A stretch of DNA of 39,834 nucleotides from a virus, in IMG/VR virus record IMGVR_UViG_3300042691_031744, positions 1 through 39,834 of that record, one strand, 5' to 3'. How positions within the stretch are numbered: the stretch's first letter is position 1; the number at the start of each line of letters is the position of its first letter. The position numbers were made by a program, and so were the translations under genes. The notes under the pieces are model-generated. The model had not been told where the DNA came from. It was given only the letters and a program-made list of their open reading frames with translations, and made no database searches. Below, one piece after another: positions 1 to 39,834 of this stretch.

Positions 1-669
1 ACATGGTTGGAGCGGCATCGTGTTGACTATGTCATATTCAATGCTGGCACCAATGAAGAGTTTCCTGCTAGTATAGAACCCTATGCCGCCTTGGCTGTCA
101 TGGGCGGTGGCATGAGTGCCAATGACGCTTTGTTGAGCAATCGTCAAGCAGAAATCCTGATCTTGCAGGCCATGCGCCTGGATCGTCCAGTGATCGGACA
201 CTGCCTGGGCGGTCAACTGATGAGTCGTGCCCTGGGTGCCACAATCACAGCCAGCCCTCGGCCTGAAATAGGTTGGCAACCCATAGACTATGAAAACCTT
301 GCTGTGGCCCGCGAATGGTTTGGCGATGCTCCCACCGACACCGTGGCGCATTGGCACTATGAATCGTTTGGCATACCTTCAGGAGCAGTGCGAGTGGCCA
401 CCAGCCCAGCATGCCCCAATCAGGCCTGGGCCATGGGTCCACATCTGGCCATGCAGTTCCACATTGAAATCACGGAAACCAAAATGCAGAGCTGGGTAGC
501 AGAAGATGATGCCAAATGGGCCGAATCAAGATTGCTGTACGAAACCGTACAAGATCGGATCTCCATGCTGGCCGGCATTCCTTACCATTTAGCCCAGCAT
601 CAAGCCACAGCTGACGCAATCTACCGAAAATGGTTGTCAACTACGCCCTGGGCGGGTTCTGTTGCCTAA
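1..669 (+). CDS. class I glutamine amidotransferase, 5' partial
   Basis: The frame is open from base 1 and runs to TAA at 667-669, so the N-terminus probably lies outside the window; a TTG at 7 is the first possible start inside it. The nucleophile elbow GHCLGGQ carries the catalytic Cys, and the HWHYESF and QFHIE segments supply the remaining class I GATase residues (His, Glu of the QFHIE motif). The family hydrolyses glutamine and passes ammonia to a partner domain, as in GMP synthase. No synthetase domain is visible here, so this is a stand-alone GATase1 protein of the GMP-synthase-like kind. Its substrate is unknown. A strong terminator follows at 683-707, so the gene closes an operon entering from the left. 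Confidence 0.8.
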   Translation, partial: TWLERHRVDYVIFNAGTNEEFPASIEPYAALAVMGGGMSANDALLSNRQAEILILQAMRLDRPVIGHCLGGQLMSRALGATITASPRPEIGWQPIDYENLAVAREWFGDAPTDTVAHWHYESFGIPSGAVRVATSPACPNQAWAMGPHLAMQFHIEITETKMQSWVAEDDAKWAESRLLYETVQDRISMLAGIPYHLAQHQATADAIYRKWLSTTPWAGSVA

Positions 670-682
670 AAACAACACTTTT

Positions 683-707
683 AAACCCCTGTAAAAGGGG
701 GTTTTTT
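683..707 (+). terminator. rho-independent terminator after the amidotransferase gene
   Basis: The arms AAACCCC and GGGGTTT form a 7-bp stem with a short A-rich loop, followed by a run of T. It insulates the left operon from the sigma70-type promoter at 725. Confidence 0.85.
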
Positions 708-724
708 ACGGGTTTACCAAAAGG

Positions 725-753
725 TTGACCAGAATTTACCGATTTGCTATACT
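725..753 (+). promoter_or_regulatory. sigma70-type early promoter
   Basis: TTGACC (725-730), a 17-nt spacer and TATACT (748-753). The block 723-751 is repeated base for base at 1079-1107. An AAGGAG ribosome-binding site sits just before the ATG at 784. Confidence 0.85.
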
Positions 754-783
754 AGTATTATAGTAAACAATAAGGAGCAAAAG

Positions 784-1056
784 ATGAGCAAACTTACAGC
801 ATACACAGTAGAAATTTACAAAGCCGATCGCCGTGTTAAAGCGGGTCGCAGATTGATAGAAAAACGTGACTTTGATCCAGTGACCCAAGACTATATCAAC
901 AGCGTGGTTGGAGGATTTAAAGCTCGCGGCTTTATTGCAGAAGTTCACGAAACCTTTGTGACCAAGAAAAATCTAATGGGCGGTCGGGAATTCACCGAGC
1001 GTTATGATACTCCGCATTTTTGCAGTCCAGCCAGCGAAAGTTACTGGTCAATGTAA
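784..1056 (+). CDS. small conserved-type phage protein, unknown function
   Basis: This 90-aa protein follows a strong early-type promoter, and AAGGAG lies 5-10 nt before the ATG. It is basic in the N-terminal half, with no membrane segment or recognisable motif. A single-gene transcription unit with a consensus promoter suggests expression straight after infection. Such small early proteins often act on host functions, but nothing in the sequence shows which. The hairpin downstream at 1062-1079 (CGGGC/GCCCG) lacks a T-run. Confidence 0.7.
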   Translation: MSKLTAYTVEIYKADRRVKAGRRLIEKRDFDPVTQDYINSVVGGFKARGFIAEVHETFVTKKNLMGGREFTERYDTPHFCSPASESYWSM

Positions 1057-1080
1057 GTCAGCGGGCACTAACCTGCCCGG

Positions 1081-1109
1081 TTGACCAGAATTTACCGATT
1101 TGCTATAAT
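1081..1109 (+). promoter_or_regulatory. sigma70-type early promoter
   Basis: TTGACC (1081-1086), a 17-nt spacer and TATAAT (1104-1109). It is an almost exact copy of the promoter at 725, including the whole spacer. Confidence 0.88.
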
Positions 1110-1138
1110 GTATGTATAGTAACAATTTAGGAGCCAGT

Positions 1139-1477
1139 ATGTATAGTCAAGAACAAATCAATCAAATCGTAGCAGAAGCCAAGGCCGAAGCATTCCGAGC
1201 CGCCGACGAGTATTTCAAGAAGGAACTGGGCGGACGAGATCAGTTCAGTTGTGGATTTGCCTGGACCGATATCTTTGGTATCAAAGGCAATACCAAAATT
1301 GGTCGATATTTGAAAGCGGCCGGCCTGCGTAAAAGTTACACCGGTAGCCTGCAGATCTGGAATCCTGCAAATTATGGTTGCCAAAACATTGACACCCTTG
1401 AAGCCGGTGCAGAAGCAGCCGCCCGGGTATTTGAGAAGTATGGTTTCCGTGCCTATGCTGGATCGAGGTTGGATTAA
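1139..1477 (+). CDS. conserved-type phage protein, unknown function
   Basis: I chose the ATG at 1139 over the one at 1112 because TTAGGAG precedes it at normal spacing and 1112 falls at the predicted transcription start. The 112-aa product begins with an acidic/alanine-rich helix (about residues 1-30) and continues with a region rich in Gly, Tyr and Trp. I recognise no catalytic motif. Its TAA overlaps the next ATG by one base, so translation is probably coupled. Confidence 0.7.
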   Translation: MYSQEQINQIVAEAKAEAFRAADEYFKKELGGRDQFSCGFAWTDIFGIKGNTKIGRYLKAAGLRKSYTGSLQIWNPANYGCQNIDTLEAGAEAAARVFEKYGFRAYAGSRLD

Positions 1478-1638
1478 TGGTGCTGGAGCAAGCCCTGGAG
1501 ATCATGCGACTCTACGCCGTGGATCAGGATCAAGACGAACTGGCGGCTCTGGAACACATGGTACGAAACATGAAATTACTATCACCTGAACAACTGGCGG
1601 CTCTGGACACATTCATGGCTGAAACCCAAAATGGCTAA
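1477..1638 (+). CDS. small helical protein with internal repeat
   Basis: This 53-aa frame starts with an ATG sharing its first base with the preceding TAA and ends 8 nt inside the next gene, as expected for a coupled operon. It reads as an amphipathic helical peptide. The motif LAAL[ED] occurs twice, at DELAALEHM and EQLAALDTFM. It is encoded by an exact 16-base repeat at 1538-1553 and 1592-1607. Function is unknown; existence is inferred from position, overlap and the repeat. Confidence 0.55.
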   Translation: MVLEQALEIMRLYAVDQDQDELAALEHMVRNMKLLSPEQLAALDTFMAETQNG

Positions 1639-2293
1639 ACGTCAACGACCCACACTTGACTATACCGCAGATCAGGTCTGGGCCGCGGCCTGTGCCGCAT
1701 ATAGAGTCAATGGTGGTTACTGCAAGCATGCCGAAGTCAACGATCAAGGTCAAATTACTCGTCCTACCAATCGAGACTTGGTTCGACAGTATCTGGCTGA
1801 ACCCGGCTCTGTCTCTGTTGACGATCTGGAACAGGGACGCAAATGTCGTCAGGACCTGGTTAATGCGGCCACTATGAGTGCCCTAAAGAATCGGGCTACG
1901 GAATGGACCTTGCTGTCAGCCGAGATGGCCGCCTTGGATGTCATAACCACAGACTATCAAGTCAGTGTGATCACAGCCATGCCCAAGAGCCATAGCCAGA
2001 CTCTGGCACGTGAAACCGTGGACGGCAGATTGGCCTACTGTGAATCAGATCCTGTAGGGCGGATCAATGAAATGGTCACGGTGCAGGGAGAAGTGGTACG
2101 TTCCAACTACAGTGCGAAATACAATACTTTTTACGTGACCATGATCACTGCTACCAATCATCAAGTATTCTTTGCCTATCGTGAAGGCCTGGAACCTGGG
2201 CAACAGATCAACTTACGTGGCCGTGTCAAACGACACGCTGACCGTGCCACGCAACTGAGTCGTGTCAAACTCTTTACGCAGGAGGCAGTATGA
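1631..2293 (+). CDS. unknown phage protein, possible C-terminal OB-like fold
   Basis: This 220-aa protein overlaps both neighbours. The N-terminal third is helical and basic. The last 90 residues alternate short beta strands, with a VQGEVV strand, a NTFYVTMIT strand and an INLRGRVKRH strand, a pattern that suggests an OB-fold nucleic-acid-binding domain. That is a weak inference with no diagnostic motif. The gene belongs to the early operon read from the promoter at 1081. Confidence 0.6.
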   Translation: MAKRQRPTLDYTADQVWAAACAAYRVNGGYCKHAEVNDQGQITRPTNRDLVRQYLAEPGSVSVDDLEQGRKCRQDLVNAATMSALKNRATEWTLLSAEMAALDVITTDYQVSVITAMPKSHSQTLARETVDGRLAYCESDPVGRINEMVTVQGEVVRSNYSAKYNTFYVTMITATNHQVFFAYREGLEPGQQINLRGRVKRHADRATQLSRVKLFTQEAV

Positions 2294-2493
2294 AAGACCG
2301 TGTATTGGCTTGGATGAGCCTGAATGGTCCTAGTTTGGGCATTGTGGTATTGATTGTGGTAACATTGATCATGCTGTCTGGTTGCAACACCGTGGCTGGT
2401 ATGGGCACAGATATCACCAAGTCAGCTGAATGGACCAAAGATAAAATGTCAGGATCCAAAGATCAACCCACCAAAAAGGACACAACCAAATGA
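2290..2493 (+). CDS. entericidin-like small lipoprotein
   Basis: This 67-aa protein has a hydrophobic segment at about residues 16-31 ending in the lipobox LSGC (Cys32). The following CNTVAGMGTDI resembles the start of mature entericidin A/B (CNTxxGxGxDI). The tail is Lys/Asp/Ser-rich. Entericidins are small cell-envelope lipoproteins, one proposed as a bacteriolytic toxin and the other as its antidote. The product should be lipidated and membrane-anchored. The ATG overlaps the upstream stop, and the next small membrane gene overlaps by four bases (ATGA), so the two probably form an envelope pair. Confidence 0.6.
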   Translation: MKDRVLAWMSLNGPSLGIVVLIVVTLIMLSGCNTVAGMGTDITKSAEWTKDKMSGSKDQPTKKDTTK

Positions 2494-2618
2494 AAGGATT
2501 TATTTTAGGAACTGTTTTTGGAATAGTTATCTGCACAGTGGGGTTCAATGGAATCGCTCGAATTTTGGATTCTGGTGTGGCCCGAGTGCAGGAAGTATCC
2601 AAAGAAGCGGCCAAATAA
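2490..2618 (+). CDS. small single-pass membrane peptide
   Basis: This 42-aa frame has an ATGA overlap with the lipoprotein gene. Residues 3-20 are hydrophobic and glycine-containing (one membrane span), followed by an amphipathic charged tail. No family recognised. Translation coupling and membrane character suggest it works with the entericidin-like protein, which is inference. Confidence 0.5.
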   Translation: MKGFILGTVFGIVICTVGFNGIARILDSGVARVQEVSKEAAK

Positions 2619-2652
2619 TGGTGTTTTGGCCAACCAAATATAGCTATTATGG

Positions 2653-2681
2653 TTGACATTGAACTCGATATCAAGTATAAT
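2653..2681 (+). promoter_or_regulatory. sigma70-type early promoter
   Basis: Perfect TTGACA (2653-2658), a 17-nt spacer and perfect TATAAT (2676-2681). It reads the gene at 2750 and probably the structured RNA behind it. Confidence 0.9.
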
Positions 2682-2749
2682 GGTTATAGTAGTGAGCAGT
2701 AAAGGTATTATAAATTAACTTAATAGGCAACTTAGAAAGGCAACACAAA

Positions 2750-3079
2750 ATGGCAACAGAAAAGTTATTCACAGTAGCAGGTACAGCAACCAATCCTAAC
2801 GGTACTGTCAAGGCCCGTTTTGCAAACGACTTGGTAGCTCGTATCAAGATCCTCAACAAAGCAGGTTGCACCGACATCAACTTGATGGAATTGCCACGTG
2901 CAATGACCAAGTTAGAAGCTCTCCAGCATCTGCAGAGCTTGGGTCAGACCGGTGACGCTGGCTATGCAGTAGCCAACAAGCTGGCTGAAAAGACAAAGAT
3001 CGCTAAAAAAGGCGAAGTCCGAGTCAAGGCCACCAAGGCAACTGCTTCTGCAAAAAGCGCAGACAAAGTAGCAGCCTAA
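2750..3079 (+). CDS. small basic phage protein, unknown function
   Basis: This 109-aa protein has a compact N-terminal domain (residues 1-55, beta-rich, with a VKARFANDL stretch of a kind I associate with T4-like aquatic phages). The C-terminal tail is Lys/Ala-rich and low-complexity. It follows a perfect-consensus promoter and a leader of about 60 nt with AAAGG before the ATG, so high early expression is likely. The tail could bind nucleic acid. Function is not known. Confidence 0.7.
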   Translation: MATEKLFTVAGTATNPNGTVKARFANDLVARIKILNKAGCTDINLMELPRAMTKLEALQHLQSLGQTGDAGYAVANKLAEKTKIAKKGEVRVKATKATASAKSADKVAA

Positions 3080-3085
3080 CTGGCA

Positions 3086-3348
3086 CAGGGGCTCCGGCCC
3101 CTGATATTGTAGAGCACATTCGACCTCACACGCGGAGAGGTGACATGTAACAGAGTATGCTCTACAATGTCAACCCAGCTTCAGGGCAAATGAAGGGTGG
3201 ACGCCAGTCACCTTAGAAATGGCGGGTTGGTGGCAGTGAGTCCTGAAACATAGCCACACCGACAGCGGCGGGATAGTAAACAGCTCATCGAATTGGTATT
3301 ATTCCAGCCCGGGGCCTAAGACATAAGGTAGCCGGGCACTTTCTTTTT
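3086..3348 (+). ncRNA. structured non-coding RNA candidate 1
   Basis: This stretch between genes holds ordered secondary structure and no convincing reading frame. There is a 7-bp GC hairpin with a 4-nt loop (3086-3092/3097-3103). A perfect 11-bp stem (3106-3116/3158-3168) encloses a 5-bp hairpin (3123-3127/3137-3141). Middle pairings around 3212-3243 are less clear. The element ends in a terminator-like stem (3307-3312/3332-3337) followed by TTTCTTTTT. I find no promoter of its own, so it is probably the 3' part of the transcript from 2653, perhaps released by processing. It does not match tmRNA, RNase P, 6S or group I/II intron cores that I can recall. Confidence 0.6.
3307..3348 (+). terminator. 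rho-independent terminator of RNA candidate 1
   Basis: GCCCGG (3307-3312) pairs with CCGGGC (3332-3337) and is followed by a T-rich tract at 3340-3348. The loop is large, and CCT/AGG inside it may add three pairs. Confidence 0.65.
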
Positions 3349-3363
3349 GGCATAAATTATGTT

Positions 3364-3600
3364 ATGCTAGATGATGCAGAATTAGAACAAGAAGTCCGTG
3401 TGCTCATGTACGAACTCATGATGTTGTTGTACCAACATGGCATACGTGAAGTTCATGTTGGTGGCATGATGCGTCTGTTGGGAGTCAACAATGAAAGTAG
3501 CAGTGCTCATGACGACGAAATGGTCATTTTAGACGACAAGTTTGCTAAGTATGTAGAGTCGATCACTGAACCAAGGAGCAGTGACCAAACCCTACACTAG
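3364..3600 (+). CDS. small acidic phage protein, unknown function
   Basis: This 78-aa, mostly helical acidic protein contains a Met-rich stretch (residues 15-22) and a VHVGGMMRLLGV segment that looks like a winged-helix or dimerisation turn. No Shine-Dalgarno is obvious. The 3' end overlaps the next frame by 20 nt. No family recognised. Confidence 0.6.
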   Translation: MLDDAELEQEVRVLMYELMMLLYQHGIREVHVGGMMRLLGVNNESSSAHDDEMVILDDKFAKYVESITEPRSSDQTLH

Positions 3601-3844
3601 AATGTCTATATCGAATTATAAAAGCGAACAACCTCTTTTTACCGTGATTTACCGAGACCCTGCAGCTCGGGACCGTCTACTCAAATGGAGCCAAAGCAGT
3701 CGCAGCATAGCAGCCCGTGTAGAAGACAACCGCATGCACATATTTGATCACAATACTTTTAGCCTGTTTATAGTGACCTGGACACATGGTTGGGACAACT
3801 TGATGGTTTGGGATCCTTGGGCAAAACGGCACATCAATATTTGA
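3581..3844 (+). CDS. small phage protein, unknown function
   Basis: The product is up to 87 aa. The GTG at 3581 is only two bases from AAGGAG (3573-3578), so the in-frame ATG at 3602 is a real alternative (80 aa). The product is Trp/Arg-rich with three predicted strands and no recognised motif. Its TGA stop (3842-3844) lies inside the -35 box of the next promoter. Confidence 0.6.
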   Translation: MTKPYTRMSISNYKSEQPLFTVIYRDPAARDRLLKWSQSSRSIAARVEDNRMHIFDHNTFSLFIVTWTHGWDNLMVWDPWAKRHINI

Positions 3845-3868
3845 CATCCTCGGTTTTTGCAGTATAAT
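3841..3868 (+). promoter_or_regulatory. sigma70-type promoter overlapping a stop codon
   Basis: TTGACA (3841-3846), a 16-nt spacer and TATAAT (3863-3868). The upstream TGA at 3842-3844 forms part of the -35 hexamer. A small hairpin GTGCA/TGCAC follows in the leader, and AAGGA precedes the ATG at 3907. Confidence 0.85.
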
Positions 3869-3906
3869 TACTAGGTGCACTCTGCACACTAACCTAAGGA
3901 ATTACT

Positions 3907-4092
3907 ATGAGCAACCATGAAGCAATCAAAACAGCATTCGAAACATACATCGCCGAAAATGACAAGTTCACAGGCAAAGGCGTTAAAGCATCTGCGGCAA
4001 GAGCTAGAAAAGCTCTTCAAGAAATGTCCAAAGCCATCAAAGAGCGACGCAAAGAAATCACAGCAGAAAAAGAAGCCTTGGCCGCCAAGTAA
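3907..4092 (+). CDS. histone-H1-like (Hc1-type) small basic protein
   Basis: This 61-aa, Lys/Ala-rich helical protein has the segment KASAARARKALQEM followed by KERRKEITAEKEAL. The layout resembles the conserved N-terminal helix of chlamydial histone-like Hc1 proteins, which bind DNA and compact the nucleoid. It has its own consensus promoter and AAGGA 6 nt before the ATG. A role in binding phage or host DNA is plausible but unproven. Its TAA overlaps the next ATG by one base. Confidence 0.55.
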   Translation: MSNHEAIKTAFETYIAENDKFTGKGVKASAARARKALQEMSKAIKERRKEITAEKEALAAK

Positions 4093-4544
4093 TGGACGAC
4101 CATGAACAACGGCTGGAAGACATTCTGGCCGAATGGGATCTGGACCAGGGCAAGGACTACGAATCAGACACGATCACCCTGACCAACACTCTCAACAATG
4201 TGAGCCTGACCAGTCCTTACACTGTAAACGTGAGTGCATTTCCTAACACCATTTATACCACTTCTGGAACGGCATCCAGTCCATGGTCAGTGCAAAAGAC
4301 TAGCACAAAAATCCAGTTAGATGGTGAGGACGCTGACATCGAAATCAATGGTGTCAGCCTGTGGACAACCATGCAGGAAATAGCCAACCGTCTCAACATC
4401 ATGCACGTCAATCCTGAACTGGAAACGGAATGGGCAGAACTGCGTGAACTGGGTGAGCGGTATAGAAAGCTGGAACAACACATCCTGGACAAGCAGGCCA
4501 CGTTTGATCGTATCCGTGCCATGCCTGCTCCTGACATAGATTGA
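4092..4544 (+). CDS. conserved-type phage protein with C-terminal coiled coil
   Basis: This 150-aa protein has an acidic N-terminus, a Ser/Thr/Asn-rich middle (about residues 28-75) and an ordered C-terminal part. That part contains an IQLDGEDADIEINGVSLW strand pair and a long charged helix (ELETEWAELRELGERYRKLEQ). I associate this C-terminal block with uncharacterised proteins of aquatic phages. Function unknown. The stop TGA (4542-4544) sits in the -35 box of the following promoter. Confidence 0.7.
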   Translation: MDDHEQRLEDILAEWDLDQGKDYESDTITLTNTLNNVSLTSPYTVNVSAFPNTIYTTSGTASSPWSVQKTSTKIQLDGEDADIEINGVSLWTTMQEIANRLNIMHVNPELETEWAELRELGERYRKLEQHILDKQATFDRIRAMPAPDID

Positions 4545-4569
4545 CAAGAAACAATTGGCATGCTATAAT
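4541..4569 (+). promoter_or_regulatory. sigma70-type promoter for structured RNA 2
   Basis: TTGACA (4541-4546), a 17-nt spacer and TATAAT (4564-4569), both perfect. Transcription should begin near 4576 and meet a terminator at 4821-4861. Confidence 0.88.
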
Positions 4570-4575
4570 AGCTGT

Positions 4576-4861
4576 ATATTATGGTAAAAATGTATGAAAA
4601 TTTGTGGTTATTTGGGCCTGATTTGGGTCAGGTACTAAGTATTTTAGAGAGTAGAATACACAACCAGGCTGTCGTCAAATCGATCAGCGGAGGATTACAC
4701 CCAAGATCTACTCCACAACGGATTGTCCTGTGCCGCAAAGCTGGACACGCAGTATCAAGAGGACTTCGGAAATCCTCTTCATTGACAAATGGTACAGGCC
4801 CGGTGAGAAACAAAACCGCGCTCGGAGAGTATGCCAAAGAAGGCCCGAGGTCTTTTCTTTT
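4576..4861 (+). ncRNA. structured non-coding RNA candidate 2
   Basis: This is a free-standing transcription unit of about 285 nt with a perfect promoter, several stems and a terminator. Stems are 4617-4621/4628-4632 (CCTGA/TCAGG), 4649-4655/4707-4713 (7 bp), 4724-4728/4743-4747 (TGTCC/GGACA) and 4757-4763/4773-4779 (7 bp around a UUCG-containing loop). The terminator stem follows. A competing hairpin (GTATT/AATAC near 4639-4659) would exclude the 4649 stem, so a switch is possible. A frame beginning at 4581 lacks a ribosome-binding site and runs through all stems, so I do not call it a gene. No known RNA family recognised. Confidence 0.7.
4821..4861 (+). terminator. terminator of RNA candidate 2
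   Basis: The outer stem CTCGG (4821-4825)/CCGAG (4845-4849) and inner stem GCC (4833-4835)/GGC (4842-4844) are followed by TCTTTTCTTTT. Confidence 0.8.
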
Positions 4862-4935
4862 GCCTAAATCTCTGTCAATGCGCCCATCCTGGGCACTCCG
4901 GTGAAACGGCCCACTTGAGCCCGAAGGAGAAAACA

Positions 4936-5496
4936 TTGAAGACCTCTTCAAAGTCCAATCTAGGTAGTATAGCAGTAAAAGCAGTGAGTTTCGTAGCCGT
5001 GGTGTTTGCCGTGGTTTTCGTAACCGACTCAAAATTAGAAACACTGAGAGCCACGAATGAAGTGGCTCGACAAGGCTTTGTCAGCGTGGCAGATCGTGCC
5101 AAACAGTTGGACTGCCTAACCCGCAACATCTATTGGGAAGCTGCCACCGAGCCATTTGAAGGCAAGGTAGCAGTGGCACAGGTTACCATCAACCGTGTGG
5201 AAACCGGTAGATTCGCACCTGACATCTGCGGTGTGGTGTATCAGAAAAACGTGATCTACGACAAGGTAGTTTGTCAGTTCTCATGGTTCTGCGATGGAAG
5301 TTCAAAAGTACGACCCATATATCCAGCGCATTGGAAAGAGTCAGAAGAAGTGGCCAAAAAGGTCCTCTTAGAGGGATTCCGTTTGCCCAGCGTGAAGAAT
5401 GCCTTGTACTTTCACGCAGACTATGTGAAACCACAGTGGGGCAAACCACAGGTAGCTAAATTTGGAAGGCACATCTTTTATGCGGAAAAACTATGA
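4936..5496 (+). CDS. SleB/CwlJ-type cell-wall hydrolase with N-terminal membrane anchor
   Basis: I chose the TTG at 4936 because GAAGGAG lies 7 nt upstream; the longer frame from 4831 would start inside a terminator hairpin. The 186-aa protein has one hydrophobic span at about residues 12-30 without an obvious signal-peptidase site, then a SleB (Hydrolase_2) domain. The domain contains the NIYWEA active-site Glu, AQVTINRV, CQFSWFCDG and a final GRHIFY. The family cleaves peptidoglycan glycan strands. A single uncleaved span plus catalytic domain recalls signal-anchor endolysins. The gene overlaps the next membrane gene by four bases (ATGA), an accessory lysis pair separate from the GH19 cassette at 27,408. 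Confidence 0.85.
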   Translation: MKTSSKSNLGSIAVKAVSFVAVVFAVVFVTDSKLETLRATNEVARQGFVSVADRAKQLDCLTRNIYWEAATEPFEGKVAVAQVTINRVETGRFAPDICGVVYQKNVIYDKVVCQFSWFCDGSSKVRPIYPAHWKESEEVAKKVLLEGFRLPSVKNALYFHADYVKPQWGKPQVAKFGRHIFYAEKL

Positions 5497-5807
5497 TCGA
5501 AAATTTAGAAAAGTTGTTGAATTCTTCAAGAGCCTGGTTAGAACAACACTTGCCCAAAGTAAGTGCTGACACCCTGGGTTGGTTGGCCGTCGTAGTCATA
5601 CACTGTGCCACCATACCTACCTTGTTGGCCCTGCTCACTGGACTCAGTGATTCAGTACCTAACCTGGATATAGTGTTGTTCATGTGGACCGGTCTGGTGC
5701 TATTGTTCTTTAGAGCTGTGGTTCTCAGAGACATGCTCAACATCATTACTGTAGGGCTGGGCTTTATAGTTCAAGCTGTGATCATGGCCATGATCCTGTT
5801 CAAATAA
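5493..5807 (+). CDS. integral membrane protein, possible holin-like partner of the SleB hydrolase
   Basis: This 104-aa protein has an amphipathic N-terminal helix, then three hydrophobic segments (about residues 28-48, 55-78 and 82-103). It ends in a short FK tail. Its ATG overlaps the hydrolase stop. Size, topology and linkage to a cell-wall hydrolase would suit a small holin or hydrolase regulator, but no family motif is visible and a better holin candidate exists at 31,764. Confidence 0.6.
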   Translation: MIENLEKLLNSSRAWLEQHLPKVSADTLGWLAVVVIHCATIPTLLALLTGLSDSVPNLDIVLFMWTGLVLLFFRAVVLRDMLNIITVGLGFIVQAVIMAMILFK

Positions 5808-5831
5808 TCTCTGACACGCACAACGGTTCCA

Positions 5832-6968
5832 ATGGTTTGGTCAGTATATCAACATTGGGACCCACTCAAGACTTGCGTGGTTGGTAGAAGCTATCCTCCG
5901 GAGTTTTATTCTTGGATATCTATTCCACATGTACGTAGATTATTTGAAAAAATTGCCACAGAAACCGAAGAAGATTATCAACACATAATCAAAGTTTTGC
6001 AACAATTTGGCGTAGAAGTTCTACGACCAAATCTACCAACTCGTTGTTTTGTAGATGGCAAATTCGTGGCGCCTCCTATGACTCCAAGAGATCATTGTGT
6101 GATGATAGGACAAAAATTTTATCAAACCTTTTTTTCTTTTGATCTTTTTTATGATTCAGTAAAGGATGTTGCGTGGCCCGACTGTGAAACATTTGAGGAT
6201 TTTGAAAAATTACCGGCGTGGATCAAACAAGAATGTGTTGATCAGCACGCTCTGAATTCATATTTGCCAAGGATCAATGACTGTTACCAAGACATCATGG
6301 CAAAGCTACGCGGCCAAGGCAATGAAATAGTGCATCACGACAATGCGGTAGTAAATGGAGCCATGGTATCAAGAATTGGAAAAGATCTATACTTTGGTAC
6401 CGAATGCTACACACAAGATACCAAAATTTTAAAAGTACAACTAGATAACATGTTTCCGGGCACTCGAAATCACGTGGTCAATACTGGAGGTCACAGCGAC
6501 GGCACATACTGTCCTGTTTGTCCCGGACTCATAATTAGTCTCAATGATGTGCCCACTTACAGTGAAACTTTTCCAGATTGGGAAGTTGTATATCTCAATG
6601 GCCAGAGTTGGGAAAAAGTCGAACCATTTATGGAGTTGAAAATAAAAAATCAAGGCAAATGGTGGATACCTGGGTTTGAACATGATCAAGATGTGGTCAA
6701 TGTTGTAGAAAACTGGCTATCACATTGGACTGGTTATGTTGAAGAAACAGTGTTTGATGTCAACATGTTGATTATAGATCCCAAAAACGTCATGGTATTC
6801 AACTACAATGAACAAGTTTTCAAAGCTCTGGACAAGTATGGAATCACCCCACATGTTGTTCCATTCCGGCACAGATATTTCTGGGATGGTGGCATACACT
6901 GTGTTACAACAGATCTACACAGACAAGGACAACAACAAGACTATTTCCCACTAAGAACTCCAGGTTGA
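5832..6968 (+). CDS. amidinotransferase (glycine amidinotransferase-like)
   Basis: This 378-aa protein is close to the usual length for arginine:glycine or inosamine amidinotransferases. Visible family landmarks are PRDHCVMIG (about residues 85-93), HHDNAVV with Asp170, GGHSDG with His221 and Asp223, and GIHCVTTDL with the catalytic Cys357. The family moves the amidino group of arginine through a covalent amidino-cysteine to an amine acceptor. The acceptor here is unknown: glycine, an aminocyclitol and others are possible. No Shine-Dalgarno is visible. Base composition is more AT-rich by eye than in the flanking structural genes, suggesting separate acquisition. Its stop is embedded in the next promoter. 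Confidence 0.82.
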   Translation: MVWSVYQHWDPLKTCVVGRSYPPEFYSWISIPHVRRLFEKIATETEEDYQHIIKVLQQFGVEVLRPNLPTRCFVDGKFVAPPMTPRDHCVMIGQKFYQTFFSFDLFYDSVKDVAWPDCETFEDFEKLPAWIKQECVDQHALNSYLPRINDCYQDIMAKLRGQGNEIVHHDNAVVNGAMVSRIGKDLYFGTECYTQDTKILKVQLDNMFPGTRNHVVNTGGHSDGTYCPVCPGLIISLNDVPTYSETFPDWEVVYLNGQSWEKVEPFMELKIKNQGKWWIPGFEHDQDVVNVVENWLSHWTGYVEETVFDVNMLIIDPKNVMVFNYNEQVFKALDKYGITPHVVPFRHRYFWDGGIHCVTTDLHRQGQQQDYFPLRTPG

Positions 6969-6993
6969 CCAAAATGCCCATTTGTGCTATAAT
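6965..6993 (+). promoter_or_regulatory. sigma70-type promoter overlapping a stop codon
   Basis: TTGACC (6965-6970), a 17-nt spacer and TATAAT (6988-6993). The amidinotransferase stop TGA (6966-6968) lies inside the -35 box. The flanks resemble the 725 and 1081 promoters (GGTTGACCA and GCTATAAT). Confidence 0.88.
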
Positions 6994-7019
6994 AGTATTA
7001 TTAATGATAGGAGTGATCT

Positions 7020-7418
7020 ATGGCGTTTCATCTTGAAGGTCCTTGGTTAAGCACTACCGGCAAACAGCGTGGACCACGCAAATGGGCCAGTGCCGAAGCC
7101 AAACGTCGTGCCGAACTCTTGCGAGAAGAATGGGAACAACGCCTGGGCACGTTCAAAAAAATGGCCCCCAAGTTTAGTAGAACTCCTACACCGCCGCCCA
7201 AGCCCAAAGGTACCCTGACCGTGACCATGCGTGTGCCACCCGGACGTGAAACTCCGCGGATCGAAAGCCGCGATACCGGATGGGTGGCCTGTGTAAAACA
7301 CCAAGATCAAGAATACACTGGTACCAAGGTCAAAGGCATTGGCACCATGCACAAGTCAAATGCTGTGCCAATCTTTAGCGACGACGAAGCCAGGGATATA
7401 AGTAAAATGAGAAGATAA
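7020..7418 (+). CDS. conserved-type phage protein, unknown function
   Basis: This 132-aa basic protein has AGGAG before its ATG. The N-terminal half is charged and helical, followed by a Pro-rich linker (about residues 55-68). The ending KVKGIGTMHKSNAVPIFSD plus a DI..MRR tail is a C-terminal block I associate with many aquatic phages. The function of that block is unknown. Expression is from the promoter at 6965. Confidence 0.75.
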   Translation: MAFHLEGPWLSTTGKQRGPRKWASAEAKRRAELLREEWEQRLGTFKKMAPKFSRTPTPPPKPKGTLTVTMRVPPGRETPRIESRDTGWVACVKHQDQEYTGTKVKGIGTMHKSNAVPIFSDDEARDISKMRR

Positions 7419-7424
7419 ACACTC

Positions 7425-8090
7425 ATGTCAAGTCAACCTAATATCAATGATCCTGGTATTGCGGTAATTTTAAATGCATGGTCAGAACTGGATCAAGACA
7501 TACAACAAAAATGCTTTGATACCACACTAGAAGTCATTGATTCTATTCCTGGTATAACCACAATACTGTTAGCCAGCGTTCATGTCACGCTTGATCAACA
7601 AAATCAAGGCATCAATTGTTGGTACGACAATGCCAAAAAAATATTCGTAGACGAACAAGGAGTAGACTGGGTTCGAAGATATTGGAATGTCTCAAGAGAT
7701 CCAGGATTTGCCACACATAATCCCAAGATACGAGATCATGATTATCAAGGCAAACTGTGTGTGGCCATTTGGGAACAATGGGAGCTAGAATATCTTTTGA
7801 ACCATTGTCTTACTCAAGAAAAAAATATTTGGTACTTTGGATCTGGGCTAGGAGTCAGAAGAGATCCCATGGGCTGGGGACAACTGTGTGATCTCATACG
7901 CTACAAGCATGTGCGACCCATGAATATATTGACCCACTCTCAAGGCATTACTTTTAACACTAGGTCACAACCTGATTTTCGGCAGGCCAAATTTACCTGG
8001 GTACCGTGGGATCAAACTGATTGGAAACATATTGGCAACGACATTTATCAAAAAATCAGTTTAGATTGGCAGATACCTCCCTGGGAATAG
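7425..8090 (+). CDS. unknown protein, AT-rich accessory gene
   Basis: This 221-aa protein is rich in Trp, Asp and Gln. It contains alternating strands and helices (TTILLASVHVTL, KLCVAIWEQWELEYLL, NIWYFGSGLGVRRDPMGWG), suggesting an alpha/beta fold. No active-site motif recognised. It sits between the promoter at 6965 and an SGNH hydrolase gene that follows after 4 nt, so it is probably co-transcribed with that enzyme and may act on the same substrate. Confidence 0.6.
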   Translation: MSSQPNINDPGIAVILNAWSELDQDIQQKCFDTTLEVIDSIPGITTILLASVHVTLDQQNQGINCWYDNAKKIFVDEQGVDWVRRYWNVSRDPGFATHNPKIRDHDYQGKLCVAIWEQWELEYLLNHCLTQEKNIWYFGSGLGVRRDPMGWGQLCDLIRYKHVRPMNILTHSQGITFNTRSQPDFRQAKFTWVPWDQTDWKHIGNDIYQKISLDWQIPPWE

Positions 8091-8094
8091 TAAC

Positions 8095-8814
8095 ATGGCC
8101 AATATTTTGATCTGCGGGGACAGTTGGGGTTGTGGTGAGTGGGATGTCGCTTGCACCAAAGTCACCCACACAGGATTGGAGCAATATCTTGTGGATGACA
8201 GACACACAGTATTCAACATCAGCAAAGGCGGCACTTCAAATTTGGACAGCAGTAACAGGATAAACCTATGGTTCGAAAGGTTTGGCAGTCAGCACATAGA
8301 CACTGTGTTGGTATTTCAAACCGATTATGTAAGAGACCTCAAGCACAACACCTATCCAGAGGATTGGAACACACAGGTTTTATCCGGTGTTGCCGAACGA
8401 TGGGTAGAAAGATTTTATCATAGACTGTCTGAATTATCACAAAAACATGACTGCAAGATCAAGATTATTGGTGGACTTGCTGACACAGTTTGGTTTGATC
8501 AAATGTCTATAGATTATCCTGGATGCGAAATTGCTTGTCAGAGCTTGGTTAATTTGGTGCTGGCCAATAATCATCGTGTTGATGTTCCGGTATTCAGTTG
8601 GTACGGTTCTGACTCAGAACCAATTTTAGCCCGTGCCAAAAGTCTGGGATTAGAACTTGATTGCACATTGAAACTAATGCATCTGGGACTTGAACGTGAA
8701 TCTCTAATCCGCGAGAATCCTGGATTTTTTTATCCAGATGGCACACATCCAAATCGTCGGGCATATCATATTTTGTATGAATTTCTGCGGCACAAAAGTA
8801 TTATACCAAATTAA
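8095..8814 (+). CDS. SGNH/GDSL-type hydrolase
   Basis: This 239-aa protein has the block I motif CGDSWGCGEW (Ser10), a block II-like Gly (KGGTSN) and the block V dyad in PDGTHPNRRAY (Asp and His). The superfamily contains esterases and acetylhydrolases that remove O-acyl groups from sugars, polysaccharides or lipids. No signal peptide, so it acts in the cytoplasm or as part of the virion. A second SGNH hydrolase is at 24,270. Surface-glycan or capsule deacetylation is a reasonable but unproven role. Confidence 0.75.
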   Translation: MANILICGDSWGCGEWDVACTKVTHTGLEQYLVDDRHTVFNISKGGTSNLDSSNRINLWFERFGSQHIDTVLVFQTDYVRDLKHNTYPEDWNTQVLSGVAERWVERFYHRLSELSQKHDCKIKIIGGLADTVWFDQMSIDYPGCEIACQSLVNLVLANNHRVDVPVFSWYGSDSEPILARAKSLGLELDCTLKLMHLGLERESLIRENPGFFYPDGTHPNRRAYHILYEFLRHKSIIPN

Positions 8815-8863
8815 AATTCCTATAAGTAAATGATGCAAAAATATTCAAGGACACAATCTTAAT

Positions 8864-9082
8864 TTGGCCAAAGAAGATACCATAAAAATGGAAGGTGTTA
8901 TAGAAGAAGTTTTACCCAACACCACCTATAGAGTAAAGATTGAATCATTCGACAAGCCTGTGTTGGCCAGCCTAAATGGTCGTATGCGCATGAACAACAT
9001 CAAAGTTCTTGCTGGAGACACAGTAGAATTAGAGTTTAGTCCATATGATCTCACTCGCGGACGTATAACACGCCGCAGATAA
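8864..9082 (+). CDS. infA: translation initiation factor IF-1
   Basis: This 72-aa protein has the length and S1-type OB fold of bacterial IF-1. Diagnostic stretches are MAKEDTIKMEG, EVLPNTTYRV, NGRMRMNNIKVLAGDTV and SPYDLTRGRI. The start is TTG at 8864, with AAGGA 12 nt upstream. Relative to the bacterial consensus, the loop after strand 3 is changed (ESFDKPVLASLNG in place of ENGHxxxAHxSG). IF-1 binds the ribosomal A site on the 30S subunit and works with IF-2 and IF-3. A phage copy implies retuning of initiation. The TAA stop forms part of the late promoter for the next gene. Confidence 0.9.
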   Translation: MAKEDTIKMEGVIEEVLPNTTYRVKIESFDKPVLASLNGRMRMNNIKVLAGDTVELEFSPYDLTRGRITRRR

Positions 9083-9085
9083 ATA
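9078..9085 (+). promoter_or_regulatory. T4-late-type promoter, leaderless arrangement
   Basis: GATAAATA matches the T4 late core TATAAATA at seven of eight positions. By T4 spacing (core at -13 to -6) the transcript starts at 9091, the A of the SOD ATG. The IF-1 stop TAA (9080-9082) is inside it. Confidence 0.65.
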
Positions 9086-9090
9086 TCCTT

Positions 9091-9645
9091 ATGCAACACG
9101 AAATCCGCCAAAATCTAGACCTGCTAGAAGCTTCAACTCGTCCAGCCAAGCTGGAGACCACGCCTTTGCCCTATGGCGAAGGTGATCTTGATCCAGTGCT
9201 CAGCAAGGACAGCATCAATTATCACTATGAGCACCTGGCCAAAGGCTATGCCAAACGCTACAACGCCGGAGAAGGCAACGCCAATTTTAATCGCGCCGGC
9301 AGTTTCTTGCACAACAAGTTTTTTCCACAATTACGACCGCCCAAGGGTGCCAATCGTCCTCGTGGTGCTGTGCTGGAGCTTATAGAAACAAACTTCAAAA
9401 CCTATGAAGATTTCAAACAGGCTTTCAAAGAAACAGCCATGAAAATCCAAGGTTCAGGCTGGATTTATTTGAGCACAGCAGGAACCATCAAGACCATACC
9501 AAATCATCAGGTACGAACAGATATTTGCGTGTTGGTAGACTGGTGGGAACATGTCTGGGCCACAGACTACCAATGGGACAAAGAACGCTACTTGGACAAC
9601 ATTTGGAAAATTATAGATTGGGATGTTTGCAACCAAAGATTATGA
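9091..9645 (+). CDS. Fe/Mn superoxide dismutase
   Basis: This 184-aa protein has the SOD_Fe_N and SOD_Fe_C domains and all four expected metal ligands: His45 (NYHYEHL), His74 (FLHNKFF), Asp150 and His154 (LVDWWEH). GSGWIYLST and the [11 protein letters not shown] signature are intact, so it should be active. The family converts superoxide to oxygen and peroxide. Whether it takes iron or manganese cannot be read here. No signal peptide, so it acts in the host cytoplasm. The stop overlaps the Fe-S carrier gene by four bases, and both follow a late-type promoter. That fits protection of Fe-S clusters during virion production. Confidence 0.88.
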
Positions 9646-9968
9646 TAACAGTAACTGAACAAGCAGTGGCAAAACTCCGAGACATATTGGCTGAGGAAAA
9701 TAACCCAAGTTTAAAACTCAGAGTTTTTGTGCAAGGTGGCGGGTGTAGTGGAATGCAGTACGGTTTTACCCTGGACGAAACCCAAAACGAAGACGACTGG
9801 GATCTAGAAGTTTCTGGAGTCAAAGTTCTAGTAGATTCTATGAGCGGCGGTTACTTGCAGGGTGCTGAAATCGACTACAAAGAAGATCAGTACGGCGCCG
9901 CATTTAGCATCAAGAACCCTTCTGCACAAACCACCTGTGGTTGCGGAAGCAGTTTCAGCCCGGTCTAA
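9642..9968 (+). CDS. A-type Fe-S cluster carrier (ErpA/IscA/HesB family)
   Basis: This 108-aa protein has the three family cysteines: Cys35 in [11 protein letters not shown], and Cys99 and Cys101 in [10 protein letters not shown] chose the ATG at 9642 (ATGA overlap with the SOD stop); upstream in-frame codons overlap SOD and are not homologous to the family. ErpA/IscA proteins accept clusters from the scaffold and deliver them to apo-enzymes. The CGCGSSFS end favours ErpA. Pairing with SOD suggests maintenance of Fe-S enzymes under oxidative stress. Confidence 0.88.
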
Positions 9969-9995
9969 CCCCTGACCCAACAAGCCAAATAATCT

Positions 9996-10003
9996 GGTAA
10001 ATA
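9996..10003 (+). promoter_or_regulatory. T4-late-type promoter for the fibre operon
   Basis: GGTAAATA, followed by AGAGGA (10,009-10,014) and ATG at 10,024, heads the tail-fibre block. Confidence 0.65.
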
Positions 10004-10023
10004 CTATCAGAGGACGAATATCT

Positions 10024-12252
10024 ATGGCTCAACAACTTATTGGCGTAGGAAATGCACCCAACGACGGACAAGGCAATCCCATACGCACTGCTTTTATCAA
10101 ATGCAATGACAATTTCAGCGAATTATATGCGCGAGCCCAGGTAAGTCCGCCTCCGACTTTGATAGGTAGCATTGGTGATTTTGCTGGAATGTATGCATAT
10201 GATTCTTCGTATTTTTATTACTGTTTTGCAGACTATGATGGTAGTAGTATTATCTGGGCCCAGGTCACGCAGGTTGGCAATGTGTCAGTCAGTGCAATCA
10301 CCAACGGTACTAGCAATGTAAGGATTTCGGACATAAATGGCAATGCCAGCATCGGAATCAATGGCACAGGAAACGTGGTGGTGGTTTCTGATACTGGACA
10401 ATTTGTAACTGGCAATATTTCATCATCTGGCAACGTAATTGGTAATTATATACTAGGTAATGGCAGTCAACTAACAGGATTGCCTGAAACCTACGCCAAC
10501 AGCAACGTGGCTGCCTTCCTGCCAGTTTATTCTGGCAACATTTCGGCCAACAATATCACAGTAACTACAGCACTAAGCTCAGCCAATATCACAGCCACAA
10601 GCAACATCACCGGTGGTAACATACTGAGCAGTGGGATCATTAGTACGTCTGGAAACATTTTGACTCAAAGCATTATCAGCGCTACTGGTAACATTGAAAC
10701 AGCTGGTTATTTTGTAGGCACCTTTGTAGGCAACGTTACCGGTAACTTTGTGGTACCGGGTGCCAACACTCAAGTAATATTCAATACCAATGGCAATGCC
10801 GATGCAGTGGCCGGATTTACCTTTGATACCAATGGACCCAACTTGTTGACTGTGCTGGGTACTATCAGCAGTCAAGGCAATGTAGTTGGTGGCAACATAC
10901 GCACCGCAGGCCAAGTCTCGGCCACGGCCAACATCACAGGTGGCAATGTTCTCACTGGTGGCCTGATTTCAGCCACAGCCAACATCACAGGTGGCAATGT
11001 ACTCACTGGTGGCCTGATTTCAGCCACTTCAACTGTAACTTCTGCAGCCAACATCACCGGTGGTAACTTGATCACGGCTGGATTGGTAACCAGCACCGGA
11101 AATATCACTGGCGGCAATCTACTCACAGCAGGTCGAGTGTCGGCCACGGCCAATGTATACGGCGGAAACGTTATTGTTGTCAATGATGTGCAAACTGGTG
11201 GCAATGTCAGTGCTACCAGCCACACAGGAACCACGGTAAGTGTGATAGGAAATGTCATAGGTGGTAACCTAAGAACCGCAGGATCAATCACAGCCACTGG
11301 AAATGTCACTGGAAATTATTTTATTGGCAATGGCAGCCAACTTAGCAACATCGATACTACAATCATTCAAAATGGCAATTCCAACATGCAGATATCATCG
11401 GCCAATGGCAATGCCACAGTTACTATAGGTGGTGTTGGGCCAACTGTGATTTTTTCTTCTACAGAAACTGTGATATCTGGAAACGCATCAGTTACTGGAA
11501 ACGTCACTGGTGCTAATTTAGTGACCAGCGCCACAGTACAAGCTCTGACTGTCAACGCCACAGGTAACGTCACCGGTGGTAACTTACTCACCGGAGGCTT
11601 GATTTCGGCCACGTCAGCGGTTACTTCGGCTGCAAACATCACAGGCGCTAATATAATTACAGCTGGTCTGGTCACAGCCACAGGCAACGTCACTGGCGGC
11701 AATATAATTACCGCTGGCATAGTAAGCAGTGCCGGCAACATCTCTGGTCAAAATCTCAGTGTCAACTCGGGCACTGTGACTGTTGGAAATATCATCAATG
11801 GCAACGGAAATGGTGTCGGCAACATTGGCAGTTCAAGTCTCTACTATAACACTGTGTTTGCCAAGGCCACAAGTGCTCAATATGCTGACTTGGCAGAGAA
11901 CTATGTGTCAGATGCTGAATATGCTCCAGGTACTGTGGTTGTGTTTGGCGGAGCAAAAGAAATTACCATCAGCACCGAAGCTGCCGATGAACGTGTCGCC
12001 GGAGTTATCAGTACCAATCCAGCTCATTTAATGAATGCTGGTCAGCCCGGCCTAGCAGTGGCCTTGCGTGGGCGTGTGCCTGTGCATGTGATTGGACCAG
12101 TGTTCAAAGGCGACAGCTTGGTTACTTCAAGTACATCTGGTTTCGCACAAAGTGTGGGACGTGATCGATCTTATGCTCAGGCTGTGTTTGCCAAAGCTGT
12201 TGAAACCAATGTCAGCCCTGGCGAAAAGATCATTACAGCGGTGATATTGTGA
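10024..12252 (+). CDS. repetitive tail fibre with C-terminal processing-type domain
   Basis: This 742-aa protein opens with GVGNAPNDGQGNPIRTAF and NDNFSELYA, a typical attachment region of T4-like phage fibres. Residues of about 95-610 are built from degenerate units near 17 residues long (consensus SATGNVTGGNLLTAGLI), predicted to form a beta-helical trimeric shaft. The C-terminal 130 residues (YADLAENYVSDAEYAPGTVVVFGG onward, with ERVAGVISTNPAHLMN) resemble the G2-type autoproteolytic or chaperone domains at the ends of phage fibres. The repeats are nearly identical at DNA level in places, which favours recombination and host-range change. Confidence 0.8.
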   Translation: MAQQLIGVGNAPNDGQGNPIRTAFIKCNDNFSELYARAQVSPPPTLIGSIGDFAGMYAYDSSYFYYCFADYDGSSIIWAQVTQVGNVSVSAITNGTSNVRISDINGNASIGINGTGNVVVVSDTGQFVTGNISSSGNVIGNYILGNGSQLTGLPETYANSNVAAFLPVYSGNISANNITVTTALSSANITATSNITGGNILSSGIISTSGNILTQSIISATGNIETAGYFVGTFVGNVTGNFVVPGANTQVIFNTNGNADAVAGFTFDTNGPNLLTVLGTISSQGNVVGGNIRTAGQVSATANITGGNVLTGGLISATANITGGNVLTGGLISATSTVTSAANITGGNLITAGLVTSTGNITGGNLLTAGRVSATANVYGGNVIVVNDVQTGGNVSATSHTGTTVSVIGNVIGGNLRTAGSITATGNVTGNYFIGNGSQLSNIDTTIIQNGNSNMQISSANGNATVTIGGVGPTVIFSSTETVISGNASVTGNVTGANLVTSATVQALTVNATGNVTGGNLLTGGLISATSAVTSAANITGANIITAGLVTATGNVTGGNIITAGIVSSAGNISGQNLSVNSGTVTVGNIINGNGNGVGNIGSSSLYYNTVFAKATSAQYADLAENYVSDAEYAPGTVVVFGGAKEITISTEAADERVAGVISTNPAHLMNAGQPGLAVALRGRVPVHVIGPVFKGDSLVTSSTSGFAQSVGRDRSYAQAVFAKAVETNVSPGEKIITAVIL
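10927..11028 (+). repeat. tandem 51-bp (17-codon) repeat in the fibre shaft
   Basis: Two copies, 10,927-10,977 and 10,978-11,028, differ at about two bases. The unit encodes ANITGGNVLTGGLISAT. A more diverged copy lies near 11,566-11,616, and a longer stretch of about 120 bp around 10,990-11,115 recurs near 11,580-11,705. Confidence 0.85.
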
Positions 12253-12253
12253 C

Positions 12254-14665
12254 ATGGCACAACCAGTTTGGGAAACTCCAGCAGGCAGTCTAGGAACCAT
12301 ACCCGAAGGGGTATTTTATAGCACGCCCTTGATTGCAATAGATCCTGCGGCCCAATACACTGTGTATTTTCAACTCATAGCAGGAGCATTGCCACCTGGT
12401 TTGCAAATCAATCAAACTGGAGTATTGGCAGGTGTGCCCAAGGCCGAAGTCAAAGTACAAGGTGTGCCTTTGGAAGTCAGCAGAGATGTAGAAAGCAAAT
12501 TTGCTGTCCGAGCCTATACCTTGCTAGGTAACAGCATAAATCGACTAGCGGATCGCACATTTACTCTCACAGTCACTGGTCAAGATGCTCCATCATGGAT
12601 CACACCTCCTGGACAAATAGCGCAGTATTTTGATGGCAGTTTGGTAGCTGGCTTGCAATTACAATACACTGACACTGATCCAGCCGATTTGGTTACCACA
12701 CGCTTGGTATCTGGTGCGTTGCCGCCTGGGCTGACTTTGAGTTCTCAAGGACTAATCAGTGGATTCATACAACCCTTAAGCCCCATAGATGCCACAGCAG
12801 GTTACAGCAGAGATGGACAGGGCTACAGTGAATATCCATATGATTTCAGCACGGAAGGTGTCAGCAGTAATTATGAATTTACTCTGGAAGTCACCGATGG
12901 CAAAGTTGGTGGTAACAGTCTTAGAACTTTCAGCATATTTGTGTGGAGCCGCAGCAGTTTAACCGCAGACAACACATTTATCACTGCTGACAACACATTT
13001 ATCACTGCCGACGGAAGCCCTATCCGTGTTCCAATATTGTTGAATCCTCAGGGCAGCATAGGCACAGTAAGAAATGACAATTTCTTTGCTTACAAATTCA
13101 ATGGTGTTGATCTAGATGGTGATGAATTTATCTATGAATTGTATTTTGATCCAGGTGACAGTACCACTCTGCCTGGATTGACTCTAGATCCAAATTCTGG
13201 TTGGTTGTATGGTTATATACCTCCGTTGGGTCTTACAGAATTGACCTACAATTTTGACATCAGACTAAGAAAGAAAAACAGTCTAGACATCATCAGTGAT
13301 CCTTATGCGTATTCTTTGACCATTATTGGACCAGTGGACACTGACATCACCTGGTTGACTCCTGCAAATCTAGGCACCATAGACAATGGTTCTACCAGCA
13401 CGTTTTACGTCAAGGCAGAGACCGTTAGCGGAGCATCTCTGCAATATCAACTCAAATCTGGCAGTGACAGCAATCTACCACAAGGGTTATCTTTGTTGCC
13501 GTCTGGAATCATAGCCGGACGAGTCAGTTTTAATACTTTTGCAGTTGACACAGGTGCAACAACATTTGATAAAGGTACCACTACGTTTGACATGACTCAT
13601 ACCTTTACTGTGAATGCTGTTGGGGTCAATGGATTGATTAATGTGTTCAAAACATTCACGATAACAGTGAAAAGAGTTTATGATCAGCCTTATGAAAACT
13701 TGTACATACAGGCCATGCCACCCTTGGATGACCGAGCCTTGCTTAACAGCCTGTTACAAAACTCTGATATTTTCCGACAAAATTTGATTTACAGACCTGA
13801 AGATCCAGATTTTGGTGTGGCCAAAAATGTGACTTATTATCATGCTTTTGGACTACGGTCTGCTACACTGGACAGATATGTCGAAAGTCTGGACATTAAT
13901 CATTACTGGAAAAATCTCACGCTGGGGCAAATTGAAGTGGCTCGGGCCTTGGGTGCCGACGGAGAAGTACTGTACGAAGTGGTGTACAGCAAAATAATTG
14001 ATAATTTGGTCAACAATCAAGGCCAGAGTGTGAGCAAAGATGTCACATTGCCTTATGCTATTAATCAAGGTGATTCCACGGAGATCAACACAGTATATCC
14101 CAACAGCCTGATCAACATGCGAGATCAGGTCATTGACACAGTGGGACAACTGTCAAACATCTTACCTCTTTGGATGACTAGCACCCAGGAAAATGGTGAA
14201 GTGTTGGGATTCACCCCAGCCTGGGTAATAGCATATACGAACCCCGGACGCGGCAAACAAGTGGCCTACTACATAGGACAGGACTTTGTCGACCAGCTAA
14301 ATGTGGTAGATTATGAAGTCGATCGTTATGAACTAGATAGATTATTGAGCCATAACTGGGACACTGTGACCGAGTCATGGGTTCCTACGCCAGCTGAAAC
14401 CACTTTTGATGTTGATATCGGCAATCAGTCACAGTGGGGAAATTGGAATTACAGTGTTTATCCTCCTGTGTTTACGACTGTGACTTGGCTGGATTCTGGT
14501 GGTGATCCTGTGACTTGGACTAACGATTGGGACGGCGATCCTACCATATTTGATGGCGGTAGCCTGAGATTTATAGCACCGGTTGACGTGTATGTTGGCT
14601 TGTTGCCTAACCCGCAGGTATACGATAAATATCTGGTATTTCCCAGACGAAACATACTAGAATAA
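12254..14665 (+). CDS. large Ig-like-domain fibre or adhesin
   Basis: This 803-aa protein begins one base after the preceding stop. It contains at least four putative-Ig (He_PIG-type) motifs of the form LPPGL.L...G.I.G: residues near 46-62, 155-173, 309-323 and 408-424. Such domains are common in phage tail and surface adhesins. The last 300 residues, Trp/Tyr/Asp-rich, have no motif I recognise and may be the virion-bound or receptor-binding end. A 21-bp tandem repeat at 12,968-13,009 doubles TADNTFI. The operon position between two fibre genes supports a tail-tip role. Confidence 0.7.
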   Translation: MAQPVWETPAGSLGTIPEGVFYSTPLIAIDPAAQYTVYFQLIAGALPPGLQINQTGVLAGVPKAEVKVQGVPLEVSRDVESKFAVRAYTLLGNSINRLADRTFTLTVTGQDAPSWITPPGQIAQYFDGSLVAGLQLQYTDTDPADLVTTRLVSGALPPGLTLSSQGLISGFIQPLSPIDATAGYSRDGQGYSEYPYDFSTEGVSSNYEFTLEVTDGKVGGNSLRTFSIFVWSRSSLTADNTFITADNTFITADGSPIRVPILLNPQGSIGTVRNDNFFAYKFNGVDLDGDEFIYELYFDPGDSTTLPGLTLDPNSGWLYGYIPPLGLTELTYNFDIRLRKKNSLDIISDPYAYSLTIIGPVDTDITWLTPANLGTIDNGSTSTFYVKAETVSGASLQYQLKSGSDSNLPQGLSLLPSGIIAGRVSFNTFAVDTGATTFDKGTTTFDMTHTFTVNAVGVNGLINVFKTFTITVKRVYDQPYENLYIQAMPPLDDRALLNSLLQNSDIFRQNLIYRPEDPDFGVAKNVTYYHAFGLRSATLDRYVESLDINHYWKNLTLGQIEVARALGADGEVLYEVVYSKIIDNLVNNQGQSVSKDVTLPYAINQGDSTEINTVYPNSLINMRDQVIDTVGQLSNILPLWMTSTQENGEVLGFTPAWVIAYTNPGRGKQVAYYIGQDFVDQLNVVDYEVDRYELDRLLSHNWDTVTESWVPTPAETTFDVDIGNQSQWGNWNYSVYPPVFTTVTWLDSGGDPVTWTNDWDGDPTIFDGGSLRFIAPVDVYVGLLPNPQVYDKYLVFPRRNILE
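12968..13009 (+). repeat. tandem 21-bp repeat in the adhesin gene
   Basis: Two adjacent copies (12,968-12,988 and 12,989-13,009) encode DNTFITA twice and differ only at the last base. They sit in the linker between two Ig-like units. Confidence 0.85.
14624..14631 (+). promoter_or_regulatory. possible T4-late-type promoter inside the adhesin gene
   Basis: GATAAATA lies 47 nt before the ATG of the second fibre gene, and AGGA follows at normal spacing. It is within coding sequence, so chance occurrence is possible. Confidence 0.4.
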
Positions 14666-14678
14666 CACAGGACCTTAT

Positions 14679-16091
14679 ATGAGCAGCGTACCATACACAT
14701 TTGCAGGAGCCATAGGTAACATACCTTTGAATCAATTGGATGTTAATTTCTCCAATGTCAAGGCTTCGGCAGATTATGTGATCCAAAACACCCAGGCAAA
14801 CATCACCAGCGTGGGTACACTTACAGGACTGAGTGTAGTTGGCAATGTCAATGTTGTGGGTCGAATCAGTACCACAGGCAATGTAATTGCAGCCAATCTA
14901 TTGACCAATGGTGAAATCAGCACTGTTGGAACCGCCACTGTGGGCAATTTACTTTCGTCCGAGGTTGTATCAGCCGTGGGCAACGTTTTTGCTGGAGGTA
15001 TGGTCACCAATGTGATTAGTGCTACAACTGTGATTGCAGATACTAGTAACATAGTCGGATGTGTGACTGTGGGTGGTACAGTAACAGCCAATGGGTTGCG
15101 TTCTACCACTACAGTGAGCGCCACGGGCAACATTGACGGAGGAAACATATTAAGTGCGGGAATAATTAGCAGCACTGGTAATGTGTCAACTGCGGCTAAT
15201 TTGAACGTGACACAAAACACGATAATCAGTGGTAACCTAACTGTGGCTGGAAACGCTTTAGTATCAGGAACTACAACGTTTGTTAATCAGGCCAATTTGT
15301 CTGTGGCAAATTCAACTATTACAGTGGCCAACGGAGTCAGTACTTCGGCCTTGATTGATGGTGCAGGTATACTCGCAGGTAATCCCACTGTGGCCTATAT
15401 TCTTTATAGCAATGCTCTGGCAGCATGGACAACCGCAAATAATTTTAGTATTGGTGGCAATTTACTAGTCACAGGAACAGCTTTTGCAGTCACACCTTCC
15501 AATGCGACCAGTAATACGCAATTGGCAACCACACTGTTTGTCAACAACAAAATAACCGAGGCGGTAGGAAATCTGGGTACCATTTCAACGCAAAACGCCA
15601 ACAATGTAAGCATCACCGGTGGATCAATTTCAGGAATCACTGATTTAGCAGTAGCTGATGGTGGCACAGGTGCTTCTACTTTCACAGCCAATGCAGTGCT
15701 TTTGGGCAATGGCAGTTCCAGTTTCCAAACTGTGTCACCGGGCACATCTGGATATGCCCTGCGTAGCAATGGCAGTATTTGGACTTCACAAAGACTTGGC
15801 CTGGGCATGACCGGTGAACTCTGGCAGGATGTTACCGGCGCCAGATCTGCCGGTGTACAGTATACCAATACCAATGGATATCCCATACAGGTTGCACTGA
15901 CCATGAATTTGACCTTTGTTGATCATGGGTTGAACTGCTATGTCAATGGGGTTTTAATACAATCTCCTCGCAGTGGTGGTAATTTTTTCAATGCCAACGG
16001 CACTGCCAGCTTTATTGTTCCCGTTGGGGCCACTTATCAAGTAAATACAGTTGCGTCCGGGAGTATTGCACTCTGGGCCGAACTTTCCTAA
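14679..16091 (+). CDS. second repetitive tail fibre
   Basis: This 470-aa protein has an N-terminal PLNQLDVNFSNVKA segment similar to fibre attachment regions. Degenerate shaft repeats (ISTTGNV.AANLLTNG and similar) run to about residue 180. A long Ala/Thr/Asn-rich middle includes AVADGGTGASTFTANAVLLG, a linker common in phage fibres. The C-terminal tip (about residues 370-470) is beta-rich and ends in SGSIALWAELS. It shares repeat style with the 742-aa fibre, so the two probably arose by duplication. Role: host attachment, inferred. Confidence 0.75.
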   Translation: MSSVPYTFAGAIGNIPLNQLDVNFSNVKASADYVIQNTQANITSVGTLTGLSVVGNVNVVGRISTTGNVIAANLLTNGEISTVGTATVGNLLSSEVVSAVGNVFAGGMVTNVISATTVIADTSNIVGCVTVGGTVTANGLRSTTTVSATGNIDGGNILSAGIISSTGNVSTAANLNVTQNTIISGNLTVAGNALVSGTTTFVNQANLSVANSTITVANGVSTSALIDGAGILAGNPTVAYILYSNALAAWTTANNFSIGGNLLVTGTAFAVTPSNATSNTQLATTLFVNNKITEAVGNLGTISTQNANNVSITGGSISGITDLAVADGGTGASTFTANAVLLGNGSSSFQTVSPGTSGYALRSNGSIWTSQRLGLGMTGELWQDVTGARSAGVQYTNTNGYPIQVALTMNLTFVDHGLNCYVNGVLIQSPRSGGNFFNANGTASFIVPVGATYQVNTVASGSIALWAELS

Positions 16092-16098
16092 CTTGTAA

Positions 16099-16683
16099 AT
16101 GAAAATTGAAAAATTTATTGGCATATATGAAAATGCCTTTGCTCCAGAATTCTGTCAATCTGTGATTGATTATTTTGAAAATGCAGCCGCAGCTGGGTTT
16201 GCAATGACACGCCAGCAGTCTGAAACAGGTGTGCCCAAATACCAAAAAGACAGCACTGATTTGTACATGCACAGTGAACAGTGTGTGTCGCTGTTGGGCA
16301 CCAGGGTCATCAGCAAACAGTTCAAAGACGCTTTCCATAACGTGCTTTATCCGCAGTACATCAATGAATTTGATACATTGCGAACTTGTGGGTTTTTGCA
16401 TACCAATTACATCAAAGTACAAAAAACCACCGTGGGTGGTGGGTACCATCTTTGGCATCACGAAACAGATACCCGTGAAACCTGCAACAGAGTATTGGCC
16501 TGGATGATCTATCTCAATGATGTAAAGGAAGGCGGAGAAACTGAATTTTTGTATCAAAATTTACGAATACACCCTACCACCGGAACTTTTGTCATGTGGC
16601 CCGCAGGGTTTACTCACACACATCGTGGCAATCCACCATTAAGCGGCGAAAAATATATCATGACAGGCTGGGTCGAATATTGA
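16099..16683 (+). CDS. 2OG-Fe(II) oxygenase (prolyl-4-hydroxylase-like)
   Basis: This 194-aa protein has the double-stranded beta-helix pattern of the superfamily. The iron facial triad is read as H120-x-E122 (LWHHETD) with a distal His at 173 or 175 (GFTHTHRG). Lys185 (GEKYIM) is suited to 2-oxoglutarate. RVLAWMIYLNDV and GGETEF are typical P4H strands. HxE in place of the usual HxD is a variant. Such genes often sit among fibre genes in T4-like aquatic phages, so hydroxylation of a fibre or host-surface protein is plausible. It lies 7 nt behind the second fibre gene. Confidence 0.8.
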   Translation: MKIEKFIGIYENAFAPEFCQSVIDYFENAAAAGFAMTRQQSETGVPKYQKDSTDLYMHSEQCVSLLGTRVISKQFKDAFHNVLYPQYINEFDTLRTCGFLHTNYIKVQKTTVGGGYHLWHHETDTRETCNRVLAWMIYLNDVKEGGETEFLYQNLRIHPTTGTFVMWPAGFTHTHRGNPPLSGEKYIMTGWVEY

Positions 16684-16702
16684 TAAGCTCATCAAGATTT
16701 AC

Positions 16703-16710
16703 CATAAATA
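16703..16710 (+). promoter_or_regulatory. T4-late-type promoter
   Basis: CATAAATA, followed by TTAGGA and ATG at 16,735, in the 51-bp gap before the third fibre-type gene. Confidence 0.65.
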
Positions 16711-16734
16711 GACTGTATAAACTTAGGACAGATT

Positions 16735-17613
16735 ATGACCAGTGCAATTAACCCTAACAACATCGACGGCACCTACCCTGTAGCCGGACAAGACAACAAC
16801 AGCCAGGGTTTTCGTGACAATTTTACCAACACGAAAACCAATTTTCAGTATGCAGCTGACGAAATTTCAGACTTGCAAAGCAAGGTAGTTTTAAAGCAAG
16901 CCCTGACAGGAACCACGCTCGACAATGACATGTTAGGCAGTGTGCTGGCCAATGCCACTCTGGCTGACATGGCCTACACACGATTGGCCTTGGGCTCAGT
17001 CAGCGGCAGTCAAACTATCAATTATGCCGCAGCCATGTTCCAAACTCTGACTACTACAGGGTCAGTGAGCCTGGGATTTTCTAATTTTCCGGCAGCTGGA
17101 TCGGCAGGTGTATTGAACCTACAAGTCACTATATCCAATACAGCGCACACACTCACATTGCCGGCTGCGGTTTCTGTGAACAATCAGGGCATCCAAGGAC
17201 TCAACACTTCGACCAATGTGATAACATTTGCCGCAGTTGGAGTGTATACCTTTGAATTCATGACCAGCGATGGTGGCAGCACTATCACCGTCACTGAAAC
17301 CAACAAACGCATACAACCTTTCAACAACAGCAGTGAAGATTTGGCCAGTGGCGCAGGAGCCAATTTATCAGTCACAACCAGCTTTTTTGGAACCGCTGCA
17401 GCAGAAACAGCAACCTTGGCTGCTGGAGTCGAAGGGCAGATCAAAGTGTTTGCCATGAAGATTGATTCAGGCGACATGGTAATCACTGTGACCAATCCAG
17501 CCTGGGGTGGTGCAGGAACCATTACATTCTCAGCCGAAGGCCAGGCCTGTACCATGCAGTACATCAGCGGTAAATGGTTCTGCATTGGCAACAACGGCGC
17601 TGCTTTTGCCTGA
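16735..17613 (+). CDS. tail-fibre-type virion protein
   Basis: This 292-aa protein starts with NPNNIDGTYPVAGQDNNSQGFRDNF, a fibre/neck-type N-terminal motif of T4-like phages. A short helix (ADEISDLQSKVVLKQ) follows, then repeated beta strands rich in Ser, Thr, Ala and Gly. No enzymatic motif. The protein ends in a compact beta region (QACTMQYISGKWFCIGNNGAAF). It is the last gene of the fibre block. Structural assignment is by composition, N-terminus and context. Confidence 0.7.
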   Translation: MTSAINPNNIDGTYPVAGQDNNSQGFRDNFTNTKTNFQYAADEISDLQSKVVLKQALTGTTLDNDMLGSVLANATLADMAYTRLALGSVSGSQTINYAAAMFQTLTTTGSVSLGFSNFPAAGSAGVLNLQVTISNTAHTLTLPAAVSVNNQGIQGLNTSTNVITFAAVGVYTFEFMTSDGGSTITVTETNKRIQPFNNSSEDLASGAGANLSVTTSFFGTAAAETATLAAGVEGQIKVFAMKIDSGDMVITVTNPAWGGAGTITFSAEGQACTMQYISGKWFCIGNNGAAFA

Positions 17614-17627
17614 TCAAATCAAAACGC

Positions 17628-17656
17628 TTGACTTTGTAATTTAATTGCCTTATAAT
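17628..17656 (+). promoter_or_regulatory. sigma70-type promoter, leaderless arrangement
   Basis: TTGACT (17,628-17,633), a 17-nt spacer and TATAAT (17,651-17,656). The next ATG is at 17,663, seven bases after the -10 box, exactly where transcription should start. Confidence 0.82.
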
Positions 17657-17662
17657 CAAGGT

Positions 17663-17881
17663 ATGGAACATCCTTTGATAGCCAATTTGGACGAATTGTC
17701 CAATGAGCAATTACAAGAAAAAATTTCTGAGCTGACCAAAAAACTCAACATCGCACTTAGAACCGGAAACGGACATTTGTGCAATCAACTACGCATGGCT
17801 CTAGAAAGCTACAACAACAAGTATCAAGAACGTTTGCGTGGCAACGGAACGTCATTTGATGATGTGATAGATATATCATGA
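17663..17881 (+). CDS. small coiled-coil phage protein
   Basis: The ATG at 17,663 (72 aa) is preferred over an upstream TTG that lies inside the promoter. The protein is helical and charged (LQEKISELTKKLNIALRTGN, then LRMALESYNNKYQERLR), of a type widespread in T4-like aquatic phages. Function unknown. There is no ribosome-binding site, and the promoter position predicts a leaderless mRNA. The stop overlaps the next ATG by four bases. Confidence 0.72.
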   Translation: MEHPLIANLDELSNEQLQEKISELTKKLNIALRTGNGHLCNQLRMALESYNNKYQERLRGNGTSFDDVIDIS

Positions 17882-18486
17882 ATGTGAGACTGCGTCACGA
17901 CATGCATTTTACCGCCGGCATCTATTATGGTGAGCAAATTCGCATGAACAACTACACACTGACTCTGTGGATGACCACAGCCTGCATCGATCCAGCAGAT
18001 CAAAATACTGCATTTGAAAGGATCAAATATTTTGTTTATAACAAAATTGACAGCACCGTGTTTATAAATTCTGCACATGATCAACAGTGCCAATTGTTAT
18101 CGTCGGCTGGATTAAAAATTACTACCATGCCAGGAGAACCAGTTGATCAGTTAATCGGTATCATGCTATACTACAAGCTCAACGCCATAGTGGAAGGTCG
18201 TATGATCATAGAAGAAACTGAAATTACCAGTGCATTGGGCGAGAACATGACTTATCTACACTGTGAAAATGAACACACAGATATTCCCGCACAGCCAGAC
18301 TGGTGGCAGGCCACAGATCCCATACACTGTGACTTGGCCTTGATTGATACCGACAAAGTTGTAGCTATGCCTCAGGCCTCCACCTGGCGTGAATTGGATC
18401 TGTGCTGGACTTTTGCAGACACAAACATTGACACTGGCAACACTGTGGTATTTGCTGATTTTAAAAAAAGCGATGATACAAAATAA
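17878..18486 (+). CDS. unknown phage protein
   Basis: This 202-aa protein is translationally coupled to the previous gene (ATGA). It has an alternating strand/helix composition with several Cys, His and Trp residues but no recognised motif. It overlaps the next gene by 14 nt. The block 17,663-18,994 reads as one operon. Confidence 0.6.
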   Translation: MNVRLRHDMHFTAGIYYGEQIRMNNYTLTLWMTTACIDPADQNTAFERIKYFVYNKIDSTVFINSAHDQQCQLLSSAGLKITTMPGEPVDQLIGIMLYYKLNAIVEGRMIIEETEITSALGENMTYLHCENEHTDIPAQPDWWQATDPIHCDLALIDTDKVVAMPQASTWRELDLCWTFADTNIDTGNTVVFADFKKSDDTK

Positions 18487-18994
18487 GTTTGGAGAGTTGG
18501 TATTTTTTGAAAACGACTTGTGTGATTTGCTCATGCAAGGTCACGCAGTTGATTCTTTAAAGCATGTGGTTGTTGACAGTTCTATAAATCTTGAAAAGTT
18601 AGCAACGGCTTTTACACATCCAGAATCATTGTTGACCTGGAAATTTCCTCAAAATTCTGAAACCAATGTAGCAGACTTTCATGCATCTCAACAGTTAACA
18701 TGGCACATGCCCGACGAGTATAAAAACTTAGACATAGCACAACACGTATTAGACTCTTGTCAGTCTGATGCTGAATTACAACGATGCGGTCAGGAACTAT
18801 TGTTATTTCAAGAACGTGACCTGTTTAATCTGTTGCGATATTTGAAATATCTAGTGGACACAATGACAACCAATCAAGTGATCTGGGGAGTTGGGCGAGG
18901 TAGTTCGGTGGCCAGTTTTGTTTTGTACAAACTAGGAGTGCATCGCATTGATAGTTTGTATTATAATTTAGACATACATGAATTTTTGCGTTAA
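18473..18994 (+). CDS. DnaE (DNA polymerase III alpha)-like fragment
   Basis: This 173-aa protein uses the ATG at 18,473; the longer frame from 18,389 is a shadow of the previous gene. Its end, IWGVGRGSSVASFVLYKLG followed by DSLYYNLDIHEFLR, aligns well with the bacterial polymerase III alpha palm motif (GPGRGSAAGSLVAY...ITDIDPL.Y.L.FERFL). The upstream helices would match the pre-palm region. The gene stops just before the catalytic Asp-containing PD.D.D motif, so it cannot be a polymerase by itself. It may be a decoy or structural relic that binds a DnaE partner such as the clamp. Confidence 0.65.
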   Translation: MIQNKFGELVFFENDLCDLLMQGHAVDSLKHVVVDSSINLEKLATAFTHPESLLTWKFPQNSETNVADFHASQQLTWHMPDEYKNLDIAQHVLDSCQSDAELQRCGQELLLFQERDLFNLLRYLKYLVDTMTTNQVIWGVGRGSSVASFVLYKLGVHRIDSLYYNLDIHEFLR

Positions 18995-18997
18995 ATA
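18990..18997 (+). promoter_or_regulatory. T4-late-type promoter over a stop codon
   Basis: GTTAAATA. The TAA stop of the DnaE-like gene (18,992-18,994) is inside it. AAAGGAA and ATG at 19,022 follow. Confidence 0.6.
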
Positions 18998-19021
18998 CTC
19001 TCACAAAACAAAGGAATCACA

Positions 19022-19483
19022 ATGACACGTAAAATTTACAAATCAGCCATGGGTAAAACAGTTGATCTGGGTGCTTTGTTGCTGCAGAACGAAAACACCA
19101 GAGCAGTTGGCAACATGAACGTGAATGCTCGCGGAGATCTCTTAGACAGTGCTAATCGTATCACCGAAAAGAAAAGTCATCAGGTACAGCGCAAATATAG
19201 TAAACAGACCAATGTGTCAACCGGACCGGTGGCCACAAGCACACTAGCGGCCAAACAACAGCTGAATCAAACTGGTATAATTGATAACGTAGATACGTTT
19301 GCGGATTTGCCGGAAGAAGAATTTGATGAAGTAGAAAAAATTGTAGAACCGATACAAAAAGCAGAGCCCAAACCCTTGCGAGGTGGATTGGCAGCGGCCA
19401 TTGCACGCAGTCGAGAAATCAAACAAGAATTGGATAAACCTTTGCGCCAACGCGACATTGGCCCTGGTGTAAAAAAAATCTAA
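19022..19483 (+). CDS. probable virion structural protein
   Basis: This 153-aa protein begins KIYKSAMGKTVDLGALLLQNE and then NMNVNARGD, a pattern I associate with small structural proteins of T4-like aquatic phages. The middle is disordered, followed by an acidic stretch (LPEEEFDEVEK) and a C-terminal basic tail. The late-type promoter at 18,990 and AAAGGAA fit late expression. It lies 6 nt ahead of the co-chaperonin gene. Confidence 0.6.
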   Translation: MTRKIYKSAMGKTVDLGALLLQNENTRAVGNMNVNARGDLLDSANRITEKKSHQVQRKYSKQTNVSTGPVATSTLAAKQQLNQTGIIDNVDTFADLPEEEFDEVEKIVEPIQKAEPKPLRGGLAAAIARSREIKQELDKPLRQRDIGPGVKKI

Positions 19484-19489
19484 AACAAC

Positions 19490-19891
19490 ATGAACAAACC
19501 TGCATTTTCTCCACATCAAATTCAACAAGATCAGATCAAAGCCTTGCATGATGCAGTCATTGTGTCTGACATGGAGTTCGACACACGTATCACACAGTCA
19601 GGATTGATTTTGCCCAATGACAATGGTACCACCTTGGGTATCAGACCAAGATGGGGCCGGGTATATGCTGTAGGCAAAGATCAACGAGATGTGCAAGTGG
19701 GACAATGGATTCTAGTAGCGCATGGTCGTTGGACTCGTGGAATTGACATTGAAGATGGACAACATACCCACAAGCGAACCATACGCAAAATTGATCCCAA
19801 TGATATTCTCCTGGTAGCCGACGGTGACGAACGTCCGCAGGATGATACCATGAGCACAGCAGTTCACGTGGCCAAAAAAACACGAGACTGA
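19490..19891 (+). CDS. GroES/gp31-like co-chaperonin
   Basis: This 133-aa protein has the GroES beta-barrel pattern: ALHDAVIVSDM, a mobile-loop region (DTRITQSGLILPND), GRVYAVG, VGQWILVAHGRWTRGI and DPNDILLVAD. In T4, gp31 replaces GroES so that GroEL can fold the capsid protein. This gene is the likely equivalent. It has an N-terminal extension of about 15 residues and a C-terminal tail. It follows a late-type structural gene by 6 nt, consistent with a capsid-folding role. Confidence 0.8.
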   Translation: MNKPAFSPHQIQQDQIKALHDAVIVSDMEFDTRITQSGLILPNDNGTTLGIRPRWGRVYAVGKDQRDVQVGQWILVAHGRWTRGIDIEDGQHTHKRTIRKIDPNDILLVADGDERPQDDTMSTAVHVAKKTRD

Positions 19892-19893
19892 TC

Positions 19894-20043
19894 ATGCCCA
19901 TGTATGAAACCACAGTGCGCACACCTGAAGGCGAAAAGAAAGATCGGGTGTATGCAAAAGATTTACAAGAAGCCCGGGTCCTGTTTGAACAGCGTCACGG
20001 CCCTAGAAACGTTCCTTTTATTCCACACATAGTACCCAGTTAA
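19894..20043 (+). CDS. small basic protein, unknown
   Basis: This 49-aa frame starts with ATG 2 nt after the co-chaperonin stop and ends 1 nt before the next ATG. It begins MPMYETTVRTPEG and includes an amphipathic helix (DLQEARVLFEQRHG). Recognised only by its tight fit in the operon. Confidence 0.5.
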   Translation: MPMYETTVRTPEGEKKDRVYAKDLQEARVLFEQRHGPRNVPFIPHIVPS

Positions 20044-20044
20044 A

Positions 20045-20266
20045 ATGGGATTCCGTAAACCTGACCTTGAAGTGGCCTATCGTGCTATTCGCTATGCCAT
20101 GGCCGAAATTGACTCACCGCACAATGACGGTTTTACCAGTTCCTATTGCAAACAAGAACTATATCAGTTAAAATGTTGGCTAGACGACGAATATCGTAAG
20201 CTACCAACATTTGTAGGGGAAGAGGCATGGGAACAGGAACGACTCGTAGAAATCCTAAAGCGGTAA
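20045..20266 (+). CDS. small helical protein, unknown
   Basis: This 73-aa acidic helical protein has four aromatic-rich helices (AYRAIRYAMAEI, KQELYQLKCWLDDEYRKL). Its last 40 nt overlap the next small gene in another frame. Unknown function. Confidence 0.6.
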   Translation: MGFRKPDLEVAYRAIRYAMAEIDSPHNDGFTSSYCKQELYQLKCWLDDEYRKLPTFVGEEAWEQERLVEILKR

Positions 20267-20406
20267 AACTGGCCAAATGTAGCATCTGCTATAAGGTGCC
20301 CACACCCGATTGCGATTGGCGTCAAGGGCGTTGTCCGCACAGAGAACCAGCTTTTGTAGAAATTGCCATGCGTAATTTTTTTAATTTTTTTAAAAGGTCA
20401 AAATGA
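20227..20406 (+). CDS. small putative zinc-binding protein
   Basis: This 59-aa frame overlaps the preceding gene by 40 nt and the clamp-loader gene by four (ATGA). It contains CSICYKVPTPDC and then GRCPHR, giving CxxC-x7-C-x6-C with an adjacent His, a plausible zinc site. The tail is basic. Coupling to the clamp loader suggests a DNA-replication accessory role, which is inference. Confidence 0.55.
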   Translation: MGTGTTRRNPKAVKLAKCSICYKVPTPDCDWRQGRCPHREPAFVEIAMRNFFNFFKRSK

Positions 20407-21320
20407 AACAACTTTGGACAGAAAAATATCGGCCGGACACCTTGGATGGGTATGTGTTCCGTGATCCGGCACAGCGGGAACAGATCGAAGGATGGATCCG
20501 AGAAAAAACCATACCACACTTGTTGTTTTCGGGTGCACCAGGTGTAGGCAAGACCACGCTGGCAAAAATCTTGATCAAGTCTTTGGGCATTGACGAATAT
20601 GACATCCTGGAGATCAATGCATCAAGAGAAAACAGTGTGGATACCATTCGTGACAAGATCACAAACTTTGTGGCCACCATGCCTTTTGGTGTGTTCAAGG
20701 TAGTGTTGCTGGATGAAGCAGACTATATCAGTCCCAATGGACAGGCTGCACTGCGTGGAGTCATGGAAACTTATCATGCCAGTGCCAGATTCATTCTTAC
20801 TTGTAACTATCCCAATCGTGTGATTCCGGCCTTGCATTCAAGATGCCAAGGTTTCCATATTGATCGTGTGGATCTCACTGAATTCACCGCCAGAGTGGCC
20901 ACTGTGTTGGTCGGCGAGAGTGTGGAGTTTGATCTAGACACCCTGGACTCATATGTGCGTGCCACGTATCCAGATCTGCGTAAGTGTTTAAACACAGTAC
21001 AAATGCACAGCGTGGACGGACGATTGACAGCCCCCAGCGCAGATTCAGCCAGCAGCCAAGACTGGCGCTTGGCCGCTGTAGATCTGTTCAAGCAAGGAAA
21101 GATCACTGAAGCGAGAAAACTCATGTGTGCCAGTGTGCGTCCGGAAGAAATGGAAGACATGTTCCGTTGGATGTATGACAATCTTGCACTGTGGTCAAAG
21201 GATCCAGAAAAACAAGATCAGGCCATCATTATCATACGCAATGGTCTGGTCAATGTGCCCATGGTAGCTGATCAAGAAATTAATTTGAGTGCTACACTTT
21301 GCGAGTTGAGTCAACTATGA
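20403..21320 (+). CDS. 44: sliding-clamp loader ATPase subunit (gp44/RfcS-like)
   Basis: This 305-aa AAA+ protein has Walker A GAPGVGKTT (residues 44-52), Walker B VVLLDEAD (about 102-109) and the SRC arginine-finger motif HSRCQGF (about 141-147). T4 gp44 is 319 aa. With the small subunit gp62 it opens gp45 clamps and loads them on primed DNA. A short gene of unknown identity overlaps the 3' end by four bases, at the position gp62 would have, but I do not recognise gp62 there. An ATGA overlap joins it to the zinc-type small gene upstream. Confidence 0.85.
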   Translation: MKQLWTEKYRPDTLDGYVFRDPAQREQIEGWIREKTIPHLLFSGAPGVGKTTLAKILIKSLGIDEYDILEINASRENSVDTIRDKITNFVATMPFGVFKVVLLDEADYISPNGQAALRGVMETYHASARFILTCNYPNRVIPALHSRCQGFHIDRVDLTEFTARVATVLVGESVEFDLDTLDSYVRATYPDLRKCLNTVQMHSVDGRLTAPSADSASSQDWRLAAVDLFKQGKITEARKLMCASVRPEEMEDMFRWMYDNLALWSKDPEKQDQAIIIIRNGLVNVPMVADQEINLSATLCELSQL

Positions 21321-21601
21321 GATACTTACTGTTAACCTATTATACCAAACCATCGGGCAAGATCGACGAAGTCATGACCATTGCCAAACGACTAAAACCT
21401 CGAGACTGGCAAATGACCAATGTGATCTTGGATTTCCAAGAACAGAAGGTCTTGTTGTGCAGCGTAGCCGGGCTCACAGCCACCCGAGACTGGGATACCA
21501 TAGTTTCATACTATTACAAACACTATGCGGCAACTATTGAACGCCTGTTTCAAGAAAATGGACACACCGCACCCGAGGTTGACCAAAAAACTGAAGCATA
21601 G
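21317..21601 (+). CDS. conserved-type small protein after the clamp loader
   Basis: This 94-aa protein starts at ATG 21,317 (ATGA overlap with the clamp-loader stop). It has strand/helix alternation (YLLLTYYTKPSGKIDEVM, VILDFQEQKVLLC) and a Tyr-rich helix. Position suggests gp62 or a replication accessory, but it is shorter than T4 gp62 (187 aa) and I see no sequence resemblance. The -35 box and spacer of the next promoter lie inside its coding sequence. Confidence 0.6.
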   Translation: MRYLLLTYYTKPSGKIDEVMTIAKRLKPRDWQMTNVILDFQEQKVLLCSVAGLTATRDWDTIVSYYYKHYAATIERLFQENGHTAPEVDQKTEA

Positions 21602-21607
21602 TATAAT
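21579..21607 (+). promoter_or_regulatory. sigma70-type promoter, leaderless arrangement
   Basis: TTGACC (21,579-21,584), a 17-nt spacer and TATAAT (21,602-21,607). The next ATG is at 21,614, the predicted transcription start. No ribosome-binding site could fit. Confidence 0.85.
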
Positions 21608-21613
21608 AATACT

Positions 21614-22222
21614 ATGAAAAAATGGAAAAATCTGGATCGCCTGATCCTTACCGATTGCGACGGTGTGTGCCTAGACTGGGAATGGGCATTCAATGTATGG
21701 ATGCAGGAACACGGCTTTGAAGAAGTTCCAGGTTCAAAACTGCAATATGACATGAGCCTACGCTACGGAGTCAGCAAGGATCAGATTCGCAAGCTGATCA
21801 AGGTATTCAATGAATCAGCGGCCATTGGTTTCTTGCCAGCACAGCGTGATGCCATGTATTACATCAAACGCCTGCACGAAGAGTTTGGCTATAGATTCCA
21901 TGCTATAACTAGCCTGAGCCTGGATCCTAATGCGCAGAAACTGAGAGAAATGAACATACACAAACTGTTCGGACCCACGGCCTTTGAACGCATAGTGTGC
22001 CTAGACACCGGAGCCCACAAGGACGAGGCCCTGGAAGAATATGAAGGCACCGGTTGTTATTGGGTAGAGGACAAGCCAGAGAATGCCGAGGCTGGTTATA
22101 AACTAGGATTGAAATCCTTGCTTCTAGAACACGGCCACAACATGCATCATTATCATGAAGGTGTTCGCCTGGTAAAAAACTGGCGAGAAATTTACCAGGT
22201 CATCACTGATCAATCCGTGTAA
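21614..22222 (+). CDS. HAD-superfamily phosphatase (5'-nucleotidase-like)
   Basis: This 202-aa protein has HAD motif I LTDCDGVCLDW (Asp14, Asp16), motif II ITSLS, a Lys near KDEA and motif IV YWVEDKPENAEAG. Helical cap residues follow motif I. The layout is that of small 5'(3')-deoxyribonucleotidases and polynucleotide phosphatases. It probably acts on nucleotides in the infected cytoplasm. The promoter predicts a leaderless mRNA. The 3' end overlaps the convergent phoH gene by 13 bp. Confidence 0.78.
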   Translation: MKKWKNLDRLILTDCDGVCLDWEWAFNVWMQEHGFEEVPGSKLQYDMSLRYGVSKDQIRKLIKVFNESAAIGFLPAQRDAMYYIKRLHEEFGYRFHAITSLSLDPNAQKLREMNIHKLFGPTAFERIVCLDTGAHKDEALEEYEGTGCYWVEDKPENAEAGYKLGLKSLLLEHGHNMHHYHEGVRLVKNWREIYQVITDQSV

Positions 22223-22998
22223 AGTTTTAATACACTGCCAATAATGGCATGTCGCTGTACGTCGCGAGCTTGTAACTCGCAAACAGCAATTCCTTCAACA
22301 CCCCCTTTCCCCAGCCGTTGACTCAAGTCCATGAGACCATTGTCGCCGTGACTGCGATCGGCTTGTTCAACGTCACCCGTTATAATGATTTTTGAATCCA
22401 CGCCTATGCGTGTCATCAACATCTTGCACTGGGCCGGTGTGGCATTTTGCATTTCATCTGCAATGATCCACGACCGCTTGAACGTTCGTCCCCGCATGAA
22501 AGCCAACGGGGCTATTTCTATGACCTGATCCTCAATCATCGCACTAATGTCTTGAGGGCGGTAACTCTCGCGCAGGACATCTAATAAGGGGCGAGTCCAT
22601 GGTTCCATTTTTGCCACAAGATTTCCCGGCAGGAACCCGTGCCGTTCATCTTCTACTCCTACTGCGGGTCGTGTCATTACTATGCGTTCTGTTGTTCCTT
22701 CTTGTAGAGCTTTGACAGCGGCCTGCATGGCCAAGTAAGTTTTACCTGTGCCTGCGGGTCCTACTGTGACAACAATGTGCTGAGCACTATCCTGTAAAGC
22801 CAAGACCAGGCGTTCTTGATTGCGGGTTCTAGGAACCAGATCAATGGCGCGAGGGCGGTACTGCTTGGGTTGGGCTTGGTTAAACTGGATGGTGTTCTCG
22901 ACTTGTTGCATACGCTTTTGTGCTTTTTGTGCGCGGTTTCTACTCAAGTGCGATTCTCCGTTTTGGTTAAATTGTACTTCAACAGCAGGTGCTGTCAC
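22210..22998 (-). CDS. phoH: PhoH-like ATPase
   Basis: This 262-aa protein, read from GTG at 22,998, has Walker A VGPAGTGKT (residues 79-87), GVEDERHGFLPGN, Walker B SWIIADEMQNAT and the sensor-like MLMTRIG...ITGD. PhoH is a P-loop protein of the superfamily 1 helicase core and is very common in marine and freshwater phages. Its biochemical role in phages is unsettled. It is one of only two genes on this strand. A reverse TAAATA just upstream places the transcript start within 1-2 bases of the GTG. Confidence 0.88.
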   Translation of the reverse strand: MTAPAVEVQFNQNGESHLSRNRAQKAQKRMQQVENTIQFNQAQPKQYRPRAIDLVPRTRNQERLVLALQDSAQHIVVTVGPAGTGKTYLAMQAAVKALQEGTTERIVMTRPAVGVEDERHGFLPGNLVAKMEPWTRPLLDVLRESYRPQDISAMIEDQVIEIAPLAFMRGRTFKRSWIIADEMQNATPAQCKMLMTRIGVDSKIIITGDVEQADRSHGDNGLMDLSQRLGKGGVEGIAVCELQARDVQRHAIIGSVLKLYTD

Positions 22999-23001
22999 AG
23001 G

Positions 23002-23009
23002 TATTTAGG
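23002..23009 (-). promoter_or_regulatory. T4-late-type promoter for phoH, minus strand
   Basis: CCTAAATA on the minus strand, three bases from the GTG. T4 spacing puts +1 at about 22,996, so phoH mRNA would be leaderless or the start is misplaced by a few codons. Confidence 0.5.
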
Positions 23010-23111
23010 TCCAAACCCGCAATAGTTTTATGGCAGTAGATATTTGTATTTTTGGTCATAAGTATTAGACTAACCTCAAAATTCTTCAAATCTACAGCAT
23101 CAACAAATCAC

Positions 23112-23119
23112 CATAAATA
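23112..23119 (+). promoter_or_regulatory. T4-late-type promoter, leaderless arrangement
   Basis: CATAAATA with exactly five bases to the ATG at 23,125. The expected start is the A of that ATG. It lies in the 126-bp divergent gap between phoH and 23,125, where I see nothing else. Confidence 0.62.
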
Positions 23120-23124
23120 ATCGT

Positions 23125-23709
23125 ATGAGCAAAACCATTGATCAAGCCATATTCAAAGACGGTAGCGACTACTGGCAAGTGGCCGAGAACATCCGCGATA
23201 TCTATCTCAGCGAAGGCAGCTTGCTGACCTTGCTGGACTTTGAAAGGGTATTGGACGAGCTGGATTTGTATGCTTTTAAAAACTGGCAAATTGGCGAACT
23301 GGTAAGTGGACCTAGCATTGGCAAATATCGTGTGACTTGTATTTTTATGTGGCCTGAAAAACTCATGCCCGATCCACGTGGTGCCCGTAGATTATTGCCG
23401 TTTGACTGTGAAATCAAATTCAAAAAAACCGCTATGAAAGTGCCCATGAAAATCTCTAATCCCGACGATTTTCGTCCGGGCACACACAAGGCAAGATTAA
23501 TTGAAAAGAAAATTTGGCTGGTATCCATAACCATGCCCAAGAGCCTTATGAGCGACATCCGAACAGGCTCGGTAGAACTAGAAGATCAAGATATTGATTT
23601 AGCAGACCTAGATGATGCCTACGAGCAGGATCTAGACAAAGACAGTTATCAAAATCAACAACAGGCAGAAAATGCACAACAAACACTCCAACAGCCAGCC
23701 CCTTTATGA
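23125..23709 (+). CDS. unknown, probable virion-associated protein
   Basis: This 194-aa protein is mixed alpha/beta in residues 1-150 with a Gln/Asp-rich disordered tail. Segments such as WQIGELVSGPSIGKYRVTCIFMW do not match a family I know. Late-type leaderless promoter; overlaps the next gene by 38 nt. Late timing suggests a structural or assembly role. Confidence 0.6.
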   Translation: MSKTIDQAIFKDGSDYWQVAENIRDIYLSEGSLLTLLDFERVLDELDLYAFKNWQIGELVSGPSIGKYRVTCIFMWPEKLMPDPRGARRLLPFDCEIKFKKTAMKVPMKISNPDDFRPGTHKARLIEKKIWLVSITMPKSLMSDIRTGSVELEDQDIDLADLDDAYEQDLDKDSYQNQQQAENAQQTLQQPAPL

Positions 23710-24235
23710 AAGTCTAGGTTTTAAAGATCTTGAGGGCATGCTCAAGCCCACCATTCACGTGGATGAATTCAGTAGCAAAATGGGCGATGATGACGACATC
23801 ATTGTGGTCAGTTTTTTTGTGCGTGACCCACAGGCTGCCAAGGATCTCATGATGTGGTTCGAAAAGGGCTATGACTTTGTGTTGGATGCTGATCGCAGTC
23901 CTGGCGAAATCCGACCTGGACGGTATCTGGTGTACGTTGAAATTCGCCGTCGTAGCACCGCAGGCGGCCATGTAGAGCAATTGTTGAACGACCTTAACAC
24001 TCTCACAGAATTTGAAGACAGCTCAGCTTGGACCATGCACTATCGAGATAAAGAAATACCTTTTACCCGCGATGCGTTTGATGCCACAGTTCCGTTGACT
24101 CCCAAGTCTTATCGAGATCGTTATGAACAGGATCTCAATGAAGTGCGTGCGGCAGCAGGCTTGCCAGTTAAATCCACGTATGATCGACAAGACCGAGCCC
24201 TGCAAACCATACAAAGCGCTGCTGGCATAATTTAA
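23672..24235 (+). CDS. unknown, probable virion-associated protein
   Basis: This 187-aa protein shares the beginning of its frame with the end of the previous gene. It has an ordered core (IHVDEFSSKMGDDDDIIVV, RDPQAAKDLMMWFEKGYDFVLDADRSPGEIRPGRYLVYVEIRRR). It gives the impression of a conserved T4-like phage protein, but I cannot name it. The two overlapping genes probably make interacting proteins. Confidence 0.6.
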   Translation: MHNKHSNSQPLYESLGFKDLEGMLKPTIHVDEFSSKMGDDDDIIVVSFFVRDPQAAKDLMMWFEKGYDFVLDADRSPGEIRPGRYLVYVEIRRRSTAGGHVEQLLNDLNTLTEFEDSSAWTMHYRDKEIPFTRDAFDATVPLTPKSYRDRYEQDLNEVRAAAGLPVKSTYDRQDRALQTIQSAAGII

Positions 24236-24269
24236 ACATCAATCTTGTTTGTAGGTATATACACTGCCT

Positions 24270-24971
24270 ATGAAAATCAAAACTTTTGGTTGCAGCCTCA
24301 CCCATGGCACTGATCTAGAATATGTCACCCATGAATTAGACGTTTCGGGCACGACCGAACCCACTAGACCTACCTGGCCGGCTCTGCTGGCACAACACTT
24401 CAGATTACCCTATGAAAATCATGCCTGGCCTGGTATAGGAAACTTGCGCATCTGTGAACGAGTGTTGTTTCAGGCCAAACTAAAAGATCCTGCGATATTT
24501 GTTATAAATTGGTCATGGACAGATAGATTTGACTACCTGGAACCTGAGCAAGAAAAATGGGAAACTTTGTTGCCCACAGGCCATGCCCAGCGCAACAAAC
24601 TATATTATAAAAATTTTTATAATCAATCTCATGCTGTATTCAATAACTTGTGCTGGATACACGCAGCCTTAAGTGTACTACTAGAGAAAAATATTCCTTT
24701 TTATATGACTGCTATAGATCCGGTGCTGTTTCACAACACTGACTCAACCTGGCAAGACACACTGGCTGTTTCTCTACTACAACAACGTATAAAAAATCAT
24801 ATCAATTGGTTTGATGGTCTGGATTTTTTGTCTTGGAGCCGGAAAAATAATTTTCCAGTAAGTAAAAATTGGCATCCTTTAGAGACTGCACACAAAGCGG
24901 CCGCGGATTACGTGATCAAAGTTTTTGATACACAAAAAATAATCGACCAAGCTCGGCAGGTTCACGTTTGA
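24270..24971 (+). CDS. SGNH-type hydrolase
   Basis: This 233-aa protein has the block I motif FGCSLTHGTD (nucleophile Ser), block II GIGNLRI, block III-like NWSWTDRFD and the block V motif NWHPLETAHKAAAD (His). The N-terminal DS is replaced by CS, as in some phage and sugar-esterase members. It is the second SGNH enzyme in the window. Its 3' end overlaps the convergent methyltransferase gene by 56 bp. AT-rich relative to the adjacent Bug gene. Confidence 0.72.
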   Translation: MKIKTFGCSLTHGTDLEYVTHELDVSGTTEPTRPTWPALLAQHFRLPYENHAWPGIGNLRICERVLFQAKLKDPAIFVINWSWTDRFDYLEPEQEKWETLLPTGHAQRNKLYYKNFYNQSHAVFNNLCWIHAALSVLLEKNIPFYMTAIDPVLFHNTDSTWQDTLAVSLLQQRIKNHINWFDGLDFLSWSRKNNFPVSKNWHPLETAHKAAADYVIKVFDTQKIIDQARQVHV

Positions 24972-25656
24972 ATTCCAACAATTTTAGATTGTATTTTTCT
25001 GCGAATTCATTTACTATTTCAAAGGTCCAAGGAAATATGTCCACGTATGGACCTGCTTTGTGCGGAATGCCAGGATTGGCACGCAGATAGAATTTGCCAC
25101 CAGGCGCCAGCAACGTCACACAGTGGGCAAAACGCTGTTCTATTTCGTCTCGGCTGTTGAAGTTGATCGAGCCCAAGGCGATGATGTGATCGTGTGTGCC
25201 AGGCCGGACCTTGTAATCCAGGATGTCAACTTCATAATCTGCGCAGTTATTGTAAGGATCAATTCCTGTCAAGTTGGGTATGCGACCTTTGAATGGATGA
25301 TACCCACAGCCCACATCTAACACATTTTTAGGATCCTGTTTGGCAATGGTTTCTGCCAAGGCCCAGCCCGAGTAGTCATATTCGCCAGTGCGTGGTTTCC
25401 AAATTTCTGCAAAAAAACGTCGGGTATACCGATCGCTGAGATCGTCTATGATATGTTTCAAGGTTCCACGATATTCACAGGGCAGACCCAGTTCGGCCTC
25501 CACAGCATCTTTGAACTTTCGATAGCGTGCTGGAGTCCAGGGCAGGTCCTCCACAATGGTTTCTGAGCCTATGCTTTCGCGTATGCTGGCATATTTGGGC
25601 AGAGCAAAAGCCGTATTCAAATTTTTCTTAATCAGGGTAAAAATTTTGGTATTCAT
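24916..25656 (-). CDS. class I SAM-dependent methyltransferase
   Basis: This 246-aa protein has motif I NVLDVGCGYHPF (about residues 93-104), an acidic residue after strand 2 (LTGIDPYNN), motif IV-like DHIIALGSINF and post-motif CVTLLAPGGKFYLRANPG. The fold is clear but the substrate is not: no DNA-methylase NPPY/DPPY motif, so a small molecule, protein or glycan target is more likely. Encoded opposite to its neighbours. Its 3' end overlaps the SGNH hydrolase gene tail-to-tail. Confidence 0.78.
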   Translation of the reverse strand: MNTKIFTLIKKNLNTAFALPKYASIRESIGSETIVEDLPWTPARYRKFKDAVEAELGLPCEYRGTLKHIIDDLSDRYTRRFFAEIWKPRTGEYDYSGWALAETIAKQDPKNVLDVGCGYHPFKGRIPNLTGIDPYNNCADYEVDILDYKVRPGTHDHIIALGSINFNSRDEIEQRFAHCVTLLAPGGKFYLRANPGIPHKAGPYVDIFPWTFEIVNEFAEKYNLKLLEFKREPAELGRLFFVYQKL

Positions 25657-25674
25657 TAAAAATTTTCCAGAGTT

Positions 25675-25682
25675 GATAAATA
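25675..25682 (+). promoter_or_regulatory. T4-late-type promoter, plus strand
   Basis: GATAAATA in the 123-bp divergent gap. Predicted start about 25,688; the Bug-type gene begins at 25,780 with AAGGATC before it. Confidence 0.5.
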
Positions 25683-25732
25683 ATTTTAACAGAAAGTAAA
25701 AAAATTTACAACCTGTTGAAATTTTCTATAAG

Positions 25733-25740
25733 TATTTACA
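25733..25740 (-). promoter_or_regulatory. T4-late-type promoter, minus strand
   Basis: TGTAAATA on the minus strand, predicted start about 25,727. It would read the methyltransferase gene with a leader of about 70 nt. Confidence 0.45.
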
Positions 25741-25779
25741 CACTTCCAGTGTAGAGCCATTTTTTTTACAAGGATCAAA

Positions 25780-26751
25780 ATGAAAAACATATTAGCTGCA
25801 TTATTGCTGGTGCCGGTCATGGCCTGGGCACAATGGGCACCCAACAAGCCTGTCAACACCACCGTTGGATTTGCTCCTGGGAGTGGAAACGAAATAAGTT
25901 TTCGCAAGGCCAGTGAAATAGTAAGCAAACAAAACCCTGGTGTTTCATTTACAGTAGAAACCCGACCCGGTGCTGATGCCGCTGTGGCAAGCAACAGTTT
26001 TATGTCAGCACCCAGCGATGGGTTACACCTGATGGTGCCCAGCCATATGAGCCTGTTTGTGACCAATGATATCTGGCAACGGGACATCAAACGTTTTGAA
26101 TACAACAGTTTCAAGCCTGCTGTGACCCTGGGCAAAAGCCCCTTGGTCTTGGTAGCGTCTAGCAAAAGCACCGTGAACACTCCGCAGGAATTTGTCAAAT
26201 ACATCACCAACGGACGTGCTGTAAACATTGCTGTGGGCGGCGGCGCACACAGAATGGCCTATGAATACATTATTAGTCGCACCAAGGCCGACGCCAAATT
26301 AATACAACACGTGGCTTTCAACGGTCCACTACCGGCTGTGACATCGGTGGCCAGCTATGACGGCAAGACCGGCACAGAATTTGGTATTATGCCTGTGGCC
26401 ATAGCCAGACCCTTGATCGAAGCTGGCAAGGTCAAACCCATTGGACTCACTGGAGGTCCCAAATTAAAAGCATTGCCCACTGTGCCCTTGCTCAGCGACA
26501 CTATTCCTGGGTTAAAAGTTTACGCAGGATGGATAGTTGTGCTACCTCCGCAAACCCCTAATACCATCGTGGACTGGTATGTGGACAAGTTTTCCCGAGC
26601 CATACTATCAAAAGAATATCAGGACTGGGCTGAACAGAACTATATAATTATAGACCGTGATGAACTTAATCCACGAGGTGTCATGACCTATGCCGAAGAA
26701 TTACGCACAGCATTTGCACCCATAGCACGAAACATTAAAGTAGAGAAATAA
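25780..26751 (+). CDS. Bug/TctC-family periplasmic solute-binding protein
   Basis: This 323-aa protein has a clear Sec signal peptide (MKNILAALLLVPVMAWA, cleavage before QWAP). It keeps the family landmarks: VGFAPGSGNEI (binding loop 1, usually PFxPGGxxD), PGADAAVASNSFMSAPSDG, NIAVGGGAHR, and the GKVKPIGLTG, P.L.TVP.LSDT.PG sequence. Bug proteins capture carboxylates or other small organic molecules in the periplasm for TTT transporters. The genes are greatly expanded in betaproteobacteria. AAGGATC precedes the ATG. Without transporter subunits nearby it may supply a host TctAB system or bind a different ligand. Phage carriage is unusual. Confidence 0.85.
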   Translation: MKNILAALLLVPVMAWAQWAPNKPVNTTVGFAPGSGNEISFRKASEIVSKQNPGVSFTVETRPGADAAVASNSFMSAPSDGLHLMVPSHMSLFVTNDIWQRDIKRFEYNSFKPAVTLGKSPLVLVASSKSTVNTPQEFVKYITNGRAVNIAVGGGAHRMAYEYIISRTKADAKLIQHVAFNGPLPAVTSVASYDGKTGTEFGIMPVAIARPLIEAGKVKPIGLTGGPKLKALPTVPLLSDTIPGLKVYAGWIVVLPPQTPNTIVDWYVDKFSRAILSKEYQDWAEQNYIIIDRDELNPRGVMTYAEELRTAFAPIARNIKVEK

Positions 26752-27369
26752 TTGAAATACATTTTTGTAGCTGGAGCACCGGGTTCTAAATGGAGCTCGG
26801 TGGTCAAGAACATTTATTACAGCGCCGACATTGACAGATCCGACGATTCCGCCCAACGAAGTTATGCCCATTCAGAAGCCTATGCTGGCACACCCATGCA
26901 CCTGGGTAGTTATTTTGATCCTGGCATGGAATTTGGCACGTGGTTTGATCAGTTAGATCAACACACCCGTGAAGAATGTGAACGTGAATTTGACCGGCCT
27001 TTTTCGGGCACAGGTGTGCGAATCATAAAAAGTCACATGTTCATGAATCATGTGGGTTTTTTGAAACAAACGTGGCCAGATTGTCCAATCATACTGGTCC
27101 ATCGCGGCGACGATGCATGCCTGGGCTGGTGGATACGCTGCGGAGGATTTGATATTTCTTATCCCAATTATCGACCATACTACAAAGATATCGAAAACAT
27201 GTATCAGGAAATAATCAAACAAAATAAATCCATGCGTCCTTACTGGGATTTGGCCAGCTTTGTTTACAACAATATTGAATTGTGTTCCAAATTGGGTTTA
27301 AAATTGCCTGATAAACAATTTCGTCAAGACTACCCCGAACACAAGGTCAGAGTCAAGGTTTATCAGTAA
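26752..27369 (+). CDS. sulfotransferase-like protein
   Basis: This 205-aa protein starts with TTG immediately after the Bug stop, so translation is coupled. It has a P-loop-like FVAGAPGSKWSSVVKN (5'-phosphosulfate-binding type), KSHMFMNHVGFL, and CPIILVHRGDDACLGWW in the 3'-phosphate-binding position. This layout matches PAPS-dependent sulfotransferases of marine phages. Substrate unknown; an LPS or other glycan is plausible. A kinase-like P-loop protein is the alternative. Reading together with the Bug gene suggests a shared metabolite or surface-modification role. Confidence 0.6.
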   Translation: MKYIFVAGAPGSKWSSVVKNIYYSADIDRSDDSAQRSYAHSEAYAGTPMHLGSYFDPGMEFGTWFDQLDQHTREECEREFDRPFSGTGVRIIKSHMFMNHVGFLKQTWPDCPIILVHRGDDACLGWWIRCGGFDISYPNYRPYYKDIENMYQEIIKQNKSMRPYWDLASFVYNNIELCSKLGLKLPDKQFRQDYPEHKVRVKVYQ

Positions 27370-27375
27370 AATCTC

Positions 27376-27383
27376 GCTAAATA
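27376..27383 (+). promoter_or_regulatory. T4-late-type promoter of the lysis cassette
   Basis: GCTAAATA ends at 27,383. T4 spacing puts the start at about 27,389, inside the 5' arm of the adjoining hairpin. Confidence 0.6.
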
Positions 27384-27409
27384 TGGGTATATCAAGGAAT
27401 CATACCCAT
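27383..27409 (+). promoter_or_regulatory. hairpin masking the endolysin start codon
   Basis: ATGGGTAT (27,383-27,390) pairs perfectly with ATACCCAT (27,402-27,409). The 11-nt loop contains AAGGA (27,394-27,398), and two bases of the ATG (27,408-27,409) are in the stem. Read-through RNA would be masked. RNA starting near 27,389 would keep only two of the eight 5' arm bases. Confidence 0.75.
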
Positions 27410-28034
27410 GGAAATCACCCGCGAACAACTGGCCCAAATCATACCCAAAAATCCCTACATCGATCAGTGGTGTACAGCATTGAATAAATTGTTGCCGGAC
27501 TACGGCATCGACACTCCACAGCGTGTGGCTGCCTTTCTAGCACAATGCGCCCATGAGTCTGGTGGATTTGTTTTCCTTAAGGAAAACTTGAACTATCGTG
27601 CCGCAAGTTTACGCAAGATATTCCCCAAGTATTTCCCTACCGATGCTTTAGCAGAACAATATGCCAGCCTGCCCAACAAGGCCGAAGCCATAGCCAACAG
27701 GATCTATGCCAACAGAATGGGCAATGGCCCAGAAGAAAGCGGCGATGGTTTCCGCTACTGCGGTCGTGGACTCATACAGCTTACAGGCAAGAGCAACTAT
27801 TCAAACTTTGCTGACAGCATAGAAACGCCTGTGGAAGAAACCAGTGCTTACTTGGAAACTTTCGAGGGCGCAGTACAAAGTGCATGCTGGTTCTGGGAAA
27901 CCAATAATTTAAATCAGTACGCTGACAACAACGACATCCTTACAATGACAAAAAGAATCAACGGCGGCACCATTGGACTCGAGGATAGAATGAAACATTA
28001 TGCTCATGCCCTACATGTATTTGGCGGTCACTGA
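27408..28034 (+). CDS. GH19 endolysin (chitinase-like muramidase)
   Basis: This 208-aa protein has the glycoside hydrolase 19 core: AHESGGF with the catalytic Glu50, a second acidic candidate (Glu59 in KENLNY), YANRMGNGPEESGDG, RGLIQLTGKSNY and the C-terminal RINGG. No signal peptide or membrane anchor, so it needs a holin. Phage GH19 enzymes cleave the MurNAc-GlcNAc backbone. Its TGA overlaps the spanin gene ATG by one base. Expression is expected to be late and gated by the hairpin at its start. Confidence 0.9.
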   Translation: MEITREQLAQIIPKNPYIDQWCTALNKLLPDYGIDTPQRVAAFLAQCAHESGGFVFLKENLNYRAASLRKIFPKYFPTDALAEQYASLPNKAEAIANRIYANRMGNGPEESGDGFRYCGRGLIQLTGKSNYSNFADSIETPVEETSAYLETFEGAVQSACWFWETNNLNQYADNNDILTMTKRINGGTIGLEDRMKHYAHALHVFGGH

Positions 28035-28561
28035 TGTGGCAGTTGGCTGTTCTTTGGAGCTTGATTCCAGATTGGTTGATCACTGCGTTGGTCAACGGCC
28101 TGATCATTGTGGGCCTAATAGGAATCAGTGCCGCATGGATCGCACGCTGGGTTCCTTACTTCAACATGTATCGCGGCCCCATACAACTCATAGGCATTGT
28201 GTGTCTGGTATTGGGAGTCTACTTCAAAGGTGGTGCCGATGTTGAACGTGCCTGGCGCGAACGAGTAAAAGAATTGGAAGCCAAGGTAGCCTTAGCCGAA
28301 GTACAAAGCAAAGAAGCAAATAAAAAGCTAAGCGATCAACTCGCCCAAAACAAACGATTAACTCAGGAAGTCAAAAATGCAAACACAGCCGCTATCCGGG
28401 CCAATGCAGAAAAGATTAATAGTGAGTGCCGTGTGCCTGATGTTGCTATCAGCCTGCACAACAGCGCCAGTAAAAATCAAGTTTCCGGAAGTTCCTCAGG
28501 AACTCCGGGAGTCCTGCCCGCCCCTGGCACAAGTCAACCCAGCCGATCACCAGCTAAGTAG
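28034..28561 (+). CDS. Rz: Rz-like inner-membrane spanin
   Basis: This 175-aa protein has two hydrophobic segments (about residues 16-36 and 48-66), then a coiled coil of about 55 residues rich in Ala, Lys, Glu and Gln (VKELEAKVALAEVQSKEANKKLSDQ and onward) in the periplasm. Its Ser/Pro-rich tail is the reading-frame shadow of the nested Rz1 gene. Two N-terminal spans instead of one are unusual for Rz. It follows the endolysin without a gap. Function: i-spanin fusing inner and outer membranes after peptidoglycan loss. Confidence 0.75.
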   Translation: MWQLAVLWSLIPDWLITALVNGLIIVGLIGISAAWIARWVPYFNMYRGPIQLIGIVCLVLGVYFKGGADVERAWRERVKELEAKVALAEVQSKEANKKLSDQLAQNKRLTQEVKNANTAAIRANAEKINSECRVPDVAISLHNSASKNQVSGSSSGTPGVLPAPGTSQPSRSPAK

Positions 28562-28679
28562 TCTCTTAGAAGTGGTCACGGCCAACTACGCTCAGTATTA
28601 TGAGTGCAAGAATCGTGCTGACGGTTGGACTCAGTGGTATGACAACCAACGCAAGATTTACGAGAGCATATCACGATGA
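28404..28679 (+). CDS. Rz1: Rz1-like outer-membrane spanin lipoprotein, nested
   Basis: It starts inside the Rz gene in another frame. I choose the ATG at 28,404, giving 91 aa with signal MQKRLIVSAVCLMLLSAC and lipobox LLSAC (Cys18). The in-frame ATG at 28,377 adds nine residues. The mature part carries VPQELRESCPPLAQ, a composition typical of o-spanins, and a helical C-terminus (ANYAQYYECKNRADGWTQW). It extends 118 nt past the Rz stop, an overlapping nested arrangement. It should pair with Rz across the periplasm. Confidence 0.8.
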   Translation: MQKRLIVSAVCLMLLSACTTAPVKIKFPEVPQELRESCPPLAQVNPADHQLSSLLEVVTANYAQYYECKNRADGWTQWYDNQRKIYESISR

Positions 28680-28698
28680 AAAAGGAACAGGTTCACTG

Positions 28699-29277
28699 AT
28701 GCCGCAACCGCAGTGTCATGTGATTGCACATGAGTCGTCAAGAGTCATAGGTGACTGTGTACAAAGTTTAACACAACATGGATGGCGTTATAAAATATTT
28801 CCTGCAGTGGATGGTAGAACCGTAACAGCTCAAGATTGGCACCGCACAGGTGTGACCATGAGCCAAGAAGGAAAGATGACACGTCGTCCTGGCGCTCAAG
28901 GTTGCTGGCTGAGTCATTTTGCCCTGTGGCAACAGTGTGCGGATAGCAACGAGCCTGTGGTGATTCTTGAACATGATGCCTTGGTCACAGCGCCATGGCC
29001 TGAAGATTTGAACATAGACAACCAACTGTTAAAATTATTCAGTACAGCAGAATGCAAGGTCAATCCTGCGTTTGGTCTTTGGAGCAAAGGCGCTCATGCT
29101 TATACAGTAACACCTGCCCAAGCACACACTCTTATCACGGATGCGCAACAGCGTGGCGCCCAGGCCGTGGACAAGCACCTGGGCACACAGGTCCTGCCCT
29201 GGACTTTTTACCACCGTGATTTGGTTCTGCTAAACCCTGCTCGTGGACCATCCAGCACAAGTCCGCTGAGAAAGTAA
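28699..29277 (+). CDS. GT25-type glycosyltransferase
   Basis: I use the ATG at 28,699, behind AAAGGAAC; the frame continues upstream only through Rz1 sequence. The 192-aa protein has the LPS-type family 25 landmarks: HVIAHESSRVIGD with KIFPAVDGRTV, GCWLSHFALWQ and VVILEHDALV (the DxD-like acidic pair). C-terminal GLWSKGAHAYTVTPAQA fits the acceptor part. Such enzymes add galactose or another sugar to LPS cores. It may remodel host surface or virion sugars. The stop is part of the next late-type promoter. Confidence 0.78.
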   Translation: MPQPQCHVIAHESSRVIGDCVQSLTQHGWRYKIFPAVDGRTVTAQDWHRTGVTMSQEGKMTRRPGAQGCWLSHFALWQQCADSNEPVVILEHDALVTAPWPEDLNIDNQLLKLFSTAECKVNPAFGLWSKGAHAYTVTPAQAHTLITDAQQRGAQAVDKHLGTQVLPWTFYHRDLVLLNPARGPSSTSPLRK

Positions 29278-29280
29278 ATA
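29273..29280 (+). promoter_or_regulatory. T4-late-type promoter over a stop codon, leaderless arrangement
   Basis: AGTAAATA contains the GT25 stop TAA (29,275-29,277). The ATG at 29,286 is five bases after it, at predicted +1. Confidence 0.65.
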
Positions 29281-29285
29281 CTGTT

Positions 29286-29690
29286 ATGAAACGAATTGTC
29301 CTTGCACTTTCCACAGCGTTGTTGAGCAGTTGTGCCCTTTGGGATGCCTACATGATGGCACCCTATGATGCCAACGAGTACATGCAGATTACAGAAATCC
29401 GTGCTTCAGCTGGACAATATAGAAAGCAGTGCGACAATCCTATACTGGCACCAGCCAATGCTCAAGCCATAGCAAACAAGACTGATCTGTTTGAAAAATA
29501 TGAGGAATTGATTCCCAGAAACGCCAATGGCTACAATGCGGCACGGGCCTTGAATGAAATCACACAAGGACTCAATACAGCCTATGCCAAAGGCGTTGTT
29601 AGTCCGACATTCTGTAGATTAAAATACAACAACATAGAACACAGTTCTGAACTCATACAGCGTGTCACAGCAGGAAGACCCAGACGATGA
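29286..29690 (+). CDS. small lipoprotein of unknown function
   Basis: This 134-aa protein starts with MKRIVLALSTALLSSC, a signal with lipobox LSSC (Cys16). The mature domain is helical with two further Cys residues (QCDN, FCRL) that could form a disulfide. No family recognised. It heads the 29,286-31,721 operon under a leaderless late-type promoter and overlaps the next gene by four bases. Confidence 0.65.
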   Translation: MKRIVLALSTALLSSCALWDAYMMAPYDANEYMQITEIRASAGQYRKQCDNPILAPANAQAIANKTDLFEKYEELIPRNANGYNAARALNEITQGLNTAYAKGVVSPTFCRLKYNNIEHSSELIQRVTAGRPRR

Positions 29691-30814
29691 GAGCAGAAGA
29701 ATTCACCCAAGGACGTGTCATGGCCAAGATAGAAAGCACTGGCCAAATAGTGCAGATATTACGGCACCAAGATGGTGACTTCTTGATCAATACCAATCCT
29801 GACACAAAGAGCCACATGGGAGTCAAGTGGATTCCAGATTCAACAAGATTCGCCTGGGTCAAGAAGTTTGACAGTTTAAAAGAAAATAAAACTGCTTCAG
29901 CCAAACAAGTTTTAAAATACATTAATCAAACACATCATGAACCTTTGATTCCTAAGTTAGAGAAAACAGTATTATCTTATCCGCAATGGCAACTTAAACG
30001 TGTACCTTTGTTGAATCTCAACATACCCGATGAAGAATATGACGATGTGGAGCAAGAGCCCGAATCAGATCCTTATGGTCGTGTGATGGCAGTGGACCCT
30101 GCACATGCTGGTGAAGTGAGTCAGCACATCATTGACAAACGGCCCATCGTGATAGATGCAGATCGTTATATCATAGACGGTAATCATAGAGCCTGGGCAG
30201 CCAAAAACTTGTTGAACAAAGATTATATCTCAGCGTGGGTTCCGGTAAAACAAATAAAGGAAGTTAACTATCCCGACGAACTCACCGTCAGTGACCGCAT
30301 ACAAGAATATTTTTTCAATCGTGGCTATGAGTTGGCTGGTGAAGGACGCGACCAGATGGCCTTTGAAAGTCCGCGAGGTACCATAGTCAAAGTGCTAGGC
30401 ACTGGCGATCCAGAACGTGAACAGGTTGTATTGGACTATGTGAAATTCTTTGAACAAAATCAGCGCAATCCTTTCTATCCCAGGATCTACAACTCGGGCT
30501 TCTTTGACATAGACAACGAACGCTACTTTGTGTATGAAATGGAACGTGTGAACTATGTGGCCAACGAAGAAGCCACCCTGGACTACATAGAGAAGCTCAT
30601 GAGTGCTGTGGACCGTGAACAAGGCGAACAGTTTTTACAACGAAATCCTGTGCCAGCAGAAATGAGTGAGGCAGAAATATTTGGTCTCATACAGGCCACC
30701 GAAGACATGATACAGGTCTTGGGCGGACAGGCCCCTTTGGATTTGACAGCCGTGGAAAATCTTGGCCGTAGAAACAACGGTCATCTTGTCATAGTGGATC
30801 CCTACAGCCTATGA
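29687..30814 (+). CDS. ParB/Srx-like plus kinase-like fusion protein with N-terminal targeting-type peptide
   Basis: This 375-aa protein begins MRAEEFT. Residues of about 125-200 hold a ParB/sulfiredoxin-like motif with VIDADRYIIDGNHRAWA (DGNHR at 164-168). Residues 214-375 read as a kinase-like fold: loop GEGRDQMAF (218-226), Lys235 in TIVKV, hinge YFVYEMERV, a catalytic-loop-like DLTAVENLG (Asp352, Asn358) and GHLVIVDPY (Asp371 as the DFG Asp). All three kinase acidic and amide residues appear present, so activity is possible. The pairing of these folds is unusual. Coupled by ATGA at both ends. Alternative: a pseudokinase or aminoglycoside-phosphotransferase-type domain. Confidence 0.6.
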   Translation: MRAEEFTQGRVMAKIESTGQIVQILRHQDGDFLINTNPDTKSHMGVKWIPDSTRFAWVKKFDSLKENKTASAKQVLKYINQTHHEPLIPKLEKTVLSYPQWQLKRVPLLNLNIPDEEYDDVEQEPESDPYGRVMAVDPAHAGEVSQHIIDKRPIVIDADRYIIDGNHRAWAAKNLLNKDYISAWVPVKQIKEVNYPDELTVSDRIQEYFFNRGYELAGEGRDQMAFESPRGTIVKVLGTGDPEREQVVLDYVKFFEQNQRNPFYPRIYNSGFFDIDNERYFVYEMERVNYVANEEATLDYIEKLMSAVDREQGEQFLQRNPVPAEMSEAEIFGLIQATEDMIQVLGGQAPLDLTAVENLGRRNNGHLVIVDPYSL

Positions 30815-31464
30815 GAGCCCAAGAGTTTGTAAAAGACTACGAAGGCATGAGCCTTAAAATATCCCGGGATGCCGATGGCGTGGCCATACGTGCTTATGGT
30901 GCGGATGGTGCTAGAGAGTTGGGCATGGCAGAATTTTTCTTTGATGAACAGGGTCGCTTGGATCCGCAAACTGTATGGGTGGATGAACGCTATCATGGGC
31001 AAGGCATCGCGGCTGCCATGTATGATTATTTAAAAAGCAAAGGGTACAAGATCATAAGGAGTTGGGATCAAACCGATGCTGGTCGAGGCTTTTGGGACAA
31101 ACATCGCGGAGCAGAAGCCACAGTGTGGGAAGACACACAAGAATATCTATATCATGCCACCTACCGACCTTTGCTGAAAAGCATACAGGCAAAAGGCCTG
31201 GGCAACACTACGCAGAGCCAATGGACCGACAGTGAACCCGGTGTGGTGTATCTTGCACAGGATCCAGAAGTGGCACGCAGTTATGCTGAAACCGCAGAGT
31301 CGGTGCCTGAAGAGTGGTTGGATCAAATCGTGGTTTTACAAATATCCAAAAAAGATTTAGATGCCGATCGGTTACACATGGATAGAAATGTACAGGATAA
31401 CACCGGAGACACTTTAGAATATCACGGTGTGATACCTGCCAACAAACTAAGGAGAACGAAATGA
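30811..31464 (+). CDS. GNAT acetyltransferase plus ADP-ribosyltransferase-like fusion
   Basis: This 217-aa protein begins MRAQEFV, like the previous one. Residues of about 10-108 are a GNAT domain with the acetyl-CoA motif VDERYHGQGIAAAMYDYL (RxxGxG variant) and DAGRGFWDKHRG. Residues of about 110-217 fit the ADP-ribosyltransferase fold: LYHAT (His115), VVYLAQD (Tyr147), ARSYAE and LEYHGVIPANKL (Glu203), an H-Y-E-type arrangement. T4 Alt and Mod are ADP-ribosyltransferases that modify host RNA polymerase. A two-activity enzyme is possible. Gene overlaps are four bases on each side. Confidence 0.6.
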   Translation: MRAQEFVKDYEGMSLKISRDADGVAIRAYGADGARELGMAEFFFDEQGRLDPQTVWVDERYHGQGIAAAMYDYLKSKGYKIIRSWDQTDAGRGFWDKHRGAEATVWEDTQEYLYHATYRPLLKSIQAKGLGNTTQSQWTDSEPGVVYLAQDPEVARSYAETAESVPEEWLDQIVVLQISKKDLDADRLHMDRNVQDNTGDTLEYHGVIPANKLRRTK

Positions 31465-31721
31465 GCTGGAGCCAATGGGAAACTGAAGTGCTACACATCT
31501 TAAACAACCCCGATGATGAAAACACCCGCATGGTGGCCACTGCTACCAACGCCTACGGAGAAGAATTGCGTGCTGGCAATATCAAGCCTGCGGAATACGC
31601 AGAGCTACTGTTAGATCTACAACGTCAGATCACAATCACTGAAAACATGTCACAATTTGAGACCAAGCAAAGGTTAAATACAGCTATAACTGCCTTGGTC
31701 ACTATAGCCTCAGCAGTGTAA
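31461..31721 (+). CDS. small helical protein, unknown
   Basis: This 86-aa, all-helical protein (WSQWETEVLHILNNPDDENTR and further) has no motif I recognise. ATGA overlap with the fusion gene and likely coupling make it a candidate antitoxin, chaperone or structural partner of that protein, with no direct evidence. The gap to the holin gene is 42 nt, AT-rich, and contains a weak TATAAT at 31,736. Confidence 0.6.
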   Translation: MSWSQWETEVLHILNNPDDENTRMVATATNAYGEELRAGNIKPAEYAELLLDLQRQITITENMSQFETKQRLNTAITALVTIASAV

Positions 31722-31763
31722 TAATAGTAGTACATTATAATAATAAAAATAAAAGGAGCCGGT

Positions 31764-32228
31764 ATGCCTGCCGAAGAAGTCAAAAGCGAAAGTGCTAAGA
31801 AAAACGAAGACTGGATGAATTCAAAGTGGCGTCCGGCTATGGGTTGGATGTACATGGCCGTTTGTATGGCCGATTTTGTGTTGTTCCCTATCCTGTGGAG
31901 CCTGGTACAGGTCCTGGGCGACGGCAAAGTTGAAAGCCAGTGGATGCCAATTACCTTGCAAGGTGCTGGTCTATTCCACATGGCCATGGGTGCCATACTT
32001 GGTATCGCCGCATATGGTAGAACACAAGAAAAAATGGCCGGCGCCAACAACGGTGGCATATCCACATCAACGCCAGCTCCTAGCTTTGGCGCACCTGCCG
32101 CACCTGCACCCAGCTTTGGGGTATCCGCAACATCAACCCCTGCTCCGGCATTTGGTGCACCAGCGGCCAAACCGGCTCCGGCTCCGGCATTTGGAGCACC
32201 ACAACAGCCGCCACACCCAGAAATCTAA
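31764..32228 (+). CDS. holin (GTA/3-TM type) with FG-repeat tail
   Basis: This 154-aa protein has AAAAGGAG before its ATG. Residues 21-90 match the phage holin_3TM pattern: KWRPAMGWMYMAVCMADFVLFPILW, then W.PITLQGAGLFHMAMGAILGIAAYGRTQEK, with hydrophobic spans at about 26-50 and 64-85. The C-terminal 50 residues are low-complexity Pro/Ala with four copies of PAP[SA]FG (Phe-Gly at 108, 118, 130 and 143). The holin sets lysis timing by forming inner-membrane holes. It lies 3.7 kb past the endolysin start. The repeated tail is not usual for the family. Confidence 0.75.
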   Translation: MPAEEVKSESAKKNEDWMNSKWRPAMGWMYMAVCMADFVLFPILWSLVQVLGDGKVESQWMPITLQGAGLFHMAMGAILGIAAYGRTQEKMAGANNGGISTSTPAPSFGAPAAPAPSFGVSATSTPAPAFGAPAAKPAPAPAFGAPQQPPHPEI

Positions 32229-32240
32229 AAGGAAAAACAA

Positions 32241-32426
32241 ATGAACTCTATAATCAAAATCTGTTGGGCCACTGTAATTGCTGTGAGCTTGATCACAGTT
32301 GCCAATGCCGCTGGTGAAACCAAACGTGTTTGCAAGACCGACGAAAAAACCAAAAAAGAAGTGTGCAAGAACATCAAAGTACACAAAAAACTGGAAGGCA
32401 CACCGGTTCCACCTGCCAAGAAGTAA
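32241..32426 (+). CDS. small secreted basic peptide
   Basis: This 61-aa protein has a Sec signal (MNSIIKICWATVIAVSLITVANA, cleavage likely before AGETK). The mature part of about 38 residues is Lys-rich with two Cys (RVCKTD, EVCKN) that could form one disulfide. AAAGG lies before the ATG. Periplasmic peptide of unknown function; its location next to the holin suggests an envelope role. Confidence 0.6.
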   Translation: MNSIIKICWATVIAVSLITVANAAGETKRVCKTDEKTKKEVCKNIKVHKKLEGTPVPPAKK

Positions 32427-32455
32427 TTGACATGTTGTTCAATGGTCAGTATAAT
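32427..32455 (+). promoter_or_regulatory. sigma70-type promoter for the DnaJ gene
   Basis: TTGACA (32,427-32,432), a 17-nt spacer and TATAAT (32,450-32,455), starting directly after the TAA of the secreted peptide gene. The ATG at 32,482 has a leader of about 20 nt without a ribosome-binding site. Confidence 0.85.
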
Positions 32456-32481
32456 TATTATGCTGACCATTTTTCTTTTAC

Positions 32482-33267
32482 ATGAAAACCCTATACGATA
32501 CTCTGGGTGTGCGTAGTGATGCCACAGCCGACGAAATCAAGCGAGCATATCGCCGCTTGGCCAGCCAGCATCATCCCGACAAAGGCGGCGACAAAACACG
32601 CTTTCAAGAAATACAGCAGGCCTACGATACCTTGAGCAATTCTCAAAAAAGAGCCGCTTATGATCAACCACAGCCGCAGTTCCATAATTTTGGCTCACAC
32701 GCACAGGGCCCTTTTGATTTCCAAACCATATTTGATATATTTGGCGCCAGATTCCAGCAAGGGCATCAACCCCGACAACAACAGGCTAGAATGAGCTTGT
32801 GGGTGACCTTGCAGGATGTGGCACAGACCACAAGAAAAACTGTGAGCGTGGGCACTCCTCAAGGCACTCAGGTCATAGAAATAGACATTCCGGCCGGTAT
32901 CAACGACGGAGACACAGTACAGTATCCTGGCATAGGTCCCGGCGGCATAGATCTTTTGATCACTTACCGCATACATCCCAATCCCAAATGGTCACGGCAA
33001 GGACCTAACCTGACCACCGAACATGCTGTTAGTGTATGGGATCTTATATTAGGCGCCCAAATAGAGGTTAGAGATATACTGGGTGCCACATTGAGTTTGA
33101 CGATACCTCCAAGAACACAACCTGGCACTGTTTTTAGATTGCGTGGTCGAGGACTAGGACAAAGAGGTGCCTCCCCAGGAGATTTATTTGTTCGAGTGCA
33201 GGCCGTGATACCGGATCATATACCTGTGAGTTTGATAGAATCGATCACTCAAGTTAGAGATCAATAA
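32482..33267 (+). CDS. DnaJ/CbpA-like co-chaperone
   Basis: This 261-aa protein has an N-terminal J domain with the HPD tripeptide (residues 31-33, SQHHPDKGG) and YDTLSNSQKRAAYD. It lacks the Cys-rich zinc domain. C-terminal substrate-binding subdomains follow (VTLQDVA...K.VSVGTP, IDIPAGINDGDTVQYPG, LTIPPRTQPG...RLRGRGLGQRG), as in CbpA-type DnaJ. It would stimulate a DnaK ATPase and deliver clients. With the ClpA-like and GroES-like genes the phage carries a set of protein-quality factors. Its stop is inside a late-type promoter. Confidence 0.88.
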   Translation: MKTLYDTLGVRSDATADEIKRAYRRLASQHHPDKGGDKTRFQEIQQAYDTLSNSQKRAAYDQPQPQFHNFGSHAQGPFDFQTIFDIFGARFQQGHQPRQQQARMSLWVTLQDVAQTTRKTVSVGTPQGTQVIEIDIPAGINDGDTVQYPGIGPGGIDLLITYRIHPNPKWSRQGPNLTTEHAVSVWDLILGAQIEVRDILGATLSLTIPPRTQPGTVFRLRGRGLGQRGASPGDLFVRVQAVIPDHIPVSLIESITQVRDQ

Positions 33268-33270
33268 ATA
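33263..33270 (+). promoter_or_regulatory. T4-late-type promoter over a stop codon
   Basis: AATAAATA contains the DnaJ stop TAA (33,265-33,267). It precedes the sigma70-type promoter at 33,281, giving the unfoldase gene an early and a late candidate. Confidence 0.5.
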
Positions 33271-33280
33271 TCCATATAGA

Positions 33281-33309
33281 TTGCTATTGAAATTTATTTG
33301 TTGTATAAT
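33281..33309 (+). promoter_or_regulatory. sigma70-type promoter for the ClpA-like gene
   Basis: TTGCTA (33,281-33,286), a 17-nt spacer and TATAAT (33,304-33,309). The -35 is weaker than in the other early promoters. GAAGGA precedes the ATG at 33,341. Confidence 0.7.
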
Positions 33310-33340
33310 AACAGCATAGAAACAGATTGAGAAGGAATCC

Positions 33341-35617
33341 ATGCAAAATAATCCAGAAATAGAACAGATCATTGACTCCGCAGTCAAATTGGCTCGCAAT
33401 CACAATCATGAATACGTAATGACCGAACACGTATTGCTGTCTTTGATCCGCTACAATCCTTTTCGGAAAGTGTTGGAAAAATTTGGCATTGATGTGGTCT
33501 TGTTTGATTCTGAATTGGATGCCTATCTGCACGGACAGGTCAATTTAGTCACTACCAAAGATGTACAACCAAAAAAAACAAATGCTCTTGAACGAGTGTT
33601 TAATCGCGCACTCACACAGGTCTTGTTCACCGGTCGCAGAAGTGTCAGCACCTTGGATCTTTATCTGGCCATGATGGCCGAAACCAATAGTCATGCACAC
33701 TATTTCCTGCTCAAATATGGAGTAAAGAAACACGAGTTTGCAGAATTCTGGCAAAAAAATTACAATCATTCCGACGTGGTTATCACGGATCAGCAGGCCA
33801 CAGAAATTCTCACCGAACATTGTACTAATCTCACAGCCCTGGCCAAGACAGATCGTCTGGAACCCATGATAGGTCGCAGTTCAGAACTAGACGAAATAAT
33901 CACAGTATTGGCTCGTAAGTTCAAGGCCAATGTGCTCATGGTCGGAGATCCTGGTGTGGGCAAAACTGCCATAGTGGAAGGCCTAGCACAGGAAATTGGT
34001 GCAGGACGTGTTCCAGAATTTCTCAAGGATCACGAAGTATGGAGTTTAGAAATAGGATCATTGTTGGCCGGCAGCAAGTATCGCGGCGAGTTTGAAGAAA
34101 AGTTCAAACAGGTCATACAGGCCTTGGAAACCAAGAAAAACTGTATATTGTTCGTAGACGAAGCACATACTATGAAAGGTGCAGGTGCATCAAGTCAAAG
34201 CACCTTGGACATGGCCAACATGTTGAAACCAGCCATAACCAAAGGCAGTCTCAAGGTAGTGGCATCGACCACCTGGGAAGAATACTACGAAAGTTTTGAA
34301 AAGGATCGTGCGCTCATGCGGCGCTTCCATAGAGTGGGCATTGATGAGCCCGATGCGGCTACCACGGAACAGATCCTGATTGGCTTGAGCCCTAGACTAG
34401 AAGTGTTCCACAACGTGCTAATAGATACCGAAGCCATCACAGCCGCAGTGGAACTTTCGGGTCGTTACATACACGATCGCAAGAATCCCGACAAGAGCAT
34501 TGATCTCCTTGATGGAGCCTGTGCCCGCGAGCGTGTTAAGGATCTAGGCAATGTGACCGTGAATCGAGACATGATCATGTCACAACTCAGCCGCGTGGCC
34601 AATGTACCTTTGGATCGCCTGCAGAACGAACGCAGTGCCAAAATTGTTGAGTTGGAATCAAATATCAAACAAAAATTATACGGACAAGATTTAGCGGTAG
34701 ATAGTGTGCTGGATCGTGTGTACATCAACTTCTCGGGCATTGGCAACGAAAAACGACCCATTGCCAGCTTTTTGTTTTTAGGACCCACTGGCACAGGTAA
34801 AACCGAATTGGCCAAACTTCTGGCAGAAAATCTTGACATGAAACTGTTGAAATATGACATGAGTGAATATCAAGAACGCCACACTGTAGCCAGCTTGATT
34901 GGTGCTCCTCCGGGCTATGTGGGCTTTGAAGATGGCAATATTGGTGGCGGTAAACTGATCAGCGATGTCAGTAAGAATCCCTATGCTGTGTTGTTGTTTG
35001 ATGAAATTGAAAAAGCGCATCCAGACGTAATCAATATCATGTTACAAATGTTAGACGAAGCCAAGATCACCAGTGCCAATGGCAAGACAGTGAATCTCAA
35101 GAACTGCATCATAATCATGACGTCAAACCTGGGAGCCAGAGACAATGAAAACAACAACATTGGCTTTGCTCAAAGTTTAGAACGCACTGGCAGCGAAGAT
35201 CGAGCCATGAAAGACTTTTTCAAACCTGAACTGCGTAATCGTATCGATCAGGTCTGCAAGTTTAGCAAGCTGGATACCTTGGCCATCAAAAAAATTGTTT
35301 TAAAATTTATTGACGAATTACAGACTAGCCTAGCAGAAAAATCCATACGACTGACCTTGACAGAAAGTGTGATTGATCTGTTGGCCGAGCAAGGTTATGA
35401 CAGCAAAATGGGTGCAAGACCTTTGGGTCGCAAAATTGACGAACTTATACGTGTGCCTTTGAGTAAAAAGATTCTGTTTGATCGTTTAGAAAACTGCACT
35501 ATACATGCAGTGATAAAAGATAACGTGGTAGATTTTATCATCGAAGAATCTACTGCCAAACCTGTGGTCAACGAGGAAGGTTACATAGTACTTGATCGAT
35601 TCAAACCAAAAGTTTAA
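33341..35617 (+). CDS. clpA: ClpA-like AAA+ unfoldase
   Basis: This 758-aa protein is exactly the length of E. coli ClpA. It has a Clp-N repeat region (about 1-145), AAA1 with Walker A GDPGVGKTA and Walker B CILFVDEAH, and AAA2 with Walker A GPTGTGKTE and Walker B VLLFDEIEKAH. The sequence NNNIGFAQ occupies the position of the ClpP-binding IGL/IGF loop of ClpA (KSIGLIH). No middle coiled-coil domain of ClpB is present. It should unfold proteins and, through the loop, could feed host ClpP. The next gene starts before its stop. Confidence 0.85.
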   Translation: MQNNPEIEQIIDSAVKLARNHNHEYVMTEHVLLSLIRYNPFRKVLEKFGIDVVLFDSELDAYLHGQVNLVTTKDVQPKKTNALERVFNRALTQVLFTGRRSVSTLDLYLAMMAETNSHAHYFLLKYGVKKHEFAEFWQKNYNHSDVVITDQQATEILTEHCTNLTALAKTDRLEPMIGRSSELDEIITVLARKFKANVLMVGDPGVGKTAIVEGLAQEIGAGRVPEFLKDHEVWSLEIGSLLAGSKYRGEFEEKFKQVIQALETKKNCILFVDEAHTMKGAGASSQSTLDMANMLKPAITKGSLKVVASTTWEEYYESFEKDRALMRRFHRVGIDEPDAATTEQILIGLSPRLEVFHNVLIDTEAITAAVELSGRYIHDRKNPDKSIDLLDGACARERVKDLGNVTVNRDMIMSQLSRVANVPLDRLQNERSAKIVELESNIKQKLYGQDLAVDSVLDRVYINFSGIGNEKRPIASFLFLGPTGTGKTELAKLLAENLDMKLLKYDMSEYQERHTVASLIGAPPGYVGFEDGNIGGGKLISDVSKNPYAVLLFDEIEKAHPDVINIMLQMLDEAKITSANGKTVNLKNCIIIMTSNLGARDNENNNIGFAQSLERTGSEDRAMKDFFKPELRNRIDQVCKFSKLDTLAIKKIVLKFIDELQTSLAEKSIRLTLTESVIDLLAEQGYDSKMGARPLGRKIDELIRVPLSKKILFDRLENCTIHAVIKDNVVDFIIEESTAKPVVNEEGYIVLDRFKPKV

Positions 35618-36302
35618 TCCAGTTGTCAAAGATCGACTTTTTTATGATCAGTTTAAATACTGTATCAGTTTTCATCTGGATGAAATAAACTGCCTGCGCG
35701 AACTAGATCATGACAGCATCGACGAGATGGTTCAACGGCGACAAGCCTGGCGTCAGATAGCTCAACAACGCTGGGTCAATGGCAAACAAAGTTACAAGTC
35801 CAACATACTAGGACGCCGTTGCAAGGAAATCACTGCCAGCACAGTATCTGATTTGCATGCACTGGCTGAAATTTTGTTGACCGCCAGCAATAAATTCAAA
35901 TTGGTAGTAAGTGTGGATCAAGGTTACGTGTACACCAATGATCTATGTTTGATCGATCAGCTCGATGCCATGCCCCAACTGACTCATAAAAATTACACCC
36001 AGGCACAAATTGATCGTCCACGAAATACCATACAGCTCAAACATTCTCAACACAAATATCGCAGTTATTTTCGCTTGATCAAGCTCACAGCTGATGAAAA
36101 AACGCAATTGGTCAAATTCTTAAAAAATCATCAAAACAGCGTGCGATTAAGCCCAGCATTGACCCAGTGGTTACCGATATCTTTCAATCGCACACAAGAT
36201 TATTTTTTTGTGGACTACGACACCACACTATGGTTGACCATGTTGGCCTTGGTACATCCTGGACTTATAAGAAAAACCATGCAGATAATCCAGGCTAAAT
36301 AA
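35592..36302 (+). CDS. unknown protein downstream of the unfoldase
   Basis: This 236-aa frame uses TTG at 35,592, overlapping the ClpA-like gene by 26 nt; no closer ATG is in frame near the junction. It is basic, Tyr/Phe/Arg-rich and mixed alpha/beta. No motif recognised. As an overlapping partner of the unfoldase gene it could be a substrate adaptor, which is a guess from position. Confidence 0.55.
   Translation: MIDSNQKFNPVVKDRLFYDQFKYCISFHLDEINCLRELDHDSIDEMVQRRQAWRQIAQQRWVNGKQSYKSNILGRRCKEITASTVSDLHALAEILLTASNKFKLVVSVDQGYVYTNDLCLIDQLDAMPQLTHKNYTQAQIDRPRNTIQLKHSQHKYRSYFRLIKLTADEKTQLVKFLKNHQNSVRLSPALTQWLPISFNRTQDYFFVDYDTTLWLTMLALVHPGLIRKTMQIIQAK
36294..36301 (+). promoter_or_regulatory. T4-late-type promoter over a stop codon
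   Basis: GCTAAATA overlaps the TAA at 36,300-36,302. The ATG at 36,309 would have a two-base leader. Confidence 0.6.
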
Positions 36303-36308
36303 TACACT

Positions 36309-36473
36309 ATGGCAAAAATTAACGAACAAACACTGATAATCACGGTCAGTCAACTAGTGCGTGATGATGCTCCAGAATCTACACTGCTGAGTGCTGAAGT
36401 TGTGGCACAATTAGAAGCTGTGGTAGGTGAACTGGCAGGTGCAGGCACTTTGGTTGAAATCAAGCAAGCATGA
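36309..36473 (+). CDS. small acidic protein, unknown
   Basis: This 54-aa frame lies between the late-type promoter and the next gene (ATGA overlap at 36,470). It is acidic and helical (DDAPESTLLSAEVVAQLEAVVGEL). Tight position on both sides supports it as a gene. Function unknown. Confidence 0.5.
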   Translation: MAKINEQTLIITVSQLVRDDAPESTLLSAEVVAQLEAVVGELAGAGTLVEIKQA

Positions 36474-36841
36474 CCATCACCACACAAGTCCTTGTCACTG
36501 ACGTGGCCTATGGAACTGCATCAGGCAACTATGATGGCAGCAGTCAAGACTGGTACAGTGATGCTGTGCCAGCAGCCAACTACTACGGTGGCCAAGGCAG
36601 TTTGCAGACCATTACCTATCGTCTGCAGAATTTTGTAGGTATCATCAAAATCCAAGCGTCCTTGAATGATCTCAAAGATTCTGCGGCCTGGTTTGATATA
36701 CCAGAAGCCACATATGGCGATGGCATCACGACAGACACAGGAACCATACCTGTGAATATCGTTGGTAATTTTACTTGGTTGCGAGCCCAGATCTTGGGCT
36801 TTGACGCAGGATCTATACAGTCCATTACCGCAGTTTACTAA
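36470..36841 (+). CDS. probable virion structural protein
   Basis: This 123-aa, beta-rich protein (TQVLVTDVAYGTASGNYDG, LQTITYRLQNFVGIIKIQASL, FTWLRAQILGFDAGSIQSIT) resembles the small decoration or fibre-associated proteins of T4-like aquatic phages. No catalytic motif. Its stop is followed directly by the next ATG. Late promoter upstream at 36,294. Confidence 0.6.
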   Translation: MTITTQVLVTDVAYGTASGNYDGSSQDWYSDAVPAANYYGGQGSLQTITYRLQNFVGIIKIQASLNDLKDSAAWFDIPEATYGDGITTDTGTIPVNIVGNFTWLRAQILGFDAGSIQSITAVY

Positions 36842-37279
36842 ATGGAACGCACATCAATTGTATCGTGTGTGCTTGATACAACAGATCCAACCGCTGAATT
36901 GGGATTCGAGGCCTGGTTAAACAATCACAAATTTTTTGACTGTGATCATGTAAAAAATCGCCAGCAGATATTTGTTGAATTTGATGATATACCAGCGTCG
37001 CATGAATTAAAATTTGTACTCAAACATAAAACTTTGGATCATACCAAACTCGATGTGCATGGAAATATCGTGTCTGATTCCCTGCTGACCATGGCCAATT
37101 TGGAAATAAATGGCATCAAACTTGATAAAATCTTTACTGAACACGCAATATACACACACAATTTCAATGGCACCACTGTCAGCACCCAACAAAAGTTCTA
37201 CGGTGAAATGGGTTGCAATGGCACAGTGAGTTTTAAATTTACCACTCCTTTTTATCTTTGGGTCTTGGAGCACATGTAA
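36842..37279 (+). CDS. unknown beta-rich protein
   Basis: This 145-aa protein contains DDIPASHELKFVLKHKT, DVHGNIVSDSLLTMANLEING and NFNGTTVSTQQKFYGEMGCN followed by GTVSFKFTTPFYLW. This looks like a jelly-roll or carbohydrate-binding-like sandwich of a type seen near phage structural genes. No precise family. It starts with no gap after the preceding gene. Probably virion-associated or sugar-binding. Confidence 0.6.
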   Translation: MERTSIVSCVLDTTDPTAELGFEAWLNNHKFFDCDHVKNRQQIFVEFDDIPASHELKFVLKHKTLDHTKLDVHGNIVSDSLLTMANLEINGIKLDKIFTEHAIYTHNFNGTTVSTQQKFYGEMGCNGTVSFKFTTPFYLWVLEHM

Positions 37280-37280
37280 C

Positions 37281-37288
37281 CATAAATA
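37281..37288 (+). promoter_or_regulatory. T4-late-type promoter, near-leaderless
   Basis: CATAAATA in the 16-bp gap. The ATG at 37,296 would have a two-base leader. Confidence 0.6.
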
Positions 37289-37295
37289 TATTACA

Positions 37296-38141
37296 ATGAA
37301 CTATCTTGTAATATATCCCGGCAGATTCCATCCTTTCCATCTGGGCCATAAGGCCAGTTATGATTGGCTGACCAAACAGTTTGGAGACAATTCAGTATAC
37401 GTCGCTACCAGTGAAAAACGCGAGCCTGAAACCAGCCCTTTCAAATATGATGACAAAATAACCATGATGACCAAGTTGGGCATACCATCTGGGCGCATCA
37501 AGAAAGTGAAAAATCCCTATCAGGCCACAGAAATCACAGACACCTTGTCTGATGAAGAAAAGGCCGACACTGTGCTAGTATTTGCTGTGAGTGCCAAGGA
37601 TGCACAACGATTTAATTTTGCTACAAAAAAAGATGGATCACCTGGTTACTTGCAACCCCTGCCCGACAATAAAAAAAGCATCGAGCCAATGACCCGGCAC
37701 GGATATGTTGCCATAACTCCCACAGTGAATTTTCAGGTGCAAGGTGTAGATGCCAACAGTGCCAGCCAAATCCGCAAACTTTACACAGACGGCAATGACA
37801 ATGATAGAAATCAGATCATAACAGATCTATACGGTGCCGCTGACTCAGAATTACGAGCCATATTTGACCAAGCTCTTGGAATAAATGATGCCAAAGAAGG
37901 CATTATCTACGGACAAGAACGCATATACGCCGGCGATAATCCAGTTTCTATCATGCGCGAAGAACGCCTGGCCTGCCTGCGTGACAGTATCATGTTTCTA
38001 CAGGACAAAATACAAGAACTCAAAATGGGCATGGACTACATCGATGAAAAATGGAGTCGTAAATACAAGCGCAGTATCAACTGTGCCCGTCCCCGAGGAT
38101 TCAGCCAAAAAGCACACTGTGCCGGTCGCAAGAAAAAATAA
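37296..38141 (+). CDS. nucleotidylyltransferase (HxGH family) with Cys-rich tail tag
   Basis: This 281-aa protein begins with a Rossmann-type VIYPGRFHPFHLGH, holding the HxGH ATP-binding motif (His15, His18) of the nucleotidylyltransferase family. Members include NMN adenylyltransferase, phosphopantetheine adenylyltransferase and CTP-dependent enzymes. The expected second motif (ISxTxxR) may be DANSASQIRKL. The C-terminus ends in CARPRGFSQKAHCAGRKKK, a Cys/His tag seen in proteins of large aquatic phages; it may bind zinc. The substrate cannot be assigned. Confidence 0.72.
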   Translation: MNYLVIYPGRFHPFHLGHKASYDWLTKQFGDNSVYVATSEKREPETSPFKYDDKITMMTKLGIPSGRIKKVKNPYQATEITDTLSDEEKADTVLVFAVSAKDAQRFNFATKKDGSPGYLQPLPDNKKSIEPMTRHGYVAITPTVNFQVQGVDANSASQIRKLYTDGNDNDRNQIITDLYGAADSELRAIFDQALGINDAKEGIIYGQERIYAGDNPVSIMREERLACLRDSIMFLQDKIQELKMGMDYIDEKWSRKYKRSINCARPRGFSQKAHCAGRKKK

Positions 38142-38158
38142 CAGCCTGTATAATCGCT

Positions 38159-38166
38159 AGTAAATA
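38159..38166 (+). promoter_or_regulatory. T4-late-type promoter
   Basis: AGTAAATA, followed by AGAGGAA and ATG at 38,191. Confidence 0.6.
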
Positions 38167-38190
38167 TCACACAATTTACTAGAGGAACTC

Positions 38191-39111
38191 ATGGCTGAAA
38201 ACAAAGACGCAGTACCTACCACACAAACCCCTGTTGTTGAAACACAGGCCCAACAGCCGGCACAGCCTGGTCAGCAACAAATACAAGTCAACATTGATTA
38301 CCTGCGTACCACACGTGTGCATATTTGCATGCCTTGTTATGGTGGCATGCTCACAGAATCAACATTCATGAGCTATATCAAATGGGCCAACACTTGCCGT
38401 CAACTGGGCATTGATTGGACCATGGAAACCATGACCAATGAAAGCTTGATCAGCCGTGCTAGAAACACACTCACAGCCAAGTTCCTGAACAACAAAGAAA
38501 GCACACACTTGATGTTCATTGATGCTGACATTGGTTGGGAACCCTGGCACTTGTTGGTCATGCTTAATCGTGACGTGGATGTGATTGGCGGACTTTATCC
38601 TATGAAAAGCCTGCCTGTGAAATGGTGTGTAAATGGCTTTGAAGGTGCCGAAGAAGGACCCGATGGCCTGCAAGAAGTAAGCAAAACTGGCACTGGCTTT
38701 ATGTTGATCAAGCGCCATGTGTTTGAGAAACTAGACGCACATCCGGCCACCCGCCCGTTTGCCAATGACATTGGTTTGCCAGCCGAACTTAATCCTTACA
38801 TGAAAACCTATTTTGACACAGCAGTGCGTGAAAATCGCTATTATTCAGAAGACTGGACTTTCTGCGAAAACTGGCGTGACCTAGGCGGCAAAGTCTGGGT
38901 AGACAAGCGTGTATTGCTCAAACACACCGGAACCTATGTGTTTGATTTCCAGGCTCAAGATCAGCTTTATAAAGATCTACATGCCATGGCACAGGCCAGC
39001 GGGCAAGCTTCTCCAGTAAATGTGCAGGCTCCACCGCCTGCTGATGCTCCCGTGGTGGCAAAAACCATTGCGTCGAGCAAAAAAGACAAGAAACAAGCCA
39101 AAGCCAAGTAA
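38191..39111 (+). CDS. GT-A (family 2-like) glycosyltransferase
   Basis: This 306-aa protein has a Gln/Pro-rich N-terminal linker (about residues 1-35) and a catalytic domain with VHICMPCYGGM, LISRARNTLTAKF, LMFIDADIGW (DxD motif), DVIGGLYPMK, GTGFMLIKR and YSEDWTFCENWRDLGGKVW (acceptor-side ED and W). The last 60 residues are Ala/Pro/Lys-rich and end in KKDKKQAKAK. The family transfers sugars from NDP-sugars. Disordered tails at both ends suggest fusion to, or delivery with, a large complex. Target unknown. Confidence 0.78.
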   Translation: MAENKDAVPTTQTPVVETQAQQPAQPGQQQIQVNIDYLRTTRVHICMPCYGGMLTESTFMSYIKWANTCRQLGIDWTMETMTNESLISRARNTLTAKFLNNKESTHLMFIDADIGWEPWHLLVMLNRDVDVIGGLYPMKSLPVKWCVNGFEGAEEGPDGLQEVSKTGTGFMLIKRHVFEKLDAHPATRPFANDIGLPAELNPYMKTYFDTAVRENRYYSEDWTFCENWRDLGGKVWVDKRVLLKHTGTYVFDFQAQDQLYKDLHAMAQASGQASPVNVQAPPPADAPVVAKTIASSKKDKKQAKAK

Positions 39112-39112
39112 C

Positions 39113-39120
39113 GGTAAATA
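39113..39120 (+). promoter_or_regulatory. T4-late-type promoter, leaderless arrangement
   Basis: GGTAAATA with five bases to the ATG at 39,126, which coincides with the predicted start. Confidence 0.62.
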
Positions 39121-39125
39121 CACTC

Positions 39126-39834
39126 ATGAACATCCATGAGTTAGATTCCTACGATTTAGGCGATGCAGTCAAGTTCAACGATAAACTAAATCCACGTATC
39201 TGGGGCGCAGATGAAAAAATGCGCCCCGAAGTGCGTGAACAGTTGTTGCGAGTTGCCGACGATTTCCGCGAATTCCTGGGCATAGATGTTGAAGTCAAAG
39301 ACATCACTGTGTCAGGATCCAATGCGGCATATACCTACACCCCACATTCAGACATCGATTTACATCTGGTGGTAGACTTGCCGGAAGCTGATCGAAACGA
39401 AGTTTATCGCGAATTGTTTGATGCCAAGAAGTATGTCTACAACGAACAGCATGACATCAAAATTGGTGGCTATGATGTGGAGCTCTACGTACAGGACGCA
39501 AACAAAACTCATCACAGTCAAGGCATATACTCTTTGACCAATGACGATTGGGTAAGTGTTCCTAAAAGACGTCAGCCTGACGTGGATGACATCAGCGTAA
39601 AAAGCAAGTTTGAAGATCTCGGCCATCGTATTGAAAGTGCAATCAAAAGCCAGGATTATGAAAAGATTTCAGCCATGGCCGACAAAATCAAAGATTACCG
39701 TCAGGCTGGACTGGATGCACACGGTGAGTTTGGTCCGGAGAATCTTGCTTTCAAGATTCTGCGCACACAGGGCCTAATCAAAAGATTGTATGATGCTCGC
39801 AACGCAGCCAAAGACGAATTATTGAGTCTAGACG
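39126..39834 (+). CDS. minimal nucleotidyltransferase, 3' partial
   Basis: At least 236 codons are open to the window edge. Motif VSGSNAAYTYT followed by HSDIDLHLVVD gives the GS-x10-DxD signature (Gly64, Ser65, Asp76, Asp78) of the polymerase-beta-like nucleotidyltransferase superfamily (MNT, kanamycin and CCA-type enzymes). A later acidic residue in DVELYVQ could be the third metal ligand. Helical region follows. Such genes occur in T4-like aquatic phages; the substrate is unknown. Confidence 0.72.
   Translation, partial: MNIHELDSYDLGDAVKFNDKLNPRIWGADEKMRPEVREQLLRVADDFREFLGIDVEVKDITVSGSNAAYTYTPHSDIDLHLVVDLPEADRNEVYRELFDAKKYVYNEQHDIKIGGYDVELYVQDANKTHHSQGIYSLTNDDWVSVPKRRQPDVDDISVKSKFEDLGHRIESAIKSQDYEKISAMADKIKDYRQAGLDAHGEFGPENLAFKILRTQGLIKRLYDARNAAKDELLSLD

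Follow-up and report, generated by a model that had tools for sequence, protein, structure and literature searches.

A phage-borne IF-1 with an unusual start site in a freshwater phage family, and leaderless-type late genes as a likely separate trait

The E. coli gene for IF-3, infC, begins with AUU and is autoregulated. Phage versions of IF1 and IF3 have been described for huge phages by Al-Shayeb et al. 2020 (PMC7162821), where IF1 belongs to a set of genes presumed to redirect translation in the host; leaderless genes did not turn up in a term search of their text. The late box of phage T4 spans 8 bp and begins at -13 (PMC2988020), and in T4 late promoters a TATAAATA-type box precedes the transcription start by roughly one helical turn, as it would in the phage group described here. 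We detected a phage-borne IF-1, as in the huge phages, in a family of freshwater phages, where it differs from the huge-phage IF1 in being a clade-wide gene beside superoxide dismutase (SOD) and ErpA-type genes and in having an unusual start. The window, meaning the whole 39,834-base virus contig that was analysed, carries one IF-1 (Table 1) and is probably a fragment. We consider it likely that this gene encodes a bona fide IF-1 serving general host initiation, that a weak start limits how much of it is made, and that leaderless genes are a separate trait of these phages.

Table 1. Positions of the IF-1 gene, its neighbours and the leaderless-type starts in the window.
Feature	Positions	Strand	Remarks
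Conserved upstream neighbour, function not assigned	7020..7418	+	AUG + SD start in 59% of contexts, in contrast to IF-1
AAGGA, Shine-Dalgarno-like	8847..8851	+	12 nt before TTG of IF-1
IF-1 gene (infA-like)	8864..9082	+	72 aa, TTG start
Late-promoter-type box GATAAATA	9078..9085	+	overlaps IF-1 stop codon, 5 nt before SOD ATG
Fe/Mn superoxide dismutase (SOD)	9091..9645	+	Pfam Sod_Fe_C 72 bits, Sod_Fe_N 24.6 bits; predicted leaderless transcript
IscA/ErpA-type iron-sulphur assembly protein	9642..9968	+	Pfam Fe-S_biosyn 71.9 bits
TAAATA-N5-ATG	23114..23127	+	leaderless-type start of gene at 23125
TAAATA-N5-ATG	29275..29288	+	leaderless-type start of gene at 29286
TAAATA-N5-ATG	39115..39128	+	leaderless-type start of gene at 39126

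The sequence-only reading had described a full-length IF-1 with an altered loop, and both features were confirmed. Pfam eIF-1a matches the protein at 69.2 bits (cut-off 30.2) over profile positions 1-64 of 64, phrog_30201, a family without assigned function, matches it at 83 bits, and all 12 of its best PDB matches are bacterial IF-1. An AlphaFold model built from an alignment (mean pLDDT 88) forms a single OB-fold domain as in solved IF-1. Its superposition with ribosome-bound E. coli IF1 (30S complex, 9fco_I) gives a TM score of 0.92 and an rmsd of 1.0 A, the two sequences being 49% identical. Bacterial IF-1 (infA, Pfam PF01176; PDB 9fco for E. coli and 1hr0 for Thermus) and phage IF-1 have length, OB fold and conserved basic residues in common, and the phage protein retains R23, R41, R66 and R70. 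The phage loop ESFDKPVLASLNG is one residue longer than that of E. coli or Thermus IF-1; the extra residue, in the turn after residue 28, is found in most family members though not all (locus L081 is without it). Compared with the E. coli protein, Y44N, R46K and F69R are changes specific to the family, Y44N and F69R being family-wide, and a basic C-terminal end, RR(R/K), further distinguishes the phage protein from bacterial IF-1.

These three substitutions and the longer loop could change ribosome binding. Y44N, F69R and the loop would also suit an altered IF-1 that acts as an inhibitor or modifier, displacing host IF-1 and shutting off host translation, yet the IF-1 core is otherwise retained, as are the four arginines named above, and the model fits ribosome-bound IF1 closely, so we regard such a role as quite improbable. 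Sequence family, predicted fold, purifying selection and conserved position all support a working IF-1, which we predict would bind the host 30S A site and take part in initiation during infection.

IF-1 beside SOD is near-universal in this freshwater phage family, whose genomes are roughly 300-360 kb, and the group of IF-1, SOD and, next after SOD, the ErpA-type gene is conserved in relatives. A scan with IF-1 as the query returned 80 viral loci (57-99% identity) with the gene order of the window, SOD and the ErpA-type gene following IF-1 in nearly all of them, sometimes with inserts. With SOD and the small gene at 3907 as queries, neither of which selects for IF-1, we found IF-1 adjoining SOD in 121 of 123 SOD-bearing loci, the remaining two being cut off near the relevant contig edge; all 121 newly fetched IF-1 loci also carry SOD. 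Nineteen more loci had a 3907-type gene with neither SOD nor IF-1, every one of them on a partial contig. Exactly one IF-1 per record was present in 13 records, and an intact copy was found in all seven large contigs obtained with queries other than IF-1, large contigs, which reach 364 kb, having one intact IF-1 each. In two relatives (G027:128574-128684 and G033:34557-34667) an additional, broken piece of IF-1 that contains a stop codon lies some 1.8 kb away from the intact copy. Upstream, the two genes at 7425-8814, between the 7020 gene and IF-1, are common to few relatives and are therefore probably an insertion in the lineage of the window. A 378-aa protein at 5832-6968 matches phrog_25854, which has no assigned function (E 1.4e-13), and few relatives have it there.

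Across 204 loci with 121 distinct IF-1 proteins, the median pairwise dN/dS was 0.15, and closer pairs gave 0.08. Such ratios indicate that purifying selection acts on phage IF-1, which is kept as a functional protein. Among the bacterial sequences returned, none exceeded 61% identity to the phage family, and the freshwater phage proteins are separate from bacterial IF-1s in a tree whose support is limited, as the alignment has only 73 columns and the bacterial row L524 is badly placed. Judged by the bacterial sequences returned and by this tree, recent capture from a host is ruled out, and the results indicate that phage IF-1 is an old phage lineage. The IF-1 of Sinorhizobium phage Phosso lies next to the bacterial side of the tree, and those of Lak and DAC phages lie within that side, so these look like separate acquisitions. 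Some records labelled as phage that carry IF-1, such as Acinetobacter phage MD-2021a, look bacterial, which might suggest that IF-1 is inconsequential cargo or bacterial contamination; for those annotated matches we accept contamination. For the freshwater family, however, about 120 loci show the gene in a conserved setting of phage genes, dN/dS is low and there is no close bacterial relative, which rules out contamination and makes either form of this explanation highly improbable. In a record named as a phage (L137, hits H19 and H20), IF-1 lies among the housekeeping genes leuB, leuC, leuD and truA, and this is host DNA.

The arrangement downstream of IF-1 had been proposed to include a leaderless SOD gene in a genome with many such genes. 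The first of these proposals was borne out as a prediction, with a late-type box whose TAAATA (9080-9085) shares bases with the stop codon of IF-1 and is separated by 5 nt from the ATG of SOD. In 102 of 108 distinct contexts the SOD start follows a TAA[AG]TA box at a distance of 3-8 nt. A T4 box of 8 bp starting at -13 ends at -6, so that five intervening bases would put the transcription start on the A of the ATG; by this geometry the promoter is placed for transcription to start at the AUG of SOD and of other genes. The window has four TAAATA-N5-ATG layouts against 0.43 expected from shuffles, a number reached in one of 100 shuffles. The claim of many leaderless genes held in relatives, where a sharp peak was found at spacings of 4-5 nt, with the qualification that in the window itself the late box is placed in this way for only four of some 55 genes. 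At box spacings of 4-5 nt we counted 19, 26 and 28 ORFs of at least 60 aa in the relatives G001, G005 and G009, respectively, over a background of about one per spacing. All three also show a second hump of boxes 17-28 nt before ATG, which leaves room for a Shine-Dalgarno (SD) motif.

In T4 and the other controls most boxes stand 17-29 nt ahead of AUG and an SD often lies in the gap, whereas the phage group has in addition a class at 4-5 nt that hardly ever has an SD. The leaderless class is therefore real at the promoter level, and from the promoter geometry we infer the layout of its transcripts. A gp55-type late sigma gene, a feature shared with T4, was found in G001, G005, G026 and G035; it was not detected in G009, G037 and G038, which makes the late-promoter interpretation more indirect for those genomes. 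We also observed TATAAT 5-6 nt before ATG in G001, G005 and G009 (loci L082-L130), several with a TTGAC -35 element, and an early, sigma70-type class may thus have leaderless members too. In these phages, dozens of genes appear to be expressed as leaderless messages from a T4-type late promoter.

The earlier suggestion that IF-1 biases host ribosomes towards these messages did not survive comparison among relatives. In its favour, a review reports that leaderless mRNA translation in vitro is stimulated by IF1 and IF2 and inhibited by high-level IF3 (PMC9031893), the clade is rich in leaderless-type genes, the adjoining SOD among them, and no phage IF-3 was found as a partner in the records of 12 relatives. 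However, among relatives supplied by a clamp-loader scan (clamp loaders 73-77% identical to that of the window), IF-1 was not detectable in the possibly incomplete contigs G035 (300 kb), G037 (203 kb) and G038 (195 kb), and leaderless-type starts were about as dense without IF-1 (46 in 694 kb, or 6.6 per 100 kb) as with it (102 in 1380 kb, or 7.4 per 100 kb); G036, which nearly duplicates a part of G035, was left out of the counts. The interval from the 7020-type gene to SOD is present in full in G035, where other genes occupy it instead of IF-1, and the SOD of G035 still begins with TAAATA-N5-ATG. Conversely, Phosso has IF-1 and only two leaderless-type starts in 400 kb. The 4-5 nt peak is absent in Phosso as well as in PA5oct, Vibrio 2.275, SCTP-2 and T4, the latter four being without IF-1.

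IF-1 and leaderless genes therefore did not go together among relatives: each trait occurs without the other, and the leaderless layout neither needs nor follows IF-1. This comparative result replaces a guessed link and speaks against it, disfavouring IF-1 as a leaderless-specific helper and making a bias towards leaderless messages unlikely, although the reported in vitro stimulation by IF1 means that phage IF-1 might help them as a side effect. Most likely, phage IF-1 would keep or shift general initiation capacity during infection rather than favour leaderless messages, and leaderless-type genes would be an independent feature of the broader phage group, with late boxes placed for transcription to start at the ATG. 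Ribosomal protein bS21 is encoded in eight of the 12 relatives, with and without IF-1 (L003, L004, L027, L063, L081, L348, L388 and L390).

The start site of the IF-1 gene is unusual across the family. Aligned at the first residue, 117 distinct contexts gave 50 TTG, 54 ATG, three GTG, three ATT, one ATC and one ATA start, with the remainder lacking a resolved start. Under one common rule, covering 111 contexts, non-AUG starts occurred in 57 of 111 for IF-1 and in two of 706 for ten other conserved genes (Fisher value 8e-54, which is overstated because the sequences are related). On the SOD protein tree (117 tips) the IF-1 start switched between AUG and non-AUG at least 21 times, so a single inherited event does not account for the pattern. 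An SD-like motif precedes 31 of the TTG contexts, mostly at a spacing of 11-13 nt, and the five ATT, ATC and ATA contexts have a strong SD 5-8 nt upstream with no in-frame ATG, GTG or TTG upstream. A start upstream of the TTG was ruled out for most members, since no such codon precedes it in frame. The AUG contexts have a late box 3-8 nt upstream in 35 cases and a well-placed SD in just one; taken together, the start layouts mean that nearly every IF-1 member avoids the combination of AUG and SD. SOD and the 3364-type gene are likewise without this combination, so avoidance of SD alone is not specific to IF-1, and the non-AUG codon is. The Phosso IF-1 also begins with TTG, as do 11 of 72 resolved starts in the most similar bacterial infA genes (loci L481-L560), which come from several phyla and often have a strong SD; non-AUG starts of any kind account for 13 of these 72, compared with about half of the phage contexts.

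These patterns suggest that a weak IF-1 start is maintained by selection, in what is apparently an initiation-factor gene selected against a normal start site. The layouts are observed in the sequences and lead us to predict an effect on expression: IF-1 output would be held down by a non-canonical start, UUG or rarely AUU, AUC, AUA or GUG, on a leadered message, or alternatively by AUG without SD, often in the leaderless-type late layout, which would also be limiting.

A tentative extension is feedback like that of infC, in which a UUG, AUU, AUC or AUA start would make IF-1 synthesis sensitive to the levels of IF-1 and IF-3, because both factors act against weak starts. Non-AUG codons are singled out in the IF-1 gene, the start codon has switched repeatedly, and TTG recurs in Phosso and bacterial infA; the five AUU, AUC or AUA starts with their SD point the same way, given a review in which IF3 discriminates these codons and IF1 contributes to initiation fidelity, and which cites IF3 repression at an AUU start (PMC4611024). 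The same review treats UUG as canonical for IF3, yet most non-AUG starts here, including that of the window, are UUG, and the discriminated codons occur in five of 111-117 contexts. Moreover, many members use AUG without SD instead, and a simply weak start without feedback explains the data equally well. In the five AUU, AUC or AUA contexts the phage gene resembles infC, a translation factor being encoded there behind a strong SD and a start codon that is discriminated against; it differs from infC in that its factor is IF-1, most of its non-AUG starts are UUG and its feedback is putative. It is doubtful, though conceivable, that the gene senses initiation-factor balance through UUG, AUU, AUC, AUA or a leaderless AUG and so limits its own synthesis, convergently with infC.

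Within the open literature searched, we found nothing linking phage IF-1 with leaderless genes, nor the separation of the two, the clade-wide leaderless late layout or the start-codon pattern, which is not proof of novelty. The leaderless class and the IF-1 start bear on how phages may tune host ribosomes and on odd start codons in translation-factor genes. The window also encodes a TctC/Bug-type solute-binding protein (25780-26751) in a phage setting, which presumably points to a Burkholderiales-like host.

Follow-up and report, generated by a model that had tools for sequence, protein, structure and literature searches.

The endolysin gene of an uncultivated lake virus, carried on a 39,834-base IMG/VR fragment (the window, by which we mean this whole stretch of DNA), is preceded by a T4-type late promoter core that runs into a hairpin closing on the start codon (Table 1). 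This combination of late core and start-masking hairpin, to which an earlier note on the sequence had drawn attention, is confirmed as a real sequence feature, and its interpretation as a device of the T4 gene e type is supported, as far as sequence can speak, by the computed core, hairpin, geometry and GH19 identity and by an anatomy kept in relatives. The hairpin arrangement recurs, with different stem sequences, before related GH19 endolysins. We consider it quite probable that the best explanation is a translational lock embedded in the promoter of the endolysin gene, with putative read-through from upstream, a predicted late start site, and presumed repression and release.

Anatomy of the endolysin leader

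The arms ATGGGTAT and ATACCCAT form a perfect 8-bp stem with the A and U of the endolysin start codon at its base and AAGGA within the loop ATCAAGGAATC, exactly as the earlier note had described. The late core GCTAAATA does meet the 5′ arm, the two having a single base (A27383) in common, and a T4-type start at 27389 would take off six of the eight bases of that arm. The description of the hairpin as start-masking holds for the AUG, which is paired, but not for the Shine-Dalgarno (SD) word AAGGA, which lies in the loop and is itself unpaired. Most TAAATA sites of the window lie on the coding + strand. The sequence matches none of the Rfam 15 families at gathering score anywhere in the window, and a known Rfam element was therefore rejected.

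The assignment of the downstream gene to the GH19 endolysins is borne out by its PF00182 and phrog_181 matches, and a TctC/Bug-family gene, the proposed origin of read-through RNA, is indeed present upstream (PF03401). The latter, a phage-borne gene, encodes a protein with a signal-peptide-like start. The N-terminal stretch of the Rz-like spanin encoded behind the endolysin reads like two membrane segments, so that a holin-spanin fusion is possible. A second cell-wall hydrolase gene lies at 4831-5496 (phrog_938 endolysin, 9.9e-19) and is directly followed by a small membrane-protein-like ORF (5493-5807), possibly forming a second lysis cassette. By its gp44-type clamp loader the contig can be recognised as that of a T4-superfamily phage.

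Table 1. Features of the window discussed in the text, with their positions and the basis of each assignment.
Feature	Position	Strand	Basis
Late promoter core, T4-type, GCTAAATA	27376-27383	+	sequence; 24 nt 5′ of endolysin ATG
Hairpin 5′ arm ATGGGTAT	27383-27390	+	sequence, folding
Hairpin loop ATCAAGGAATC, 11 nt	27391-27401	+	sequence
Shine-Dalgarno AAGGA, inside hairpin loop	27394-27398	+	sequence
Hairpin 3′ arm ATACCCAT, contains A and T of ATG	27402-27409	+	sequence, folding
Endolysin ATG	27408-27410	+	sequence
Predicted late transcription start	27389	+	core end + 6; deduced from core-to-ATG spacing in related contigs
GH19 endolysin, 208 aa	27408-28034	+	phrog_181 endolysin 1.1e-75; PF00182 8.1e-6, 26.2 bits vs cut-off 25.5
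Rz-like inner-membrane spanin	28034-28561	+	phrog_312 1.8e-6
Rz1-like outer-membrane spanin, overlaps Rz in another frame	28377-28679	+	phrog_456 1.9e-7
TctC/Bug-family binding protein, first upstream gene in read-through model	25780-26751	+	PF03401 2.3e-12
Upstream ORF without family match	26752-27369	+	stop 38 nt 5′ of endolysin ATG
gp44-type clamp loader	20403-21320	+	phrog_168 1.4e-75
Second hairpin CTAGTAAAT/ATTTACTAG; late core 38161-38166 in 5′ arm, SD GAGGA at 3′ edge	38157-38182	+	covariation in orthologues
PHROG_1574 gene, glycosyltransferase-like by our reading	38191-39111	+	phrog_1574 1.3e-37
Third hairpin TCTGGTA/TATCAGA (one G-U); core 9998-10003 partly in arm and loop, SD GAGGA at 3′ edge	9993-10011	+	family test
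Tail-fibre-like gene	10024-12252	+	phrog_22593, phrog_19602 (tail fiber protein, 1.4e-4)
Hairpin over ATG (37296) of gene with 7-nt core-to-ATG spacing	37286-37316	+	perfect; identical in G003 orthologue

Folding of the region 27370-27430 gives -12.2 kcal/mol (shuffle z -2.1; 7 of 200 shuffles are as good), whereas the RNA beginning at the putative late start (27389-27430) folds at only -1.7 kcal/mol. The computed probability that the start codon is paired is 0.95 in the read-through RNA versus 0.54 in the late RNA, the corresponding values for the SD word being 0.16 and 0.36. Opening the segment from SD to AUG costs 6.7 kcal/mol in the read-through RNA and 2.6 in the late RNA; the same script returns 14.1 and 1.6 kcal/mol for T4 e, which displays the same signature and ranks first among 15 T4 leaders by opening cost. 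Longer RNA costs more to open, and since the comparison is biased by length in this way, it is the permutation tests described below that carry the argument. Since the SD of the window stays in the loop, the lock would rest on the closure of that loop and on the pairing of the AUG, and is probably a weaker one than in T4 e. When ranked among mismatched combinations of promoter and leader from other late endolysins, the pairing in the window falls within the top 4-5%. By itself the stem is thus only moderately unusual, and the strong evidence is comparative.

Pairing is kept in related endolysin leaders while the stems change

Three scans of viral contigs yielded 240 endolysin loci and, together with the window, 149 non-redundant GH19 starts; in 23 of these, TAAATA precedes the ATG by 12-45 nt. 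That distance range and the SD filter are our own choice, gene starts were assigned by simple ORF calling, and loci in which TAAATA is a stop codon or stands too near the ATG (L034, L038, L040, L046, L057, L073, L077, L081 and L137) were not counted as promoters. Each pre-start segment was joined to each leader, and the ensemble energies of true and permuted pairs were compared. For the 23 endolysin leaders the real pairs average -6.2 kcal/mol versus -3.3 for permuted ones (z -6.2, P ≤ 5e-5; the loci are related, and this and the other permutation P values are not those of independent samples). An energy of -6 or better is reached by 11 of the 23, compared with 10% of mismatched pairs; the remaining 12 miss this cut, and five loci (L070, L168, L243, L275 and L026) have little or nothing. 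A first statistic based on RNAduplex, which under-counted hairpins crossing the start site and was replaced by the interaction ensemble energy, had given z -4.75 for the 23 endolysins and z -3.4 for 54 late leaders. The start codon is paired with a probability of 0.63 in late-core endolysin starts versus 0.26 in 125 tested starts without a core (difference in minimum free energy, P 0.008).

The stem sequences themselves vary (TCCTT/AAGGA, ATGTGC/GCACAT, AGTAGAT/ATCTACT, AAAATCTCCTAT/ATAGGAGATTTT and others). By eye, two forms can be told apart: in the window and in L010, L011, L091, L124, L221, L216, L218 and L220 the loop contains the SD and the ATG lies at the base of the stem or next to it, and in L009, L083, L085, L087 and L235 the SD is in or against the stem. 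The endolysin of L009 is 96% identical to that of the window, yet its leader is unrelated and carries a 5-bp SD-masking stem, TCCTT/AAGGA. In the alignment of L216, L218 and L220, 96.6% of cells are paired versus 28-60% when slid, a result equalled by 165 of 500 shuffles, as there are three sequences only.

The arrangement recurs at other late genes

The hairpin covers the start of the endolysin gene, as had been claimed, but the arrangement is not peculiar to the lysis gene and is found at other late genes as well. Among six related records (the window, G001, G002, G003, G006 and G010; 825 kb), 49 other leadered late genes give z -5.2, with 29% versus 9% at -6 or better, and the strongest cases come back family by family. 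The PHROG_1574 gene starting at 38191 is a case in point: a scan for this family gave 80 loci, three of them without a core; with duplicates set aside, 59 non-redundant late-core leaders entered the test and give z -10.0, with 49% versus 14% for mismatched pairs. In the form usual for this family, CTCTnn-TAAA pairs with UUUA-nnAGAG(GA), so that the promoter TAAA and an anti-SD together make up the 5′ arm. In 23 leaders that align without gaps (the window and 22 of the 59), 77.4% of cells are paired versus 69.0 ± 1.6% after shuffling (0 of 500 as good), and covariation in the same alignment reaches 0.208 versus 0.089 ± 0.019 (again 0 of 500), while slid alignments are at most 55% paired. The tail-fibre-like family, with 58 of the 80 fetched loci plus the window, contributed 33 non-redundant late-core leaders (20 lack a core, the rest being duplicates), which give z -9.2, with 73% versus 37% for mismatched pairs. 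A device confined to endolysins was accordingly rejected, the 38191 and fibre families having the same anatomy.

A rule for all late genes was likewise rejected: among 46 leaders near gp55 genes the proportion at -6 or better is 4% versus 7% for mismatched pairs (z -0.2). Taken alone, G006 displays no pairing enrichment in the duplex test. Two further structures were seen in passing, namely the perfect hairpin that encloses the ATG of the near-leaderless gene at 37296, and a 16-bp stem over a late core in G001 (L183, + strand, core 8215), which falls outside the filters used and is not the only hairpin of its kind.

Predicted late start site and genes with short spacing

In the six records the distance from TAAATA to the ATG of a called gene has two modes. 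Of 182 pairs, 54 fall at 4-7 nt (29 of them at exactly 5 nt), almost none at 8-17 nt, and 64 at 18-28 nt. The same picture emerges from 80 loci around gp55 genes (1.16 Mb), where 67 of 177 pairs lie at 4-7 nt, none at 8-12 nt and 60 at 18-28 nt. Control hexamers have no peak at 4-7 nt except for ATAAAT and AAATAT, which overlap the site, and a small one for ATAATA. Elsewhere the short spacing is rare (1 of 20 in T4, 0 of 12 in PA5oct, 1 of 19 in Melnitz-1 and 0 of 6 in P-SSM7). The T4 late core spans -13 to -6. A distance of 5 nt, with the A of the ATG as +1, equals the T4 spacing (core end + 6), which would put +1 in the window at 27389; an excerpt of PMC2988020 likewise sets the T4-type late core about one helical turn upstream of the start. 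From the core-to-ATG spacing in related contigs, which it fits, we infer a late start at 27389 and the loss of six arm bases.

In the window itself, a TAAATA core stands 5-7 nt before the ATG at 9080-9091, 23114-23125, 29275-29286, 37283-37296, 36296-36308 and 39115-39126. These genes look as would be expected for leaderless or near-leaderless late mRNAs. The short spacing is kept in the G001 or G003 orthologues of the genes at 9091, 23125 and 37296, and the proteins begin sensibly, with a signal-peptide-like start at 29286 and an N-terminal nucleotidyltransferase motif at 37296 (both motifs by our own reading). The gene with this leaderless-type spacing at 9091-9645 encodes an Fe/Mn superoxide dismutase (PF02777).

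A gp55-type late sigma factor is encoded in G001 and G006 (phrog_12791, about 1e-75) and was not found in the other 13 of the 15 records searched, some of which are fragments, as is the window record, one of the 13. A T4 gp45 query had no match in the 15 records; the query is divergent and the result shows little.

Proposed mechanism and alternative explanations

According to the proposed lock, an RNA started upstream would contain both arms and fold, placing the AUG at the stem base and the SD in a closed loop, so that little endolysin would be made from it. A gp55-type late polymerase starting at about 27389 would instead produce an RNA that lacks six of the eight arm bases, does not fold and is translated; synthesis of the endolysin, followed by the Rz/Rz1 spanins, would then have to await the onset of late transcription. 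By analogy with T4, the RNA guarded against may be early or middle read-through. Sigma-70-like matches near 25656 and 25765 score 9 of 12, and no early promoter stands out upstream. A late-like GATAAATA at 25675, 97 nt 5′ of the TctC ATG, means that the upstream TctC operon might itself be late, in which case late read-through is possible as well.

Several other explanations must be weighed against this lock. AT-rich leaders often pair, and a chance inverted repeat might happen to lie on the start codon. Indeed, the window has 20 perfect inverted repeats (at least 8 bp, loop 3-20) versus 11.7 ± 2.6 in 30 dinucleotide shuffles, for which reason a single one is weak evidence, and the bare stem (-8.3 kcal/mol) is equalled by 27 of 200 shuffles. 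Yet three of the 20 (27383, 37286 and 38157) fall on the 11 listed late-core leaders, at least three being expected with P 0.0006 under random placement, and the permutation tests depart strongly from chance in three gene families (z -6.2, -10.0 and -9.2) and two isolate genomes (z -5.5 and -5.1), which makes coincidence improbable, if the least so of the alternatives. Slightly less credit goes to a hairpin that serves the 3′ end or the processing of the upstream transcript, as a terminator-like or protective structure, and whose effect on the endolysin would be incidental: the hairpin starts 14 nt past the upstream stop codon, but the stem is followed by GGAAATC and not by the U-run of an intrinsic terminator, and no terminator-like site is called on the + strand in the 38-nt gap before the endolysin. 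An intrinsic terminator was ruled out on these grounds, and in relatives that have the stem its 3′ arm abuts or holds the SD or AUG.

The palindrome could also act at the DNA level, either as an operator of the late promoter or by forming a cruciform there. It does overlap the core, and I-TevI has an operator over its own late promoter (PMC2988022, in excerpt); the arms, however, vary from gene to gene within a genome and from one orthologue to the next, leaving no common site, whereas the pairing with SD or AUG is constant, and we regard this explanation as very unlikely. The least probable alternative is a thermosensor or tuning hairpin present on all transcripts, late ones included, with the real start upstream of 27383. 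The start at 27389 is indeed a predicted one, but the pile-up of ATGs 4-7 nt past the core matches the T4 start spacing, and the hairpins often include the core itself.

Relation to known systems and implications

The enzyme of T4 e belongs to family GH24. The window endolysin is not of the T4 lysozyme e family, being assigned to GH19 by PF00182 and phrog_181. The principle of a ribosome-binding-site hairpin combined with a late promoter is known from T4 e, soc, 49 and I-TevI (excerpts of PMC3014915, a review which also lists cyanophages and others without gene e), and from I-TevII, I-TevIII, segB and Aeh1 mobE (PMC2988022, in part). As in the window, T4 e has a late core in or beside the 5′ arm, an SD and AUG masked in upstream-started RNA and free in late RNA, and a lysis enzyme as product, according to the same part of PMC3014915. 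The two differ in that T4 e has two late promoters and the window one, in that the SD of T4 e lies in the 3′ arm while in the window it lies in the loop with the AUG in the stem, and in their unrelated sequences. In soc, 49, I-TevI/II/III, segB and mobE, as here, the hairpin is described as acting on early or middle RNA with a late promoter within the region; these cases were described singly and are mostly mobile endonucleases, in contrast to the whole families of late-gene orthologues found here. The S-PM2 late promoter NATAAATA of a T4-like cyanophage resembles the window core (PMC2984593), and Aeh1 late promoters have a/gC in place of TA at -13/-12, like GCTAAATA (PMC2988020); the excerpts of these two accounts mention neither a hairpin nor a leaderless class. 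Leaderless transcripts are common among phages, according to a remark in the AR9 paper (PMC5312081, in excerpt); for a T4-type late core so placed that the ATG would be +1, dozens of times in a clade, the open-access literature searched gave no precedent.

In the open-access literature we found no report of the hairpin device at GH19 endolysins or in whole late-gene families, nor of T4-like phages with a class of leaderless late genes. The principle itself is known; the novelty lies in its use at a GH19 endolysin, in its recurrence at several late genes and in a further class of late genes that look leaderless. The data point to an enzyme not homologous to that of T4 being under the same kind of lysis-timing lock, and to a device that in T4 was documented one gene at a time being recurrent and easily recognised here, the core TAAA pairing with UUUA and an upstream CTC with the SD GAG; this sequence rule predicts which late genes are locked. 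Together with the leaderless class, this suggests that these phages tie translation to the transcription start. More tentatively, and with rather more doubt than belief, we propose that in a large clade of uncultivated, jumbo-sized phages of the T4 superfamily the RNA 5′ end may license the translation of many late genes, the ORFs being either leaderless (AUG at +1, 5 nt past the core) or provided with a leader whose SD or AUG is locked, on any longer RNA, by pairing with the promoter sequence. If so, late proteins would come only from RNAs begun at the late promoter of the gene itself, regardless of any read-through.

Cultivated phages

Before the endolysin genes of cultivated relatives, TAAATA stands 60 nt from the ATG in PhiW-14, outside the 12-45 nt range, and is absent within 80 nt of the ATG in Cr30 and XacN1; the start of the Va1 gene is ambiguous. 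Pairing enrichment among leaders is not significant in Melnitz-1 and PA5oct, and T4 (65.5 kb read) gives z -2.7 (P 0.017). In XacN1 (150 kb read), 8 of 29 leaders versus 9% reach -6 or better (z -5.1), with eight ATGs at 4-7 nt from the core and none at 8-11 nt; in Atu_ph07 (150 kb read), 7 of 30 versus 6% do so (z -5.5), with no ATG at 4-7 nt. Both these phages are in culture and have the same statistics, so that the device can be tested at the bench. At one Atu_ph07 locus (L537, minus strand, core 41184), a hairpin AATACCT..AGGTATT lies beside the core and has the same stem letters as T4 e.

Follow-up and report, generated by a model that had tools for sequence, protein, structure and literature searches.

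A recurrent leader peptide on shuffled multi-domain proteins, likely head cargo of a T4-like jumbo phage

Two neighbouring phage genes encode different assemblies of enzyme-like domains and yet begin with the same motif, MRA[E/Q]EF, which raises the question of what this shared start does. The genes lie in a 39,834-nucleotide stretch (the window; IMG/VR record IMGVR_UViG_3300042691_031744, positions 1 to 39,834), which comes from a giant (jumbo) T4-like virus of bacteria. A first-pass annotation described an operon of four ORFs with 4-base overlaps, and each neighbouring pair indeed shares 4 bases; the common N-terminus is likewise present, as MRAEEF in the 375-aa product and MRAQEF in the 217-aa product. 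The features of the locus are as follows (CTS, capsid-targeting sequence; ART, ADP-ribosyltransferase).

29275..29280, +, TAAATA, late-promoter-like motif, 5 nt ahead of the operon's first ATG
29286..29690, +, 134-aa lipoprotein-like protein, left flank of the shuffling locus
29687..30814, +, 375-aa protein, leader MRAEEF and modules A, B and C
29687..29704, +, CTS-like leader MRAEEF, processing positions degenerate (TQG)
29711..29884, +, module A, about 58 aa, MAKIESTGQIVQIL...
29873..29884, +, SLKE, putative prohead-protease site between modules A and B (L-K-E, then N)
29885..30250, +, module B, ParB-like by sequence; DGNHR at 30176-30190
30251..30262, +, QIKE, putative prohead-protease site between modules B and C (I-K-E, then V)
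30263..30811, +, module C, predicted protein-kinase-fold domain; K235, E286, D352, N358, D371
30811..31464, +, 217-aa protein, leader MRAQEFVKD and predicted GNAT and ART modules
30811..30837, +, CTS-like leader MRAQEFVKD, D in place of the expected cutting Glu
30838..31131, +, module D, predicted GNAT domain; acetyl-CoA-binding motif YHGQGIA at 30991-31011
31120..31131, +, TVWE, putative prohead-protease site between modules D and E (V-W-E, then D)
31132..31461, +, module E, predicted ART domain; H115, Y147, E203; LYHAT at 31147-31161
31461..31721, +, 86-aa protein without leader, right flank of the shuffling locus
39126..39834, +, giant multi-domain protein, start only (ends at the contig end)

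The TAAATA motif points to late transcription of the operon, as expected of T4-type internal head proteins that carry a CTS. In the relative G004 the motif lies at most 30 bp upstream of 58 of 462 genes (2.9 expected), an approximately 20-fold enrichment before genes of relatives, and the giant protein at 39126, whose G004 homologue has 1851 aa, has its own TAAATA at 39115. At 39.8 kb, the window is a fragment that does not include the gp21/gp23 region; the near-complete relatives G001 and G004, which contain the syntenic locus, encode both a Peptidase_S77 (gp21-type) prohead protease (E 5e-27 and 2e-26, respectively) and the gp23 capsid protein (E 5e-98 and 1e-97). Lysis genes adjoin the four-ORF locus, and none of the four proteins gave a PADLOC match. 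The 134-aa protein, for which Pfam and PHROG searches gave no match, and the 86-aa protein both lack the leader and are neighbours of the predicted cargo rather than demonstrated cargo.

Modules of the two proteins

The 375-aa protein had been read as a two-domain product. Its DGNHR and kinase parts are present, but it consists of three modules, because each of these is found separately elsewhere; module A occurs behind a leader in L160 and inside a 605-aa protein in L205. A Pfam search of the whole protein gave nothing, tblastn found no match among 50,697 cultured phage records, and the profiles of the ParB and kinase modules revealed no clear relative among solved structures. The N-terminal half folds poorly in prediction. 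Module B is ParB-like by sequence only: DGNHRA is invariant in nine homologues, profile matches to ParB are weak, the structure model has low confidence in the DGNHR region, and one of the nine homologues, a relative, weakly matches ddrB-ParB (E 0.09).

Module C is predicted to have a kinase fold with the catalytic Lys, Asp, Asn and Asp (Foldseek probability 1.0, E 8e-5; VIA Z 11.9 over 138 residues, 3.8 Å). The residues named in the first-pass annotation, K235, D352, N358 and D371, are all present as numbered; K235 is invariant across 16 homologues and the other three are at least 90% conserved. The T7 gp0.7 kinase family, phrog_15752, matches 15 of the 16 homologues (best E 2e-9) and the module of the window itself with E 2.6e-5, the match on which the sub-family assignment rests. 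Kinase-PolyVal matches weakly in two of the 16, both relatives (E 0.003).

In the 217-aa protein, both proposed domains are supported by fold comparison. Module D would be a GNAT fold with an acetyl-CoA motif: residues 1-102 align with 5n22 (VIA Z 10.5, 100 residues, 3.3 Å), RYHGQGIA fits the motif R/Q-x-x-G-x-G/A, and the Pfam match to PF13508 (E 3e-4) falls below that family's own cut-off. Module E is modelled as a Tpt1-like ART fold (VIA Z 10.7 over 88 residues, 2.4 Å) with an H-Y-E type triad, H115-Y147-E203, which is invariant in an alignment of seven sequences. Assignment as a Tpt1/KptA RNA 2'-phosphotransferase was rejected: the module has about 110 aa, compared with about 177 residues in the two-lobed Tpt1, and only Tpt1 residues 88-177 align. 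Because the N-terminal lobe is absent, module E is better described as a relative sharing the ART fold than as a Tpt1. The protein matches Lak phages only, over its ART half, and a search of one genome per bacterial or archaeal species gave no ART relative with the patterns used.

A recurrent leader at ORF starts

A search of IMG/VR for the shared start on other genes showed that it fronts many unrelated ORFs. MRAxEF[LIV]xE lies at the ORF start in 121 of 130 matches, compared with 3 of 26 for a permuted-codon control. Among 55 non-redundant MRA.[EDQ][FLI] ORFs, which were not selected by MRAxEF[LIV]xE, position 9 is Glu in 60% (Glu does not exceed 11% at position 8 or at 10-16), and position 7 is one of [LIVMF] in 67%. 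A single start duplicated between two neighbouring genes was discarded as an origin, the leader heading many unrelated families.

The CTS of T4 reads MKTYQEFIAE, with the cut before a following A. In MRAxEF[LIV]xE, with its cut expected after the final Glu, an aromatic residue, a hydrophobic residue and Glu follow in the same order as in the CTS of T4 IPI-III and Alt, although MRAxEF leaders are shorter by one residue. The T4 register also fits MKNFQEYLAE in G004 and the starts in S-CREM2 discussed below.

The leaders in the window keep MRAxEF and lack the final Glu (TQG and VKD). Leader removal is therefore not predicted for these two proteins, and this degeneracy explains why no clear gp21-type site had been noticed at first. 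That observation is correct for the window but does not extend to homologues, whose leaders have the final Glu (MRASEFVTE in L160, MRAQEFVVE in L009). In T4, Asp at the final CTS position is reported to block cutting and to leave targeting intact (PMC9026906), and MRAQEFVKD would fit such a targeted but uncut state.

Mass spectrometry of the cultured T4-like phage S-CREM2 detected four enzymes in the virion that are neither structural nor lysis proteins: a SAM hydrolase, an APH-like kinase, a cytidylyltransferase and a Cas9-like protein (PMC10665884). All four carry the leader: MKDFDSFLEE, MKRFDAFLTE and MKNFSSFLTE open three of them, and in the fourth LRFASFMAEA is found at residue 17. At annotated starts, ^M.{2,8}F[LIVMF].E occurs in 5 of 52 virion proteins and 1 of 167 others (Fisher p 0.003), a pattern that was settled after the S-CREM2 N termini had been seen and whose form follows T4 and MRAxEF. 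Two looser patterns failed to reach significance when all virion proteins were counted (p 0.12 and 0.10) and were modestly significant for the non-structural ones (p 0.048 and 0.007). The enzymes belong to other families or subfamilies than the window modules; the window kinase profile gave no match to S-CREM2 ORF14. No N-terminal signal is mentioned in the S-CREM2 paper, according to a search of its text (PMC10665884). S-CRM01, for which a virion kinase is cited (PMC10665884), encodes a leader-bearing kinase (MISFDQFLSE).

Module shuffling and junction sites

Seven syntenic loci have seven module architectures between conserved flanks, the 134-aa protein on the left (72-83% identity) and the 86-aa protein on the right (92-97%). 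The modules of relatives include NUDIX, GNAT, amidoligase, NT5C and others. Both this reshuffling and the enrichment of a motif at module junctions are new here. [LIVMFY].E, the motif of the prohead protease, precedes 70 of 81 internal module starts, compared with 27 for the reversed E.[LIVMFY] and 21-25 for other spacings; NFADGK accounts for 22 internal contexts, in which the E could be part of the domain. For ART starts the count is 22 of 24, where 1000 resamplings gave a mean of 5.6 and never more than 12. These counts use family-specific domain starts, which replaced a noisy raw BLAST-breakpoint test; a BLAST-breakpoint version with ART starts excluded and junctions grouped was weaker (18 of 69 versus 8.5 expected; 3 of 2000 resamples as high). 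Since L/I/V-x-E also occurs within domains, for example VAESYAE in many ARTs, the motif alone is no proof of cutting. We consider internal cutting at the junctions by the prohead protease plausible.

Predicted head cargo and its alternatives

We propose that the two MRA[E/Q]EF proteins are head cargo of a T4-like jumbo phage. They would be made late from the TAAATA promoter, and a short N-terminal capsid-targeting peptide would bring them into the prohead core. Both are mosaics whose modules also occur singly behind a leader and recombine between conserved neighbours. The gp21-type protease probably cuts the chains at the L/I/V-x-E junctions into separate enzymes inside the capsid, and the cargo would be injected with the DNA, so that the kinase, GNAT and ART may modify host proteins or RNA at the start of infection. 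The first-pass annotation had suggested co-packaged host-modifying enzymes. Packaging, which we regard as likely, is supported by the fold matches, the leader on other genes and the S-CREM2 virion data, whereas the host-modifying role is one that we infer. The explanation as a whole, cutting and injection included, appears to us probable.

The main competitor, which we rate as a possible but clearly less probable account, holds that the leader is a CTS and that the packaged proteins stay intact, the junction motifs being worn leaders of fused genes. Modules A, B and C occur elsewhere behind leaders of their own, and the ART occurs behind leader-like starts, so that the junctions would most obviously have arisen by fusion at the leader; several short linkers hold just the site, and T4 targeting does not require cutting (PMC9026906). 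Passive remnants would, however, be expected to lose both halves alike, and the F that stands before the site in the MRAxEF and S-CREM2 leaders is absent from all 70 internal sites, although the exact L-x-E spacing is kept. Moreover, sites such as QGVAE before G recur in different fusions, also after ART domains.

The leader could also dock to another late partner, such as the tail, baseplate or a chaperone, with the enzymes located outside the head or co-purified, and the adjoining lysis genes would suit this. Whole-virion mass spectrometry does not separate head from tail. We nevertheless find this unlikely: the leader corresponds in its positions to the T4 CTS, gp21 cleavage motif included, the conserved Glu-9 has no obvious use except cutting, near-complete relatives encode gp21 and gp23, and in T4 the precedents, Alt and IPI-III, are carried inside the head (PMC9026906). 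Slightly less likely still is that the start reflects common ancestry of a small ORF start without targeting, in an operon of ordinary intracellular host-modifying or anti-defence genes. As neighbours, the two genes could have a duplicated start in common, and their own sites are degenerate; against this, unrelated proteins in many contigs carry the leader, with similarity ending after residue 9, and the leader genes of S-CREM2 are spread over its genome and enriched among virion proteins.

Head cargo of the proposed kind shares with the T4 internal proteins late expression, an ART among variable cargo, and gp21 and gp23 in near-complete relatives. It differs in being far more diverse and often multi-module, with a candidate cleavage site per junction. 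T4 Alt is cut near both ends (PMC5694885), and the papers cited here describe no effector polyprotein in T4. The fused, shuffled conflict-type catalytic domains near late genes resemble polyvalent proteins, in which kinase, ART, GNAT, ParB and nucleotidyltransferase modules are similarly combined. According to the sections of that account used here, polyvalent proteins are predicted to be delivered with DNA, and embedded zincin peptidases are proposed to release their domains; these sections mention neither a CTS nor prohead-protease sites (Iyer et al. 2017, PMC5512222). The window proteins, in contrast, are short (2-3 modules) and have no recognised peptidase module. The cyanophages S-CREM2, S-CRM01 and S-SM1 are T4-like and have enzymes in their virions by mass spectrometry (PMC10665884, PMC3037559). 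The jumbo phages phiKZ and SPN3US also carry head cargo, ejection proteins cut after Glu by a gp21-related protease, but several of their propeptides exceed 100 residues, and in SPN3US a single protein has one of CTS-like length (PMC5694885).

The kinase of module C is predicted to be pre-packaged, which sets it apart from the T7 gp0.7 kinase. The latter is made early, in the cell. T4-like phages may use a two-part code, in which an N-terminal targeting peptide and L/I/V-x-E separators define freely recombined polyproteins that are cut in the capsid; we regard the chances for and against this generalization as even. Junction cutting, if true, would account for the free swapping of modules, and the prohead protease would then also convert fused effectors into a toolkit. 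No family is recognised for many of the leader-bearing proteins, and the leader offers a sequence rule that predicts which unannotated proteins of marine and freshwater T4-like phages are borne in the head and injected first.

The operon and its phage

The two genes under study belong to an operon of four ORFs, all of them present as described in the first-pass annotation, with every neighbouring pair overlapping by 4 bases:

29286-29690, lipoprotein-like protein, 134 aa
29687-30814, first leader-bearing protein, 375 aa
30811-31464, second leader-bearing protein, 217 aa
31461-31721, small protein, 86 aa

TAAATA, the core of T4-type late promoters, is found at 29275, ending 5 nt upstream of the operon's first ATG. 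In G004, a near-complete relative with a syntenic locus, 58 of 462 genes have TAAATA within 30 bp upstream, against 2.9 expected. Roughly half of the TAAATA sites fall just 4-7 nt upstream of the ATG (G004 and a second such relative, G001, L023-L057; in the window 29275, 9080, 23114 and 37283), a short spacing that may mean that late mRNAs have little or no 5' leader. The window, a fragment of a virus record, spans 39.8 kb. Syntenic loci are carried by two contigs, 320 and 337 kb long, each encoding a prohead protease (Peptidase_S77) and a capsid protein (gp23). Because these contigs are the closest relatives, we infer that the phage is a T4-like jumbo phage.

Upstream of the operon, an endolysin gene (27408-28034) adjoins an Rz/Rz1-like layout (28034-28679), in which a small lipoprotein ORF (28377-28679) begins out of frame within 28034-28561. 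The stretch 28600-29277, immediately upstream of the operon, matches glycosyltransferase family 25 (PF01755, E 3e-11). The contig edge cuts off a giant multi-domain protein beginning at 39126 (39126-39834), with a homologue of 1851 aa in G004; related giants match nucleotidyltransferases and amidoligases.

The leader peptide and published virion data

The window proteins start with MRAEEFTQG and MRAQEFVKD, respectively. The search for MRAxEF at N termini elsewhere, suggested in the first-pass annotation, was carried out in IMG/VR using a degenerate DNA pattern for MRAxEF[LIVMF]xE (120 stretches listed); among the matches listed, 121 of 130 lie at open-frame starts. A permuted-codon control run over the entire collection matched 26 stretches, 3 of them at ORF starts. 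To avoid selection bias, we used 55 non-redundant ORFs starting MRA.[EDQ][FLI], none picked by the scan. Here Glu occupies position 9 in 60%, versus at most 11% at positions 8 and 10-16, and 67% have an aliphatic residue, Met or Phe at position 7. These ORFs are alike only through position 9, with no similarity beyond.

The residue order is that of the T4 capsid-targeting sequence (CTS), MKTYQEFIAE/A. T4 gp21 cleaves after L/I-x-E; residues 4 and 7 of the CTS mainly govern targeting and residues 8 and 10 processing, and Asp at position 10 blocks cleavage while targeting is still possible (PMC9026906). By analogy with this Asp-10 precedent, both window proteins could be targeted yet retain their leader.

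Leader genes are paired close together in eight loci (L088, L094, L097, L110, L116, L117, L132 and L138), often with a ~123-aa family (TLNRVMM...) adjoining another MRAxEF gene. Leader-bearing proteins of 400-560 aa occur in L059, L065, L093, L100 and L129; some are nuclease-like by eye, and none matched Pfam.

The virion of the cultured T4-like cyanophage S-CREM2, analysed by mass spectrometry, contains a SAM hydrolase, an APH-like kinase, a cytidylyltransferase and a Cas9-like protein, together with structural proteins, proteins of unknown function and two endolysins (PMC10665884). Three of these enzymes have the N termini MKDFDSFLEE, MKRFDAFLTE and MKNFSSFLTE, and the fourth has LRFASFMAEA, beginning at residue 17 counted from its annotated start. 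The latter is the Cas9-like ORF12 (L253, record 7704-10313), annotated from a start that is probably too far upstream. Leader-like starts are also found on the virion proteins ORF13, ORF136 and ORF15 (function unknown). The pattern ^M.{2,8}F[LIVMF].E, modelled on T4 and MRAxEF and fixed after the S-CREM2 sequences were seen, occurs at the annotated starts of 5/52 virion proteins versus 1/167 others (Fisher p 0.003) and of 5/28 non-structural virion proteins (p 0.0002); for two looser leader patterns, p was 0.12 and 0.10 across all S-CREM2 virion proteins. The kinase gene of S-CRM01, for which a virion kinase has been cited (PMC10665884), starts MISFDQFLSE, and a cytidylyltransferase is present in S-SM1 virions (PMC3037559). 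The window kinase profile did not match S-CREM2 ORF14. These data back the leader, not these particular enzymes. Head packaging of the leader-bearing class is likely; for the two window proteins it is predicted from the leader and the relatives.

Modules and their shuffling

The AlphaFold2 model of the 217-aa protein (mean pLDDT 86) bears out the earlier assignment of GNAT and ADP-ribosyltransferase (ART)-like domains, both folds being matched using VIA:

Residues 1-102, GNAT domain: Z 10.5, 100 aligned, 3.3 Å
Residues 108-217, ART domain: best match the Tpt1 C-terminal lobe, Z 10.7, 88 aligned, 2.4 Å

The triad H115, Y147 and E203 is invariant in a seven-sequence ART alignment, which predicts a catalytically active ART. 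Identification as a Tpt1 was rejected, because the N-terminal lobe of Tpt1 is absent.

For the 375-aa protein, confident prediction is limited to residues ~203-375, whose fold is that of a protein kinase (Foldseek match to APH(2'')-Ia, E 8e-5; VIA Z 11.9 over 138 residues). Homologues of this module all have K235 and E286 and nearly all have D352, N358 and D371; 15/16 match the T7 gp0.7 kinase PHROG. From the proposed combination of ParB-like and kinase-like domains, the kinase part stands, with K235, D352, N358 and D371; the middle module, with an invariant DGNHRA and weak ParB profile matches, is ParB-like by sequence.

The flanks of the locus are conserved (lipoprotein 72-83% identity, 86-aa protein 92-97%), and the two leader genes between them vary in every syntenic locus.

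Module order in the first / second leader gene. A, N-module; B, ParB-like; C, kinase; D, GNAT; E, ART; X, Y, Z, without assigned family.
Window: A-B-C / D-E
L002: A-B-C / D-X-E (ends at contig edge, right flank not covered)
L004: A-B-Y-C / D-X-E
L005: A-C / D-X
L006: A-C / GNAT/ART gene missing, 86-aa gene directly after kinase gene (L006:5750-5761)
L007: Y-B / D-X
L008: A-Z-Y-B-C / D-D

Modules A, B and C are also found (nearly) alone behind leaders, as in MRASEFVTE/NKDTAMM (A, L160), MRATEFIIE/SYLNT (ParB-like, L149) and MRASEFVRE/VNYPDEL (single kinase module, L145), and embedded in proteins of 400-1640 aa.

Module junctions and proposed release

In 40/44 distinct ART domains [LIVMF]xE ends at most 12 residues before LYHAT (resampled mean 8.9, maximum 18 in 2000); L/I/V-x-E is also present inside ART domains. 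Across several module families, [LIVMFY]xE lies within 15 residues upstream of 70/81 internal module starts, a count that includes related, not fully independent sequences and 22 contexts supplied by NFADGK, where the Glu may belong to the domain. Control motifs at the 81 starts are far rarer (reversed 27, spacing 0 and 2, 21 and 25, [LIVMFY]xD 14), so the sites are not merely acidic linkers. The signal was weaker when BLAST breakpoints were used and ART was left out (18/69 versus 8.5 expected). The window junctions are SLKE/N, QIKE/V and TVWE/D.

Such sites might be passive remnants of fused leaders. The Phe ahead of the site in MRAxEF leaders is present in 0/70 internal sites, which keep the counterpart of the T4 cutting motif without that of the targeting residue. 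Selection for cutting explains this pattern better than passive remnants would, and junction cutting by a gp21-type protease is plausible.

For polyvalent proteins, release via embedded zincin peptidases has been proposed by Iyer et al. (PMC5512222), in passages that do not include the prohead-protease route proposed here. We found no description of prohead-protease release of effectors in the open full-text literature; other sources may hold one.

We propose that leader-tagged proteins would be expressed late and drawn to the core by the leader, and that a gp21-type protease would cleave the chain at module junctions. The cleaved enzymes would then be injected along with the DNA, and the kinase, GNAT and ART would modify host targets early.
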